Origin: an uncultured Clostridia bacterium
GTDB lineage: Bacteria > Bacillota > Clostridia > Oscillospirales > Ruminococcaceae
NCBI GenBank assembly: GCA_947389015.1
Contig: CANDVA010000009.1
Span: forward strand, 51,820 to 115,819
Reading direction: 5' to 3'
DNA: 64,000 nucleotides
Made by a program: the position numbers and the translations under genes. The number at the start of each line of letters is the position of its first letter. Position 1 is the stretch's first letter. Below the pieces are notes generated by a model. It was not told the DNA's origin, did not search any database, and was given only the letters and a program-made list of their open reading frames with translations. This document shows positions 1 to 64,000 of the stretch, one piece after another.

Positions 1-1057
1 CCGTCGCAAACAATCCCACTGCCAGCGAGCCCCAGATACCGTTGCAGAAATGCACCGCGACAGCGCCGACGGGGTCGTCGATATGAAGCTTGTAATCGAG
101 CAGCCATACACCGAATACTACAAGGAAGCCCGAAACAAGACCGATGATCGCCGCGCCGAGACAGTCGGTGTCCGCGCAGGGGGCTGTTATCGCAACCAGA
201 CCCGCAAGCGAAGCGTTAAGGCACATCGAAACATCGGGCTTGCCGTTTTTCAGCCATGTGAATATCATTGTCGTACAAGTTGCCACAGCTGGAGCTACCG
301 TCGTGGTAAGGAATATTTTAGCGAGATGATCGACATTATCGGCAGCTGCGCCGTTGAAGCCGTACCAACCGAACCACAGAATAAACACGCCCAGCGCGCC
401 CAATGTCATAGAGTGCCCGAGGATAGCTCTCGGCTTGCCGTCCTTGCCGAATTTGCCGATACGGGGACCTACCATGGCCGCGCCGATAAGCGCGCACATA
501 CCGCCCGCCATATGGATTGCGGTCGAGCCCGCGAAGTCAACGAAGCCGAGCTGCGTAAGCCAGCCGCCACCCCATATCCAGTGCGCCTCTACGGGGTAGA
601 TTATCGCCGAGATAACACCCGAGTAGATACAGTAGCTGATGAACTTCGTACGTTCTGCCATTGCGCCCGAGACGATAGTAGCCGCCGTTGCGCAGAATAC
701 GAGGTTGAACACGAATTCCGCGCATCTGTCGAAGCTCGAAAAGCTTCCGAGTATATCCATCGTCGGGATACCTACCAGACCGAACAGCGCGTCCTCGCCG
801 AGCATAAGCCCGAAGCCGATAAGTACGAAGGTCACCGTGCCGATACAGAAGTCCATAAGGTTCTTCATTATGATGTTTCCGGCGTTTTTTGCGCGGGTCA
901 TACCCGTTTCCACCATTGCGAAGCCCGCCTGCATAAAGAATACCAGCGCCGCTCCTATCAGGTACCATATACCGTTGCCGTCGCCGACGTTGAACATCGT
1001 TGCGTTGACGACTTCCTCGGCGCTCGCCGAACCGAGCACCGTTAAGATTGCGTTCAT
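1..1057 (-). CDS. amt: Ammonium transporter (Amt family), 3' end truncated by window edge
   Basis: Reverse-strand reading from ATG at 1057: [68 protein letters not shown]...; classic Amt N-terminus, open to window start. SD AAAGGGG upstream. Confidence 0.95.
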   Translation of the reverse strand, partial: [352 protein letters not shown]

Positions 1058-1096
1058 TTAAGACCGCCCCTTTCATTTTGTTCGTTTATTTATATC

Positions 1097-1156
1097 GCAA
1101 AAGGGGCTATGACATACGTCCTCGCCGTTGAGAAACGTATGTCATAGCCCCTTTGC
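1097..1156 (-). promoter_or_regulatory. Long hairpin at the predicted 5' end of the amt mRNA
   Basis: Arms aaaggggctatgacatacgt (1100-1119) and acgtatgtcatagcccctt (1135-1154) are complementary over ~20 bp with a 15-nt loop. Confidence 0.8.
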
Positions 1157-1165
1157 TATGTCTTT

Positions 1166-1194
1166 ATTATACTGGTTTCAAATCAAAATGTCAA
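1166..1194 (-). promoter_or_regulatory. Sigma-A type promoter for amt (TTGACA-N17-TATAAT)
   Basis: Reverse strand: TTGACA ttttgatttgaaaccag TATAAT. Confidence 0.75.
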
Positions 1195-1461
1195 GCACTT
1201 TTTGCAATTTTTTAAATAAAATCTTGCATTTTGTTGAATTTCACAAAATCCAATGGGATTTTATACGTTCGTACGAACACACTGCACAAAAGTTAACAAT
1301 TTTGGCATAAATTACGCGTTTTTCCCGTATTTGTGTGGCGTTGTTTTCCATTGCCAAAGCCGCCGTATAAATATTACCGTCAATTTATTACTTAGCATAA
1401 AGGGCAGTGATTTGCAGAAAATACTACCGTAAACTTTCAAAAAAGGAGCTGAACTTTTACA

Positions 1462-1626
1462 ATGAGGAAACAAACTCAAAGCTATATAAAGAGCGCGGCA
1501 GCGGGTGTTATCACGGGAGGACTGGCGTTTATGGCGGTGAAATCCCTCACCGACAACCGCCGTTTCAAGCGCAAGTCGGCGGCTAAAGCATTTAAAGTGC
1601 TCGGCAGCTTTATGGACGCTATCTGA
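1462..1626 (+). CDS. Small hypothetical protein (54 aa)
   Basis: MRKQTQSYIKSAAAGVITGGLAFMAVKSLTDNRRFKRKSAAKAFKVLGSFMDAI; SD AAAGGAGCT upstream; GC-rich hairpin follows the stop. Confidence 0.7.
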   Translation: MRKQTQSYIKSAAAGVITGGLAFMAVKSLTDNRRFKRKSAAKAFKVLGSFMDAI

Positions 1627-1636
1627 CATTATTTTG

Positions 1637-1662
1637 CCCCCTCGGTTACAATGCTGAGGGGG
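1637..1662 (+). terminator. Hairpin terminator after the 54-aa ORF
   Basis: cccctcggttacaatgctgaggggg followed by ttaatatt. Confidence 0.55.
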
Positions 1663-1680
1663 TTAATATTATATATTCAC

Positions 1681-1712
1681 AAAAAAGCGCGCGGAAATGA
1701 TACTTCCGCGCG
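1681..1712 (-). terminator. Terminator of the suf operon
   Basis: Reverse strand: cgcgcggaagtatcatttccgcgcg followed by cttttttg. Confidence 0.7.
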
Positions 1713-1726
1713 TTCTCTATCGTGAG

Positions 1727-2674
1727 TTATTTTAAAAATCCCTCGATTATCTTCTCCTCCGCCTGCTCCTTGGTAAGCCCGAGAGAACACAACTTCATTA
1801 TCTGCTCGCCCGCGATCTTTCCGATAGCCGCCTCGTGGATAAGCTCCGCGTCTACGTTGGACGCGTTCAGCGCGGGCTGTGCGTCGACCTTTCCGTTATC
1901 GGCGATGATAGCGTCGCACGCCGAATGTCCCGTGCAGCGGTTGTTTCCCTCAACGACGCTGTAAAACGCCTGATGTGAGTTTCCTTTCGCCACCGAGCGC
2001 GATACCAAATCAGCGCCGCTGTCCTCTCCCTCGAGCTTGACGTGGAAGTTAGTTACCGCGTCCTCTTCATGATCGGTCATTATGCGCTCGCGAACGATTA
2101 TCTTTGCGTTTTTGCCAAGCTCCGCGTTGGTTGTGCGCGTCGAACGGTCAACGCCGCCGAGCTGAATGGTATCCATTTCCAAGCGAGAATTTTCCTTCAG
2201 AAAGCACTCGGTGACGGGGTCTATCTTTTTCAGCCCCGCGCCCTCGCCCGTACCGATATGCTTTTCCTTGTACAGTACGGAGGAATTCGGTTCGAGGAAA
2301 AATCTGTGGATACCGTTATGCCGCGCGTCCTCCTCTCCCTCGTTGTGAACGCCGCAGCCCGCAACGATAACAACGTCAGCGCCCTCGCCGATATAGAAAT
2401 CGTTGTACACAAGGTCGTCCACAGCCGTATGGGTAACGCAGGCGGGAATAAATACCGTTTCACCCTTTGTAAACGGCTTTACGGTTATATCGATACCGGG
2501 TTTATCCGTCTTGGAGGTTATCGTGATATTCGTCGAGTTTTGACGACCCGCGCACTGCGTATCCTCGCGGATATTGTACGCGCCCACAAAGCCCTTTTCC
2601 GCGTCAAAATCTGAGATGACCTTCAGCATCTCGCCCGTTATATCGTTGAAATTCAAGTTCATCAGATCGCTCAT
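1727..2674 (-). CDS. SufB/SufD-type Fe-S cluster assembly scaffold (short anaerobe-type)
   Basis: 315 aa; SufBD core such as NSSVLYKEKHIGTGEGAG...LGGVDRSTRTTNAELGKNAKIIVRERIMTDHEEDAVTNFHVKLEGEDSGADLVSRSVAKGNSHQAFYSVVEGNNRCTGHSACDAII. Confidence 0.88.
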   Translation of the reverse strand: MSDLMNLNFNDITGEMLKVISDFDAEKGFVGAYNIREDTQCAGRQNSTNITITSKTDKPGIDITVKPFTKGETVFIPACVTHTAVDDLVYNDFYIGEGADVVIVAGCGVHNEGEEDARHNGIHRFFLEPNSSVLYKEKHIGTGEGAGLKKIDPVTECFLKENSRLEMDTIQLGGVDRSTRTTNAELGKNAKIIVRERIMTDHEEDAVTNFHVKLEGEDSGADLVSRSVAKGNSHQAFYSVVEGNNRCTGHSACDAIIADNGKVDAQPALNASNVDAELIHEAAIGKIAGEQIMKLCSLGLTKEQAEEKIIEGFLK

Positions 2675-3393
2675 TTGCAGTCCCCCATTCTCTTCGGACA
2701 GGCGCAGGTGTACTCGCCCTGGAGCAGCGCGGGAAGTATATCCTCTCGCTTGCCCGCGATACGTATCTTGCCGTCGGCGACGACGATAATATCGTCCGCT
2801 ATCTGCAAAATGCGCTCCTGGTGCGAGATGACTATCAGCTCGCCGCGCGAATCGTTGCGTATCTCCTCAAATGTCTCCACAAGACGCGAAAAGCTCCACA
2901 GGTCGATACCCGCCTCGGGCTCGTCGAACACCGACAGCTTTGCGCTGCGAGCCAGCACCGTTGCAATTTCGATACGCTTAGCCTCGCCGCCCGACAGTGC
3001 GCCGCTCATTTCGCGGTCGATATACTCCTCCGCGCACAAGCCCACCTTGCCGAGCAGACCGCACAGTACCGAATGTCCGAGGCTTCCGTTCGCCGACAGC
3101 TCAAGCAGATCGCGGACTGTCAGTCCCTTGAATCGCACGGGCTGCTGAAACGCGTAAGCGATACCCTTTTTGGCGCGCTCGGTGATATCGAGCGCGGTGA
3201 TATCCTCACCATCAAGCAGTATCCGTCCCGATGCGGGCTTTTCCACGCCCGCTATCAGCTTGGCGAGAGTGGTCTTTCCTCCGCCGTTGGGTCCCGTGAT
3301 AACGGTCAGCTTGCCGTTGGTTTTGCAGGATATCCCGTTAATAATTGGTTCACCGTCAGGCAAACTCCAGTACAGATCATTTATTTCAAGCAA
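2671..3393 (-). CDS. sufC: SufC-type ABC ATPase of Fe-S cluster assembly
   Basis: Walker A GPNGGGKTT, signature LSGGEAKRIEIA, Walker B LSVFDEPEAGID. Start probably TTG at 3393 (SD aaaggaggcaaggc); the listed ORF start is longer. Overlaps sufB by 4 nt. Confidence 0.9.
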   Translation of the reverse strand: MLEINDLYWSLPDGEPIINGISCKTNGKLTVITGPNGGGKTTLAKLIAGVEKPASGRILLDGEDITALDITERAKKGIAYAFQQPVRFKGLTVRDLLELSANGSLGHSVLCGLLGKVGLCAEEYIDREMSGALSGGEAKRIEIATVLARSAKLSVFDEPEAGIDLWSFSRLVETFEEIRNDSRGELIVISHQERILQIADDIIVVADGKIRIAGKREDILPALLQGEYTCACPKRMGDCK

Positions 3394-3425
3394 AAGCCTT
3401 GCCTCCTTTTTTAACGTATACCCAT

Positions 3426-3454
3426 ATTGTACCACATAGACAATTTTTTGTCAA
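3426..3454 (-). promoter_or_regulatory. Promoter of sufCB (TTGACA-N17-TACAAT)
   Basis: Reverse strand TTGACA aaaaattgtctatgtgg TACAAT. Confidence 0.75.
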
Positions 3455-3526
3455 GATACTTTACTCAATACAGTTATAATACCACTTTTTTGTATGCATA
3501 ATACCGACTATTTCCGAAATCCGCAC

Positions 3527-3555
3527 TTGACACGGAGACAAAAATGTTGTACAAT
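3527..3555 (+). promoter_or_regulatory. Promoter of SPFH gene (TTGACA-N17-TACAAT)
   Basis: TTGACA cggagacaaaaatgttg TACAAT, ATG at 3600 after an aaggag SD. Confidence 0.75.
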
Positions 3556-3599
3556 AAGATTAGGCTATCGGCTTATTACTGTAAAGGAGAAATTTTACT

Positions 3600-4934
3600 A
3601 TGGGTTTACTTAAAGCGGGTATGGGCGCGCTTTCCGGTGCGCTGGCGGATTCCTGGAGAGACTATTTCTACTGCGACGCGCTCAGCTCCGAGGTGCTTGC
3701 GGCACGCGGCTGGAAGCGCGTAGGCGGCAAGTCCTCCAACACCAAGGGCAGCGACAATGTTATCTCCAACGGCTCCATAATCAACGTTAACGAGGGGCAG
3801 TGCGTACTTATAATCGACGGCGGAAAAGTCGCGGAGGTCTGCGCCGAGCCGGGCGAGTTCGTTTACGATACCTCCTCCGAGCCGAGCATATTCTACGGCG
3901 ACCTCGGCGAGAACATAAAGGCGACGTTCAATTCGATAGGCAAGCGCTTTGCGTTTGGCGGCGAAGCTCCCAAGGATCAGCGCGTTTATTTTATCAACAC
4001 CAAGGAGATCATGGGCAACCGCTACGGCACGGCTACCCCTATCCCGTTCCGTGTTGTAGACAGGAATATCGGTCTTGACGTGGACGTTTCGCTCCGCTGC
4101 AACGGCGAGTATTCCTACCGTATCACCAACCCCGTGCTGTTTTTCAGCAACGTTTGCGGAAATTTCGGAGACACCTATCCCAAGCGCACCATGGACAGCA
4201 TGCTGAAAACCGAGATCGTTACGGCTCTTCAGCCCGCGCTCGGCAAGATATCCGACACGGGAGTGCGCCCGAGCAGTCTCCCATCGCATACCATGGAGAT
4301 CTGCGACGCGCTTAACGAGATACTGTCAAAAAAGTGGGGCGAGCTGCGCGGTATGACGATAAGCTCGTTCAATATGAACCCGCCCTCGCTTTCCGCCGAG
4401 GATGAGACGCTCATCAAGGATCTCCAGAGAACGGCTGTAATGCGCGATCCCGGTATGGCAGCCGCTCACCTTACGCAGGCTCAGGGCGAGGCTATGAAGA
4501 CCGCCGCGGGCAACGCGGGCGGTGCGGCAATGGGCTTTTTCGGTATGAATGTGGCTCAGCAGGCAGGCGGGATAAACGCGGGCAATCTGTACAATATGGC
4601 AGCTCAACAGAACGCTCGGCAACCACAGGCAGCGCCTGCGGCGCCCGCAACGGCGCAGACTGCGGCAAGCTGGTCATGTTCCTGCGGCGCGGTCAATACG
4701 GGCAAATTCTGCACTTCCTGCGGCTCTCCGAGACCCGCGAGCGCCGACGGTTGGACGTGCTCCTGCGGTGCCGTGAACAAGGGCAAATTCTGTATGGAAT
4801 GCGGAAAGCCCAAGCCCGCGGGAATGCCGCTCTATAAGTGCGACAAGTGCGGTTGGGAGCCCGACGACCCCTCCAAGCCTCCGAAGTTCTGTCCCGAATG
4901 CGGAGACCCGTTCGACGCTAACGACATAGTATAA
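3600..4934 (+). CDS. SPFH/Band-7 domain protein with C-terminal zinc ribbons (virion core protein-like family)
   Basis: MGLLKAGMGALSGALADSWRDYFYCDALSSEVLAARGWKRV...; C-terminal CSCGAVN-GKFC-xCG units and a CDKCGWEPDD...FCPECG unit. Confidence 0.88.
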   Translation: MGLLKAGMGALSGALADSWRDYFYCDALSSEVLAARGWKRVGGKSSNTKGSDNVISNGSIINVNEGQCVLIIDGGKVAEVCAEPGEFVYDTSSEPSIFYGDLGENIKATFNSIGKRFAFGGEAPKDQRVYFINTKEIMGNRYGTATPIPFRVVDRNIGLDVDVSLRCNGEYSYRITNPVLFFSNVCGNFGDTYPKRTMDSMLKTEIVTALQPALGKISDTGVRPSSLPSHTMEICDALNEILSKKWGELRGMTISSFNMNPPSLSAEDETLIKDLQRTAVMRDPGMAAAHLTQAQGEAMKTAAGNAGGAAMGFFGMNVAQQAGGINAGNLYNMAAQQNARQPQAAPAAPATAQTAASWSCSCGAVNTGKFCTSCGSPRPASADGWTCSCGAVNKGKFCMECGKPKPAGMPLYKCDKCGWEPDDPSKPPKFCPECGDPFDANDIV

Positions 4935-4935
4935 A

Positions 4936-4975
4936 ATAACGACCGCCGAGTGTTATCTCGGCGGTTATTTTTATC
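4936..4975. terminator. Probable bidirectional terminator
   Basis: aataacgaccgccgagtgttatctcggcggttattttta between convergent genes. Confidence 0.7.
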
Positions 4976-4977
4976 CG

Positions 4978-5580
4978 TTAGCTTAAATCAAAGGTGGTAT
5001 ATCCAAATTTCTCTATAAGCTTTTGCAGCTTATGAAAATTGGCGACATTATCCTTTTTGGCGAATATTCCCCTGCGGTCGAACAATATTCTGTCGTGGGC
5101 ATAGACGCTGTATATCTCGATATACGGCGGTTCTGCGGTGATATCGCGGTCTCCGATACATTTGTATGTGCTGCCCGGGTGCTTTCGCCCGAAATTGACC
5201 ATACACTCACGGTAGGAAACAACGTGACCGTTTCTGAACCTTATGCCGTCCTTATCGACGCTGCCGATATCGTCAAAGCTTACCTCCCTTATCTCGGTGT
5301 GGAAATAATGGTGCTTTGATTTGAAATATTCCGCCGCCTCGTCAACGTGACACAGGAAATATTTTGCACGCTCCTCGGGTATCTCGTGCGTCCACGGGTA
5401 ATTGTTGCCCATACCCGAGGCGCTGTACGCATACGCCTCGAAGCTGTACTTTATACGCACACTGCCGTCGTCATTCGGGAGCGTCCATTTAACGATCAGA
5501 AAATCGTTATCCTCGAGCAGTATCTCTCCTCTGCCCGTGCTTTGAACCTGAAGCTTTACAAGCGCTGTCTCATCGGTCAT
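4978..5580 (-). CDS. Hypothetical protein (200 aa)
   Basis: Complete ORF starting MTDETALVKLQVQSTGRGEILLEDNDFLIVKW; no family recognised. Confidence 0.7.
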   Translation of the reverse strand: MTDETALVKLQVQSTGRGEILLEDNDFLIVKWTLPNDDGSVRIKYSFEAYAYSASGMGNNYPWTHEIPEERAKYFLCHVDEAAEYFKSKHHYFHTEIREVSFDDIGSVDKDGIRFRNGHVVSYRECMVNFGRKHPGSTYKCIGDRDITAEPPYIEIYSVYAHDRILFDRRGIFAKKDNVANFHKLQKLIEKFGYTTFDLS

Positions 5581-5633
5581 ACATTTTCCTCATACGGCAC
5601 GGTTATGTAAAGTATTTCCCGATACCGTGCCTC

Positions 5634-6695
5634 TTAATCGAGAAATACTCTCAGCGCCTTGCTTTTGCTCTGTGAGCGTAGCTTTCTGAGCGCTTTTGCC
5701 TCTATCTGTCGAATTCTCTCTCGGGTTACCTTGAACTGCCTGCCGACCTCTTCAAGCGTATGCGAGCGGTCATAGCCAACACCGTAACGGAACTTCAGCA
5801 CCTCGCGCTCACGTTCGGGGAGCGTGTTCAGCGCCTTGTTCAATTCGTCCTTGAACACCGCCTGCATTGCCGTATCGATAGGCGCTGGCGCGTCCTCGTC
5901 GGGGATAAAGTCGCCGAGATAGCTGTCCTCCTCCTCGCCGACGGGAGCCTCGAGCGATACGGGATCTTGCGCGATACGTATTATCTCGCGGACTCTGTCC
6001 GACGACATATTCAGCTCCTGAGCCACCTCATCGATAGTAGGCTCGTGTCCGTTTTCGTGCAGCAGCTTGTTCTGCGCCTTTTTGACGCGCGATATCGTCT
6101 CCACCATATGCACGGGGATACGTATAGTACGCGCCTGATCCGCGATAGCGCGGGTTATCGACTGTCTTATCCACCACGTCGCGTAGGTAGAAAATTTGAA
6201 GCCTTTGGTGTAATCGAACTTATCTACCGCCTTGATAAGACCGTTGTAGCCCTCCTGTATAAGATCGAGCAGCGGCATACCGCGCCCGACATAATGTTTT
6301 GCTATGCTTACGACAAGCCGCATATTTGCGGTTATCAGCCTGTCACGGGCCTCATCGTCGCCGTTTACGATACGCTCCGCAAGCTCGCTCTCCTCCTCGG
6401 CGGTAAGCAGCGGTATCCTGCCTATCTCGCGCAGGTGTATCTTAACGGGATCGTCCATACACGAGCTTCCCTTTTCGTTAGCCGTCTCGCCGAGCTCAAG
6501 CGCTTTGTTGAGATCGTCCTCAACGCTGAAATCGTCGTCGACCTTTATATTATTTTGATCGAGAAACTCGCTGAGCTTGTCAAGGTCAACGTCCGCCTCA
6601 TCAATTACGTTATAGATCTCTTTTGTGGTGAGCGTTCCGCTCTGCCTGCCTCTTTCCAGAAGCTCGTTAAAAATATTCTTCTCGGTATTATTCAT
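5634..6695 (-). CDS. Primary-type sigma-70 factor, divergent paralogue of the adjacent RpoD
   Basis: Regions 1.2-4.2: [95 protein letters not shown]. Confidence 0.95.
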
Positions 6696-6725
6696 TTAAT
6701 GATCCTTTCAGCCGCTATGTATATA

Positions 6726-7814
6726 TTATTCCAAAAAATCCTTTAACTTTCTGCTTCTGGTAGGATGACGCAGCTTTCGTAAAGCCTTGGTCTCGATCTG
6801 ACGTATTCTTTCCCGGGTGACCTGAAATTCCTGACCCACCTCCTCAAGGGTGCGCTGTCTGCCGTCGATAAGTCCGAAGCGCAGTATTATAACACGCTTT
6901 TCGCGCTCCGTAAGGGTGTCCAACACCTCTCCGAGCATCTGTTTCAGCATGGAGTTGCACGCCTCGTCTGCGGGCGCGGGCGCGTCGTCGTCGGGGATAA
7001 AGTCGCCGAGATGGCTGTCCTCCTCCTCGCCGATGGGAGTTTCAAGCGAAACGGGATCCTGCGCGATACGGATTATCTCGCGTACCTTATCCACGCTCAT
7101 ATTGAGGTACTCCGCTATCTCGTCCTCGGAGGGCTCGCAGCCGTTCTCGTGAAGTAACTGACTCTGAGCCTTCTTTACTTTGGTAATTGTTTCCACCATA
7201 TGAACGGGTATGCGGATAGTCCTCGCCTGATCGGCGATAGCGCGTGTTATGGATTGTCTTATCCACCACGTAGCGTAGGTGGAGAACTTGAAGCCCTTCG
7301 TGTAATCAAACTTCTCGACCGCCTTTATCAGTCCCATATTGCCCTCCTGAATAAGGTCCAGGAACTGCATCCCGCGGCGGACATACTTCTTCGCGATACT
7401 CACCACAAGGCGCAGATTAGCCTCGATAAGGCGTTTTTTCGCGTAAGCGTCACCCGTTTCCATACGCGCGGCAAGCTCGATCTCCTCCTCGGTGGACAGA
7501 AGAGGTATCCTGCCTATGTCCTTTAAAAAGCTCTTTACCGAATCGTCGGGCAGCATGATATCCGCGTCGGGATTATCCGAATAATCGCGGTCGGAATAGT
7601 CAAGAATGCTGTCGATGTCAAGATCGGCGTCAAAGTTATCGACGATCTTGATATTCATGCTTACGATCTTGTCAAAAATGTGGTTTATCTGGTCGGCGTC
7701 AAAGTTCAGCTCCTCGAGCGCGTCGGTTATCTCCTTCGCGGTAAGGCTGCCCTTCTGCTTTCCCTGATTAAACAACTCCTCCAGAGCGTTGGAGGATCCG
7801 CTGTTCTCACTCAT
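6726..7814 (-). CDS. rpoD: RNA polymerase primary sigma factor RpoD/SigA
   Basis: [16 protein letters not shown]...[57 protein letters not shown]...[41 protein letters not shown]; directly after dnaG (TAATG overlap). Confidence 0.97.
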
Positions 7815-9559
7815 TATTCTTTCTTCTCCTTTAGCTTTTGTACCAGCTTCAGCAGCTCCTCGTCGGACATATCGCCGTATTGCTTGTCTTTGAGATCTCT
7901 GCCGTAATCGTTTATAACTTCTATAAAATCAGCCAGCGCCGTTTTGTCGTTGGCGAACGTGCTGTCGGTCACTATCTGCATTATTCTGCCCATTTCCCTC
8001 GCGTCAAATTCCTCGTTGAACAAAGAAATATCGGGTTCTCCGCCGTCGGCGAGCATTTTGGCAAGAAATTCATAAACGTGCTTGTTAAAAGCCGTCACAA
8101 ATTCGCCTTTAAGAGCGGAGGAAATTTTTCCCAAAGCTTCGGGATTATGATACAGATAGCATATTATCCCGCGCTCAGCCTTTTCCTCCTTAGGCATTTT
8201 CAGAGCGTCGGGGTTTATCTTGTCGGGCGCGGGATGAAGAGCGGCATTCTGCTGCTTGCGCCTTGCCATACCCTTGTTCCGCGATATCTCGCGCTCGACC
8301 GCGGTTTTGATAGTATCGGCGGGAATTGAAGATTCCCTTGCCGCGCGGCTTATGTAGACCGCCCTGTCTATGTCGTTGCTTATCTGCGCTAAGAACGTCA
8401 CCGCCTTTTTGAGATAAGCCGCCCTGCCGTCGTCGGTATTCAGGTCGAGACCTGCGGCAAGCTTGTCCATTTCGTAGGCGATAGCGCTTCCCGACTTCTC
8501 GATGAGCGACCTGAACGCCTCCGCGCCGAACCGTTTTATAAATTCATCGGGATCCTTCGCGCCGTCCATTTTCAGCACTCGCGCACGCACTCCCGCCTCG
8601 GATAGCAGATTGATACCGCGCGAGGCGGCGGCTTGTCCCGGACCGTCGCTGTCGTAGGAGAGAATGACCTCCTTTTTGCCAAGCCGCGATATCATATTCG
8701 CCTGCTGAGCCGTAAGCGACGTTCCCAGCGACGCTACCGCACTGTCAAAGCCCGCCTGATGCAAGGCGATAACGTCCATATACCCCTCGCAGAGTATAAA
8801 ATAGTCTGCCTTGGAATTTTTGGATTTATCCAGCGCAAACAGCATATCGCTCTTGTGAAATATCGGAGTTTCGGCGCTGTTAAGGTATTTAGGGATATTC
8901 TTGTCCTCCGAGAGCGTTCGTCCGCCGAAAGCCGCGACGTTTCCGCGAGTATCGAAAATCGGGAACATAACGCGGTTACGGAATTTATCGTATATCTTAT
9001 TGTTATTCGTCGCCAGCAGCGAACCGTCTGCAAGCTCGTACTCGGAATAACCCAGATTTTTCATATGGTAATGGAGGGCGTGATAATCGTTGACCGCGTA
9101 CCCCAATCCAAAACGCTTTATCGTGTGGTCGGACAATCCGCGTCTGCGAAGATAATCCAACCCCGCCGCTCCCGCGGGGGAGAAGAGCTGTTTGTGAAAA
9201 TATTTTCCCGCCTCTCGGTTCATCTCGTAAAGCCGCTGACGCTTTTTCGCCGAGCCGTCGTCCTTATCCTCGGGCATCGGCATACCCGCTCTTTGCGCCA
9301 GAAACCGCACCGCGTCCATATAGTCGAGGTTCTCAATCATTCTTATGAACGTCACCACGTCGCCACCCACTCCACAGCCAAAGCAGTGGAACAATCCCTT
9401 ATCGGGCGAAATATGGCACGACGGAGACTTTTCCGAATGAAACGGACAGCGGCACATATACGAGCCGCCGGAGCGCTTTAGCTCAACATATCCCTGAGCC
9501 ACCGACACGATATCATTTCGGTCGTGAAGCTCACGCATAAAATCCTCGGAAAGACGCAC
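7814..9559 (-). CDS. dnaG: DNA primase DnaG
   Basis: CHC2 zinc finger [73 protein letters not shown]. Confidence 0.97.
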
Positions 9560-9584
9560 CGTTTACCTCTTTTCTGCCAACACG

Positions 9585-10595
9585 TCACAAAATATAACCG
9601 TTATTCCAACCCCTTGGGATACACAGCTTGCTGAAATAATCCACTGCGTATTCGTCGGTCATACCGCTTATATAGTCGCCGACGGCAACCTCAAGCCCGT
9701 CCTTTTCGGCAAGCTCCTTATACAGCCGCGGCATTTCATCTTTATTATTATAAAAATACTCATACAAATACTCGACAATATGCCCGGCCTTGTCTTTTTC
9801 CGCAACAGTCGGTTCGGCTCTGTAAACGCTCTCAAACATAAAGCCGCGTAACTCGTCGAACGCCTTTTTCGTGGTCTCGTCAAACGATATCTCCACGCCG
9901 CTGTTCTCGACCAGCGAGCGCACCAAGCTCGTTATACGCGCGGATTTCGTCTCCCCGAGCGTTTTCACCGGAAACTCGGGCAGATCGCTCTGTTTGATCA
10001 CACCGCCGCGTATCGCGTCTTCTATGTCATGATTTATGTACGCTATCTTGTCGCAGAACCGCACTACCCAGCCCTCTAGCGTTTTGGGCGGAACGGACGA
10101 GCCGCGGTGCGCGACAATGCCGTCCACCACCTCAAACGTGAGGTTCAGACCCTTGCCGTCCTTTTCTATGACCTCTACGACGCGCCTGCTTTGCTCGTTA
10201 TGCGCAAAACCGTTCTGGAGCAGCCTGTTCAGCACGCGCTCTCCGTCGTGACCGAACGGGGTATGCCCGAGATCGTGACCGAGCGCGATAGCCTCCGTAA
10301 GATCCTCGTTCAGTCCCAGCGCGCACGACACTGTCCGCGATATCTGGCTCACCTCGAGCGTATGCGTTAGGCGCGTGCGGTAGTGGTCGCTGTGCGGTAT
10401 CAGGAACACCTGCGTTTTGTGCTTCAGTCTGCGGAATGAATTGCAGTGAATTATTCGGTCGCGGTCGCGCTGAAAATCGGTGCGGAAATCGCACGGTTTC
10501 TCGTATACCCTGCGCCCGCGGCTGTTCTCGGACTTACACGCATATTCGCTCAGAATACGGCGTTCGTTTTCCATAATGCGTTCACGCGGCAGCAC
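9585..10595 (-). CDS. dgt: dGTP triphosphohydrolase-like HD protein
   Basis: HD motifs FRRLKHKTQVFLIPHSDHYRTRLTHTLEVSQISRTVSCALGLNEDLTEAIALGHDLGHTPFGHDGE. GTG start at 10595 fits SD aaaggag; ATG at 10574 is an alternative. Confidence 0.92.
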   Translation of the reverse strand: MLPRERIMENERRILSEYACKSENSRGRRVYEKPCDFRTDFQRDRDRIIHCNSFRRLKHKTQVFLIPHSDHYRTRLTHTLEVSQISRTVSCALGLNEDLTEAIALGHDLGHTPFGHDGERVLNRLLQNGFAHNEQSRRVVEVIEKDGKGLNLTFEVVDGIVAHRGSSVPPKTLEGWVVRFCDKIAYINHDIEDAIRGGVIKQSDLPEFPVKTLGETKSARITSLVRSLVENSGVEISFDETTKKAFDELRGFMFESVYRAEPTVAEKDKAGHIVEYLYEYFYNNKDEMPRLYKELAEKDGLEVAVGDYISGMTDEYAVDYFSKLCIPRGWNNGYIL

Positions 10596-10664
10596 TGCTC
10601 TCACTCCTTTTTTGCTCTCTGTAAATATATACAATTTTCGACCTCGACACACCTTTTTTTATCA

Positions 10665-11300
10665 TCAAAAATCGGCGTTTTGCGCAAAATCAAACCAATC
10701 TTTTTGTTTACTTTCCACAACGATCTTACCGTTGCAGCTGTCGATCAGCTTATCTTTCAGCTTATCGGAAAGCTCATCGCGAACATTGAGCGTTATCGCA
10801 ACATGGTCGGCGAACTCCTCCGAGAGCACCCTTACGTCGTGCTCGACAAATATCTGCGGAAGCCTGCCGTACAGTGAATAGTCCACCGAAAGCTCAAGCT
10901 GCTCCGCAAGCGCCATAACCTTGATCTTCGACGTATCGACCGCGTCCTTAGCGCCGCGCGTGTACGCCCGAACAAGACCGCCCGCGCCGAGAAGCACGCC
11001 GCCGAAGTAGCGTGTCACAACACACACGACATCTGTCAGCTCTTCCTTACGGAGAACCTCGTAAATCGGCACGCCCGCCGTTCCCGAAGGCTCGCCGTCG
11101 TCGCTATGACGAGCTGCGGAGTTTTCACGGAGGATATACGCGTAGCAGTTGTGAGTTGCCTTGCGGTGCATAGCGCGTATCTCGTTTATGAACTCGACCG
11201 CCTGCTCCTCGGTCTCAACGGGCGCGAGGTAGCCGATAAACTCTGATTTTTTCTCGATAAACCGCGCTTCGCAGCGTTCGGCGATCGTTTTGTAGTCCAA
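10665..11300 (-). CDS. YigZ/IMPACT family protein
   Basis: KKSEFIGYLAPVETEEQAVEFINEIRAMHRKATHNCYAYI...DDGEPSGTAGVPIYEVLRKEELTDVVCVVTRYFGGVLLGAGGLVRAYTRGA. Confidence 0.95.
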   Translation of the reverse strand: MDYKTIAERCEARFIEKKSEFIGYLAPVETEEQAVEFINEIRAMHRKATHNCYAYILRENSAARHSDDGEPSGTAGVPIYEVLRKEELTDVVCVVTRYFGGVLLGAGGLVRAYTRGAKDAVDTSKIKVMALAEQLELSVDYSLYGRLPQIFVEHDVRVLSEEFADHVAITLNVRDELSDKLKDKLIDSCNGKIVVESKQKDWFDFAQNADF

Positions 11301-11330
11301 TGGTTTCTCCTTAATACAGTAAATTAGAAT

Positions 11331-11819
11331 TTATCTATCCCGTTCTTCAACGATATGAATGATCTTGTCTTCACATAAAATTTGATGAATGAACTCTTTA
11401 ATAAATGTTGGCTTAATTTCATATTGCTCTATTTTATCAATAGGCAGCCATACTAATTCTTCGCCTAAGTCTGTTATGCCTCGTAACAAATTTAAATCGT
11501 CATTTTTAAATTTCATATAATAATAAAATTCAAGAGTGTGGCAGTCAAATCCGTCAATATTCCCGCCAATGCCCTTAAAAAAAATCTCACACACAACCGC
11601 AAGACGTTCGGCACACATTTGAATTCCCGTTTCTTCACATATTTCTCTTTCTATACATGATTTTGATGTTTCTCCCATATTAACAGCGCCGCCGACCATA
11701 TAATAATAATCGCCAAAGTTACTTTTTACAAACAGCATTTTATTATCATATATTATAATCGCACCTGTACGGTATCTAAATCGATTGTTTCCTTTTACCA
11801 ATTTGCAATCGTACTCCAT
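11331..11819 (-). CDS. NUDIX hydrolase
   Basis: Nudix box GGAVNMGETSKSCIEREICEETGI. Confidence 0.93.
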   Translation of the reverse strand: MEYDCKLVKGNNRFRYRTGAIIIYDNKMLFVKSNFGDYYYMVGGAVNMGETSKSCIEREICEETGIQMCAERLAVVCEIFFKGIGGNIDGFDCHTLEFYYYMKFKNDDLNLLRGITDLGEELVWLPIDKIEQYEIKPTFIKEFIHQILCEDKIIHIVEERDR

Positions 11820-11872
11820 ATTATTCTCCTGAATTTCTGTTTATCCGACAAAATTCGCCGCCAATGACAACA

Positions 11873-11906
11873 AAAACTCACGCACAAAGACTTATGCGTG
11901 AGTTTC
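11873..11906 (-). terminator. rpmE terminator
   Basis: Reverse strand aaactcacgcataagtctttgtgcgtgagtttttg. Confidence 0.75.
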
Positions 11907-11928
11907 GTTTTTGAGAACTAAAAGCGCA

Positions 11929-12141
11929 TTACTTGCCCATATTGTAACGCTTCTTAAATCTGTCAACGCGTCCGCCGCTGTCAACCAGCTTCTGCTTACC
12001 GGTATAGAACGGATGGCACTTGGAGCAGATCTCGACCTTGATGTCCTTTTTTGTGGAACGTGTTTCTATAACGTTCCCGCAAGCGCACTTGATAGTTGTA
12101 GCCTCGTATGCGGGATGAATTCCCTCTTTCATGATTGTCAC
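11929..12141 (-). CDS. rpmE: 50S ribosomal protein L31 (Cys-containing type)
   Basis: [64 protein letters not shown]. Confidence 0.97.
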
Positions 12142-12173
12142 CTCAATCCGTATTTACATCATAATACTTATCA

Positions 12174-12202
12174 ATTATACCACATCGATCCCGAAAAATC
12201 AA
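12174..12202 (-). promoter_or_regulatory. rpmE promoter (TTGATT-N17-TATAAT)
   Basis: Reverse strand TTGATT tttcgggatcgatgtgg TATAAT. Confidence 0.75.
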
Positions 12203-12246
12203 GTGTTTTTTGAAATTTTATTATGACAATTTGTAGAATTTAAGGT

Positions 12247-13962
12247 TTAAAATCCAATGATTTTTGTGAAATCCGCCGACAGCTTCTCCTGAAGCGCTAC
12301 CGCCGCAGACTTATCCGCGCCCTTTGTGGTGTAGTAAACCTTGATCTTGGGCTCGGTACCCGAGGGTCTTATGATAACGGAAGCGTCGTCTGCGAGATTG
12401 TAGGTGATAACGTCCGACTTCGGCAGAGTAACGGCGCTTGTAGAGCCGTCCGACATGGTCTTTACGGACGTGGTGTAGTCGGTAACCGCAAGAACGTCCA
12501 GATCGCCGATAGTCTTGGGAGCGTTCGCGCGAAGCCCCGCCATGATCTCCTTCATGCGCTCCATTCCCGAAGCGCCCTCGCAGGTGAAATTGCCGAGCTT
12601 GTTAAAGTATACGCCGTACTCGTCGTACATCTTTTTGCGCGCCTCAATGAGTGTAACGCCCTTTGTGCGGTAGTACGCCGCCATTTCACAGATGAGCATG
12701 GAAGCCACGACAGCGTCCTTGTCGCGGACATAGCCGCCCGCCAGATAGCCGTAGCTCTCCTCAAAGCCGAAGATGTAGCGGTTCTCCTCGCCGTCTTTTT
12801 CAAGCAGACCGATCTGCTCGCCGATAAATTTGAAGCCCGTCAGAACCTCGCGAAGCTCCACGCCGTACTTAGCGCAGATCGCCTTGGTGATATCCGAGGT
12901 AACGATAGTCTTTACCGCAACGGGATTTTTGGGCATTTTGCCGAGAGCGATGCGCTCCTTGCAGATGTACTCGAGTAACAGCGCGCCTGTTTCGTTGCCC
13001 GTAAACAGCTCGTAGTGGTCTCCGTCGGGAACGGCGATACCAACGCGGTCACAATCGGGATCGGTAGCCAACAGCAGATCGGGCTTCTCCTTTTCGCAGA
13101 GATTAAGACCGCACTGAAGAGCCTCGCGTATCTCGGGATTCGGAAACGGACAGGTCGGGAAGTTTCCGTCGGGATTTTCCTGCTCGGGAACAACCACAAC
13201 GTCCTTAACGCCTATCTCCTTGAGAATACGGCGTACAGGCTTGTTGCCCGTACCGTTAAGGGGAGTGTATACGACCTTAAGGTTGCTGGTAGGCACAAGG
13301 TCGCTGTGCAGGCTCTGCTCGCGAACCTTTGCGATGTACTCGTCGATAACGGAATCGTCGATATAGGAAACGCCGCCGTCGGTAACAGCTTTATCGAAGT
13401 CAACGGACTTCACGCCGCCGAAAATATCTATCTTGTTTATCTTGGACAAAACGATATCAGCCGCTTCAAGAGTAAGCTGGCAGCCGTCCGAGCCGTAAAC
13501 CTTGTAACCGTTGTACTTAGCGGGGTTGTGAGACGCGGTAACGACGATACCCGCGCCGCATTTCAGCTTGCGTACTGCCCACGAAAGCATGGGGGTAGGC
13601 ATAAGTTCCTTATAGATATGTACCTTGATACCGTTCGCTGCAAGCACCTCAGCGGCGCTCTTGGCGAAGTAGCTCGACTTGTTGCGGCTGTCGTAAGCGA
13701 TGGCTACACTTTTCTCAACGCCGTTTTCTAGGATGTACTCGGCAAGTCCTTGAGTAGCCTTCTTTACGGTATACACATTCATGCGGTTGGTTCCCGCGCC
13801 GATAACGCCGCGCAATCCGCCCGTACCGAATTCGAGATCGCGGTAAAAGCGGTCGTTCTTGCCCTCCTCGTCGGCGGAAACGCTCTCCAGCTCGACCTTG
13901 AGGTCGGGATCTGCCACAGCCTTGTCCAGCCACAGCTCATACATTTTCTGAATATCTGCCAT
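12247..13962 (-). CDS. pgm: Phosphoglucomutase/phosphomannomutase
   Basis: LEFGTGGLRGVIGAGTNRMN, active-site VVTASHNPAKYNGYKVY, DPDCDRVGIAV, FGFEESYGYL, RPSGTEPKIKVYY. Confidence 0.95.
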   Translation of the reverse strand: MADIQKMYELWLDKAVADPDLKVELESVSADEEGKNDRFYRDLEFGTGGLRGVIGAGTNRMNVYTVKKATQGLAEYILENGVEKSVAIAYDSRNKSSYFAKSAAEVLAANGIKVHIYKELMPTPMLSWAVRKLKCGAGIVVTASHNPAKYNGYKVYGSDGCQLTLEAADIVLSKINKIDIFGGVKSVDFDKAVTDGGVSYIDDSVIDEYIAKVREQSLHSDLVPTSNLKVVYTPLNGTGNKPVRRILKEIGVKDVVVVPEQENPDGNFPTCPFPNPEIREALQCGLNLCEKEKPDLLLATDPDCDRVGIAVPDGDHYELFTGNETGALLLEYICKERIALGKMPKNPVAVKTIVTSDITKAICAKYGVELREVLTGFKFIGEQIGLLEKDGEENRYIFGFEESYGYLAGGYVRDKDAVVASMLICEMAAYYRTKGVTLIEARKKMYDEYGVYFNKLGNFTCEGASGMERMKEIMAGLRANAPKTIGDLDVLAVTDYTTSVKTMSDGSTSAVTLPKSDVITYNLADDASVIIRPSGTEPKIKVYYTTKGADKSAAVALQEKLSADFTKIIGF

Positions 13963-14107
13963 AAGAAGAAACCTCCTGAAAAAATATTTATAATAACGAT
14001 TACATTATAACATATTTATTTTGGAATTTCAATAGTTTTGTAAATAATTTACAAAGTTTTTCATGGAAATCGGCAATTTTTTTATGGTATTGTTAAGTTA
14101 ATACTTA

Positions 14108-14142
14108 AAAACAGCACCTCACGATATTTGTGCGGTGCTGTC
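14108..14142 (-). terminator. Terminator of the sigma/anti-sigma-like transcription unit
   Basis: acagcacctcacgatatttgtgcggtgctgt; U-tract on the reverse strand (tttttaag). Confidence 0.65.
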
Positions 14143-14148
14143 ATTAAA

Positions 14149-15831
14149 TCATCCGTTCGGATAGGATACCGTAGCCGTGCCGTTTTTCATATCAAACGTT
14201 ATCTCGTAGCCGTATACGGGATCGACGAACGTCGTGCCCTCCTTATGCGCAAAGCTCTCCGAAACGCGCAGCCCCTCATTCATTCCCGCTATGCCGTCCG
14301 CCGAAACCTCAATAGTCTGAAGATAATGAAGGCTGTACCTTATCCCGTTTTCGTCCTTTCTCGTCTCATCCGCCTGATATTTCAGCTCATCGTTTGCCTT
14401 ATCCTTGACGGTATAGAAGTCTATATCAATGTCATAGAACAACGGTACGAGCTCGCTGCCGGAGGTGTCTTTATAAAGCATCATTAAAAGGTAATGTGTC
14501 TTGCCATCCGTCTCCGTTCTGAACAGTCGTATACAGCCGTCAAACAGCTGATTCTCGAACAGGAAAACGGAGCCGCATACGCCATCCGTCGGCGGCAGAT
14601 AAGCTATCATCCGCTTATCGCCGTCCTTGACGTATACGCATATTTCACCGGCCGCCCACATATTGAGCGCGTTCTCCAGCGGGAAAGAATAATGCTGTTC
14701 TCCGGGACGCTTCCGCACGTCCAACATAACAAGCGACACGGTCATGTCGCCTGCGGAGGCGGTGGATACTATCGCGCTTTCTCCGACCTCGGGATACGGA
14801 TCGTATTCAAGCTTTTCGGGATCCCAGCCCCTGAGATCGTCAAGCTTAATGTTTTCATAGCCCTCGGGCATTTGATCGGGATAGATCAACTTAGCGGTAT
14901 ACATATCGTCAAAATAAAGCTCATATCCGTATTCGGGGTCAACCAAGACCGAGTCGTCCTTCCGATAAATGCTCTCCGACGTCTGATAGCTGTACCAGCT
15001 GCTGCATATACGCTTTATGCCGTTGATATAAAACGGCTCTATACCTTTATAATGTGGATTTTTTTCCTCCATTATCTCGCCTATAATGTGTTTCGGATAA
15101 ACGGCGAAATATCTTGCTGTCATCGCATCCTTTTCGGTGTTGTAATCAATATACTGCATAAGAACGGGAAAGCCGCTTTTTCGTTCAAACAAGCGTGTAC
15201 TGCCGTCAAACAGGCACTTGCTGTGGATAAAATATTCTTGCCCGTTATAATGCTCGGAAACCTTTTCCATCATTTTCTCATACGTATACATCATTCCGTC
15301 AACATCGTTGTACTTTGCATAAAGCACGATATCCTTTGCGCCCCAGTAGTCGGTGTAGTCATAACCGTTATAGCTGTACTCTTCTCCCGGGAGCTTGGTA
15401 ATGTCGTGCAGTATAAGCGACACCGAAAGCTCGCCCAGCTCGGCGGTGGAAAAGACCGCGCTTCCTCCGAGAACGGGGTTGCTGTTGTTGATGACTTCCT
15501 CGGGGTTCCAACTTCCGGTATGCTCATCATCAACGGAAGGATAATCGCTGTCGATACTATCGGAGCTGTCCGATATATCGGAATTGTCGGATATGCCGAC
15601 AACACTCGTGCTCACGTCGGAGGTTCCGCTGTTTGGTAAAAACGTGCTGCCGTTAAAGTACCGAACAGCCGACCCCACCGCGAAAACCACGGCTATACAC
15701 GCCGCTGCGTACAATATATATTTCAGTGCGGACGAGCGTCTGACCTTATCCGTACACGGAACATCCAGAACGCCGTCGATTATGCTTTCATCTATACTGC
15801 CCATAATATCGAGAAATTCGTCCTTGGTCAT
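14149..15831 (-). CDS. Single-pass membrane protein, anti-sigma-factor-like with duplicated extracytoplasmic domain
   Basis: Cytoplasmic N-terminus plus TM (YILYAAACIAVVFAVGSAVRYF). Two repeats of GSAVFSTAELGELSVSLILHDITKLPGEEYSY / ESAIVSTASAGDMTVSLVMLDVRKRPGEQHYSF. Overlaps the upstream sigma gene by 4 nt. Confidence 0.75.
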   Translation of the reverse strand: MTKDEFLDIMGSIDESIIDGVLDVPCTDKVRRSSALKYILYAAACIAVVFAVGSAVRYFNGSTFLPNSGTSDVSTSVVGISDNSDISDSSDSIDSDYPSVDDEHTGSWNPEEVINNSNPVLGGSAVFSTAELGELSVSLILHDITKLPGEEYSYNGYDYTDYWGAKDIVLYAKYNDVDGMMYTYEKMMEKVSEHYNGQEYFIHSKCLFDGSTRLFERKSGFPVLMQYIDYNTEKDAMTARYFAVYPKHIIGEIMEEKNPHYKGIEPFYINGIKRICSSWYSYQTSESIYRKDDSVLVDPEYGYELYFDDMYTAKLIYPDQMPEGYENIKLDDLRGWDPEKLEYDPYPEVGESAIVSTASAGDMTVSLVMLDVRKRPGEQHYSFPLENALNMWAAGEICVYVKDGDKRMIAYLPPTDGVCGSVFLFENQLFDGCIRLFRTETDGKTHYLLMMLYKDTSGSELVPLFYDIDIDFYTVKDKANDELKYQADETRKDENGIRYSLHYLQTIEVSADGIAGMNEGLRVSESFAHKEGTTFVDPVYGYEITFDMKNGTATVSYPNG

Positions 15832-16388
15832 AGCTCATACCCCCTCTTGGTCAGATATTCCTTCAGCTTTTTTCTAACTCTCGTGAGCGTGACGGTGACG
15901 TTGCTCTCAGTCATTCCGAGACACTGCGCGACCTCCGAAACGCTCAGGCAGCCCCAATAGCGCCTTACAAACGCCTGTCTCTGCTGCTTGGGCAGCTTAC
16001 GCAGAAACTCGTTGACCGCGTCGATAAGCTCCTTTCGCTCTGCCTCGTTCTCGATCGAGTTCCCGCCCGAAACGAAATCCTCCAGCTCGTCGAACGACAG
16101 TGCCGTTTCACCGCCGCCGCGCTTTTCGGCGTGTCTTGCCCTCAGCCGCATAAGCGCGAAATTGCGCGTTATAGCCGACGCGAACGCCGCAAGAGACCTC
16201 GGCACAGCCGGCGGTATGCTCTCCCACACACGCATATATGTATCGTTAAGGCACTCCTCCGCCTCTGTGAAGTCGCCGAGTATGCCCATCGCCGTTCTTC
16301 GGCAGATACTGCCGTACTTTTTCGAAAGCTCGGATATCGACGTTTCGTCGCGGCTCTGAAACAGCAATATTATCTTATCGTCCTCCAT
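15828..16388 (-). CDS. ECF-type RNA polymerase sigma factor
   Basis: DFTEAEECLNDTYMRVWESIPP...; region 4 LPKQQRQAFVRRYWGCLSVSEVAQCLGMTESNVTVTLTRVRKKLKEYL. Confidence 0.92.
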   Translation of the reverse strand: MEDDKIILLFQSRDETSISELSKKYGSICRRTAMGILGDFTEAEECLNDTYMRVWESIPPAVPRSLAAFASAITRNFALMRLRARHAEKRGGGETALSFDELEDFVSGGNSIENEAERKELIDAVNEFLRKLPKQQRQAFVRRYWGCLSVSEVAQCLGMTESNVTVTLTRVRKKLKEYLTKRGYEL

Positions 16389-16463
16389 TCGCTCACCTCC
16401 CGATAATACCTTTCTGTATATTGAGATGCGTTTTAAAACATTTTACTACACTTTTTTTAAAAA

Positions 16464-17228
16464 TTATCGGGTAATTTCATTATAAATATACGCAAGTCCC
16501 TTTGCGAGAAGATAAGGCTCGTGAATATGCGGATACGCCAGAAACGGCTCGGCGAGCCCCGCGCCGCCGCCCGTAATTATAAGCGAGACGGGCGCGCCAA
16601 GCTCCGTTTCAGCACGAGCGGCTATCCCGTCTGTCATTGCCGCCGCTCCTATGACCGCGCCCGAGAGCATACACTCCTCGGTGTTCCTGCCGATAAGTCT
16701 CTCGGGAAAGGAAAGTCCTAACCTCGGGAGCTGAGCCGCACGTTCCGAAAGCGCGTTCAGCGAGGTCTGCATACCCGCGGCTATCATTCCGCCGAGGAAC
16801 ACGCCGCCGACGCCGATGACGTTGAACGTAGTCGCCGTACCAAAGTCGGCGGTAACGGCGGGCAGAGGATATCGAGCCGCCGCCCACGCGCTGTCGGCTA
16901 TCCTGTCAAGCCCCACTTTTTCGGGCTCGTTCACGCCATAAGTTAGCGATCCGCAGTCCTTTGCGCTTATCACGACCGGAGCCTTTCCGGTAACTCGCTC
17001 GACGGCGCGGCATACGGGCTCCGTCAGCTCAGGGACTACCGACGACAGCGCCGCGCCCTCTATACGCGCAAAATGCCCGTCAAGCAGCCGCTCGACGGGC
17101 GTATGGAAATCGCGCCGACCTTTATCGGACGGCATTTTCTCCGCGAAAACAATATTGTAATCGCCGCCGACGCGCTCCAAGCCCGTCAGCGCGATAGTGG
17201 TGTTTCCGATGTCGACGGTCAGTATCAT
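16464..17228 (-). CDS. coaX: Type III pantothenate kinase
   Basis: MILTVDIGNTTIALTGL..., PEKVGLDRIADSAWAAARYPLPAVTADFGTATTFNVI, GGMIAAGMQTSLNAL. Confidence 0.93.
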   Translation of the reverse strand: MILTVDIGNTTIALTGLERVGGDYNIVFAEKMPSDKGRRDFHTPVERLLDGHFARIEGAALSSVVPELTEPVCRAVERVTGKAPVVISAKDCGSLTYGVNEPEKVGLDRIADSAWAAARYPLPAVTADFGTATTFNVIGVGGVFLGGMIAAGMQTSLNALSERAAQLPRLGLSFPERLIGRNTEECMLSGAVIGAAAMTDGIAARAETELGAPVSLIITGGGAGLAEPFLAYPHIHEPYLLAKGLAYIYNEITR

Positions 17229-18424
17229 ACGCGCCTCCGCTCTATTTCGTCCAGCAGCTCCGCCGCCGCGTCAGCCTTGCTCATAAGCGGCAGTTCTCTC
17301 GCGCCGTCTGCGGTAATTATCGTGATGACGTTGGTATCGGTGCCGAAGCCCGCACCCTCGGTTTTCAGGTTATTTGCGGCTATCATATCCAAGCCCTTTT
17401 CCGTGAGTTTTTTGCAAGAATTTTCGACAAGATTTTCCGTTTCCATTGAAAAACCGCAGACGAACAGCCCCGAATGACCGTTCTCGCCGACCCATTTCAG
17501 TATATCCGCGGTGCGCTCCAGAGGCAGTGAAAGATCGCCGTCGCGCTTTTTAATTTTGTTGTCCGACACGGTTTTCGGACGGTAATCCGCGACAGCCGCC
17601 GACTTTATCAGAATATCCGTTTTCGGCAGTTCATCTTGAACAGCTGCGAGCATATCCGCAGCGGAAACGACGCGCCGTACGTTCACAAAGGGTGGCGGAG
17701 AAAGCTCCGTCACTCCGCTTATCAGCGTGACCTCCGCGCCGCGCAGCATTGCCTCGCGCGCGATCGCGTAACCCATTTTTCCCGTGCTGTGATTGGTAAG
17801 GAAACGCACGGGATCGAGTGCTTCTCGGGTAGGTCCCGCCGTTACGGTGACGCGCACGCCAAACAAGGTTTTCTCACGAGCGATATGCCGCAGAACGTGT
17901 TGCACGAGCGTATCCGGCGAGGGAAGCTTTCCGCTGCCCGAGTCTCCGCACGCGAGCCGTCCGCTGTCGGGCTCGATTATCTCAAAACCGTATTTTTTCA
18001 GCGTTTCAATATTGTCACGAGTTATCGGATTTTCAAGCATTGCGGTGTTCATAGCGGGCGCGGCGAGCTTCGGACATTGCGCCGCGAGAACGGTCGTCGT
18101 CAGCATATCGTCGGCTATGCCGTGCGCTAATTTTGCGATAACGTTTGCGGTCGCGGGCGCTATCAGTACGATATCCGCGGCTTTGGCGAGCGAGATATGC
18201 TTGACGTCAAACTCGAAATCCCTCGCGAACGTGTCCACGATACACCGCCTGTTGGTCAGCGTTTCAAATGTCAGCGGCGTGATGAATTCGGTCGCGTTCT
18301 TCGTCATAATAACATCGATCTGCGCGCCCGTTTTTACGAGCATACTGACTGTGTCCGCCATTTTGTAAGCGGCGATCCCGCCCGTAATGCCGACCAATAC
18401 TCGTTTGCCCTTTAAATTCTCCAT
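17225..18424 (-). CDS. coaBC: Bifunctional phosphopantothenoylcysteine decarboxylase / phosphopantothenate-cysteine ligase
   Basis: KRVLVGITGGIAAYKMADTVSMLVKTGA..., AAPAMNTAMLENPITRDNI, VTAGPTREALDPVRFLTNHSTGKMGYAIA. Confidence 0.96.
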   Translation of the reverse strand: MENLKGKRVLVGITGGIAAYKMADTVSMLVKTGAQIDVIMTKNATEFITPLTFETLTNRRCIVDTFARDFEFDVKHISLAKAADIVLIAPATANVIAKLAHGIADDMLTTTVLAAQCPKLAAPAMNTAMLENPITRDNIETLKKYGFEIIEPDSGRLACGDSGSGKLPSPDTLVQHVLRHIAREKTLFGVRVTVTAGPTREALDPVRFLTNHSTGKMGYAIAREAMLRGAEVTLISGVTELSPPPFVNVRRVVSAADMLAAVQDELPKTDILIKSAAVADYRPKTVSDNKIKKRDGDLSLPLERTADILKWVGENGHSGLFVCGFSMETENLVENSCKKLTEKGLDMIAANNLKTEGAGFGTDTNVITIITADGARELPLMSKADAAAELLDEIERRRV

Positions 18425-18426
18425 AA

Positions 18427-18822
18427 TCAGCGCTCCATATCCTTAAGCAGCCCGTGCTTCTCATAGCTTGTAACCCGCACGGGTTTATTGTCCTCGTCCA
18501 CAAAAACCACGCTTGGCTTATACGCCTCAGCCTCCTCGGGCGTCATCTGCGCATAAGCCATTATTATTACCTTGTCGCCCACGCTGACGCACCGTGCCGC
18601 CGCGCCGTTAAGGCATATCATACCGCTGCCGCGTTCACCCGAGATAACGTAGGTCTCGAAACGGTTCCCGTTGTTTACGTCGACGATCTGGACTTTTTCA
18701 TACTCGATAATTCCCGCCGCGTCCGTCAAGTCCTTGTCAACGGTTATCGAGCCCACATAGTCAAGCTCCGCTTGCATGACCTTGGCGCGGTGAATTTTCC
18801 CTTTAAGCATTTCGATCGTCAT
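18427..18822 (-). CDS. panD: Aspartate 1-decarboxylase
   Basis: [34 protein letters not shown] with G|S processing site (YVGSIT); [22 protein letters not shown]. Confidence 0.96.
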
Positions 18823-19673
18823 TTCAGTCCCCCCGCGATAAAGTTGTCGATAAGCCGCGTTTTGCCAATATACACCGCCACCGCGACCAAAACGCCGTCC
18901 GTTATTTCATCAGCGGGGAGAATCGTTTCGCCGTCCGCCGCCGAAATGTAATCGATTTTCGCGAGCGGCTCGGCGGATATTATTTCGGTCATTTCGGCGA
19001 GTATTTTTCCGCTGTCGGTAACTCCCGATCTTACCAACTCCTCGCCGCGGAATACCGCCTTTGACAACACCAACGCCGCTTTGCGCTCCTCTGCGTTAAG
19101 GTAGGTATTGCGCGAGGACTTTGCCAGACCGTCGCTCTCGCGGACGATAGGGCAGCCGACGATCTCTATGCCATACGACAGATCGCGTACCATTCTGCGG
19201 ATAACGGCGAGCTGCTGAGCGTCTTTCTGCCCGAAAAAAGCCTTGTCGGGCTGCACGATATTGAACAGCTTCGACACCACCGTACACACTCCGCGGAAGT
19301 GTATGGGTCGCGTTTTACCGCAGAGCTGCTTGGGCATTTCGTCCAAAATTTCCACATATGTCGCGGCGTTCGGCGCGTACATCTCCCCGACCGACGGGTA
19401 GAAAACCATATCGCAGCCGTGCTCCTCAAGCAGATTGCAGTCGTGCTCAAAATCGCGCGGATAAGCCTCCAGATCCTCGTTCGGCGCGAACTGCGTGGGG
19501 TTTACGAAATCCGAAACGACCACCTTACCGCACTCCGCGCGCGCCCTGTCGACAAGGCTTGCGTGACCCTCGTGAAGATATCCCATAGTCGGCACAAGTC
19601 CCACGCTTAATCCCTCGCGCCGCCATTCCCCTATATTTTCGCGAACTTCTTTTATCGTCCTTGCAATTATCAT
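18819..19673 (-). CDS. panC: Pantoate-beta-alanine ligase
   Basis: [22 protein letters not shown]...[26 protein letters not shown]...[17 protein letters not shown]. Confidence 0.97.
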
Positions 19674-20536
19674 CTCTGCCCCTCCTCATCATATTCTTTA
19701 TTCAATTGCGCCAGAAACTCGTCGGAGCAATCGCTTTTGGGATAAGTATGCTCCGCCGACGGGAATTCTCCCGACTTTACCTCCTTGTCATACTCGGAGA
19801 CCGCCTTTTTCATTTGCTCGCCAATATCCGCAAACCGCTTCACGAACTTCGGCACGAATCCGCCCGACATTCCCAGCATATCCTGATACACAAGCACCTG
19901 ACCGTCACAGCCCGCGCATGCGCCTATGCCTATCGTTATCATTTTGGTTTTTTTGGTTATCAGCGCCGCGAGCTTAGGCGGTACGCACTCCAGAACCGCC
20001 ATAAACGCGCCCGCCTTTTCCACTGCGAGAGCGTCCTCAAGAACGCGCCGAGCCTCGGTTTCGCCCTTGCCCTGAACCTTAAAACCGCCGAAGCTGTTGA
20101 CGGACTGCGGCGTCATTCCGATATGAGCGCACACGGGTATGCCGCACGCCGTTATCGCCGCTATTTGCGGACACACCGCCTTTCCGCCCTCAAGCTTAAC
20201 GGCGTTGACGCGGCACCCCTTCATTATCCGACCCGCGTTCTCAACTGCCTGTTCGACCGAAGCCTGATAGCTCATAAACGGCATATCCACCACCACGAAC
20301 GTATCCTTACACGCTCTGCCGACGCTCCGCCCGTACACTATCATCTCGTCCATTGTCACTGGCAATGTGTCCTCGTAGCCCTGCATGGTCATTCCCAGAC
20401 TGTCGCCGACGAGTATCGAGTTTACGCCCGCTTCCTCGAAAATCCGCGCGGTGGAATAATCGTAGCAGGTTATCTGCGATATTTTCTCGCCGCGGTTTTT
20501 CATTTCAATTAGACTTGCGATATTGTTTTTTTTCAT
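19670..20536 (-). CDS. panB: 3-methyl-2-oxobutanoate hydroxymethyltransferase
   Basis: ITCYDYSTARIFEEAGVNSILVGDSLGMTMQGYEDTLPVTMDEMIVYGRSV; AVKLEGG; GIPVCAHIGMTPQSVNSFGGFKVQGK. Confidence 0.97.
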   Translation of the reverse strand: MKKNNIASLIEMKNRGEKISQITCYDYSTARIFEEAGVNSILVGDSLGMTMQGYEDTLPVTMDEMIVYGRSVGRACKDTFVVVDMPFMSYQASVEQAVENAGRIMKGCRVNAVKLEGGKAVCPQIAAITACGIPVCAHIGMTPQSVNSFGGFKVQGKGETEARRVLEDALAVEKAGAFMAVLECVPPKLAALITKKTKMITIGIGACAGCDGQVLVYQDMLGMSGGFVPKFVKRFADIGEQMKKAVSEYDKEVKSGEFPSAEHTYPKSDCSDEFLAQLNKEYDEEGQR

Positions 20537-21393
20537 TGCGAACGACCTCCCGTTAAAATTTTTTCAAGCTCGGAATAATCCGTATGCGGATCCTTTTCTT
20601 TGGCAACGTCGAGCAGCTTTTCTGAGACAGCGCGGTAAAGTTCCCGTTCCGTTTCCGTCGCAAAACAGTTTAAGTGCTTTTTCACCGTTTCGGTATCACA
20701 ACGCTCAACCGCACCCGTAAGCGCCGCTGTCGGACCGTATTGAAGTATGCTCTCCGTGTTTTGCCGTATCAGCGGAGCGAGGGCGCTCATTGCCGCTTCT
20801 GACGTGAAGCCGCACTCCGTCAGCAATTCAACGCTTTCCGCGACAAGCGCGCACACCAAATTGCTTGCCATCGCGCAAGCCGCGTGATACCGCGCCTTTT
20901 TAGCCCCGTCAATTATCTGCGCGTGAAAGCCGAGCCGTTCAAGAAAGCTCCGCCATTCGCCGAGATGCTCGCTGTCGCCCTCAATGCAAAAAAATGCACC
21001 CGCCATTTTCCCGTAGCTCATCGACCTACTGCCGAAGGGAAAAAGCGGATGTATCGAATATCCATACGCACCGTGTCGGCGAATACCGGGAAACGCCTCC
21101 GCGGCAGTCATCGCACCGCTGCAATGACATAACTGCCTGCCCGTAATATCGTAATTTGTAAGCTCGCTGTAAACCGAGCTTATCGCTCCGTCGGGAACCG
21201 TCAAAAAGACCGCGCCGCTCTCTTTCAGTAACTCGTCAACAGTGCAATAGTGCCTTGACCCCGTAAATTCCGCCGCCGCGCGTGCCGAGTCTTCGTGCAG
21301 GCTGTAATAGCCCGTCACGGTAACTCCTGCGTCGGCAAAGTATTTTCCCAAAGAGAAGCCCGTTTTTCCTGCTCCAATAAATCCGATCCTCAT
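20533..21393 (-). CDS. Rossmann/DUF2520-type reductase; candidate ketopantoate reductase (PanG-like)
   Basis: MRIGFIGAGKTGFSLGKYFADAGVTVTGYYS...; first gene of the pan operon. Start placed at 21393 with SD ggaaaggcgg. Confidence 0.75.
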   Translation of the reverse strand: MRIGFIGAGKTGFSLGKYFADAGVTVTGYYSLHEDSARAAAEFTGSRHYCTVDELLKESGAVFLTVPDGAISSVYSELTNYDITGRQLCHCSGAMTAAEAFPGIRRHGAYGYSIHPLFPFGSRSMSYGKMAGAFFCIEGDSEHLGEWRSFLERLGFHAQIIDGAKKARYHAACAMASNLVCALVAESVELLTECGFTSEAAMSALAPLIRQNTESILQYGPTAALTGAVERCDTETVKKHLNCFATETERELYRAVSEKLLDVAKEKDPHTDYSELEKILTGGRSQ

Positions 21394-21515
21394 CGCATCT
21401 CCGCCTTTCCAAGCAGAGCGCCGCATATCGTTCCCGAAGCTTTAGCCGCGATATATGCAGGTACAGTTTCCGAAATATGGAATACCATCCGCATTGATCA
21501 CATCTCAACATATTA

Positions 21516-21544
21516 AGTATACCACAGTCCGCGCGGTTTGTCAA
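21516..21544 (-). promoter_or_regulatory. Promoter of pan/coa operon (TTGACA-N17-TATACT)
   Basis: Reverse strand TTGACA aaccgcgcggactgtgg TATACT, 12 bp beyond the vanT-like stop. Confidence 0.75.
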
Positions 21545-21555
21545 GAGCTTTGTTT

Positions 21556-23631
21556 TCACTTGATTATACGGATCACCCTGCTTCCGAGCCTGCTTAAAAT
21601 ATCATTTGTAATAGTATTGGTCTGCCTTGCCATATCTTGGGCAGTGATCCGTTTACAGCCCGAATTTCCGATAATTACGGCGATATCCCCCTGTTTAACG
21701 TCAATTCCCGAAACGTCGACGATAGTCTGATCCATACAGATCTTTCCGATTATCGGCGCACGTCTCCCGTTTATAAGCACAGCCCCGACGCCGTCGGAGA
21801 GCGCTCTCGGCAGCCCGTCCGCATAGCCGACAGCAAGCGCCGCAACGCGCAAATCTTTTTCGGCGGCACAATCAAGACCATAGCCGACGGGCTCGCCCTT
21901 GTATACGTTTCTTACGGACGCAACACGCGTTTTTACCGACATAACGGGCAGTAATTTTTCGTGCTCAACACCGCCGTAAAGCGCTATGCCAACGCGGACG
22001 TAATCGCCTCCGAGATGCGCGTAATTCATCAACCCGTAACTTGACAGCAAATGCAGCTTGGGAAAATAACCGTCATCGGCGAGCTTGTCCGCCGTTTTAC
22101 GGAATTTATCCGCCTGCGCCTCCGTAAACTCCCTGTCGGACGGCAATGTAGTCTCGTCGGCGGATAAATGCGTAAACATTCCGTCAACTATCAGATTTTT
22201 CATCTCAAAGACCCGTCTTATCTCCGAGTATTTTTCCGAGCGGATACCGAGCCGCCGCATTCCCGTATCAACGCCTATATGCACGTGAATTTTCCCGTAA
22301 CCGTTCAGCGCTTTTGCGTAATCAAAATCAACGACCGTCTGAGATAATTTAAACAATCTCAGCAGCGGGAACTGTGTCGGATGAGTATAGCCGAGTATCA
22401 GAATCTCTCCCCTAATACCGTGGCGGCGCAGCTCGGCGCCCTCGTCGGCGGTCGCGGCGCAGAAGGCTCTTATCCCAATTTTATTTAACTCGCGCGCGAT
22501 CAAGACAGCGCCGTGACCGTAAGCGTTCGCTTTAACAACGGCCATCAGCTCCGAGCCCGCGGGCAAGATACCGCGTAAAAAATCAACGTTTTTCCGCAGA
22601 GCCCTTGTGTCTATCTCCGCCCAGACGCGAGCCTTCGGCGAACGAAGCGCTCCGCGTATTTTATCTATAGCCGCGGTGATAAACACGGCAAATATTGAGA
22701 AAATAATTGAAAAAAGCGTTGTCAGAGCGAATAAAAGCAGCGTTCTTTTTTCAAAGAAATCCTTTGAAATAATTTTTGACGCGCCGCGCAGGGCGAGGAT
22801 CACAGCCGGGTGAATGATGTAGATCCACATGGAGAGCTTACGCAACGCGGGCTTTTGCGATACCTTGACCGTTTTCAAAAACGCGAAAAGGAAAACCATA
22901 ACGGGTATCAGAAATATGTACATACTGTCATGACGGGGAAACTTGAATTGGCGCAGCAAAAAGCCCTCCGCGGTCATTAAGGCAAAGGAGAATATACAGC
23001 CCGCCGCAGCTCCTTTTCGGTCAGCTACAGTATTGATTTTTGCAAATTTTGAACCGAGCAGCAGAAAAAACGGAGCGAAAAACAGTCCGTTCCTCGTATA
23101 CGAAAACACGCCGAAAAGTATGCTGTAAAACGTTTTTATAGGCGGGATAGCCGCGGATATTCCGTAATAGCTGTCGCCGAAAAGTCCAATCAGATACAGG
23201 ACCGCGGCGAAAACGATCGCCTTTTTAAAGGTCGTTTTGTTTAGAAAATAAACGATAATAATGCCCAATATACAAGCGGGAAAATACCACAGATGATAGA
23301 AATATCCGTCGAACAGCAGCATTCTTACGGCTTTCCCAAACGTAAATCCCTTGAAATACCCCGAAATTATCCCAAACGGAATATACAGCACGGTTACACA
23401 CAAATACATTTTGGAGAGCTTCGCGAGCGCTTTTCGCGGCTCGCCGAAATCCGTGAACATTCCCGTTACCATAAAGAAGAACGGCACGGCTATACGCGCG
23501 AATATCCTTGTGAGAAAAAAATCCGCGTCGGGGGATATCGTTTCAAGCGGCGCGGTATGTATCGCAACGACCAAAACCGCCGCGATAACGCGGAAAATAT
23601 CAAGCGAACCGCTCTTTTCGTTACCGTTCAT
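21556..23631 (-). CDS. vanT: VanT-like membrane-bound serine/alanine racemase (acyltransferase-3 TM domain + alanine racemase domain)
   Basis: N-term acyltransferase-3 (LDIFRVIAAVLVVAIHTAP...RIAVPFFFMVTGMF), C-term racemase with PLP Lys motif ELMAVVKANAYGHGAVLIARELNKIGI and ARVWAEIDTRALRKNV. Confidence 0.9.
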   Translation of the reverse strand: MNGNEKSGSLDIFRVIAAVLVVAIHTAPLETISPDADFFLTRIFARIAVPFFFMVTGMFTDFGEPRKALAKLSKMYLCVTVLYIPFGIISGYFKGFTFGKAVRMLLFDGYFYHLWYFPACILGIIIVYFLNKTTFKKAIVFAAVLYLIGLFGDSYYGISAAIPPIKTFYSILFGVFSYTRNGLFFAPFFLLLGSKFAKINTVADRKGAAAGCIFSFALMTAEGFLLRQFKFPRHDSMYIFLIPVMVFLFAFLKTVKVSQKPALRKLSMWIYIIHPAVILALRGASKIISKDFFEKRTLLLFALTTLFSIIFSIFAVFITAAIDKIRGALRSPKARVWAEIDTRALRKNVDFLRGILPAGSELMAVVKANAYGHGAVLIARELNKIGIRAFCAATADEGAELRRHGIRGEILILGYTHPTQFPLLRLFKLSQTVVDFDYAKALNGYGKIHVHIGVDTGMRRLGIRSEKYSEIRRVFEMKNLIVDGMFTHLSADETTLPSDREFTEAQADKFRKTADKLADDGYFPKLHLLSSYGLMNYAHLGGDYVRVGIALYGGVEHEKLLPVMSVKTRVASVRNVYKGEPVGYGLDCAAEKDLRVAALAVGYADGLPRALSDGVGAVLINGRRAPIIGKICMDQTIVDVSGIDVKQGDIAVIIGNSGCKRITAQDMARQTNTITNDILSRLGSRVIRIIK

Positions 23632-24358
23632 AGGCTACGCCCCGTTTCGTAATTATAAAACCATCGCGGTTATTGCCCGAAATATCTATTATATTGCAGT
23701 CCTCAAGCGGATAATTTCCCGCTGCCAAGTACGATATTTCATATTCATTCCGGAAAACAAGTGATTGTTTCCCATATTTAAAACGCTTTATATATTCGAT
23801 ATATTCCTCGAGTACAAAGCCGTTTTTCTCGATTATCTCCGCGTGGGGAGTTCCGACGTATCTGAAGTGCCAAGGCTCAAACGCGATTTTCGTTATATGC
23901 TCCTTGCCCGATGGATATCGCAGTATAAAGCCGTATTTCGCCGCGACCGTTTTGAATCTGCCGCATATCCCGTTGTCGGGAAAATCGGGACGGACAAAAT
24001 CTATATGCCGACAGGTCATTCCGAGATCGATCGCAAGCCCCGTCTGATGTTCGCTGTGGGCGGGCTTTGCGACGTATTTTTCGGTAAACTCCATTCCGTT
24101 TTCAATGAGACAGTCGTCCCATATATTCCGCTGTTCCTCCATGGAACGATAACCGCTTACGGGAGTAATGCCTGACCTGCCGTTTATTTCATTTATCGCC
24201 ATATCAAGCTGTAATGCCGCCGTGTTTCGCAGGGTGATGTCGGAGCCGTTCACGGCTTTGAGGTCGGGAACATCGTTTTCATTAACAGGATAATTTTCAT
24301 TTACCAATATCAGGTGTCCTTTATAAATATCGTTTTTGGTCAAAAATATTGTTTTCAT
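23621..24358 (-). CDS. vanXY: VanY/VanXY-like D-Ala-D-X (carboxy)peptidase
   Basis: M15-family motifs VSGYRSMEEQRNIWDD, KPAHSEHQTGLAIDLG, EPWHFRYVGTPHAEII. Confidence 0.88.
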   Translation of the reverse strand: MKTIFLTKNDIYKGHLILVNENYPVNENDVPDLKAVNGSDITLRNTAALQLDMAINEINGRSGITPVSGYRSMEEQRNIWDDCLIENGMEFTEKYVAKPAHSEHQTGLAIDLGMTCRHIDFVRPDFPDNGICGRFKTVAAKYGFILRYPSGKEHITKIAFEPWHFRYVGTPHAEIIEKNGFVLEEYIEYIKRFKYGKQSLVFRNEYEISYLAAGNYPLEDCNIIDISGNNRDGFIITKRGVAYER

Positions 24359-25404
24359 ATTCGCTCCGCCGCCTTTTTAATTATTATTTCTATTACCTGT
24401 GCAAATGAGTATCCCGCCGCCCTCATCATTGACGGAAAGCGGCTGTGTTCGGTAAATCCCGGGATAGTATTCACCTCGTTGAAAACGATCTCGCCGCTCT
24501 TGGACAAAAACATATCGACTCTTGCAAATCCACGGCACCCCAAAGTCCTGTAAATGGTCTTTGCCGTTTCTTTTATACGGGTCGAAAGCTCCGAGGAAAA
24601 GGGCGCGGGACATAATATCCGCGAGCTCTTGGGCGTGTATTTTTCGGAATAGTCGAAAAAGCCGCCCGCCAATTTTATTTCGTCGACCTCTCCGACAATA
24701 AGTTCCTTAGTACCGATTATTGCGCAGCCGACTTCCGTGCCCTTTATTTCCTGTTCGATTATGATTTCGCTGTCAAATTGAAAAGCCATTTCTGCCGCTT
24801 TCATCAATTTTCCGATATCGGAAACCCTTGATATTCCGCACGACGAGCCGCCCCTGAGCGGCTTCACAAATACGGGCAAGCTGATCTCTCTTTCAATCCC
24901 GCGGGGCTCGATCTCTCTTAAATCGGTAAAAGTGATAGCTTTCGGAACGGCGATCTCCGCTGTTGACGCGAGCTTATGTGCTCTGTCCTTGTCCATGCAT
25001 ACCGCCGACGGGAGTACTCCGCAGCCGCATAGCGGGATACCCGCGAGCTCGAGCAGACCTTGAAGAGTCCCGTCCTCGCCGCCCATTCCGTGCATTACGG
25101 GAAACGCCGCGTCAATATGTATTTTCTGCTTGTCCGAGATAAGGCACCGCGATTTTCTGTCGGGTGAAATCACTGCCTTTACAAGCCCGTCTCTCGGCTT
25201 GCCCGCCGCGTCGCCTTTAAAAAATGTATCGTGAAATTCATCCATATCTCCCGAAAAACAGAACCATTCCCCCTCCTTGGATATCCAAACGGGAACGGCG
25301 TTGTACCCGCTCGGAAAATTGTTCAGCACGGCTTCCGCGGATTGCAGGGATATTTCATGCTCCGAGGACGTTCCCCCGAAAATCACCGCAATGTTTTTGT
25401 TCAT
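24355..25404 (-). CDS. vanG: VanG-type D-alanine-D-serine ligase-like ATP-grasp enzyme
   Basis: IAVIFGGTSSEHEISLQSA...VMHGMGGEDGTLQGLLELAGIPLCGCGVLPSAVCMDKDRAHKL...; Van-type omega-loop region GGFFDYSEKYTPKSSRILCPAP. Confidence 0.85.
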   Translation of the reverse strand: MNKNIAVIFGGTSSEHEISLQSAEAVLNNFPSGYNAVPVWISKEGEWFCFSGDMDEFHDTFFKGDAAGKPRDGLVKAVISPDRKSRCLISDKQKIHIDAAFPVMHGMGGEDGTLQGLLELAGIPLCGCGVLPSAVCMDKDRAHKLASTAEIAVPKAITFTDLREIEPRGIEREISLPVFVKPLRGGSSCGISRVSDIGKLMKAAEMAFQFDSEIIIEQEIKGTEVGCAIIGTKELIVGEVDEIKLAGGFFDYSEKYTPKSSRILCPAPFSSELSTRIKETAKTIYRTLGCRGFARVDMFLSKSGEIVFNEVNTIPGFTEHSRFPSMMRAAGYSFAQVIEIIIKKAAERI

Positions 25405-25711
25405 TTTTGTTTCCCCCTATTATTAAGTTACATTTATTCTTTTATTATAATAAAATCTCTCCAATAATGCTTTTGTTTTTACTTGCGATAATCTTACAAG
25501 TTTATTATAAATTCTTACGATTTAATGACATTGAAAAATTACGGCTTTAAAAGGATGGAAAAGGCGTGATTTTATTGTTTTCGGAAAATTGCCGTAATCG
25601 GAACATAATTGCAATATTGAAGCTTCTCTTACTGCCGGGTACGGTTGTTTACGCGAAACAAAGATAATGCACAAATGTGATTCTTGCCCGGAAATATTTT
25701 TTGTATATATA

Positions 25712-25740
25712 TTGCTTTTTTTGAGGATTTGTGGTATGAT
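25712..25740 (+). promoter_or_regulatory. carB promoter (TTGCTT-N17-TATGAT)
   Basis: TTGCTT tttttgaggatttgtgg TATGAT. Confidence 0.65.
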
Positions 25741-25836
25741 TATATAGAATAGGATAAAATTCGAGTATCATAAAATATAACCCTCCAATTTCGAATGTTA
25801 TCCCATAAACAATAACATAACGAGGGAGTAGAAAAA

Positions 25837-28800
25837 ATGCCCAAGAAGACAGATATTCATAAGATAATGATCATCGGCTCGGGACCTATAATCATCGGTC
25901 AGGCGTGCGAGTTCGACTATTCGGGAACACAGGCGTGTAAGGCTCTTAAAAAGCTGGGTTACGAGATCGTTCTCGTAAACTCCAACCCCGCGACCATCAT
26001 GACCGATCCCGACGTCGCGGACATTACTTATATCGAGCCGCTAAACGTTTCCCGGCTTACGCAGATAATCGAAAAGGAGCGCCCGGACGCGCTGCTGCCC
26101 AACCTCGGCGGTCAGAGCGGTCTGAACCTCTGCTCGGAGCTTGCCGAGGCGGGAGTTCTCGAAAAGTACGGCGTTAAGGTAATAGGCGTACAAGTGGACG
26201 CTATTGAGCGCGGCGAGGATCGTATCGAGTTCAAGCACACCATGGAGAAGCTCGGTATCGAGATGCCGCGCAGCGAGGTCGCGTATTCCGTTGACGAGGC
26301 GCTTGCAATTGCCGACAAGCTGCATTATCCCGTAGTTCTCCGTCCCGCGTATACTATGGGCGGCGCGGGCGGCGGTCTGGTCTACAATGTCGACGAGCTT
26401 AAGGTCGTATGCGAAAGAGGACTTCAGGCTTCTCTCGTGGGACAGGTGCTTGTCGAGGAGTCCATTGCGGGCTGGGAGGAGCTGGAGCTTGAGGTCGTCC
26501 GCGACGCGGAAAACAACGTTATCACCGTCTGCTTTATAGAGAACATCGACCCTATCGGAGTTCACACGGGCGACAGCTTCTGCTCCGCGCCCATGCTCAC
26601 GATAAGCGAGGATGTTCAGAAGAAGCTGCAGGAATATTCGTACAGCATCGTAAAGGCTATCGAGGTAATCGGCGGCTGCAACTGTCAATTTGCGCACGAC
26701 CCAGTTTCGGGAAGAATAGTCGTTATCGAGATCAATCCGCGCACCTCGCGTTCGTCGGCGCTGGCTTCTAAGGCTACGGGTTTCCCGATCGCGCTGGTTT
26801 CGGCTATGCTCGCGTGCGGACTTACCCTAAAAGAAATTCCCTGCGGCAAGTACGGAACACTGGATAAATACGTTCCCGACGGGGATTATGTGGTTATCAA
26901 ATTTGCGCGGTGGGCATTCGAGAAGTTTAAGGGAGCTTCGGACAAGCTCGGTACGCAGATGCGCGCGGTCGGCGAGGTAATGTCGATCGGTAAGACCTAC
27001 AAGGAGGCGTTTCAGAAGGCGATACGCTCCCTCGAAACGAGTCGCTACGGTTTGGGCTATGCGAAAAACTTCCACGATTTAAGCAAGGAGGAACTGCTTT
27101 CAAAGCTGACCTATCCGTCCTCCGAGAGGCAGTTTATCATTTACGAGGCTCTGCGCAAGGGAGCGACTACCGATGAAATTTACAATCTCACCAAGATAAA
27201 GCATTGGTTCTTAGACCAAATGCTCGAGTTGATCAAAGAGGAAGAAGCGCTTTCGGCGGCAAAGGGCAAGATTCCGGAAAAGGACATTCTGAAGCAGGCA
27301 AAGAGCGACGGATTCTCCGACCGCTACCTCTCGAAGCTGCTGGACGTTACCGAGTCGGATATCCGCGCAAAGCGCGCGGAGTACGGCATTAACGAGGCTT
27401 GGGAGGGCGTTCATGTAAGCGGCACGGAGAACGCGGCTTACTACTACTCCACCTATAACCTTGACGAGGACAAGAGCCCCGTTAATACCGCCAAGCCCAA
27501 AATTATGATTCTCGGCGGCGGTCCGAACAGAATAGGGCAGGGCATAGAGTTCGACTACTGCTGCGTTCACGCGGCGCTGGCGCTGAAAAAACTCGGCTTC
27601 GAGTCGATAATAGTCAACTGCAACCCCGAGACCGTTTCAACCGACTACGACACCTCGGACAAACTCTATTTCGAGCCGCTGACACTAGAGGACGTTCTGG
27701 CTATCCACGAAAAGGAAAAGCCCGTCGGCGTCATCGCACAGTTCGGCGGTCAGACCCCGCTCAATCTCGCGGCGGAGCTTAAAAAGAACGGCGTGAATAT
27801 TCTCGGAACAACTCCCGAAACCATTGATCTTGCGGAGGATCGGGATCATTTCCGCGCTATGATGGAGCGCTTAGGCATACCCATGCCCGAGAGCGGAATG
27901 GCTGTCACCGTCGATGACGCGCTTGAGATCGCCAACCGTATCGGATATCCCGTAATGGTGCGTCCCTCCTACGTCCTAGGCGGGCGCGGAATGGAGATAG
28001 TTCACGATGACGAGATGATGCGAGTTTATATGAGTGCGGCTGTCGGCGTTACTCCCGACCGTCCCATACTCATTGACCGTTTTCTCAATCACGCTACCGA
28101 GTGCGAGGCGGATGCCATCTCCGACGGAACGCACTGCTTCGTTCCCGCGGTTATGGAGCATATCGAGCTTGCGGGCGTTCACAGCGGCGACTCGGCATGC
28201 ATCCTTCCCGCGAAAAACCTTTCCGACAAGCATATCTCGACCATAAAGGAGTATACGCGCAGGATAGCCGTGGAAATGGGCGTTGTCGGGCTTATGAATA
28301 TGCAGTACGCTATCGAGGGTGACACCGTGTACGTTCTCGAGGCTAACCCGCGCGCTTCGCGTACCGTGCCTCTGGTCTCCAAGGTCTGCGACATCAATAT
28401 GGTCAAGGTCGCGACCGAGATAATGACGGAGCAGTTCACCAAGAAGCCGTCGCCCGTGCCCGAGCTTCACGACCGCGTTATCCCGCATTACGGTGTAAAG
28501 GAAGCGGTATTCCCGTTCAATATGTTCCGAGAGGTAGACCCCGTGCTTGGTCCCGAAATGCGTTCCACGGGCGAGGTTCTAGGAATTTCTCCCAGCTTCG
28601 GCGAGGCGTATTACAAGGCGCAGGAGGCTACCCAGACAAGACTTCCCATGGAGGGCACGGTTCTGCTGTCCGTCTGCGACCGCGACAAGCCCGAGCTTGT
28701 CGATATCGCAAAAGCGTTTGAGAAGCTCGGATTCAAGATATTGTCCACGGGCAAGAGCTACGAGCTTATTACCAAAGCGGGCGTTGCCGCCGAAAAGGTG

Positions 28801-29058
28801 CTCAAGCTCTACGAGGGCAGACCGAACATCACGGACAAGATCGCAAACGGCGAGATACAGCTCATCGTCAACACTCCCGCGGGCAAGACCAGTGCGAATG
28901 ACGACAGCTACATCCGCAAAGCTGCGATAAAGCACCGCGTTCCGTACATCACCACCATGGCTGCCGCAAAGGCGAGCGCGGAGGGCATCAAGGCTATCAA
29001 GAACAACTCGCACCTCGGCGTTAAGTCGCTGCAGGCATTCCACGCGGAGATCAAATAA
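25837..29058 (+). CDS. carB: Carbamoyl-phosphate synthase large subunit
   Basis: 1073 aa; two ATP-grasp halves (IIIGQACEFDYSGTQACKALKKLGYE / NRIGQGIEFDYCCVHAALALKKLGFE) plus C-terminal MGS domain. Confidence 0.98.
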   Translation: MPKKTDIHKIMIIGSGPIIIGQACEFDYSGTQACKALKKLGYEIVLVNSNPATIMTDPDVADITYIEPLNVSRLTQIIEKERPDALLPNLGGQSGLNLCSELAEAGVLEKYGVKVIGVQVDAIERGEDRIEFKHTMEKLGIEMPRSEVAYSVDEALAIADKLHYPVVLRPAYTMGGAGGGLVYNVDELKVVCERGLQASLVGQVLVEESIAGWEELELEVVRDAENNVITVCFIENIDPIGVHTGDSFCSAPMLTISEDVQKKLQEYSYSIVKAIEVIGGCNCQFAHDPVSGRIVVIEINPRTSRSSALASKATGFPIALVSAMLACGLTLKEIPCGKYGTLDKYVPDGDYVVIKFARWAFEKFKGASDKLGTQMRAVGEVMSIGKTYKEAFQKAIRSLETSRYGLGYAKNFHDLSKEELLSKLTYPSSERQFIIYEALRKGATTDEIYNLTKIKHWFLDQMLELIKEEEALSAAKGKIPEKDILKQAKSDGFSDRYLSKLLDVTESDIRAKRAEYGINEAWEGVHVSGTENAAYYYSTYNLDEDKSPVNTAKPKIMILGGGPNRIGQGIEFDYCCVHAALALKKLGFESIIVNCNPETVSTDYDTSDKLYFEPLTLEDVLAIHEKEKPVGVIAQFGGQTPLNLAAELKKNGVNILGTTPETIDLAEDRDHFRAMMERLGIPMPESGMAVTVDDALEIANRIGYPVMVRPSYVLGGRGMEIVHDDEMMRVYMSAAVGVTPDRPILIDRFLNHATECEADAISDGTHCFVPAVMEHIELAGVHSGDSACILPAKNLSDKHISTIKEYTRRIAVEMGVVGLMNMQYAIEGDTVYVLEANPRASRTVPLVSKVCDINMVKVATEIMTEQFTKKPSPVPELHDRVIPHYGVKEAVFPFNMFREVDPVLGPEMRSTGEVLGISPSFGEAYYKAQEATQTRLPMEGTVLLSVCDRDKPELVDIAKAFEKLGFKILSTGKSYELITKAGVAAEKVLKLYEGRPNITDKIANGEIQLIVNTPAGKTSANDDSYIRKAAIKHRVPYITTMAAAKASAEGIKAIKNNSHLGVKSLQAFHAEIK

Positions 29059-29071
29059 AAACCGAGTCAAA

Positions 29072-29105
29072 AAAAACCGGGAGGATACCCTCTCGGTTTT
29101 TTTTA
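29072..29105 (+). terminator. carB terminator
   Basis: aaaaaccgggaggataccctctcggtttttttta. Confidence 0.8.
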
Positions 29106-29121
29106 TTTTATTAGCTTGCGA

Positions 29122-30756
29122 TCAGAGCTTGGAGATGTATCTGAACGCCGTGTCGGTGCTCCAGAAGAACATATCGTCGTTGAAGCGTTCTTTCAGACCG
29201 CAGCGCTCTATCATCGACATTACGGGCGGCTGGACGCAGGAGAAGTACACCATGATGCCGCTTGCGATAAGCCGCTCGCAGTACTCATGCAGCGCCTCCA
29301 CGCCCGAGATATCCGCAACGGTGACTCCGCGCATTGAGAATATCACGTTGTAGTTTTCGCCGAGCGCAGATATTTTCTCTTCGAGCTTGGCGCAGGTGCC
29401 GAAGTAGAGAGGGCCCGATATGTACACAACGCAGGTGTATTTCAGCTTGTCGGGATCGATCTCGGGGTCGTCGAGCCTTTGTGGGTCTACCTCGGCGACT
29501 GTGACCTGCATATCCGAGACCTTGACCACAAACATTATTATCGAGAACGCCACACCGATGACTATCGCAATCGTCAGGTCAAATACCACAGTCGCGATCA
29601 TCGTGATGAGAAATTGCAGAATGGCGGTCTTTATCTTCTTGCCGAAGATGGATTTTATCGAAGTCCAATCGTTCATGCGCCACGCGGTAACGATAAGAAC
29701 GCCCGCCAGCGCCGAGAGCGGTATCATCGACATAACACCGCCCAGCGCGAACATCGAGAGCAGCAGTATCGCCGAATGAACGATCGACGTGATACGTGTC
29801 TGTCCGCCCGACTTTATCGCGACGCTTGTGCGCGCTATCGCCGCGGTCGCGGGTACGCCGCCGAAAAACGGAAGTATCATATTGCCGATACCCTGCGCGG
29901 CAAGCTCAACGTTGGCGTTGAGCTTTTCATTCTTCATTCTGCCCGCCGAAGCGCCGCACAGCAGCGACTCTATAAGCCCCAGCGCCGCTATCGATACGGC
30001 GGGAACTATCAACCCCTTTATCGTGTTCCAGTCCGCAAATGCCGAGAGATTTATGCGGGCGTCGAGAAATACCGTTTTGGGTATCTCGCCTACTACGGGA
30101 ACCTCAAACTTGAATATCAAATTCGCCGCCGTTGTGAGGACTATCGCTGCCAGAGAGCTTGGAAAATATTGGTTTATCTTCTTTGGGTACAGAAACATAA
30201 ACAATATCACCGCCGAGCCTATTATCAGCCCCGTGAGATTTATTTGCTGTTCGAGCTTAAAGTAGCTACCCAACTTCTCGAGGGTAGTCGAGCCCTCCGA
30301 GGTCAGTCCCGAGAGGTTATTTATCTGCCCGAGCGCTATCGTTATTGCAATTCCGCTCGTGAATCCCGTGATAACGGGCATTGGCAGATACGACACCAGC
30401 CCGCCGAGCTTGAATATTCCCGCTGCGAGCAGCAGCGCGCCCGCGATAAAGCTCGCGACAAACACGCCCTGAATCCCGTACTGCGCCACAAGCGACGCGA
30501 GGATAGCGGTCATTGCGCCCGTCGGTCCGCTTATCTGATACGAAGCGCCCGCCAGTACGCCTATTATCAGCCCCGCGAACACTGCGGTTATAAGTCCCGA
30601 AGCCGCCGTAGCTCCCGAGCTTACGCCGAACGCAAGCGCAAGCGGCAGAGCCACTGCTGCGACCGTCACGCCCGCCAGCGCGTCCTTGCCGAGTTTTTTG
30701 ACGTTGTAGTCCTTGAACTCGTTTTTGATTATTTTTGCGTATTCCTTAATTAGCAT
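29122..30756 (-). CDS. SulP family anion permease with STAS domain
   Basis: DALAGVTVAAVALPLALAFGVSSGATAASGLITAVFAGLI...; STAS domain YNVIFSMRGVTVADISGVEALHEYCERL. Confidence 0.95.
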   Translation of the reverse strand: MLIKEYAKIIKNEFKDYNVKKLGKDALAGVTVAAVALPLALAFGVSSGATAASGLITAVFAGLIIGVLAGASYQISGPTGAMTAILASLVAQYGIQGVFVASFIAGALLLAAGIFKLGGLVSYLPMPVITGFTSGIAITIALGQINNLSGLTSEGSTTLEKLGSYFKLEQQINLTGLIIGSAVILFMFLYPKKINQYFPSSLAAIVLTTAANLIFKFEVPVVGEIPKTVFLDARINLSAFADWNTIKGLIVPAVSIAALGLIESLLCGASAGRMKNEKLNANVELAAQGIGNMILPFFGGVPATAAIARTSVAIKSGGQTRITSIVHSAILLLSMFALGGVMSMIPLSALAGVLIVTAWRMNDWTSIKSIFGKKIKTAILQFLITMIATVVFDLTIAIVIGVAFSIIMFVVKVSDMQVTVAEVDPQRLDDPEIDPDKLKYTCVVYISGPLYFGTCAKLEEKISALGENYNVIFSMRGVTVADISGVEALHEYCERLIASGIMVYFSCVQPPVMSMIERCGLKERFNDDMFFWSTDTAFRYISKL

Positions 30757-30826
30757 ATCAAAGTTCTTCTTCCGTATTATTTATTGCAGGCGGGCGTTTC
30801 CTATCCGTCTGCACACCACAACTTCT

Positions 30827-30855
30827 ATTTTACGCCTTATTTCGCGCAAAGTCAA
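30827..30855 (-). promoter_or_regulatory. SulP gene promoter (TTGACT-N17-TAAAAT)
   Basis: Reverse strand TTGACT ttgcgcgaaataaggcg TAAAAT. Confidence 0.65.
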
Positions 30856-30922
30856 GTAGAATAACTTTTTACTTTGACAGCGGTTTTTGGTGGAATTAAC
30901 CAATTTAAAACGGCTTTATCCA

Positions 30923-30951
30923 TTGACAATTTTTGGCATAGGTGATATAAT
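30923..30951 (+). promoter_or_regulatory. Promoter of aldo/keto reductase (TTGACA-N17-TATAAT)
   Basis: TTGACA atttttggcataggtga TATAAT. Confidence 0.75.
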
Positions 30952-30988
30952 TAAATAAACGAGAAAATATCCGAAAGGAGTATAAAAT

Positions 30989-32020
30989 ATGAAAACGATA
31001 ACATTGGGAAGCACGGGGATAACCACGCCGCAGAACGCTTTCGGCGCGCTCCCCGTTCAAAGAGCGGATATGCAGACGGCGGTGAAGCTGCTTCGAAAAG
31101 CATACGAGGGCGGCATTACGTTCTTTGACACCGCAAGAGCCTACTCCGACAGTGAGGAGAAGATAGGCGAGGCGCTGTCCGATGTTCGTGAAAACATTTT
31201 CATTGCCACAAAGACCATGGCGCAGGACACCGAGCAGATGAAGTCGCAGCTCGAAACGTCGCTGAAAACGCTAAAGACCGACTATATTGATATCTATCAG
31301 TTTCACTGCGCGGGGAAATGCTTCAAGCCCGATGACGGCACGGGAATGTACGAGCTTATGGAGGACTTTAAGCGGCAGGGAATGATCCGCCATATCGGTA
31401 TCACTGCGCACAAGATAGGAATTGCCGAGGAGAGTATCGGATCGGGATTATATGAAACGTTACAGTTCCCGTTCAGCTATCTGTCGTCGGAGCGTGAGCT
31501 TGCGCTTGCCGACAAGTGCCGCGAAAAAAATATGGGCTTTATCGCAATGAAAGCTCTCGCTGGCGGTATGATAACGAATTCGAGGGTTGCCTGCGCGTTT
31601 ATTTCTCAATATGACAACGTTCTGCCGATTTGGGGTATTCAGCGCGAAAATGAGCTTGATGAATGGCTCGCGTTTATGAACGACACTCCCGAGATGACCG
31701 ACGATATCCGCGTGGAGATCGTGCAAGATATACAGCAGCTTGGCGGCAACTTCTGCCGCGGCTGCGGCTACTGTATGCCGTGCCCTATGGGGATACAGAT
31801 AAACAACTGCGCGAGAATGTCGCTTATGCTTCGCCGCGCTCCCTCCGACAACTGGCTCTCCGAGGAATGGCGTAGCAATATGAAGCAGATAGAGAATTGT
31901 ATAAACTGCGGTCAATGCAAGTCAAAATGCCCTTACGAGCTGGACACTCCCGCGCTGCTCAAGGAGAATTACGAGGATTACGTCAGAGTTCTTGCGGGCG
32001 AGGTCGACGTCAGGACATAA
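30989..32020 (+). CDS. Aldo/keto reductase with C-terminal 4Fe-4S ferredoxin-type motif
   Basis: TLGSTGITTPQNAFGALPVQR..., FFDTARAYSDSEEKIGEAL; CRGCGYCMPCPMGIQI and CINCGQCKSKCPYELDTP. Confidence 0.95.
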   Translation: MKTITLGSTGITTPQNAFGALPVQRADMQTAVKLLRKAYEGGITFFDTARAYSDSEEKIGEALSDVRENIFIATKTMAQDTEQMKSQLETSLKTLKTDYIDIYQFHCAGKCFKPDDGTGMYELMEDFKRQGMIRHIGITAHKIGIAEESIGSGLYETLQFPFSYLSSERELALADKCREKNMGFIAMKALAGGMITNSRVACAFISQYDNVLPIWGIQRENELDEWLAFMNDTPEMTDDIRVEIVQDIQQLGGNFCRGCGYCMPCPMGIQINNCARMSLMLRRAPSDNWLSEEWRSNMKQIENCINCGQCKSKCPYELDTPALLKENYEDYVRVLAGEVDVRT

Positions 32021-32131
32021 CGAATAAAGTCAAAGTCCGAGGTGCATATCTCGGACTTTATATAAATATCGAAAAATTAACGCTTGCCGCCATTATTTAC
32101 CATAAATCTTTCTACTTTGTTATTTTTGTAC

Positions 32132-32160
32132 TTGAATTTTTCATTAAAAAAGTATATAAT
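32132..32160 (+). promoter_or_regulatory. nadE promoter (TTGAAT-N17-TATAAT)
   Basis: TTGAAT ttttcattaaaaaagta TATAAT. Confidence 0.6.
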
Positions 32161-32192
32161 AATAATGTACTGTTGTGTATAGGAGAAAAAAT

Positions 32193-34103
32193 ATGCTTGA
32201 TGGATTTATAAAAGTCGCGGCGGCGACACCCGAAATTCGCGTCGCCGATTGCGAATACAACGCGGATAAGATAATCGCTTTGATCGCAGAAGCGAAAATG
32301 CAGTCGGTGAAGCTGCTTGTGTTACCGGAGTTGTGCGTTACGGGATACTGCTGCCACGATCTGTTTTATCAGCCTGCTCTGCTTAACGGCGCGCTGGAGC
32401 AGCTTTCGCGTATTGTCAAGTCGACCGAGGGTATGGATATGCTCATAGCGGTCGGCTGTCCTCTTGTTTTTGATGGCGAATTGTATAATTGCGCGGTAAT
32501 TATACAGAACGGCAATGTATTGGGGGTAATTCCCAAAAAATACCTCCCGAATTATAATGAATTCTACGAGGCAAGACAGTTCACGGGCGCTGTCGACGGT
32601 GAATTCAATATGCGGCTTTTCAGTAAAAATGTGCCGTTCGGGTTGAATTTGTTGTTCGAGTGCAGCGAGCTCCCCGAGCTGACCTTTGCCGCTGAGATCT
32701 GCGAGGATCTGTGGTCGCCCGCTCCTCCGTCAATCGGGCTGGCACTGGGCGGCGCGACGGTGATCGCGAACCTTTCCGCAAGCAACGAGACTATCGGCAA
32801 GGAGGCTTACCGCAACGCGCTGATCACGGGACAGTCCGCGCGGCTGATCTGCGGATACATTTTTGCGAGCGCGGGCGAGGGAGAGTCCACACAGGATCTG
32901 GTTTTCGGCGGACACCGTATGATTGCCGAAAACGGCACGGCGCTTGCAGACAGCGGTCTGTACACTACGGGTCTGACGATAAGCGAGATCGACGTTCAGC
33001 GGCTCACCACGGAACGCCGTCGCAATACCAGCTTTAAATGCAGCGAGGAGCCTAAAACGCGCAGAATTTCCTTTTCGATGAAACCCGAGCGCACCGTGCT
33101 CACGCGGAACGTCGAGGCTATGCCGTTCGTACCGCAGTCCTCGTCGGAAAAGGACAAGCGCTGCTCGGATATCCTGAAAATGCAGGCACATGGGCTTGCC
33201 GCACGAATTCGCCACACGCACTGCAAAACGCTCGTTATCGGAATTTCGGGCGGCTTGGATTCCTGTCTGGCGCTGCTCGTCAGCATCGAGGCAATGAAGC
33301 TGCTGGAGCGCCCCGCAAGCGACATTATCGCGGTCACGATGCCCTGTTTCGGAACTACAAAGCGAACCAAGTCCAACGCCGAGACGCTTTGCCAAATTCT
33401 GGGGACGACGCTCCGTGTTATCGACATTTCGGACAGCGTTCGTCAACATTTTAAGGATATCGCGCACGACGAAAACGATCATAACGTAACGTATGAAAAC
33501 GGTCAGGCACGTGAGCGCACTCAAGTGCTTATGGATATCGCGAACGAGGAAAACGGCTTGGTAATTGGCACGGGTGATCTTTCGGAGCTTGCTCTCGGCT
33601 GGGCGACCTACAACGGAGACCATATGAGTATGTACGGCGTGAACGCGTCCGTACCGAAAACGTTGGTGCGCCATATCGTGTACTATTACGCTCGGACGGT
33701 CTCCGCCCCCGCTCTGCGTGACGTCCTGACTGATATATTCAACACTCCCGTCAGCCCCGAGCTTCTCCCCGCAAAGGACGGCGAGATCTCGCAGATAACG
33801 GAGGATCTGGTCGGACCATACGAGCTGCACGACTTTTTCCTGTATAACGGAATACGCTGGGGCTTCCCTCCGAAAAAGGTATACCGTCTCGCGCAGTACG
33901 CTCTCGGACAGAATTATGATGCGGGAACGATATTGAAATGGCTGAAAACGTTTTACCGCCGCTTTTTCGCGCAGCAGTTCAAGCGGAGCTGCCTGCCCGA
34001 CGGCGTAAAGGTGGGCTCGGTATCGCTGTCGCCGCGCGGTGACTGGAGAATGCCGAGCGATGCGTCGTCGGCCATCTGGCTGAAACAAATTGACGAGTTA
34101 TAA
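32193..34103 (+). CDS. nadE: Glutamine-dependent NAD+ synthetase
   Basis: N-term nitrilase domain (LLVLPELCVTGYCCHDLF, AEICEDLW), C-term synthetase (LVIGISGGLDSCLALLV, GTGDLSELALGWATYNGDHMSMYGVNASVPKTLV). ATG 32193 with SD aggag. Confidence 0.96.
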   Translation: MLDGFIKVAAATPEIRVADCEYNADKIIALIAEAKMQSVKLLVLPELCVTGYCCHDLFYQPALLNGALEQLSRIVKSTEGMDMLIAVGCPLVFDGELYNCAVIIQNGNVLGVIPKKYLPNYNEFYEARQFTGAVDGEFNMRLFSKNVPFGLNLLFECSELPELTFAAEICEDLWSPAPPSIGLALGGATVIANLSASNETIGKEAYRNALITGQSARLICGYIFASAGEGESTQDLVFGGHRMIAENGTALADSGLYTTGLTISEIDVQRLTTERRRNTSFKCSEEPKTRRISFSMKPERTVLTRNVEAMPFVPQSSSEKDKRCSDILKMQAHGLAARIRHTHCKTLVIGISGGLDSCLALLVSIEAMKLLERPASDIIAVTMPCFGTTKRTKSNAETLCQILGTTLRVIDISDSVRQHFKDIAHDENDHNVTYENGQARERTQVLMDIANEENGLVIGTGDLSELALGWATYNGDHMSMYGVNASVPKTLVRHIVYYYARTVSAPALRDVLTDIFNTPVSPELLPAKDGEISQITEDLVGPYELHDFFLYNGIRWGFPPKKVYRLAQYALGQNYDAGTILKWLKTFYRRFFAQQFKRSCLPDGVKVGSVSLSPRGDWRMPSDASSAIWLKQIDEL

Positions 34104-34127
34104 GGGCACCCAAAAATCCAACAGGAG

Positions 34128-34841
34128 ATGACCCGAATGAAATACAGGATCAAGAAAAAGTTGATACACTTCTATACAAGCGGCAACGTCGCCGAGGACT
34201 TTGTCGCGTCGCGCCGCAAAAAGGTCTCAGTAATGCGTAAAATTATCCGCGCCTGCTTTTATCTGCACTGCGCGGCGGCACTGCTGTGCATCGGGCTGTC
34301 TATCCTGCTTGGTTCGGGACTTGATGTCGTTCTGATAACGCTATTTACGGTAGGCGCGGCATGGTTGGCGTTGTTTGCGGTAGGAGATACCCGCACAATA
34401 AAAGCGGTGTTGATAGCCGCTGATATTGCGATCGCCGCGGCGGGCTTTGCGGCAGGCGCGTTCGTTGAGCATAAGGCAGCATTTATCAGCAGCGGCGCAA
34501 TAATACTGTTAGCGGGAATTGCCGCCGCGATATCGTATTTTACATCTGTCTGCAAGGACTATCTGGAGGGATTTTCGCCGCGGCTGATAAGACGCGACGA
34601 TTACACGCTGCTGCACAGCTTCACTCCCGAAAAAGGCGAGCAGATAATACCCTCCCGCGACGAAGAGCTTCCGCCGCTGCCGCCGCTTACAAGTGAAATG
34701 CGCGAGCTTGCCAAGCAGTTAAAAGACATACTCTGTACGGTTCCCGAAAAGGAACCCGAGGATAAGATAATCGAGGAAATAGAGCAGTCGGTTCACGAGC
34801 GCGAAAACGAGAAAAAAGAGACAATCAAAACCGCCGATTAA
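34128..34841 (+). CDS. Hypothetical membrane protein with acidic C-terminal tail
   Basis: Several hydrophobic segments (AALLCIGLSILLGSGLDVVLITLFTVGAAWLALFAVG; AVLIAADIAIAAAGFAAGAFV), charged tail. Confidence 0.75.
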   Translation: MTRMKYRIKKKLIHFYTSGNVAEDFVASRRKKVSVMRKIIRACFYLHCAAALLCIGLSILLGSGLDVVLITLFTVGAAWLALFAVGDTRTIKAVLIAADIAIAAAGFAAGAFVEHKAAFISSGAIILLAGIAAAISYFTSVCKDYLEGFSPRLIRRDDYTLLHSFTPEKGEQIIPSRDEELPPLPPLTSEMRELAKQLKDILCTVPEKEPEDKIIEEIEQSVHERENEKKETIKTAD

Positions 34842-35043
34842 TTTACTGTTTTTGGTCAATTCTCGGTGCTTTTTCAAATGGAAAAAGTCATTGAAAAAGG
34901 TTCGTAAGAATACACTCAATTCCTATTACCGAGCTGTTTATGGTTAAAATTCGGGACATTTTTTCCGACACGTTTTCGGCACTTTTTCGTTCTGTTTTTC
35001 TGAAGAAATACTCGCTGAAAAATACCTCGAAACGGAGGCGGAA

Positions 35044-35592
35044 ATGAGCACAAAAAAACTTGCGCTGACAGCGCTTTTTATATGCTTTGCCGGAGCACTT
35101 TCCGCACTTGAATTCATGCTGCCCATTGTTCCGATCGAGGGAGTACGCGTGGGGTTAGGCAACATTGTGACCCTTTTTATTTTGTACATAGGCGGGAAAT
35201 GGCATGGAGCGGATGCGCTCACGGTAGCGGTGCTGAGGTGCTTTCTCGCAGCACTGATCACGGGTTCGCTGACAAACGCTATGTACGGACTTTCGGGAGG
35301 TATCCTTGCGTGCGGAGCAATGCTGACGGCGCAGCGGATATTTCCGAAAACGGAGGGAGAAATGCGCTATGATACGCGTTTTCTGCCGTTTACGGGCGTG
35401 TGCGGCGCGGTATTCCACATTGCGGGGCAAATGCTCACCGCAGTGCTGCTCTATGGTACAAAATCTGTCCTTGCGTACACGCCGATACTGCTGACGAGCG
35501 CGGTGATCGGCGGAACGTTTACGGGACTGTGTACTATGCTGCTGCTGAAAAAGCTCCCGCAAAAGCTGTTAGACGGAATACGAAAGCAGTAA
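35044..35592 (+). CDS. Gx transporter family membrane protein
   Basis: TALFICFAGALSALEFMLPIVPIEGVRVGLGNIVTLFILYIGGKWHGADALTVAVLRCFLAALITGSLTNAMYGLSGGILA. Confidence 0.85.
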   Translation: MSTKKLALTALFICFAGALSALEFMLPIVPIEGVRVGLGNIVTLFILYIGGKWHGADALTVAVLRCFLAALITGSLTNAMYGLSGGILACGAMLTAQRIFPKTEGEMRYDTRFLPFTGVCGAVFHIAGQMLTAVLLYGTKSVLAYTPILLTSAVIGGTFTGLCTMLLLKKLPQKLLDGIRKQ

Positions 35593-35632
35593 TAAATTGG
35601 TAATACTGCATAAAAACACGGAGGAAACCGAC

Positions 35633-38143
35633 ATGAAATTATTGCTTATTGACGGCAACAGCATAATGAACCGCGCCTACTACGGCATACGTATGCTCAC
35701 GAATAAGAAAGGAGTGCCGACAAACGCACTGACGGGCTTTCTGAACATATATTCAAAGCTGATGAAGGAGGAAAAGCCCGACAGGATCGCAGCGGCATTC
35801 GACCTTAAAGCGCCGACGTTCCGTCACAAAATATACGCCGACTACAAGGGAACGCGTCACGCTATGCCCGACGAGCTCGCCGCGCAAATGCCGCTGATAA
35901 AGGATATTCTGCACAGTCTCGGAATCCACGTGCTGGAGGTCGAGGGTTACGAGGCGGACGATATTATAGGCACACTGTCGCGCGCGGCTGCCGAGCAGGG
36001 GATGGACTGCGTGATAAGCACAGGCGACCGCGACAGCTTTCAGCTGGTCAACGAGCACGTAACGGTGCGGCTTGCGGCTAATAAAGAGGATATTTATTAC
36101 ACGCCCGAGAAAATAAACGAGGTATACGGGGTAACGCCGCGCGAAATGATTGAGGTCAAGGCGCTTATGGGCGACAGCTCCGACAATATCCCCGGCGTTA
36201 AGGGTATCGGCGAAAAAACCGCTCTTTCTTTGATACAGAAGTACCACTCAGTGCAATATATTTTTGATAATCTTGCGGATATCGACGTTGCAAAGGGTGC
36301 CCGCGCAAAGCTTGAAAGCGGTCGGGAAAGCGCCGAGCTTTCCCGTCGACTTGGCGAGATATGTTTAACGGCACCCGTTTCCGAGAATATGGAGGATTAC
36401 GTTTTCGGGGAGGGTGACAAGTCTGCTGCGGTCGGGATCTTGCAGGAACTCGATATGAATACTGCAATAAAGAAGCTCAACTTAGGAGGTATGTCTGCCA
36501 AGGAGGTAACGCTGGCCGTTCCCGAGAAAACCGATGAAAAGCGCAACATTAAGCCGAATATTACGCCAGACACTATTGAATATGACGAAAACGCGCTTAC
36601 GGTCTTGCTTATCGGCGGCGAGATCGCGATATTCCAAGGCACGGAGAGGCTTGACAGTGACACGAAAACGATTCTCGAAAGCGACTGTCCCAAGCATACA
36701 GACAACGCCAAAGCGATATTTGCGAAGTGCATTGATATGGGAATAGATCTGAAAAATGTCGTATTCGACACTACGTTAGCGGCATATCTGCTTAATGTAA
36801 ACGCTGCGGATTACGACATAGAAAGGCTTTGCGGCGAGTACAAAACAGAGTTTGTACAAAACGCTCCGCAAAAGACTGCCGATCTGCTTAACCGTGCGCT
36901 TTTCAAGGAGATATGCGCACAGGGTATGCTTAAGGTTTTGCGGGATATCGAGATACCGCTTGCAGAGGTTCTCTCGTCAATGGAGCACGAGGGCATAGCG
37001 CTTGATGTTGATGCTTTGCACAAATTCGGTGAAGAAATTCAGCCGAAAATTATTGAGATCGAACAAATCATTCACGATCTCGCGGGGCATAAATTTAATG
37101 TCGGAAGTCCAAAACAGCTCTCCGTTGTACTATTTGAGGAGCTTCAACTTCCCGCGGGCAAGAAACGCAAAACTGGATATTCAACAGACAGTGAAACGTT
37201 AGAGGCACTGATTGATAAAGACCCGATCATTAAGCCAATACTCGAATACCGTAAGCTGACTAAATTGTACAACACCTACGTCAAAGGGCTTGAGAACGCA
37301 GTCTCCGAAAATGGTCGAATGTACACGACTTTTAAGCAGACCGAGACCAGAACGGGCAGGATCAGCTCAGCGGAACCGAATATCCAGAATATACCCGTCC
37401 GCACCGAGATCGGGAGGAACTTCCGCAAATTCTTTACCGCCGCTGATGGTAAAGTGCTCTGCGACGCGGATTACAGCCAGATCGAGCTGCGCGTTCTCGC
37501 GGCGCTCGCGGGCGATAAGGTCATGATCGAAACATTCAAGGAGGGTCGCGATATTCACGCGGAAACTGCTGCGAGCGTGTTCCGCCGCGCTCCCGAGGAT
37601 GTTGACGCCGATCTTCGCCGCAAGGCTAAAGCAGTCAATTTTGGCATTGTATACGGTATCGGAGCGTTTTCACTCGCAAAGGACGTCGGCTCAACGCTTA
37701 GCGAAGCAAAACAATATATTGATGACTACCTTGCTCATTTCTCGGGTGTACAACAATATATGGACTCCAACACCAAATCGGCGGAAGCGGACGGTTACGC
37801 GGTAACGATGTTCGGACGGCGGCGTTTTATCCCCGAGATATTGTCAGCAAACAAGACCGTAAAGGCGCTTGGAAAGCGTATTGCGATGAACACACCTATA
37901 CAGGGAACCGCCGCCGATATCATCAAGATCGCGATGATCAGGGTGTACAACCGCCTTAAACGTGAGCTGCCCGAGGCAAAGCTTATTCTTCAGGTACATG
38001 ACGAGCTTATCGTTGAAGCGCCCGAAGCGGTATCACAAAAGGCTTTGACAATATTGCGCGAGGAAATGCAGAGCGCCGTGCAGCTTGTCGTACCGCTGCC
38101 TGTCGACGCTAAAATCGGTAAGACATGGTATGATGTTCACTGA
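35633..38143 (+). CDS. polA: DNA polymerase I
   Basis: 5'-3' exo (LLLIDGNSIMNRAYYGI...YEADDIIGTL...GVKGIGEKTALSLI), polymerase motifs DYSQIELRVLAALAGD, RRKAKAVNFGIVYGIGAFSLA, LILQVHDELIVEAP. ATG 35633 with SD ggagg. Confidence 0.97.
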   Translation: MKLLLIDGNSIMNRAYYGIRMLTNKKGVPTNALTGFLNIYSKLMKEEKPDRIAAAFDLKAPTFRHKIYADYKGTRHAMPDELAAQMPLIKDILHSLGIHVLEVEGYEADDIIGTLSRAAAEQGMDCVISTGDRDSFQLVNEHVTVRLAANKEDIYYTPEKINEVYGVTPREMIEVKALMGDSSDNIPGVKGIGEKTALSLIQKYHSVQYIFDNLADIDVAKGARAKLESGRESAELSRRLGEICLTAPVSENMEDYVFGEGDKSAAVGILQELDMNTAIKKLNLGGMSAKEVTLAVPEKTDEKRNIKPNITPDTIEYDENALTVLLIGGEIAIFQGTERLDSDTKTILESDCPKHTDNAKAIFAKCIDMGIDLKNVVFDTTLAAYLLNVNAADYDIERLCGEYKTEFVQNAPQKTADLLNRALFKEICAQGMLKVLRDIEIPLAEVLSSMEHEGIALDVDALHKFGEEIQPKIIEIEQIIHDLAGHKFNVGSPKQLSVVLFEELQLPAGKKRKTGYSTDSETLEALIDKDPIIKPILEYRKLTKLYNTYVKGLENAVSENGRMYTTFKQTETRTGRISSAEPNIQNIPVRTEIGRNFRKFFTAADGKVLCDADYSQIELRVLAALAGDKVMIETFKEGRDIHAETAASVFRRAPEDVDADLRRKAKAVNFGIVYGIGAFSLAKDVGSTLSEAKQYIDDYLAHFSGVQQYMDSNTKSAEADGYAVTMFGRRRFIPEILSANKTVKALGKRIAMNTPIQGTAADIIKIAMIRVYNRLKRELPEAKLILQVHDELIVEAPEAVSQKALTILREEMQSAVQLVVPLPVDAKIGKTWYDVH

Positions 38144-38184
38144 TTTATGATACGCACTGAAAATTTACCGGAGGTTATTACTAA

Positions 38185-38865
38185 TTGTATAAATACGAGA
38201 CCCATTTACACACCGCCGAGGGCAGCGCATGCGCGGTGACCTCCGCGGTTGACATGGTAAAAGCGCATAAGGACGCGGGTTATGACGGCATTTTTATCAC
38301 CGATCATTTTTTTAACGGCAACTCGGCAGTTCCTTGCGAGCTGCCATGGGCTGAAAGGATAGATCTGTACTGCATGGGCTATGAAAAGGCTCTGGAAGCG
38401 GGCTCAAAGGTAGGCATGGCGGTTTTTTTCGGGGTGGAATTTACTGTTCAGGGCGCCGACTTTCTGCTTTACGGCATTGACAAAAATTGGTTGTTTGAGC
38501 ACGAATTTTATCTCACAGTTGGCGATGAACGCGCATTATTTCGTCTTGTGCATGATGACGGCGGTTTTATCGTACACGCTCACCCATTCCGTGATTATCC
38601 GTATATTCCGCACATCAGCCTGTATCCGCACGATGTTGACGCTGTTGAATGGATCAACGCCAGTCACGGCAGGAACAGTGTCTTTAACGATCACGCAAAG
38701 CAATACGCCGAGATGTTCGGTTTGACGGTAACAGGCGGTTCGGACACGCATTCGGCAGATCGAATGTATGGGGGAGGTATTCTTGTTCCCGAAAAGATCA
38801 ACTGTCCCGAGGACTATTTAAGGCAGCTTAAAAACGGCTCTGTTGTGCCAATCGAGCCAAATTGA
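38185..38865 (+). CDS. PHP-domain metal-dependent phosphoesterase-like protein
   Basis: YKYETHLHTAEGSACAVTSAVDMVKAHKDAGYDGIFITDHFF...HAHPFRDYPYIPHISLYPHDVDAVEWINASHGRN...GGSDTHSADRMYGGGI; TTG start with SD cggagg. Confidence 0.88.
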   Translation: MYKYETHLHTAEGSACAVTSAVDMVKAHKDAGYDGIFITDHFFNGNSAVPCELPWAERIDLYCMGYEKALEAGSKVGMAVFFGVEFTVQGADFLLYGIDKNWLFEHEFYLTVGDERALFRLVHDDGGFIVHAHPFRDYPYIPHISLYPHDVDAVEWINASHGRNSVFNDHAKQYAEMFGLTVTGGSDTHSADRMYGGGILVPEKINCPEDYLRQLKNGSVVPIEPN

Positions 38866-40991
38866 ACGGAGAAAAGATGAACGGAAATTTTAGTTTGGCA
38901 AAGCGTGAAAATAATCCGCGGCGCGAGTTTATTATTGTAAATAAATTCCAGTCTAAACACTATCCCTCCGATCCCAAACAAACGGCATTGCATTGCGCTT
39001 TTCTTGGTAGGGAAATGGTCAAGAAATGCCCTCGGGGCAATTGCCTCGCAATAGTGTTTTCGGAAACGGCGGTCGGGATCGGCGCTCTTGCGGCTTCCGA
39101 ATTGGGCTCGCGTTGTTTTTTGCTCAGCACGACGCGTGAGGAACTGCCCGAATATTTTGAAAGGCTTTCTTTTGAAGAATCGCATAGTCATGCGCCTTTA
39201 CATACATTATGTACGCGCCCCGAAATTGATTTCGGGAATTTATCCCACGTGTTTCTGGTAGACGATGAGTTCACTACGGGAAACACCGCTGTTTCGCTTT
39301 ATAAAGCCATTTCAGCAAGGTGCAGCTGTCCGTTTACTGCCGTGTCGTTCATAGCGAGCAGCGAGAGCTGTAAGCGTTTGGAAGAAAACGGTATTAATAT
39401 TATTGCCGAGGAGCGTTTCGACGAAGCAAGTCTTATACAACCTCAACAAAAATTTGACGTGGATTTGGCGATAACAGATAAATTACCGGACTATGATATT
39501 ATCCTAAATTCGATTTTGGATATTCGTCTCGGGGTCAATTGCGGGGATTACTTTGACGAATGCAAACGACTTTGTAATACGGTTTTAGAACAATTAGCCG
39601 AGCCGATATCCGCAGCGCGTTCAATTGAGGTCGTCGGTACGGAGGAGCTATGTGTGCCGCCAATAACGCTTGGACTGTTTCTCTCCGAAAAGGGGATAAC
39701 CGTGCGGGTCCACGGCGTCACGCGAAGTCCCATGCTGCCGTCGCCGCAGGGGGATTATCCTATTCGTGAACGCGCCACGCTGACAAGCCTATACGATAAC
39801 CAGCGTAAGGTTTACATATATAATCGTTTCCGCAGCGATCTTACCATTGTTATGACAGACGCGGAAGATCCCGATAGCGGTGCGGTTTCACGGCTATGCG
39901 GAGCTTGCGGCGGCAGGCAGGTCGCGCTGGTGCGGTGGCGTGGGCATTCAATGCGCACTTCGCTTAACAATGCGGATTGTCGGCTGCTGCTCAAGGATAT
40001 TACGGGAATAATCGAACCAATGCCTCCAAGTGAACGAGAAACGCTTATTCACAAAGGCGTGCATTATTGTGAATTACTTCCTGCCGAGTACGAACCCTCC
40101 GAAGCGTATTTACAGCAATACAACGCGGGATTGCGGACATGGGGGAGGCAGACTGCGGAAGCGGCTCGCGCGGTCGCCGAGAAGATACTGGCGGCTAAAG
40201 GTGAAAACGTTGTCATTGTTTCGCTTGCTCGTGCGGGTACGCCTGTTGGGGTTTTGGTAAAACGCTATTTAAAGCGCTTTCACGGTATTGACTGTGCTCA
40301 TTATTCGGTGTCTGTAATTCGAGGGCGAGGGATTGACCGCAACGCTATGCGGTATATTCTGGCGCGGCATTCTGCCAAAAATATTCAATTTGTGGACGGC
40401 TGGACGGGCAAAGGTGCGATAACGAGGCAGTTAAATGAGGCGCTTGCAGAGTTCCCCGAGGTGGACAGTCGGCTCGCGGTGCTTGCCGACCCCGCGGGAG
40501 TATGCGAAATTTACGGTACACGCGACGATATTTTCATTCCGTGTTCGTGTCTGAACAGTGTGGTCTCGGGTTTGTTTTCGCGCACGGTACTTCGCTCCGA
40601 CTTGATTTCGGAAAGCGATTTTCACGGTGCGGCTTATTTTGAGAAACTGGAAAGATTTGACAAGCTCTATGAATTTATAGACTCTATTGAGCGAGAAATG
40701 GCTCTGCTGCCACCTTTCAAAGATTTTATTTGTGAACACGTCAATGGAGCGGGACTGGAGGAGACTCGCCAAATTGCACAAGAATTCGGTGTTTCCGATC
40801 TTAACCTTGTCAAGCCGAGCATTGGCGAAACGACACGTGTTTTACTCCGCAGAGTACCGCGGACGATACTTGTTAAATCGCTTGAAAGCCCTTTAACAAA
40901 GCATTTGCTTCAATTGGCTGAAGAAAAATCGGTACCCGTTCGTGAGTACCCGCTCAAGTGCTATGAAACTGTGGGGATCATTGATAATTAG
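38862..40991 (+). CDS. Multidomain phosphoribosyltransferase/TRSP - StiP (cysteine protease-like) - PELOTA-like fusion
   Basis: PRPP-binding-type VFLVDDEFTTGNTAVSLYKAI; TRSP motif HGVTRSPMLPS; StiP-like VVIVSLARAGTPVGVLVKRYLKRFHGIDCAHYSVSVIRGRGIDRNAMRYILARH...VDGWTGKGAITRQL; C-term TRVLLRRVPRTILVKSLESPLTKHLLQLAEEKSVPVREYPLKCYETVGIID. Confidence 0.8.
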   Translation: MNGEKMNGNFSLAKRENNPRREFIIVNKFQSKHYPSDPKQTALHCAFLGREMVKKCPRGNCLAIVFSETAVGIGALAASELGSRCFLLSTTREELPEYFERLSFEESHSHAPLHTLCTRPEIDFGNLSHVFLVDDEFTTGNTAVSLYKAISARCSCPFTAVSFIASSESCKRLEENGINIIAEERFDEASLIQPQQKFDVDLAITDKLPDYDIILNSILDIRLGVNCGDYFDECKRLCNTVLEQLAEPISAARSIEVVGTEELCVPPITLGLFLSEKGITVRVHGVTRSPMLPSPQGDYPIRERATLTSLYDNQRKVYIYNRFRSDLTIVMTDAEDPDSGAVSRLCGACGGRQVALVRWRGHSMRTSLNNADCRLLLKDITGIIEPMPPSERETLIHKGVHYCELLPAEYEPSEAYLQQYNAGLRTWGRQTAEAARAVAEKILAAKGENVVIVSLARAGTPVGVLVKRYLKRFHGIDCAHYSVSVIRGRGIDRNAMRYILARHSAKNIQFVDGWTGKGAITRQLNEALAEFPEVDSRLAVLADPAGVCEIYGTRDDIFIPCSCLNSVVSGLFSRTVLRSDLISESDFHGAAYFEKLERFDKLYEFIDSIEREMALLPPFKDFICEHVNGAGLEETRQIAQEFGVSDLNLVKPSIGETTRVLLRRVPRTILVKSLESPLTKHLLQLAEEKSVPVREYPLKCYETVGIIDN

Positions 40992-41020
40992 TAAAATTGC
41001 ATAAAGAAAAGGAGAAAAAT

Positions 41021-42268
41021 ATGACTGCATTTACAACAGCGGATATTCTGCTTCCGAGATTGTCCGCCGAGGGGATGAGCAAGTGGGCGGTTGTCGCGTG
41101 CGATCAGTACACGGGCGAGCCCGAATACTGGGAAAAGGTGCGCGGGATCGTCGGAGAAGCACCCTCCGCACTTGATCTGATACTTCCCGAGGCATATCTT
41201 GACAAGCTCGACTGCGGAGAACGTATTGCTACAATTCATGAAAATATGGCAAATTGCATGAAGAATGATTTGTTCAATGTGTATAACGACTGCTTTATAC
41301 TGACAAAGCGCACACAGGCTGATGGCAGGCTGCGTGTTGGCTTGGTTGGCGCTATTGATCTGGAGATGTACGACTACAATAAGGGGAGCAAGTCACAGGT
41401 TCGTGCGACCGAGGCTACCGTTGCGTCGCGAATTCCCCCGAGGGTAAAGATCCGCATGAACGCGCCGCTTGAGCTGCCGCATATCATGATCCTGATCGAT
41501 GATGTTCAAAATACCGTTATTGATCCGCTGCTAGAGAAAAGATTACAGACTGTATACGATTTTGAGCTTATGCAGAACGGCGGACATTTGGAGGGCGCGA
41601 TAGTCGATGGAGACAACGCTCGCGAGGTTTTAGCGGCTCTTGACAAGCTCGCCGATAAGAACGCGTTCAACAGGCGTTACGGTCTGCAAAACGAGGACGT
41701 TCTGCTCTATGCTATGGGCGACGGCAACCACTCGCTCGCAACAGCAAAAGAGTGCTACGAACAGAAAAAACGCGCAAACAGTCCCGACGCGCAGCTTGCC
41801 CGCTACGCACTTGTCGAGGTGGTAAACCTCCACTCGCCCGCACTGGAGTTTGAGGCTATACACAGAGTAATCACTGATGTGAATATCGACGACCTTATGT
41901 GCAAAATGACGAAAGCGCTCGGGCTTGGGAAAAGCGACGAACAGAAATTCTCAGTTGTCGTCGGAGATAAAACGCATACATTCGGCATAACAAAACCGAC
42001 ATCCAACCTCACAGTCGGTTCTCTTCAAACGTTTCTTGATGAGTATTTGCATGAGAATGACGGCAGAATCGACTACATACACGGCGAGGACGTTGTCCGC
42101 AGACTGTGCTCGGACGGCTCCGCGATTGGTTTTCTGTTGCCGTCGATGAAGAAATCGGAACTGTTCCCGACTGTTATCAAGGATGGAGCGCTCCCGCGAA
42201 AGACGTTTAGTATGGGGCACGCGCATGATAAACGGTTTTACTGCGAAGCTAGAATAATCAGAAAATAA
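41021..42268 (+). CDS. DUF1015 family protein (SerK-related fold)
   Basis: ILLPRLSAEGMSKWAVVACDQYTGEPEYWEKV...; LYAMGDGNHSLATAKECYE. ATG 41021 with SD aaggag. Confidence 0.88.
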   Translation: MTAFTTADILLPRLSAEGMSKWAVVACDQYTGEPEYWEKVRGIVGEAPSALDLILPEAYLDKLDCGERIATIHENMANCMKNDLFNVYNDCFILTKRTQADGRLRVGLVGAIDLEMYDYNKGSKSQVRATEATVASRIPPRVKIRMNAPLELPHIMILIDDVQNTVIDPLLEKRLQTVYDFELMQNGGHLEGAIVDGDNAREVLAALDKLADKNAFNRRYGLQNEDVLLYAMGDGNHSLATAKECYEQKKRANSPDAQLARYALVEVVNLHSPALEFEAIHRVITDVNIDDLMCKMTKALGLGKSDEQKFSVVVGDKTHTFGITKPTSNLTVGSLQTFLDEYLHENDGRIDYIHGEDVVRRLCSDGSAIGFLLPSMKKSELFPTVIKDGALPRKTFSMGHAHDKRFYCEARIIRK

Positions 42269-42294
42269 CGAATTGTATATTCGAGGACGATTTT

Positions 42295-42708
42295 ATGTGG
42301 TTTGTTTATGCTTTGTTATCGGCGGTTTTTGCGGCGCTTACCTCAATTCTGGCAAAGGTTGGGATTGACGGCGTGAATTCAAAGCTTGCTACTGCTATCC
42401 GCACCGTTGTCGTGGTCGCAATGGCTTGGGGAATGGTATTTATAACCAACACGCAGGGCGGGCTGTCGGAAATACCGCGGAAAAGCTGGATATTCCTGAT
42501 ACTGTCGGGGCTGGCAACGGGCGGCTCGTGGCTGTGCTACTACCGCGCGGTGCAGCTCGGCGAAGTGTCTAAGGTCGCGCCGATAGACAAGCTCAGCGTG
42601 GTATTTACGATGGTGCTGGCGGCAATTTTTCTGCATGAGGAGCTGACTGTCAAGACGATTATCGGCTGTCTGCTTATTGCTGCGGGAACGCTTATTATGG
42701 TGCTTTGA
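42295..42708 (+). CDS. EamA/DMT-type transporter, half-size (137 aa)
   Basis: MWFVYALLSAVFAALTSILAKVGIDGVNSKLATAIRTVVVVAMAWGMVF...IDKLSVVFTMVLAAIFLHEELTVKTIIGCLLIAAGTLIMVL. Confidence 0.92.
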   Translation: MWFVYALLSAVFAALTSILAKVGIDGVNSKLATAIRTVVVVAMAWGMVFITNTQGGLSEIPRKSWIFLILSGLATGGSWLCYYRAVQLGEVSKVAPIDKLSVVFTMVLAAIFLHEELTVKTIIGCLLIAAGTLIMVL

Positions 42709-42717
42709 GGTGATATT

Positions 42718-43305
42718 ATGAAATACAAATGTCCGTGCTGCGGATTTTATACGTTTGACGAACCGCTTGACAACGCGATCGGGGATATCTGCCCCGTGTG
42801 CTACTGGGAGATAGACGTGTTTGTCCGCGATGAGGATAAGCCGAGCGGAGCAAATCATGGACTGTCGCTGCGGAAATGCCGCGATAACTATTTCAGTTAC
42901 GGCGCGTGTACCGAGGAAATGGCGAAGTACACCCGCAGTCCGCTTGGCAGCGAGCTCAGCGCCGACGGCAAGCGGCGGAAGTTTTTTGAAACCGGTATTG
43001 ACGGCGGCTGCTACGACGAATTTGTCAAGGGAAAATGGGACGGCGAAACACATTGGAGCGCCGAATCTCTTTTTCTTGACGACGATTGGTTCGACATACT
43101 CGGATTATATAAAAATATTTTCAGTAAGGTCTTTGAGGTATACAACCGCTGGGGTCCCAATCGGATCACGCGTGAGGACTGGAATAAGATTTACGAGCTT
43201 TCCAAAAAATGCGGCGGCGCGGTCGCGGAACTGTTCGACGAGCTTGCTCCGTGGGCAGAGGAAAATTTTGTCGAGTTTGAAGAGTTCTGGATGCTGGGAG
43301 TTTAG
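42718..43305 (+). CDS. CPCC-type cysteine-rich domain protein
   Basis: MKYKCPCCGFYTFDEPLDNAIGDICPVCYWEID. Confidence 0.85.
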   Translation: MKYKCPCCGFYTFDEPLDNAIGDICPVCYWEIDVFVRDEDKPSGANHGLSLRKCRDNYFSYGACTEEMAKYTRSPLGSELSADGKRRKFFETGIDGGCYDEFVKGKWDGETHWSAESLFLDDDWFDILGLYKNIFSKVFEVYNRWGPNRITREDWNKIYELSKKCGGAVAELFDELAPWAEENFVEFEEFWMLGV

Positions 43306-43314
43306 GATGATAAA

Positions 43315-43686
43315 ATGGAGCTTTCACTTTTTTTCAAGAGCGTTATCGATCAGGAGCGCGCGGCGGTCGTCATCTGCAATTTGCAGCACGAGATAATCTA
43401 TATGAATGCGGCGGCTGTCGAGCGCTACAAAAAGCACGGCGATCTTCTCGGAAAGAGTCTGCTCGATTGTCACTCGCCCGCGTCCAATGAAGCAATAAAG
43501 CGCGTTATCTCATGGTTTGCCGCCGATAACGCGCATAATATCGTATATACCTTTCATAACGAAAAGGAAAACAAGGACGTGTACATGGTCGCGCTCCGCG
43601 GCGAGGACGGCACTCTTATCGGCTACTACGAAAAGCACGAGTACCGCACCGTTGAGACCATGCCGCTGTACGAGCTCGCGGATTAA
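43315..43686 (+). CDS. Single PAS-like sensor domain protein
   Basis: ERAAVVICNLQHEIIYMNAAAVERYKKHGDLLGKSLLDCHSPASNEAIKRV...; stop overlaps the convergent GH27 stop. Confidence 0.75.
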   Translation: MELSLFFKSVIDQERAAVVICNLQHEIIYMNAAAVERYKKHGDLLGKSLLDCHSPASNEAIKRVISWFAADNAHNIVYTFHNEKENKDVYMVALRGEDGTLIGYYEKHEYRTVETMPLYELAD

Positions 43687-44942
43687 ATCAGCTTATACGC
43701 CTTTGCGCCGTGCGGAGAGATCTGCACGATGAGCTTTTCCGCAAGCTGCTCGGTCTTGCCAGACCACAGCTCCTCTACGGTCACGGGCTGTTCAAGCTCA
43801 AGGTCGGAAAGCGATATTTCAACCGTTCCGATTGTCTCGCCCGCGTTGAACACAGCGGTGTACTGACCGCCGTCGGCACACTGCGCCGCCCAGAGAATAA
43901 ATTCGTTTCCGCCTAATGTGCGCCGCCACACCTGATGTGAATGCCGTGCCGACCTGTGCATAGCAATAATTCGCTCGTTGGTGAGCAGACTCATCGTAAA
44001 TTCGTCAAAGCCCGTCATCTCACCGCCTATCATCAGCGGCGAGCGGAATATGCTCCAGAGGGTCAGCATGGTGATCTGCTCATTTTCAGTGAATTTCGTG
44101 CGGTTCGACTTGTCGTAATCCTGCAAGATCGGACCTATCGGCAGCATATCCGCGTCCGGGAAATGCCCCGCGCCCGCGTGTATCGACCATTTCTCGGCGC
44201 GTTCGAACATCGCGTACAGCAGCTCCCACTTATCCCAGAAATCGTCGGTAATACGCCACATATTGGCAACACGCTTGTACAGCTCCGCCTTTTCGAGCAG
44301 CGCGGGTCCCGGCGACAGGCTCAGCACCATTTCCCGACCGCAGCCGCGAAGCGCTTCGCTCAGCATTACCAGCTCCTGTTCCTCGTGAGGGAGCTCGCGG
44401 CATATATCGTCGCACTTGATAAAGTCTACACCCCACGACGCATACAGCTCGAAAATGCTGTCATAGTACGCGCGGGCACCGTCCTTGGACGGGTTAACGC
44501 CGTACATATCGGTATTCCACGCGCAAATGCTCGCGGTTTTGGCAATATCGCGGGCGGTCTTGTCGGTACCCTTGACCTTGCAGTCGCCGTGAACGGCTTG
44601 ACGTGGAATTCCGCGCATTATATGGATACCGAACTTCAGCCCAAGCGAGTGAATATACTCGGCAAGCGGCGCGAAGCCCTTTCCGCCTGCCGACGACGGA
44701 AAGCGGTTCTCAGCGGGCAGCAGCCGTCCGTATTCGTCCATACAAAGGTCGGCGAACGGGCGGTATTCGTGTGATTTGGCGTTCGGTTCATACCACTGAA
44801 TATCGACAACTATGTATTCCCAGCCGTATTTTTTCAGGTTTGCAGACATAAACTCCGCGTTTTTTCGTACCGTCTCCTCCGTGACAGACGCTCCGTAGCA
44901 GTCCCAGCTGTTCCAGCCCATGGGCGGTGTTTTCACAATCAT
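43683..44942 (-). CDS. Alpha-galactosidase/GH27 family glycoside hydrolase
   Basis: PPMGWNSWDCYGASVTEETVRKNAEFMSANLKKYGWEYIVVDIQWYEP...GVDFIKCDDI...WRITDDFWDKWELL. Confidence 0.93.
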   Translation of the reverse strand: MIVKTPPMGWNSWDCYGASVTEETVRKNAEFMSANLKKYGWEYIVVDIQWYEPNAKSHEYRPFADLCMDEYGRLLPAENRFPSSAGGKGFAPLAEYIHSLGLKFGIHIMRGIPRQAVHGDCKVKGTDKTARDIAKTASICAWNTDMYGVNPSKDGARAYYDSIFELYASWGVDFIKCDDICRELPHEEQELVMLSEALRGCGREMVLSLSPGPALLEKAELYKRVANMWRITDDFWDKWELLYAMFERAEKWSIHAGAGHFPDADMLPIGPILQDYDKSNRTKFTENEQITMLTLWSIFRSPLMIGGEMTGFDEFTMSLLTNERIIAMHRSARHSHQVWRRTLGGNEFILWAAQCADGGQYTAVFNAGETIGTVEISLSDLELEQPVTVEELWSGKTEQLAEKLIVQISPHGAKAYKLI

Positions 44943-45007
44943 TGCAGTTACCTCCGATTTTCATTTGTTTTACAGAATTATAGCTTTTTTCCGAAAAATT
45001 TCAAAAT

Positions 45008-46123
45008 TTACAGCTTATCGGCATAATACGCAAGAATAAGCTCGGTAACTCGACCGTAACTCAATCCTCCGTCGGCTACGCCCTGCACCTTGATAAAGCT
45101 GTCGTTGACAGCTCCCGAGACCTGAGAGACCGATACCGATACATTGCCGACCTTTAACTCGACCTCGTGATCGTGTATGTACTTGTTTTCGGCACTGAAA
45201 TCGGCGATCATCTCGGGAGAGAGCATATCATGAGCTTGCTGCCACATATCAATATCGTAGGCGAAAAGCGCGTTTGAACAGTACTTGAAAGCCTCCATAT
45301 ATCCGGAGTAACGGAATTCGGGGTATTCGCTGTTGATACAGGAGAGGAAGGCAAGGAAGTTGCACTCATTCTCGAATGCGATACCGCGAGAGTGTGCGCT
45401 TTCGTGAGCAGCGGTATACGGTATTGAAAAGTCGGGCTGCGCAGTGTTCACATTGCACTCCGCAAAGAACGGAAAATACATTCCCGTTATATGAGTATAC
45501 GACCACGGTTCCGAGAGCATAACGGGCTTTTGCCGCCATATCGCCGTCCATAGGAACGGGTATTCGCCGATCAGCTTATCGTAGCCGCTGCCCGTGCGCG
45601 TCAGCTCCTCGTAAATGCTTTCGGAGAAGCGCATACAGCCGTTCTCGTCGACCTCAAGCTCCGCATGAGCCTTCGCCGCACCCTTAGCGAGCTCCCCGCA
45701 CACCGCGAGCAGGAACTCGGGAGTTTTTTTTGAAGTGTCAAGCTCCATTATCCGCTCCACAGGATACCGATAGTAATTCGCGCCGTGGCAGATCATATAC
45801 ATAAGGCTAGCGAACGACAGCACACCGCAGAGGAAGCGTCCCGCGCTCAGCAGGGTCTTTCCGCGCTTTTTTCCCTTTTTTAACTTGACGATCAGCAGTA
45901 CGATAAGTAATATCACCAACGGCGCCGCAAGTACGACAAGAAGCTCTGTGAGCGATATCGGAATAAGCGATGTGATAAATCCTACCGGCACTGTGACGAT
46001 CTTGAACAGTCCACGCGAGCACACATATTCGGTAAAATCCGGAAAATACGGCAGTATAAAATACATTGCCGCAGCTAATATCATCGGGATAAATATCCAT
46101 GCTGTTTTAATAAACTTTTTCAT
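45008..46123 (-). CDS. DUF3810-family membrane protein with HExxH-type metalloprotease motif
   Basis: N-terminal TM helices; YTAAHESAHSRGIAFENECNFLAFLSC. Confidence 0.82.
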   Translation of the reverse strand: MKKFIKTAWIFIPMILAAAMYFILPYFPDFTEYVCSRGLFKIVTVPVGFITSLIPISLTELLVVLAAPLVILLIVLLIVKLKKGKKRGKTLLSAGRFLCGVLSFASLMYMICHGANYYRYPVERIMELDTSKKTPEFLLAVCGELAKGAAKAHAELEVDENGCMRFSESIYEELTRTGSGYDKLIGEYPFLWTAIWRQKPVMLSEPWSYTHITGMYFPFFAECNVNTAQPDFSIPYTAAHESAHSRGIAFENECNFLAFLSCINSEYPEFRYSGYMEAFKYCSNALFAYDIDMWQQAHDMLSPEMIADFSAENKYIHDHEVELKVGNVSVSVSQVSGAVNDSFIKVQGVADGGLSYGRVTELILAYYADKL

Positions 46124-46190
46124 TGCCTATCCTTTCAGTAGAATTTCAAGTGTGTTTTTTGTGTACTTTTCACAAAAAAACATAAAAATT

Positions 46191-46219
46191 TTGCCATTGA
46201 GTATATTTTGTGCTAAAAT
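46191..46219 (+). promoter_or_regulatory. Promoter (TTGCCA-N17-TAAAAT)
   Basis: TTGCCA ttgagtatattttgtgc TAAAAT ahead of the gene at 46259. Confidence 0.55.
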
Positions 46220-46258
46220 ATAGATGGGTTAAAATATTCCTTAAAAGAAGGTGATCTC

Positions 46259-46843
46259 GTGAGGTTTTCAGAAACCGAGACCGATTGGCTATCCGAATAT
46301 CTTCAGGATATCGAGACTGCCAATAAAGAGCTTATCGAAAAGAATTTCTTCGCCGAACCCAAATCTGTGATCTGCGATATTTATGTCCTGCCCTCACACA
46401 ACCACCAGACCTTTTATGGGAAACTGACCGCTGAACGCGGCTTTTATAAGATTATATTTGCCAAGGCTATACAAAACTCGATTTGGTTTTCCGAGCCGAT
46501 CTATATGTACCGTTTCGAGGAGGCTAAGCGCTTTGAGAATCACCCGATGAAGAAAGGGCGCATTGTCTGCCGTGCTAAGCTTATGGACAAGGCGCTGATA
46601 AATCGTCTGCTGTTCACAGTCGAAAAGCTTTCCGACTGTCAGCCCGACGAGACGGTCTCGCCGACGCTTGACGGTGTATTCACGGCTGTACGAATGTACG
46701 AAAACGGCATTATTTCACGAAAAATTATGTACACCGATCCCGAAAAGCTTTTGTTCCGCAGCGTCTCGGATAATCGGGAATCAGTGGAGTTTCTCAGAAA
46801 TCTTTACCTGTCTATTGAAAAAATCATTGGGATAGGCGACTGA
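46259..46843 (+). CDS. Hypothetical protein (DUF6145-like, conserved in clostridia)
   Basis: GTG start with SD gaaggtg; RFSETETDWLSEYLQDIETANKELIEKNFFAEPKSVICDIYVLPSHNHQTFYGKLTAERGFYKIIFAKAIQ. Confidence 0.7.
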   Translation: MRFSETETDWLSEYLQDIETANKELIEKNFFAEPKSVICDIYVLPSHNHQTFYGKLTAERGFYKIIFAKAIQNSIWFSEPIYMYRFEEAKRFENHPMKKGRIVCRAKLMDKALINRLLFTVEKLSDCQPDETVSPTLDGVFTAVRMYENGIISRKIMYTDPEKLLFRSVSDNRESVEFLRNLYLSIEKIIGIGD

Positions 46844-46987
46844 AAAAACTGCCGTTCGTTTGCTAGGGTGGTTTTTTCTTATGTTACCGCATACGATCGA
46901 TTCGGCATTTCCAAAATAGAATCAGCAAACCGCACTTCTACACGGTTTGCTAATAACAATTATGGTGACTCCTACGGAAATTAGAAA

Positions 46988-47157
46988 TCCTGTATTGTTT
47001 TTGGAAAAGTGGTATCGTCCTTAATCCATTCTATAACGCCAACAACTTTGTAAACGTATCTTGTTTCATTTGAGCTACCGTACACAACTCTACGAAAACG
47101 CCGCCGTGTTGACGTTTTTAAATACTTAACATACCGCTTCCTTTGGAGTTTCCTTGC
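46988..47157 (-). pseudogene. Open frame remnant, unknown origin
   Basis: Reverse-strand frame without recognisable start: ARKLQRKRYVKYLKTSTRRRFRRVVYGSSNETRYVYKVVGVIEWIKDDTTFPKTIQDF*. Confidence 0.3.
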
Positions 47158-47278
47158 CAAGCGTGATTATCGGTATCTTGTATTGCATTGTCTAAATTAT
47201 AACATTTGTGTTGAAATCCGTGAATCCTTGTAATGTATTTGTTGTTAGTCTGTATGGCTTTCTCCTTTTGATTAGCCG

Positions 47279-47506
47279 TTAAATGTTGGTTCGCTCTAAA
47301 ATATCACCATAGCGAGTTAGCTTAAATTTCGTATTCACATCGACAAATTTACAAATTTCTTTTTCAAACTGCCTAACGGTCTCTCCGCAATTTACAAATG
47401 GCATTTGCGTCGGACGTTCAGGGATTCCGTTATTCTCTCTATCAATTACCCATTTGTCCAATTCTGTATCATTGAGCTTCGGTATATTAGGATGTTGGTG
47501 CTTCAT
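47279..47506 (-). CDS. Small hypothetical protein (75 aa)
   Basis: MKHQHPNIPKLNDTELDKWVIDRENNGIPERPTQMPFVNCGETVRQFEKEICKFVDVNTKFKLTRYGDILERTNI. Confidence 0.4.
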   Translation of the reverse strand: MKHQHPNIPKLNDTELDKWVIDRENNGIPERPTQMPFVNCGETVRQFEKEICKFVDVNTKFKLTRYGDILERTNI

Positions 47507-47686
47507 ACATATACCTTACCAACTTCTTTCTCAACGAACTAAGCATAAAATATTACTTTTTTATATTATAGCAGAACTTTCGTCAAAAGTCAACCGATAT
47601 TTAAATTGGTTTACGAAAACTGATGTTGTATAATAAAACTTGACACGATTATTACAAATAAGTATAAAGAAAGGGGCGGTGTCAAG

Positions 47687-47878
47687 ATGAGACAAACAAG
47701 AAGTTACGACAAGGAGTATAAGGTACAAGCGGTAAAATTGGCGAAATCCAGTGGAACGAAAGCAGCGGCAGCGAAGTTGGGGATGCCATAGAGAACGCTT
47801 AGCGGATGGGTATACAAGGCTAAAAGCGAACATATGGATTTGTGGCTTGGAGAAGGCGGAGTTATTCTATTCTTTTGA
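47687..47878 (+). pseudogene. Degraded IS3-type transposase OrfA fragment
   Basis: MRQTRSYDKEYKVQAVKLAKSSGTKAAAAKLGMP*RTLSGWVYKAKSEHMDLWLGEGGVILFF*: HTH N-terminus of IS3 OrfA with in-frame TAG at 47789. Confidence 0.75.
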
Positions 47879-48067
47879 GAAAATTGTGTAAAGTAATTTT
47901 GATAAAATCAACGTGAGATCGAGGTCGCGGCGAGGGTTGGCGGCTTTTTATGGAATACGTCTGGGCGTTACGGGAAAGAGGCGTTAAGTGGTTTCTGTTG
48001 TTTTGCCGCGGTTTACCTCTATATATAAATAATTTTTCACACGTGACGGCGTCCCGTCTTTTGCAGT

Positions 48068-48907
48068 CTATTTATTTCCGTTTCTGTACTCGCTCGGGGT
48101 AATTCCCTCGGTTTTTTTGAAAACGGCGCAAAAATAGCCTGCGCTTGAAAAACCGCATATCCGCGAGATATCGGCAATTTGCATATCGGTTTCCGTAAGC
48201 AATCGCATGGATTCCCTTATTCTGCGTTTAATAATGTATTCGGCAGGAGAAGCGCTTATCGCCTGCCTGAAGAGCCTGCCGAGATATTGCTGTGAAACGC
48301 CGCTTACGGCGGCAAGCTCACTTACGGAGAAATCGGTTTCCAAATTGTCCTCAATGTAGTTAAGAGCGGACATAAGTATCTCGTTCTTGATATTGCCGTT
48401 AGGTGCGGATACGTCAAGCGACAAGCGGTGAAATTCCATTATAAACTGATACGTAAGACCCGAGCAAAGATAATTTCCGTATACTTTGTCCGCTTTAAGC
48501 GTAATGAATATTTTATCGAACAGCTTTTGCAAGACCGACAGGTCATCGGTATGGACTGCTATGGGCTCTTTAAAGCCAAGCTCATCCATAAGGGCTTCAA
48601 TACCCTTTCCGTCAAATACTATCCAGCGAACCTCCCATTTCTTTTCGCAAGGAAAGTATTCATGTGCTTTTCCGCGCGGCATATAGAAAATATCTCCCGA
48701 AGCTATATCAATAGCTTCATTATCATATTTAAGACATCCTCTGCCGCCTATGCAGTACAATATCTGCTCACGTGGCAACCCGCCCGCGCGCTTGACGCTC
48801 TCCTGATATTCCTTGCCGCCGATACCCGCGAGATAAACGGGCAGATTTTTCACCTGCTCGGTATACGGATAGATAAAGCTGTTCATTTTTACGGACATTT
48901 CGTTCAC
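48068..48907 (-). CDS. AraC family transcriptional regulator
   Basis: Cupin-like N-term, C-term HTH: DFSVSELAAVSGVSQQYLGRLFRQAISASPAEYIIKRRIRESMRLLTETDMQIADISRICGFSSAGYFCAVFKKTEGITPSEYRN. Confidence 0.95.
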   Translation of the reverse strand: MNEMSVKMNSFIYPYTEQVKNLPVYLAGIGGKEYQESVKRAGGLPREQILYCIGGRGCLKYDNEAIDIASGDIFYMPRGKAHEYFPCEKKWEVRWIVFDGKGIEALMDELGFKEPIAVHTDDLSVLQKLFDKIFITLKADKVYGNYLCSGLTYQFIMEFHRLSLDVSAPNGNIKNEILMSALNYIEDNLETDFSVSELAAVSGVSQQYLGRLFRQAISASPAEYIIKRRIRESMRLLTETDMQIADISRICGFSSAGYFCAVFKKTEGITPSEYRNGNK

Positions 48908-48919
48908 CTCTTTGTAATT

Positions 48920-48948
48920 ATTATATTACAGTTGCATAGAAAAGTCAA
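48920..48948 (-). promoter_or_regulatory. araC-type gene promoter (TTGACT-N17-TATAAT)
   Basis: Reverse strand TTGACT tttctatgcaactgtaa TATAAT. Confidence 0.65.
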
Positions 48949-49031
48949 GCCGGTATTGTGATTTTTGAAATATCTTAAATATTGGCAATGGTATAATTAT
49001 CAGGATTTTAAGGCAATTAAATTCAGAAAAT

Positions 49032-49048
49032 TGAAACAGGCTGTTTCA
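49032..49048. promoter_or_regulatory. Perfect 17-bp palindrome, candidate operator
   Basis: TGAAACAG-G-CTGTTTCA, 10 bp upstream of the GH36 -35 box. Confidence 0.6.
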
Positions 49049-49058
49049 CAATTTAATC

Positions 49059-49087
49059 TTGACCGCGCGGCTTTGTAATGGTAAAAT
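49059..49087 (+). promoter_or_regulatory. GH36 promoter (TTGACC-N17-TAAAAT)
   Basis: TTGACC gcgcggctttgtaatgg TAAAAT. Confidence 0.65.
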
Positions 49088-49154
49088 ATAATAACAGAGC
49101 TTACCCGAAGAACACGGGACGTTGCGTTTAAGAAACGGAAAGGATTTGTTTACT

Positions 49155-51398
49155 ATGGGCATAGAAATTCAAGATCATCATAAGGAATACAAAAGGTGGG
49201 CGTGGCAGATAAACGGAAATGTGACCTTTTCCGAGGACATAAAAATGTTCATACTCGACGCAAAGGATACGAGCTACGTTTTCGGAGTTATCGACGAGGG
49301 CTACATTATTCATGGTTATTACGGAAAGAAAATAAGCGGAGACGATCTCACCTATCTTCTCCGTCTGGAGGAGAACCCTTGGGCGCCCAAGACCAATATG
49401 CGCGATATGGGCACGTTTATGGATCAAACCTCCTTTGAGTACCCTTGCCACGGAACAGGCGACTACCGCGAGCCGTGCCTTATGGTCATGGACGGTGAGG
49501 GTATGACGACCTGCGATCTGCGCTATGTTTCCCATAAGGTGTACAAGGGCAAGCCCGCTTTGGAGGGACTTCCCGCAACCTTTGCGGACGATGACGAGGC
49601 GGAAACGCTTGAGATCACCTGCATAGATAAGCATACGGGTTTGGAAGCGGTGCTGCTGTACACGGTGTTCAGTGGGCTTGACATCATCACAAGGAGCGTT
49701 CGCCTGAAAAATACGGGCAAGGCTCCGCTCAACGTAAAGCGGGTGCTGTCCATGTGTGTGGACTTCGACAATGACGGCTACGATCTGATAACTCTTAACG
49801 GAAGCTGGGCGAGAGAGCGCGTTATGGAGCGCTCCAAGCTCCACCACGGCAAGCAGGGCATTGATTCGGTCAGGGGAGAATCCTCCCACCAGAACAACCC
49901 GTTTATGGCGCTTGTTTCCCACAACGCGGACGAGGACACGGGCGAGGCATACGGCTTTAATTTCGTGTACAGCGGAAACTTCTTCGCGCAGGCTGAGGTA
50001 ACTCAGAACAAGTGTACAAGAGCGGTAATGGGTATTAACCATTTCGACTTCAACTGGCTGCTTGAGGCAGGCGAAGAATTCACGGCACCCGAGGTCGTGA
50101 TGGTCTATTCGGACGAGGGTATAGGAAAGATGTCGCGCACCTTCCACGACCTGTACAGAAATCACCTTATCCGCGGCGAATACAGAGATAAGCGCCGACC
50201 GATACTCATCAACAATTGGGAAGCTACCTACTTCGATTTTGATACCGATAAGCTCATCGGTATCGCAAAGGAAGCTTCAAAGCTCGGAATTGAAATGCTC
50301 GTTATGGACGACGGCTGGTTCGGTCACAGGGACTCTGACAACAGCTCGCTGGGCGACTGGTTCGTCTATGAAAAGAAGCTCAGCGGCGGTCTGAAACACC
50401 TTGTCGACGAGGTGAACAAGCTCGGAATGAAGTTTGGCATCTGGTTCGAGCCCGAGATGATCTCGCCCGACAGCGAGCTGTATAAAAAGCATCCGGACTG
50501 GGCGATACAGGTTCGCGGCAGGGAGATGACCATGTCGCGCGAGCAGTACGTTCTCGACTACTCCAACAAGGATGTTCGTGACTGCGTTTACGGCATGATG
50601 AAAAACATTCTCGACAGCGCAAATATCGAGTACATCAAGTGGGATATGAACCGTCAGCTTACGGAGGTCGGCTCGATCTCGCTGCCAAAGGAGCGTCAGC
50701 GCGAGCTTTGGCACAGATACGTCCTCGGAGTTTACGACCTGATGAACAGGCTCACCACCGATTACCCACACATTCTTTTGGAAAATTGCTCGGGAGGCGG
50801 AGCGCGCTTTGACCCGGGAATGCTCTACTACTCGCCGCAGATATGGTGCTCCGACGACACCGACGCTATCGAGCGGCTTAAAATTCAGCACGGCACATCG
50901 ATATGCTATCCCGTCTCCGCAATGGGTGCGCACGTTTCGGACTGCCCCAACCACACGGTAGGACGCACTACGCCGTTCAGTACGCGCGGAAACGTAGCAA
51001 TGGTGGGAACGTTCGGCTACGAGCTTGACGTGACGAGGATACCGCAGGAGGACAGAGACGCGATCCCCGCACAGATCGCCGAGTTCAACAAATACAATCC
51101 TATTATCCGTATGGGAGATCAGTACCGTATCGGCAACGTTTTCGAGGATAATATGTGGGACGCGTGGATTTTTGTCGCGAAAGATAAGTCCGAAGCGGTG
51201 TTCACGTTTGTTCAGGTGCTCGGCAGACCCAATTACCGAAACAGACGTATCAAGCTTAAGGGTCTCGATCCCGACGCTTGCTACAAAAACATGGAAACGG
51301 GCGAGATATTCAGCGGCAGCGCGCTTATGAACGCGGGTATATTCGTTAAGCTTGACGGAGATTTCACATCAAAGGTCGTTCATTTTGTGAAGCAGTAA
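49155..51398 (+). CDS. Alpha-galactosidase, GH36 family
   Basis: INNWEATYFDFDTDKLIGIAKEASKLGIEMLVMDDGWFGHRDSDNSSLGDWFVYEKKL..., YIKWDMNRQLTEV, LENCSGGGARFDPGMLYYSPQIWCSDDTDAIERLKIQ. Confidence 0.97.
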   Translation: MGIEIQDHHKEYKRWAWQINGNVTFSEDIKMFILDAKDTSYVFGVIDEGYIIHGYYGKKISGDDLTYLLRLEENPWAPKTNMRDMGTFMDQTSFEYPCHGTGDYREPCLMVMDGEGMTTCDLRYVSHKVYKGKPALEGLPATFADDDEAETLEITCIDKHTGLEAVLLYTVFSGLDIITRSVRLKNTGKAPLNVKRVLSMCVDFDNDGYDLITLNGSWARERVMERSKLHHGKQGIDSVRGESSHQNNPFMALVSHNADEDTGEAYGFNFVYSGNFFAQAEVTQNKCTRAVMGINHFDFNWLLEAGEEFTAPEVVMVYSDEGIGKMSRTFHDLYRNHLIRGEYRDKRRPILINNWEATYFDFDTDKLIGIAKEASKLGIEMLVMDDGWFGHRDSDNSSLGDWFVYEKKLSGGLKHLVDEVNKLGMKFGIWFEPEMISPDSELYKKHPDWAIQVRGREMTMSREQYVLDYSNKDVRDCVYGMMKNILDSANIEYIKWDMNRQLTEVGSISLPKERQRELWHRYVLGVYDLMNRLTTDYPHILLENCSGGGARFDPGMLYYSPQIWCSDDTDAIERLKIQHGTSICYPVSAMGAHVSDCPNHTVGRTTPFSTRGNVAMVGTFGYELDVTRIPQEDRDAIPAQIAEFNKYNPIIRMGDQYRIGNVFEDNMWDAWIFVAKDKSEAVFTFVQVLGRPNYRNRRIKLKGLDPDACYKNMETGEIFSGSALMNAGIFVKLDGDFTSKVVHFVKQ

Positions 51399-51666
51399 AG
51401 TGAAGCCTACGCCGCAATTCTAACCGCTCCATTGCCGCGCGCACATTTTCGCACTGTCGGGAACGGAATATGTGTTTTTTCGTTTGATCGGAGGAAAGAT
51501 CACTTTAGTAAAACCGCAAGCTGTAAAAGCCTGCGGTTTTATTTTTTGAGGAAGTAATATAACGAATTCGAGTAAAAACAACTTACGGAGCGAAACAGAA
51601 AAGCCAATAGTGCAATATTTACAAATAATCGCTGAAATTTATATAATAATTTGTCTATTTAGTACC

Positions 51667-51695
51667 TTGCAAAACAAAATACTTTGTGGTAAAAT
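51667..51695 (+). promoter_or_regulatory. Promoter of PadR operon (TTGCAA-N17-TAAAAT)
   Basis: TTGCAA aacaaaatactttgtgg TAAAAT. Confidence 0.65.
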
Positions 51696-51739
51696 AATAA
51701 CAGACACGAAACATATTGTGACGTGTAATTTTTTGAAGC

Positions 51740-51850
51740 AGCTATTATGCGGCGCAAAGTAGCTTGCTAGACAAAAATATTATCGGTCATGCGGGAGTGG
51801 CACCGCTAAGAAGCCGAGGTTCGGGCGGTACCCGGGATTTTCGGCTTAAA
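51740..51850 (+). promoter_or_regulatory. Structured 5' leader of PadR operon (unassigned)
   Basis: Local inverted repeats agcta/tagct, gcgg-gagtggca-ccgc, aagccga...tcggctt (51811-51847) ending at the SD. Confidence 0.4.
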
Positions 51851-51863
51851 GGAGCGTGAAGTA

Positions 51864-52214
51864 ATGAATTCTCAATTGAAAAGAGGAACGCTGGAGCTGT
51901 GCGCGCTCTCCGTGGTGAGCCGAGGAGACTGCTACGGCTACGAGCTTGTCAACCGCATCTCGAAATGCATGGAGATCACGGAGGGAACGATCTATCCGCT
52001 GATGAAGCGGCTGAAGGACGGAGGGCTTATCGAGAGCTACATCGTCGAGTCAACGGAGGGACCTCCGAGGAAGTACTATAAGATCACCAAGATCGGGCTC
52101 GATGAGCTTACGAGGCTTGCCGACGAATGGTACGAGTTCACGAGCAGTATAAACGAGCTTTTGAAAGGGGATTTCGGCAGTGATGAAAGCGAAAAACAAG
52201 AAAGAATTTCTTGA
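51864..52214 (+). CDS. PadR family transcriptional regulator
   Basis: LKRGTLELCALSVVSRGDCYGYELVNRISKCMEITEGTIYPLMKRLKDGGLIESYIVESTEGPPRKYYKITKIGLDELTRLADEW. Confidence 0.96.
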   Translation: MNSQLKRGTLELCALSVVSRGDCYGYELVNRISKCMEITEGTIYPLMKRLKDGGLIESYIVESTEGPPRKYYKITKIGLDELTRLADEWYEFTSSINELLKGDFGSDESEKQERIS

Positions 52215-53439
52215 GCAGCTCGGAAGAGAGTTGGACAGGATAGGAATAGAGGACACGGAAGAGATCTTCGCGGATTTCGAGGAGCATTTCGCCGACAGCG
52301 CCATGCAGGGCATCTCCGAGGAAGAGACCGCCGAGCACCTCGGCGACATCAAGGAGATCGCGCGCAGCTATCTCAATCTCGAGAGCTCGAGGCTGAACAG
52401 CATTATCGCGCGTGATGTGGAGCACAAAAAGGGCGTGAGCCTGACGAAGCCCGGGCGCAGCGTTCCCGCGGATCTGTCGCTGCTCAAGAGCAAGGCTGCA
52501 GCGGAATCGGATTGTGTAAGATCGTATACACCCAAACATTTGTCCGAGGAGATTTATCCCAATATAAACGGTGGTGACAGGAATGGCAACGGCAATAACT
52601 TTGGCAATAGTACTAATAATGGTGTTAATAACAGCTTTAACGGCAATGCTAATGTCAACGCTGCTGGGGTGGGCAGCGGAAACGCTGGTTCACAAAGCGG
52701 CGTCGGCGCTGCGGCGAACGCGGGCGAGCAGACGGTAGCCGATGCGTTCTCCAACGCAGGCAGAGCGGCGCTCGACGCGGCAAAGGTAACGGGTCAGGCG
52801 ATCATGGATGCGTTCGGACAGAGCGGCGTTAAGGATGCTGTGATCGGAGCGGGCAAGTCGGCTGCCGAGGCGGTCAAGACCGCGGGACACTCCGCCGCGG
52901 ACGCAATGAAGAAAGCAAAGGCGGAACACGAGCAGCGTCAGGCACAGAATGCCGCACGGCAGTCGGACGTTATGCCGAACGCAAACAGCGTTCCGCAGCC
53001 TACCGACAGCTTCCGCGAGAACGTCAACAATAACCGCACGGGTACAATCCCTCCGCAGGACGGGAAAGCCAAAACAAGCGGCGCGGGCTACAAGATGATA
53101 GATACGTCAAATTTACAGCCGCACCTCAATGTCGGAAAATTTATTCTGGCTATACTGCTTGATTGTTTCCTCTGGAGTTGGCTTATCCCCGCGTTCGGCT
53201 CGCTGATAGTCGGCGGCTGCTACTGCGGCGCGCTCGGACTTGTCGGCAAGGCGTTTATGGCTATATTTGGAGCGGGAGAGTTCTGGCAATACTACTTTGC
53301 CAGCAGAGTTTTCCTAACTATCGGAATAGTTTCGGCAGCATTCATTATGGTGAATATCGGAACGATGTTGCTCAGGCTGTTTATCAAGCTGTTCAAATTC
53401 ATCATCAATACGCATATCCGTGCGATATACGATCTGTAA
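52180..53439 (+). CDS. DUF1700/HAAS-domain membrane protein
   Basis: KKEFLEQLGRELDRIGIEDTEEIFADFEEHFADSAMQGISEEETAEHLGDIKEIARSYLN; N/G-rich and A-rich linkers; C-terminal TM helices. Overlaps padR by 35 nt. Confidence 0.88.
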   Translation: MMKAKNKKEFLEQLGRELDRIGIEDTEEIFADFEEHFADSAMQGISEEETAEHLGDIKEIARSYLNLESSRLNSIIARDVEHKKGVSLTKPGRSVPADLSLLKSKAAAESDCVRSYTPKHLSEEIYPNINGGDRNGNGNNFGNSTNNGVNNSFNGNANVNAAGVGSGNAGSQSGVGAAANAGEQTVADAFSNAGRAALDAAKVTGQAIMDAFGQSGVKDAVIGAGKSAAEAVKTAGHSAADAMKKAKAEHEQRQAQNAARQSDVMPNANSVPQPTDSFRENVNNNRTGTIPPQDGKAKTSGAGYKMIDTSNLQPHLNVGKFILAILLDCFLWSWLIPAFGSLIVGGCYCGALGLVGKAFMAIFGAGEFWQYYFASRVFLTIGIVSAAFIMVNIGTMLLRLFIKLFKFIINTHIRAIYDL

Positions 53440-53451
53440 GGAGGCGATCTC

Positions 53452-54726
53452 ATGAAAAAACTTTTCTTTTCGGCAATTCCGATATGTCTTGTAAGCTTTA
53501 TTCTGTTTGGGATCTCCACCGCGATCCTTGGAACAAAATCAAGAAGCTATGCTGATAATTCAACATATGTCGTTCCCGATGACGGCGGAAGCAATACGTA
53601 TATAGACGAGACCACGGTTCACGGTGAATGGACGCTTAACGCCGCGGTACGCCCCGCCGTCACCTTGCACACGTCGGGAGTGAACGCGTACGTTATACAG
53701 AGCGGCGATGATGATATACACATGCGAGTCGCATCAAATAACGGTTCGTCTGTACACGTCAACGCTCACACAGATGGCGACATGCTGAATATAGAGGTGC
53801 GTCCTCCAAATGTTATATTTGACGGGGCGATCGATTTCGGCAAGATATTCTGGATGGACGATATTTTTCACGGCTCGCCCGATACGGAGGTCATTATCGC
53901 TTTCCCCAAGCTGATATATGAGGCGCTTTACGTCGAGCACGGCTCGGGAACATTGATGATTGACGGTTTCAACTCGAATTACAATAATTTCGATATCGGT
54001 TCGGGCAAATTTGAATTCAGCAAGAGTGAGCAGTTTACCGCGGATATGTTTGATGTGAACGTCGGTTCGGGTAATGCGGTTATCAATAATATGCAGACGA
54101 AACACTATAACATAGACCTCGGTTCGGGTCATTACGACTTCAACGGGTTGTCGGGATATGGCGATATCAATATGGGCAGCGGAAACGGCAGCATTGCATA
54201 CTCGAGGTTTGCGGTAGATCAGGACGACGGCGAGAACAATCTGCTTATCGGAAGCGGATCGCTCAACCTTTATTTCCCAGACGACGAGAGCTGTATGCTT
54301 GTAACCGATATAGGCTCGGGCAGCATTAACCTTAACGCTTACGGCGTTGAGAAAAAGTTCACGCACAGCAGTGACGACGATGAAATCATGCTTGGCGAAA
54401 GCGAGAATTCAATCTTCTATTATATAGATATGGGCAGCGGCAAGGTGAATATACGCAACACGTCCGAGTACACCATGCCTACGTTGTTCGAGGGTCGGCC
54501 GGACCTCAACAATATCGCCGAGATAACGGGCATAGTCATAAGCAAGGAAGGCGAAACAGTATTCAGCAGCTCGTTCTCGTCGATAAATGCCGACGTCGTA
54601 GAACAAACAGGGGCTATAGACACGGTGGGAGTTACCACCATTTCCCAAGAGAGCGCCGACGCAAGCGGTTCGCTTTCCTATGACATAAACAAGGTACCCG
54701 ATGCGCCGTCGGTACCGACGATATAA
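53452..54726 (+). CDS. DUF4097-like beta-repeat protein with N-terminal signal/TM
   Basis: N-term LFFSAIPICLVSFILFGISTAIL; repeats FDIGSGKFEF, VNVGSGNAVI, IDLGSGHYDF, INMGSGNGSI, TDIGSGSINL, IDMGSGKVNI. Confidence 0.85.
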   Translation: MKKLFFSAIPICLVSFILFGISTAILGTKSRSYADNSTYVVPDDGGSNTYIDETTVHGEWTLNAAVRPAVTLHTSGVNAYVIQSGDDDIHMRVASNNGSSVHVNAHTDGDMLNIEVRPPNVIFDGAIDFGKIFWMDDIFHGSPDTEVIIAFPKLIYEALYVEHGSGTLMIDGFNSNYNNFDIGSGKFEFSKSEQFTADMFDVNVGSGNAVINNMQTKHYNIDLGSGHYDFNGLSGYGDINMGSGNGSIAYSRFAVDQDDGENNLLIGSGSLNLYFPDDESCMLVTDIGSGSINLNAYGVEKKFTHSSDDDEIMLGESENSIFYYIDMGSGKVNIRNTSEYTMPTLFEGRPDLNNIAEITGIVISKEGETVFSSSFSSINADVVEQTGAIDTVGVTTISQESADASGSLSYDINKVPDAPSVPTI

Positions 54727-54734
54727 CACGGTTA

Positions 54735-54806
54735 AAAAGCGGAGATCGTTTCCATATCCCGAGCAATCTTACCAATAACTCCCAACTTCCCCCGATCTCC
54801 GCTTTT
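54735..54806 (+). repeat. Inverted repeat (14-bp arms, 44-nt loop), possible attenuator/terminator
   Basis: aaaagcggagatcg (54735-54748) / cgatctccgctttt (54793-54806). Confidence 0.65.
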
Positions 54807-54828
54807 AACAATATAAAGGAGTATCAAC

Positions 54829-54996
54829 ATGAAACGGTTACAATTTATCAGCATACGCCACAGCTTCAGCACGCCCAAGGGCTTTAGCTTTACGGAATCG
54901 GCGGAAAAGGAAATTAAACGTGAAATTCGCGTAAAAAGAGTTTTTTCGCCGCGGTTTGCGAATAATATATTCGTAAAGAAACAGAAGGTCAACTAA
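54829..54996 (+). CDS. Small basic hypothetical protein (55 aa)
   Basis: SD aaagga; MKRLQFISIRHSFSTPKGFSFTESAEKEIKREIRVKRVFSPRFANNIFVKKQKVN. Confidence 0.5.
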   Translation: MKRLQFISIRHSFSTPKGFSFTESAEKEIKREIRVKRVFSPRFANNIFVKKQKVN

Positions 54997-55015
54997 CGAA
55001 AGGAGACAGATCATT

Positions 55016-55894
55016 ATGGCTGAAAAGCAGATTTACAAATTTAGCAACGAAATAGACGAGGTTGAGGTTTGCTCCCTCGGAGCGCCTATCACGGTGAAGA
55101 CCACCGACGAAAGCGATATCACCGCGGAGTATGACAATCCCAACAATAAGCCCGAATTCTGCGCGGTTCTGTGCGGAAAACGCCTTACGCTCAAGGAAAA
55201 GGCGGGGTTCAGCCTGTTTTGGCCCAAGCCCAAGGATGACTACGCTATCACGGTATACCTTCCGAAAAAGCTCTATACGGAGCTTAAGGTCAACACTGCA
55301 AGCGGAGGCGTTGACATAACGGACGAGAGCGTTACCGCTGAGAAGTTCGACCTGAACACCGCCTCGGGAAATATCACGGTAAGGGCGTTCTTCGAGGAAC
55401 TGCGTGTCAAGACCGCTTCCGGCAGCGTTTCGGTAAGCAATCCGACCGCAAACGCATCAAAGCTGCTGAAGATAAACACGGTCTCAGGACGTGTGAACGT
55501 TGACGGCTACAAGGCGGAGAAGTTCTCTATCTGCTCCGTTTCGGGCAATACCAAGTACTCGGGCGCCGGCGGCGAGGGCGACATCAGCGTGACCTCGGGC
55601 AACGTCGACGTAAGCTACGACGAGTGGAACGGCGATCTGAAGATCGGCGCGGTAAGCGGAAACGTTAAGGTTTTGTTCCCCGGAAACAGCGGCGCGGACG
55701 TGCAGTTTGACGGCGTTTCCGGTATGGTCAAGACCGACCTCGGAAACGAGCAGGGTAAGTTCATGAACCTCGGCAAGGGCACAAACGGCGAGTTCGGCGG
55801 CGACAATAAGCACAAGGTATCCGTTAATCTCGTAAGCGGCACGGTAACTCTCGCGCAGAAATTCGAGGGCGAACCTGCCAAGGAAACGCTATAA
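55016..55894 (+). CDS. DUF4097 family beta-repeat protein
   Basis: Repeats VNTASGGVDI, LNTASGNITV, VKTASGSVSV, INTVSGRVNV, ICSVSGNTKY, VTSGNVDV, IGAVSGNVKV. Confidence 0.9.
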   Translation: MAEKQIYKFSNEIDEVEVCSLGAPITVKTTDESDITAEYDNPNNKPEFCAVLCGKRLTLKEKAGFSLFWPKPKDDYAITVYLPKKLYTELKVNTASGGVDITDESVTAEKFDLNTASGNITVRAFFEELRVKTASGSVSVSNPTANASKLLKINTVSGRVNVDGYKAEKFSICSVSGNTKYSGAGGEGDISVTSGNVDVSYDEWNGDLKIGAVSGNVKVLFPGNSGADVQFDGVSGMVKTDLGNEQGKFMNLGKGTNGEFGGDNKHKVSVNLVSGTVTLAQKFEGEPAKETL

Positions 55895-55942
55895 CAGGCA
55901 ATCACGGACGTTAAAGCCACATACGCGCCCGTTTGCATAAAA

Positions 55943-55977
55943 AACCGCCGCTCGGTAACGGGCGGCGGTTTGGTTTT
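55943..55977 (+). terminator. Terminator after DUF4097 gene
   Basis: accgccgctcggtaacgggcggcggtttggtttt. Confidence 0.75.
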
Positions 55978-55978
55978 A

Positions 55979-56138
55979 GAGCCTGTTTAGTATCTCGAAG
56001 TATGCAGATTGTGCAGCAGATATTGCGTATTTCAAGACGATTTTTCGCGGGCGTACTATATGTACTCCAAGAAAAATCAACGAAGAAATACGCAAAAGAT
56101 GCAAGCAAGATGCGTGCTAAGAGATACTAAACAGGCTC
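55979..56138. mobile_element. 160-bp palindromic MITE-like element
   Basis: Perfect 18-bp terminal inverted repeats gagcctgtttagtatctc / gagatactaaacaggctc, further internal symmetry, flanked by TTA on both sides. Confidence 0.7.
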
Positions 56139-56795
56139 TTATATATTGCATCTGAGACCGTCCTTGCGGAAACGGCAGCTTTCTTTCATATTGCAGTCCT
56201 CGCAGCTTCTGCGGCGGCTGTCGAGCGGCGTTTCGGACAAGCCTACTATGCCGACTATGCTCTTCTGCGGGGTCAACATATTTGAGGAGGTACAGGTCAC
56301 GCCTATCTTCCTTGACGCGTCGACCGCCGTCAACAGCTGTGCCGCCTGGTCAAGCGGAAAGTCGCCGTAGCCTGCCGCATAGCACCATGTTGCGGAATAT
56401 CCCGTCATCTTGTCCAATACGGCTTGACGAGCCAGCTCGGAGGTCTGCTCGGCGAGAACGCTCGCAAGCGCGTCCGCGGTCATTCCCTTCGCGCCGTCGG
56501 AAAGCTGTAAGCGTTTCAGCAGTCTGTCCGCGTCTGCGGAGAGCGTCGCCGCCGTTACCGCCGCCTTTGTGCAGCCCTCAAGATGACGCGCGATATCGCT
56601 GCCGACAAGTGAAAAATCACACCCCGAAAGTGAAATTTCACTCTCGGAGCGTACAATGTCGAAAATTCTCCACACGAAACGCGGACGAGCCGCCGCAAGC
56701 AGCTCCGTCTCGCATTCGTCGATAAGCGCCGTCAGATGTTCGTCGGGTTCGCCGCGAACGCCCATATACCTCAGCGCTTCCGCTCTGTTTATCAT
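56139..56795 (-). CDS. Vitamin B12-dependent methionine synthase activation-domain-like protein
   Basis: EALRYMGVRGEPDEHLTALIDECETELLAAARPRFVWRIFDI...GCTKAAVTAATLS...PLDQAAQLLTAVDASRKIGVTCTSSNMLTPQKSIVGIVGLS; adjacent to metF. Confidence 0.8.
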   Translation of the reverse strand: MINRAEALRYMGVRGEPDEHLTALIDECETELLAAARPRFVWRIFDIVRSESEISLSGCDFSLVGSDIARHLEGCTKAAVTAATLSADADRLLKRLQLSDGAKGMTADALASVLAEQTSELARQAVLDKMTGYSATWCYAAGYGDFPLDQAAQLLTAVDASRKIGVTCTSSNMLTPQKSIVGIVGLSETPLDSRRRSCEDCNMKESCRFRKDGLRCNI

Positions 56796-57655
56796 CTTAT
56801 CACCCTCGACACGCTTTCGCTGATCTTCCTTGCGACATACGGGTTGTTCATCGTATACAGGTGGATACCGTCAACGCCGTTCGCTGCGAGATCGATTATT
56901 TGGTCGACAGCATAGGCGATACCCGCGTCGCGCATTGCCTCGGGGCTGTCGCCGTATCTCGCGATAAGCCGCGTGAATTTATGTGGCAGGGACGCACCGC
57001 ACATGGTCACCATGCGCTGTATCTGCTTTGCGTTTATACACGGCATAACGCCCGCCTCGATAGGCACGTTTATACCCGCCGCGCGCGCTTTATCCAGAAA
57101 TCCGTAAAAGAGATCGTTATCGAAGAACAACTGCGACATCAAATGCGACGCGCCCGCGTCGACCTTGCGCTTAAGGTTCGCAATATCCTCGTCGAATGAC
57201 GGCGCTTCGGGGTGTCCCTCGGGATAGCACGCGCCCGAAAAGCTGAGATCGCTGCGTTCTTTCATGTATGCAATAAGATCACAAGCGTGCGGAAACTCCT
57301 TTTTCGGCTCGATATCGGGATTGATATCTCCGCGCAGGGCAAGGACGTTCTCCACCCCGTGCGCCTTGAATTCCTCGATAACGCGGTCAATGTCCGATTT
57401 TGTCGAGTTTACGCAGGTCAGGTGCGCGATGGACTCGGTATGATACTTTTCCTTGATAATGCTTACTATCTCACGCGTGGAACAGCCCGGCTGAGTCCCG
57501 CCCGCTCCGTATGTAACGCTGATGAAATCGGGCTTAAGGTCGGTAAGCTCGTCCAGCGTATTGTAGACCGTTTCGATCGATCCGTCCTTTTTCGGCGGAA
57601 ATATCTCGAACGAAAATACGGTGTGACCGTCTTTAAACAATTCACAAATCTTCAT
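56792..57655 (-). CDS. metF: Methylenetetrahydrofolate reductase
   Basis: VFSFEIFPPKKDGSIETVYNTLDELTDLKPDFISVTYGAGG...HLTCVNSTKSDIDRVIEEFKAHGVENVLALRGD. Confidence 0.96.
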   Translation of the reverse strand: MKICELFKDGHTVFSFEIFPPKKDGSIETVYNTLDELTDLKPDFISVTYGAGGTQPGCSTREIVSIIKEKYHTESIAHLTCVNSTKSDIDRVIEEFKAHGVENVLALRGDINPDIEPKKEFPHACDLIAYMKERSDLSFSGACYPEGHPEAPSFDEDIANLKRKVDAGASHLMSQLFFDNDLFYGFLDKARAAGINVPIEAGVMPCINAKQIQRMVTMCGASLPHKFTRLIARYGDSPEAMRDAGIAYAVDQIIDLAANGVDGIHLYTMNNPYVARKISESVSRVIR

Positions 57656-57667
57656 ATTATACTCCGA

Positions 57668-57919
57668 TCAGTTTTCGGCTTTGATTTGTTTAAGTGCTTC
57701 CGCAAGCTGCGCGGGGCACGACGTGGGCTTTGAGCCGCAGCGAATTCCCGATAAGCGCTCGATTACCTCGTCGATCTTCATTCCTTTGACGAGCGAGGAA
57801 ATGCCCTGCAAATTGCCGTTACAGCCGCCCTCTACCTTGAGGTCGGTGATCACGCCGTCCTCGACCTCAAGTATCATTTTGCGCGAGCATACCCCGCGCG
57901 GTGTATATTCATAAGTCAT
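57668..57919 (-). CDS. TSCPD-domain protein (TIGR03905-like)
   Basis: YTPRGVCSRKMILEVEDGVITDLKVEGGCNGNLQGISSLVKGMKIDEVIERLSGIRCGSKPTSCPAQLAEAL. Confidence 0.92.
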   Translation of the reverse strand: MTYEYTPRGVCSRKMILEVEDGVITDLKVEGGCNGNLQGISSLVKGMKIDEVIERLSGIRCGSKPTSCPAQLAEALKQIKAEN

Positions 57920-57939
57920 AATATAACCTCCCGTAAATT

Positions 57940-59106
57940 TTATTTATTTTGCGAACGAGTCCACTCGTCTGCGACCGCCTTTGCCACCGCGTCCGCAACG
58001 CTCTTGTCGAGCGCGGATGGGATAATGTAATCGACCGTCAGCTTGTCGTCTGTAACAAGCCCCGCGATAGCATGTGCCGCCGCGAGCTTCATATCCTCGG
58101 TGATAGCTTTTGCGCGAACGGCAAGCGCACCCTTGAACACTCCCGGAAACACAAGCACGTTGTTGATCTGATTAGGATAATCGCTCCGTCCCGTTCCGAC
58201 AATATACGCGCCGCTTTCCTTAGCAAGCTCGTAGGTTATCTCGGGATTAGGGTTCGCCATAGGGAAAAGCACGGGCTTGCCCGCCATCGACCTGACCATT
58301 TTGGGCGTTACCAGATTCGGCTTGGATACGCCGACAAATGCGTCCGCTCCGCGCATAGCGTCCGCAAGCGTACCCTTGACGTTGTTCTTGTTGGTGAGCC
58401 TTGACATTTCCGTATGGGCGGGATTATCGTAGCTCCCGTCACGGTTTATTATTCCGCCGATATCCACCATTATTAAATTCCCGATACCCAATTTAAGTAA
58501 AAACTTGCCGATCGCGATTCCTGCCGAGCCCGCTCCGTTGATAACGACGGTTATGTCGCCGAGCTTCTTACCCGCGAGCTTTACCGCGTTCATCATTGCG
58601 GCTCCGACAACAATAGCGGTACCGTGCTGATCGTCATGGAATACGGGGATATCAAGGCGCTCCTTGAGCTTAGCTTCGATCTCAAAGCATCTCGGTGCGG
58701 AGATGTCCTCCAGATTAATGCCGCCGAAGCTGTCCGCGATAAGCTCTATCGTGCGGACGATCTCGTCGGGATCCTTGCTCTTCACGCAGAGAGGAAACGC
58801 ATCAACGCCGCCGAATTCCTTGAACAAACAGCACTTGCCCTCCATTACGGGCATGCCCGCCAATCCGCCGATATCGCCCAGCCCCAACACCGCCGTGCCG
58901 TCCGTGATAACCGCGACAAGGTTGCTGCGACGCGTAAGCTTGTACGACAATTCGGGGTTTTCCGCTATCTCAAGGCACGGCTGTGCGACTCCCGGAGTGT
59001 ATGCCAGCGACAAATCCTCGCGCGTTTCAATTGGCGCGCGGGAGATGACTTCGATCTTTCCCTGCCATTCATAATGCTTTTTCAATGCCTGTTCTTTAAT
59101 GTCCAT
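57940..59106 (-). CDS. NAD(P)-dependent malic enzyme
   Basis: EDLSLAYTPGVAQPCLEI..., VITDGTAVLGLGDIGGLAGMPVMEGKCCLFKEFGGVDAFPLC, DDQHGTAIVVGAAMMNA. Confidence 0.96.
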   Translation of the reverse strand: MDIKEQALKKHYEWQGKIEVISRAPIETREDLSLAYTPGVAQPCLEIAENPELSYKLTRRSNLVAVITDGTAVLGLGDIGGLAGMPVMEGKCCLFKEFGGVDAFPLCVKSKDPDEIVRTIELIADSFGGINLEDISAPRCFEIEAKLKERLDIPVFHDDQHGTAIVVGAAMMNAVKLAGKKLGDITVVINGAGSAGIAIGKFLLKLGIGNLIMVDIGGIINRDGSYDNPAHTEMSRLTNKNNVKGTLADAMRGADAFVGVSKPNLVTPKMVRSMAGKPVLFPMANPNPEITYELAKESGAYIVGTGRSDYPNQINNVLVFPGVFKGALAVRAKAITEDMKLAAAHAIAGLVTDDKLTVDYIIPSALDKSVADAVAKAVADEWTRSQNK

Positions 59107-59149
59107 TTTCCAAACCTCTTTTATTCATAACAATTGTTTTTGTTTAATA

Positions 59150-60001
59150 TCACAGCGCCTTTACCTTATGATTCAATATCTTATCAAGCTCCTCCTCGGG
59201 AGTGGGATTAGAGCCTATCTGTATCGCGTAATGATTGTAAAAGCCGTGAAAATCCGAGCCGCCCGTGGTCAGAAGTCCATACCGCTTGGCAAGCTCCGTC
59301 ACTTCGCCGCGAAACTTTTCGTCCGCGCTTGAGTGCCACACCTCCGCGCCGTCGATAGCGCCCTCCGCGGCGAGCTCCTCAAGGAGCTCCATGCTGTCAT
59401 ACACCTTCGGATGAGCCATTACGGATATTCCGCCGCTTGCTTTAATGAGCGTAGTCACAAAGCGTACATCGGGGTAAAAGTCCGCCTCCTGCCGAACCTG
59501 TGACGCGCAAAGCCCGTCTTTGGCGTCGAATATCTCATCGTAAACATCACCGTAAAGATCGGTTGTATAGCCGTAATCCATTAGGGCGTGCATTATATGA
59601 CATTTATAGATCGCCTTGCTTCCCGCGGAATACCGCAATATGCTTTCAAGCGTAATGGGGTATTTTTCCAAAACACGCATTGCGATACTCTTTCCGAGCT
59701 TCATTCTGCCCTCCGAGGTTCGCAGGCATAATCCCTCAAGTCGATCGGGCTTCTCCGGCATATAGCACAGAATGTGAACCTTTCTCCCACGTGCGCTGTC
59801 AAATGCGGAAAACTCCGCGGCGGGTATGACCGTTACATTGTAACGCTTTCCCAATACCGCCGAGCGCGATAGTGAAGCCAGACTGTCGTGATCTGTTATC
59901 GCGAGATAGCGAACGTCATCCCTGTCGGCTTGCTTAATGATATCCGAAATTCCCAATGAACCGTCGGATATAGTGGTATGGCAGTGCAAATCGGCTTTCA
60001 T
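59150..60001 (-). CDS. PHP domain-containing phosphoesterase
   Basis: MKADLHCHTTISDGSLGISDIIKQADRDDVRYLAITDHDSLAS...; VMAHPKVYDS; GGSDFHGF. Start at internal ATG 60001. Confidence 0.93.
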   Translation of the reverse strand: MKADLHCHTTISDGSLGISDIIKQADRDDVRYLAITDHDSLASLSRSAVLGKRYNVTVIPAAEFSAFDSARGRKVHILCYMPEKPDRLEGLCLRTSEGRMKLGKSIAMRVLEKYPITLESILRYSAGSKAIYKCHIMHALMDYGYTTDLYGDVYDEIFDAKDGLCASQVRQEADFYPDVRFVTTLIKASGGISVMAHPKVYDSMELLEELAAEGAIDGAEVWHSSADEKFRGEVTELAKRYGLLTTGGSDFHGFYNHYAIQIGSNPTPEEELDKILNHKVKAL

Positions 60002-60106
60002 AAGACACCTCATATTTCACAATTTTTGGTTTTCTTTGTCCGCAATTTTCGGCTAAATTGACGGAAATAAGTCTGTCCGCTTTATGTATATAACACACTG
60101 CTTAAT

Positions 60107-60135
60107 ATTATACCACAAATCGTGTGATTTTTCAA
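60107..60135 (-). promoter_or_regulatory. Promoter of PHP-maeB-type operon (TTGAAA-N17-TATAAT)
   Basis: Reverse strand TTGAAA aatcacacgatttgtgg TATAAT. Confidence 0.7.
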
Positions 60136-60567
60136 GTCCTGCTTACAAAAGTCAAACCCTAAAATGAAAAAAGTTTTAAATTTTTTTGGAAACCAAAAAA
60201 CAGATATGATTGTTGTCCCAAACACGAAATCTAAAAACGCAAAAAACACGTTACGCAAAATCCCAAAATTCCCCGAAAAAAGCTCTATAATCCAAAGAAG
60301 AAAATGAAATTTCAGAAAAAAATCTTGCACCTTCGCGTGAGATCGTGAGAAATGTACGTGTGGCTCATCTAGCTTTATAGTGTAAAAGCACTGCCTAAGT
60401 TAGTAAAAGCGGTGCTTCTTTCTTAATATAACTTTTAAACCATCCGCATTACTTGTTGTCAAGGCGGATGCTCGGCTTGATCCGGTGCGCTCTGCACAGC
60501 CGACTATCAGTCCGTCCACGCTCGGAAGCTGCTCGCCGCTGCGCCATAATTTCGGCGTGTAGGGAAT

Positions 60568-61755
60568 ATGCTTATAGGTCTTGGCAAACTCTCCGTGGGT
60601 CGCAAACCGCGCCGTTCCCATGCTAACGATCCCGAAACCTTTGGCGTGCCCGATGCCGAATACAAGGTCGAGCAGACTATCTCCGCAGACAGCGAAGCTA
60701 TGTCCCGCGTTAATACAGAGGAAGCCCCCTACGAGTTGTCGCTGGAGATATCTGCCTCGGGAAACGCTGCAAAACGTCTTATTGCTGGCGGCAGTATATA
60801 TTCTAGCATAACCGACAGCGACGCGCGGTTCGGCGGAGCGGTGGGATTGAATTACTTTGGCGGCGAGGTTGACAAGGTTAAACTTATCTATGAGGTAAAC
60901 GACGAATATATTTCAAACGAAAGCAGCGAATATGCCGAAAAATATCTTGACTTTCAGGGCATAAAGAGGTATAATATATTCAGATACTTTGAGGATTTAA
61001 ATATGCTCCTCCCCATTGTAACCGAATTCTATGAGGAGAGCAATACCCTGTATGCCGAAACGGATCGGCTTGGAACATACTGTGTGCTGGACATGGAGGT
61101 CCTTATGCAGAAATTGGGAATTGCACCGGACGGAACATCTGTTGAAAATGTTGCTCGACAGATGTATTCCGCTGCGCCCGCAGCCGCAAAGGATAATATT
61201 GATACGGAAAAATATTGTGTTACATTCATTTTCGATATCCGCAAAGGCATAGTTTCAAGTGAGCAGTTGGAAGCGTATAAAGAATATGTCGGCAGCTTTG
61301 CTACCGAGGTGTTCGCGGAAAACCGTGACATTACCATTTGCCTTATGACGCAGGACGTGACCGACTTTTTTGATGACAGCTATAAGGTCGTCGGCGAATG
61401 CAGCAATATTGATGATTTCAATAAAACAATAGGCAGAATAAAAATTTCCGATGAAGAAGGCTTTTTCGGGAACTATTGTACTGTCACCGACGCGCTTGCA
61501 TACGTTCTGGATCACTCCGATTCCGGCGTCAAAAATTATGTTTTCGACGTCTACGCTCAGGAGGACGCTATTTTTGATACAGATGCAGCAGCGGAGCTTC
61601 TTAAAAACTCCGAAAACATTGTAAACATCAGCATGATTTCCGATTTCCCCAAAACGATAACCGGGTTTCAAAGGGAGATCGTGCTTGATACGTCCGGCAT
61701 AAATATAAAACTCTACCAAGGATTTTGGCGAAAGAATTTACAGCCACGTCTTTAA
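60568..61755 (+). pseudogene. N-terminal part of a VWA-like extracellular-type protein; frame broken near 61720, N-terminus possibly truncated
   Basis: KYCVTFIFDIRKGIVSSEQLEAYKEYVGSFATEVFAENRDITICLMTQDV... (VWA-like). The +1 frame continues KDFGERIYSHVFNDFIPETMSAILISG into the next ORF. Confidence 0.6.
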
Positions 61756-61774
61756 CGACTTTATTCCCGAAACC

Positions 61775-63208
61775 ATGAGCGCTATCCTTATTTCGGGTTA
61801 TGAGTATGTCGAACTAAAGGGCAGATTGAACAAGTACAACCATATTGACAGCGACTATGAAGAATGTGTGGAAGGCGAGAACGACTTCCATAAAAACGAC
61901 CATTTGACCGACTGGGAGGAAGTCGGCGTTGATTACTGGACTGATCCGGATATGGGTTTAATGTCCTATGATGATGAAGGCAATGCAATCCTGCCGACGA
62001 TTATGGACTGCTTGGAGTTTACCGAGCTTACATATGTTGAGGAAGGCTTGAAACGCTGTCAGCAGGATCTTAAGTATAATTTCGGTGAGGCGATTCGCGG
62101 CAAGAGGGTTCTTCCTATACTTTCCGATCCTACCAGAGCTGACAGCGATGGGGACGGGATTGTTGATAAATATGATCCGAATCCGCTAATGGCTATTGAT
62201 GTGGATACGCCGTGCTTGTATGACAAGGGCGGTATATTCGGTGTTGAAAATCACGCGATGCAAATAGATTTTGGCAATGCTTGCGAATCATATTTTTGTG
62301 TTAACTGTAATTATGAAGCAATTGCTCCAGAACTTCAAGACGATAAAATTTTATCAAATGAAGAATATATAATCGTTCAATCATTGCTTTCTCTATATAA
62401 ATATTTTGAATCAATGGAAGATCATGTCTCAAAAGAAGTGGTATATTCAGCTATTGATAATATTAGAGAGATTAAAGCAAAATATAGTTATGATTTTTGC
62501 AGCAGTGATGGAAGTTATGCTACCCCTTTTGCTTATTTGTGTATTGACGAAAACAATGAATACTTCATGGATATCCATATGGCGGACACAACATTATCTG
62601 AATGGATGATGGACAATGTTGTGTATGGAGGTAAGACATTAATTGATGCGGTTGCTTTAGGATTAAGCCCTACATGGTATGGTGTTGTAATAGGAGTTGC
62701 ATGGACCATTATTTCAGCTTACGGAATCATGAAATACGAGGAATCAAAGTATGATTTTATAGGAACTGTTATTGGTTGCACTTGTACAATTACTGATCCA
62801 ATTTGGCCTATTTCTCCGACTAGGAGTCAAGCCTTTTTTGCCATTAGTGCTATAAATCAAATTGGAATATCGCTTCAAGATCTTGAATCTACCTTATCTG
62901 GGAGTTTAAGAAGTTGTAGCGTAAGTGTTAGGATAAGAAGTGATTCTATTGATATTTGGAACTCGTTATCTCTTAGCATGTTTGATGTTAACGATCTTAA
63001 GTATACGCGCTATAATCAAATGAAACACACTTACTATGATGCAAATGGTTCATTAAATTTTAAAAATGCTCTTAATATCAGGATTGAAAATTTTGATGGT
63101 ACAACGTATGATAGAATGTTTGGGTTGATTGGAAATTGTTTTTTTAGAAAGGATACATCAACTTTTGAATGGCAACAAGTAGACGAAAGGACTTTGCAGA
63201 TATTATGA
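61775..63208 (+). CDS. Thrombospondin type 3 repeat-containing protein with divergent AT-rich C-terminus (continuation of the preceding frame)
   Basis: Ca-binding repeat DPTRADSDGDGIVDKYDPNP; C-terminal hydrophobic segment LGLSPTWYGVVIGVAWTIISAYGIM. Confidence 0.65.
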   Translation: MSAILISGYEYVELKGRLNKYNHIDSDYEECVEGENDFHKNDHLTDWEEVGVDYWTDPDMGLMSYDDEGNAILPTIMDCLEFTELTYVEEGLKRCQQDLKYNFGEAIRGKRVLPILSDPTRADSDGDGIVDKYDPNPLMAIDVDTPCLYDKGGIFGVENHAMQIDFGNACESYFCVNCNYEAIAPELQDDKILSNEEYIIVQSLLSLYKYFESMEDHVSKEVVYSAIDNIREIKAKYSYDFCSSDGSYATPFAYLCIDENNEYFMDIHMADTTLSEWMMDNVVYGGKTLIDAVALGLSPTWYGVVIGVAWTIISAYGIMKYEESKYDFIGTVIGCTCTITDPIWPISPTRSQAFFAISAINQIGISLQDLESTLSGSLRSCSVSVRIRSDSIDIWNSLSLSMFDVNDLKYTRYNQMKHTYYDANGSLNFKNALNIRIENFDGTTYDRMFGLIGNCFFRKDTSTFEWQQVDERTLQIL

Positions 63209-63969
63209 CAACTAAAAACGGACGGATATGTCCCTGCTGCGGAAAGAAATTGATACTCATTCCTCCAGACAGAATGCTCCTGCCATCCAGAACGGGATTT
63301 TCAGTAAATGGTGTTGTATATTATTATGCTCCAGCAAAGAGATTTTCGAAAATTACAAGCAAGCCCAAAGCAAAGCACAGAAAATACTCAAACAATAGCT
63401 GGTATTTTGATGGAAATCTCAATCCGAACATTGTTAAATTTGATAGAATAAATCTCGGATGGCACGTAGTTCCCGTCAAGTATGCTCAGAAACGCATTGA
63501 TAAGGACGGACTGTCATTGTTTTCAGACGAGCTGATTTTTTATTGTAGAAATTGCGGAAAAAAGTTAATGTTAAATGCTAATCCCATAAGATGGTTTGAA
63601 TTGATAACCCAAATTATGATTGTTTTTACTATAGTATTATTGTTTGTCTTAACCGTTACCGCAACAAATGGCACTGTTCCAGCAAAAGAAGTTTTTTGGG
63701 GTGGTGGGTTTGTACTGGTTGCAGGATTATGTATAAATGTGTTTTTTACTATGTTCTCTTTAATGATTATAAAATATTACGAGAGCAATTTCGTTCCAAC
63801 AGATGAGTATGACAACTTGATTTATCCTGATGCACATCTTTCTCTTTTAACTACGAAAAAGACTAACTATTTTCGTGAGGGAAACATTTTTATGGTTGAA
63901 TTGGAAGAAAATATTTTTTACATTTATCTGGTTCATAAAACACAAAGTGATTTTGTCAATATCACTTGA
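63205..63969 (+). CDS. Zinc-ribbon membrane protein (two TM segments), unknown function
   Basis: ATG 63205 overlapping the preceding TGA (ATGA); CPCCGKKL and CRNCGKKLML; TM ITQIMIVFTIVLLFVLTVTA and GGGFVLVAGLCINVFFTMFSLMII. Confidence 0.65.
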   Translation: MTTKNGRICPCCGKKLILIPPDRMLLPSRTGFSVNGVVYYYAPAKRFSKITSKPKAKHRKYSNNSWYFDGNLNPNIVKFDRINLGWHVVPVKYAQKRIDKDGLSLFSDELIFYCRNCGKKLMLNANPIRWFELITQIMIVFTIVLLFVLTVTATNGTVPAKEVFWGGGFVLVAGLCINVFFTMFSLMIIKYYESNFVPTDEYDNLIYPDAHLSLLTTKKTNYFREGNIFMVELEENIFYIYLVHKTQSDFVNIT

Positions 63970-64000
63970 CACAATTTACGCAAAGAATTTTAGCAAGTTT

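Follow-up and report, generated by a model that had tools for sequence, protein, structure and literature searches.

On the forward strand of the window, i.e. the whole 64,000-nucleotide stretch of DNA analysed here, a series of NadE-like, unknown, HepI-like, polA and PHP genes leads to a single gene in which PRTase_2, TRSP, StiP and PELOTA_1 domains are fused, followed by a DUF1015 gene (Table 1). The open reading frame carrying the fusion is uninterrupted between positions 38862 and 40991, spanning 709 codons when counted from a TTG, and the opposite strand of this interval shows many stops. A Shine-Dalgarno sequence (GGAGAA) lies 5' of the ATG at position 38877 and is shared by three relatives (L109, L102 and L098), and the upstream TTG is changed to TCG in L098. 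Based on these comparisons, translation probably starts at this ATG, yielding a protein of 704 aa; the residue numbers of domains and motifs used hereafter follow the 709-aa reading. Downstream of DUF1015, positions 42295–42708 carry an EamA-type transporter ORF of just 137 aa, in which the EamA repeat occurs once, and positions 42718–43305 a CPCC cysteine-rich protein (PF14206) and then a PAS-domain protein. This latter pair recurs downstream of DUF1015 in fused relatives.

Table 1. Genes, domains and motifs at the fused locus (positions in the window; residues in the 709-aa reading).
Feature	Position	Strand	Details
PHP-family gene	38185..38865	+	local neighbour, not an obligate partner
Fused gene PRTase_2-TRSP-StiP-PELOTA_1	38877..40991	+	704 aa from ATG 38877; 709 aa from TTG 38862 (first-pass annotation)
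PRTase_2	38889..39326	+	residues 10-155, PF15609, E=3.3e-32
PRPP-binding loop DDEFTTGNT of PRTase_2	39261..39287	+	residues 134-142
TRSP domain	39579..39842	+	residues 240-327, PF12500, E=1e-12
StiP domain, predicted PRTase fold	39960..40688	+	residues 367-609, PF11202, E=1.3e-92; AF2 and Foldseek
StiP PRPP-loop-like motif DGWTGKG	40395..40415	+	residues 512-518
PELOTA_1 (L7Ae-like), predicted RNA-binding domain	40752..40985	+	residues 631-708, PF15608, E=2.8e-28
GETTRVLLRR within PELOTA_1	40824-40853	+	
DUF1015 gene	41021..42268	+	ATG start, frame open from 40997; local background

All four Pfam domains were called above their gathering scores. The first-pass annotation of this DNA had proposed a one-chain PRTase/TRSP-StiP-PELOTA fusion of at least three modules, a description that holds: the motifs it quoted were all found, and Pfam divides the chain into four domains rather than three. 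Motif conservation was scored over 19–20 fused and 57 split rows. The PRPP-binding loop of PRTase_2 is conserved at D134, D135, T139, G140 and T142 in both the fused and split forms, as is the TRSP motif (residues 287–290), and in the DGWTGKG motif of StiP, a variant of the acidic/TG motif of PRPP loops, six of the seven residues (D512, G513, W514, G516, K517 and G518) are invariant across 77 sequences. The NCBIfam models gave no match to the fused protein, and the PADLOC anti-phage defence models no defence-system match, the only hit being PRTase_III-A (E = 0.0018, 16 bits).

The AF2 model of the whole fused chain, built on a 52-row alignment, reached a pLDDT of 90.5 and a pTM of 0.85, and its top Foldseek matches in the PDB were adenine PRTases, with a TM of about 0.7 by target; the Foldseek output names no region, and the aligned part is likely PRTase_2. 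Modelled alone, the StiP domain (pLDDT 94.2) matched PyrR, HGPRT and XGPRT with probabilities near 1.00, with PurR among the matches too, and its similarity to PRTase structures was modest, with TMt values of about 0.5–0.6 and an rmsd near 10 Å for several of them. In addition, a profile search of PDB sequences returned weak matches to orotate PRTases, hypoxanthine PRTases and L7Ae chains. These models predict StiP to be a second PRTase-fold domain in the chain, and both the PRTase_2-TRSP half and the StiP half to adopt type I phosphoribosyltransferase folds, each with its PRPP-loop motif intact. The first-pass annotation had opposed its own proposal to a chain of only duplicated PRTase folds lacking any StiP or PELOTA relationship: the PRTase fold is indeed predicted twice, whereas StiP and PELOTA are both found by Pfam, and because StiP itself is predicted to be PRTase-fold, the two descriptions are not mutually exclusive. 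The fused protein resembles type I phosphoribosyltransferases (adenine PRTase, HGPRT, XGPRT, PyrR) in its predicted fold and PRPP-loop motif, but differs from them by its two PRTase copies, its TRSP and L7Ae-like domains, and an identity of 10–22% in the structural matches.

The fusion was found within one gut-type Clostridia genus, of which 43 genomes were classified as fused (18), ambiguous at contig edges (2; G019 and G027), split (12) or StiP-less (11). Since 18 genomes of the genus carry the frame uninterrupted, at 41–88% domain identity, the frameshift or assembly fusion considered at first pass is excluded as its source. In the StiP-PELOTA tree, the fused rows of the genus formed one clade (100 SH-aLRT), and two apparent split rows inside it (L107 and L115) were discarded, both being contig-edge fragments. 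The PRTase_2-TRSP tree requires two changes of state. Besides this clade, a second fusion origin was recovered in Paenibacillus xylaniclasticus (L050, 864 aa), nested among Cohnella split pairs. By contrast with the window gene, which has the same four domains, this independently derived fusion sits within a ter operon with TerD, TerC, CitE, HAD and ATP-grasp genes. A single-HSP match in Rhizobium etli was rejected as a further fusion, since it corresponds to two genes about 115 bp apart. Among 399 genomes sampled from the phylum, 22 carried StiP, and a frame longer than 440 aa was found only in the window's genome. Given the clade within the genus and the separate Paenibacillus origin, sequence comparison supports a fusion that is real, clade-wide in part of the genus and convergent, with at least two independent origins.

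The normal state of the module is two adjacent genes, PRTase_2-TRSP and StiP-PELOTA. On plasmids, 2,566 matching records were obtained, all below 60% identity, and among the matches listed the two genes are separate. For instance, the row of the Lactococcus plasmid pFI430 comprises CitE, PRTase, StiP, a hypothetical gene, YceG, TelA and three TerD, with an ATP-grasp gene in addition at the Klebsiella pLH71-A locus. Chromosomes of Clostridia and Bacilli carry CitE and/or ATP-grasp, PRTase_2-TRSP, StiP-PELOTA and HAD, often adjoined by TerD, YceG or TelA, and an unannotated, putative "phage" record (MT836648) holds the split genes beside CitE-like, YceG-like and TelA-like ORFs. Four genomes (G002, G005, G007 and G010) have CitE and TerD on one contig and ATP-grasp, PRTase, StiP and HAD on another, the module being divided in two with both parts retained. 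Within the genus, two genomes (G018, L101, and G062, L163) bear a very divergent split StiP lineage with CitE and HAD present and no Ter ATP-grasp detected, which suggests a separate acquisition.

These two genomes also bear on the immediate neighbours of the fused gene, as they show polA, PHP and DUF1015 in succession with nothing in between, while G064 shows polA, the fused gene and DUF1015 with PHP missing. PHP occurs in 14 of 18 fused, 4 of 12 split and 5 of 11 StiP-less genomes. As the site exists without the fusion in G018 and G062, the fusion exists there without PHP in G064, and PHP is found in StiP-less genomes, both PHP and DUF1015 are background, and neither was retained as a functional partner; the coupling to a PHP phosphoesterase proposed at first pass is abandoned on the same grounds. 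Either insertion of the fused gene at the polA-DUF1015 site or its loss in G018 and G062 would account for this difference.

The distribution of a HAD phosphatase follows a different pattern. It was detected in all 18 fused and all 12 split genomes, in both ambiguous ones and in none of the 11 StiP-less genomes, a count that leaves out a 47-residue scrap in G024. In the window's own genome, a HAD-IIB phosphatase is encoded at C9:47172-47897 (L147:9173-9901), about 4 kb upstream of the window start, and is 53–55% identical to a linked HAD of a fused relative. It lies directly behind ahcY (adenosylhomocysteinase), with almost no gap, an order repeated in several fused relatives, which raises the possibility of a connection with the SAM cycle. 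HAD stands beside the fused or edge-truncated gene in eight genomes; in the window's clade, it is unlinked from the fused gene and located just behind ahcY in most cases with readable context. In other StiP-bearing Bacillota sampled, HAD was within the fetched flank of StiP in 18 of 21. HAD and StiP distances were correlated across 29 genomes (r = 0.89), but shared species history accounts for much of this value and no weight is placed on it. Judging from these gene distributions, the retention of HAD despite its lost linkage is the strongest sign that it may work jointly with the fused protein.

The other components of the module are variable. CitE (PF15617) was absent from the 18 fused and 11 StiP-less genomes and present in 12 of 12 split genomes, and no such C-C bond lyase was found in the window's own genome. 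Protein searches detected the Ter ATP-grasp in 9 of 12 split genomes and in none of the 18 fused or 11 StiP-less ones, leaving out a 25%-identity match in G030; in the window's genome, only weak matches (PF15632) were obtained, in frames of 1069–1080 aa, the size of carbamoyl-phosphate synthase. As the genomes are related, these co-occurrence counts are not phylogenetically independent and the p-values of the Fisher tests are descriptive only, at least two separate StiP lineages in the split module of the genus providing some independence. Because some assemblies are incomplete, an individual absence may be spurious, but the pattern holds over numerous genomes more than 90% complete.

The absence of ter genes reported at first pass applies to the locus, where we likewise observed no TerD/TerC cluster, nor CitE or ATP-grasp, but not to the genome as a whole: a genome-wide search recovered three TerD genes, TelA and YceG on other contigs (ter genes being seen on C6 and C17), and no Ter ATP-grasp. 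TerD occurs in 43 of 43 genomes of the genus, with or without StiP, and was discarded as an in-genus partner for want of any association. A separate ter-like cluster on C6 (4281-16467; L005) encodes a VWA protein, a PP2C phosphatase-like ORF, a kinase-like ORF, a P-type cation ATPase, TerD, YceG and TelA, as well as a 411-aa protein combining a C-terminal TerD with an unusual N-terminal part. No PRTase, StiP or CitE was found in this cluster.

The closest known system is the Ter-associated biosynthetic module of plasmid and chromosomal ter loci, composed of PRTase_2-TRSP, StiP-PELOTA, HAD, a CitE-like lyase and ATP-grasp. The window's protein shares with it the four domains, ordered as in the Gram-positive gene pair, and a genomic HAD, which supports the link to the predicted nucleoside-like pathway drawn at first pass; it departs from it by one gene in place of two, the lack of CitE and of the Ter ATP-grasp, a location outside any ter cluster and a HAD placed behind ahcY. 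The predicted product of the uncharacterised Ter-associated pathway is a nucleoside-like stress compound. This metabolite was predicted in 2012 and is later described, in passages of PMC7824862 and PMC8115787, as predicted only. According to PMC7824862, PRTases and HAD make a nucleoside or nucleotide signal, which may be detected by TerB/TerD, with TerC/TelA providing the response. Our literature searches turned up no experimental work on either StiP or the four-domain fusion.

We favour, with moderate confidence, the reading in which the fused protein is a bifunctional, PRPP-dependent enzyme ending in an L7Ae-like, putatively RNA-binding tail, and forms with HAD a pared-down core of the predicted nucleoside-like pathway. 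The two halves of the Ter-associated module would have been fused once at the base of the fused clade of the genus, making of the PRTase_2-TRSP and StiP halves a putative single-chain bifunctional enzyme. This enzyme would most likely attach phosphoribose to one or several base-like acceptors, after which the HAD-IIB phosphatase, whose gene lies at another site in the genome, may remove the phosphate to release a nucleoside-like product, the PELOTA_1 tail acting as a candidate RNA-binding domain. Because the CitE-like lyase and the Ter ATP-grasp are absent from the fused form, the lineage may use a housekeeping acceptor or omit a tailoring step.

Among the rival explanations, the one that we take most seriously, while judging it unlikely, is an RNA-directed reaction, in which the L7Ae-like tail would set both PRTase domains on structured RNA (e.g. 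a kink-turn) for a base or ribosyl modification on RNA, with no free nucleoside. All complete loci surveyed have PELOTA_1 joined to StiP, the residues K651, E656, R659, R663 and R664 of PELOTA_1 are conserved, and the domain has been modelled on L7Ae with kink-turn RNA (PMC5571608). The C-terminal domain resembles L7Ae-type RNA-binding proteins in family and by weak profile similarity, but differs from them in belonging to the bacterial PELOTA_1 family and in being joined to a PRTase. Against this reading, the partner that is always present, a HAD-IIB phosphatase, is Cof/SPP-like and belongs to a family acting on small phosphates. Less probable still is a regulatory role, in which the protein would be no enzyme at all, but a PRPP- or nucleotide-sensing RNA-binding control protein similar to PyrR or PurR. 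The best structural matches of StiP are to PyrR, with PurR also among the matches, and a domain of RNA-binding type is present; the PyrR matches are however generic for the fold, and two PRTase domains that each keep the PRPP-loop motif, together with a strictly co-occurring phosphatase, suggest chemistry.

That the gene could be a decaying, partly non-functional remnant of a ter module, stripped of CitE, of ATP-grasp and of its linkage to ter genes, appears very improbable: CitE and ATP-grasp are missing from 18 of 18 fused genomes and the module is wholly absent from 11 genomes of the genus, but the frame is open, the motifs are kept across divergent fused relatives and HAD is retained in all 18 even when unlinked. 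Finally, the cysteine protease implied by the PF11202 and NCBI name "cysteine protease StiP" is hardly credible and was rejected as the default identity of StiP, since Cys563, the catalytic candidate, which is largely conserved along with His480, gives way to Leu, Ile or Val in 10 of the 77 homologues while DGW.GKG is invariant, no other Cys is conserved in the StiP half of the window's protein, and the predicted fold is that of a PRTase.

Returning to the bifunctional enzyme, a fusion arising at least twice speaks for joint action of the two PRTase halves. Furthermore, the fused lineage sets the constant partner (HAD) apart from the variable ones (CitE, ATP-grasp, ter proteins and PHP), and narrows the candidate core of the pathway to two proteins, with the PRTase halves fixed at 1:1, which makes it a practical target for in vitro reconstitution. 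Tentatively, and at somewhat less than even chances, the fused protein and one HAD may constitute a complete, ter-independent two-protein pathway for a nucleoside-like metabolite, whole or truncated; if true, CitE, ATP-grasp and the ter proteins would be accessory to this pathway rather than part of its core.
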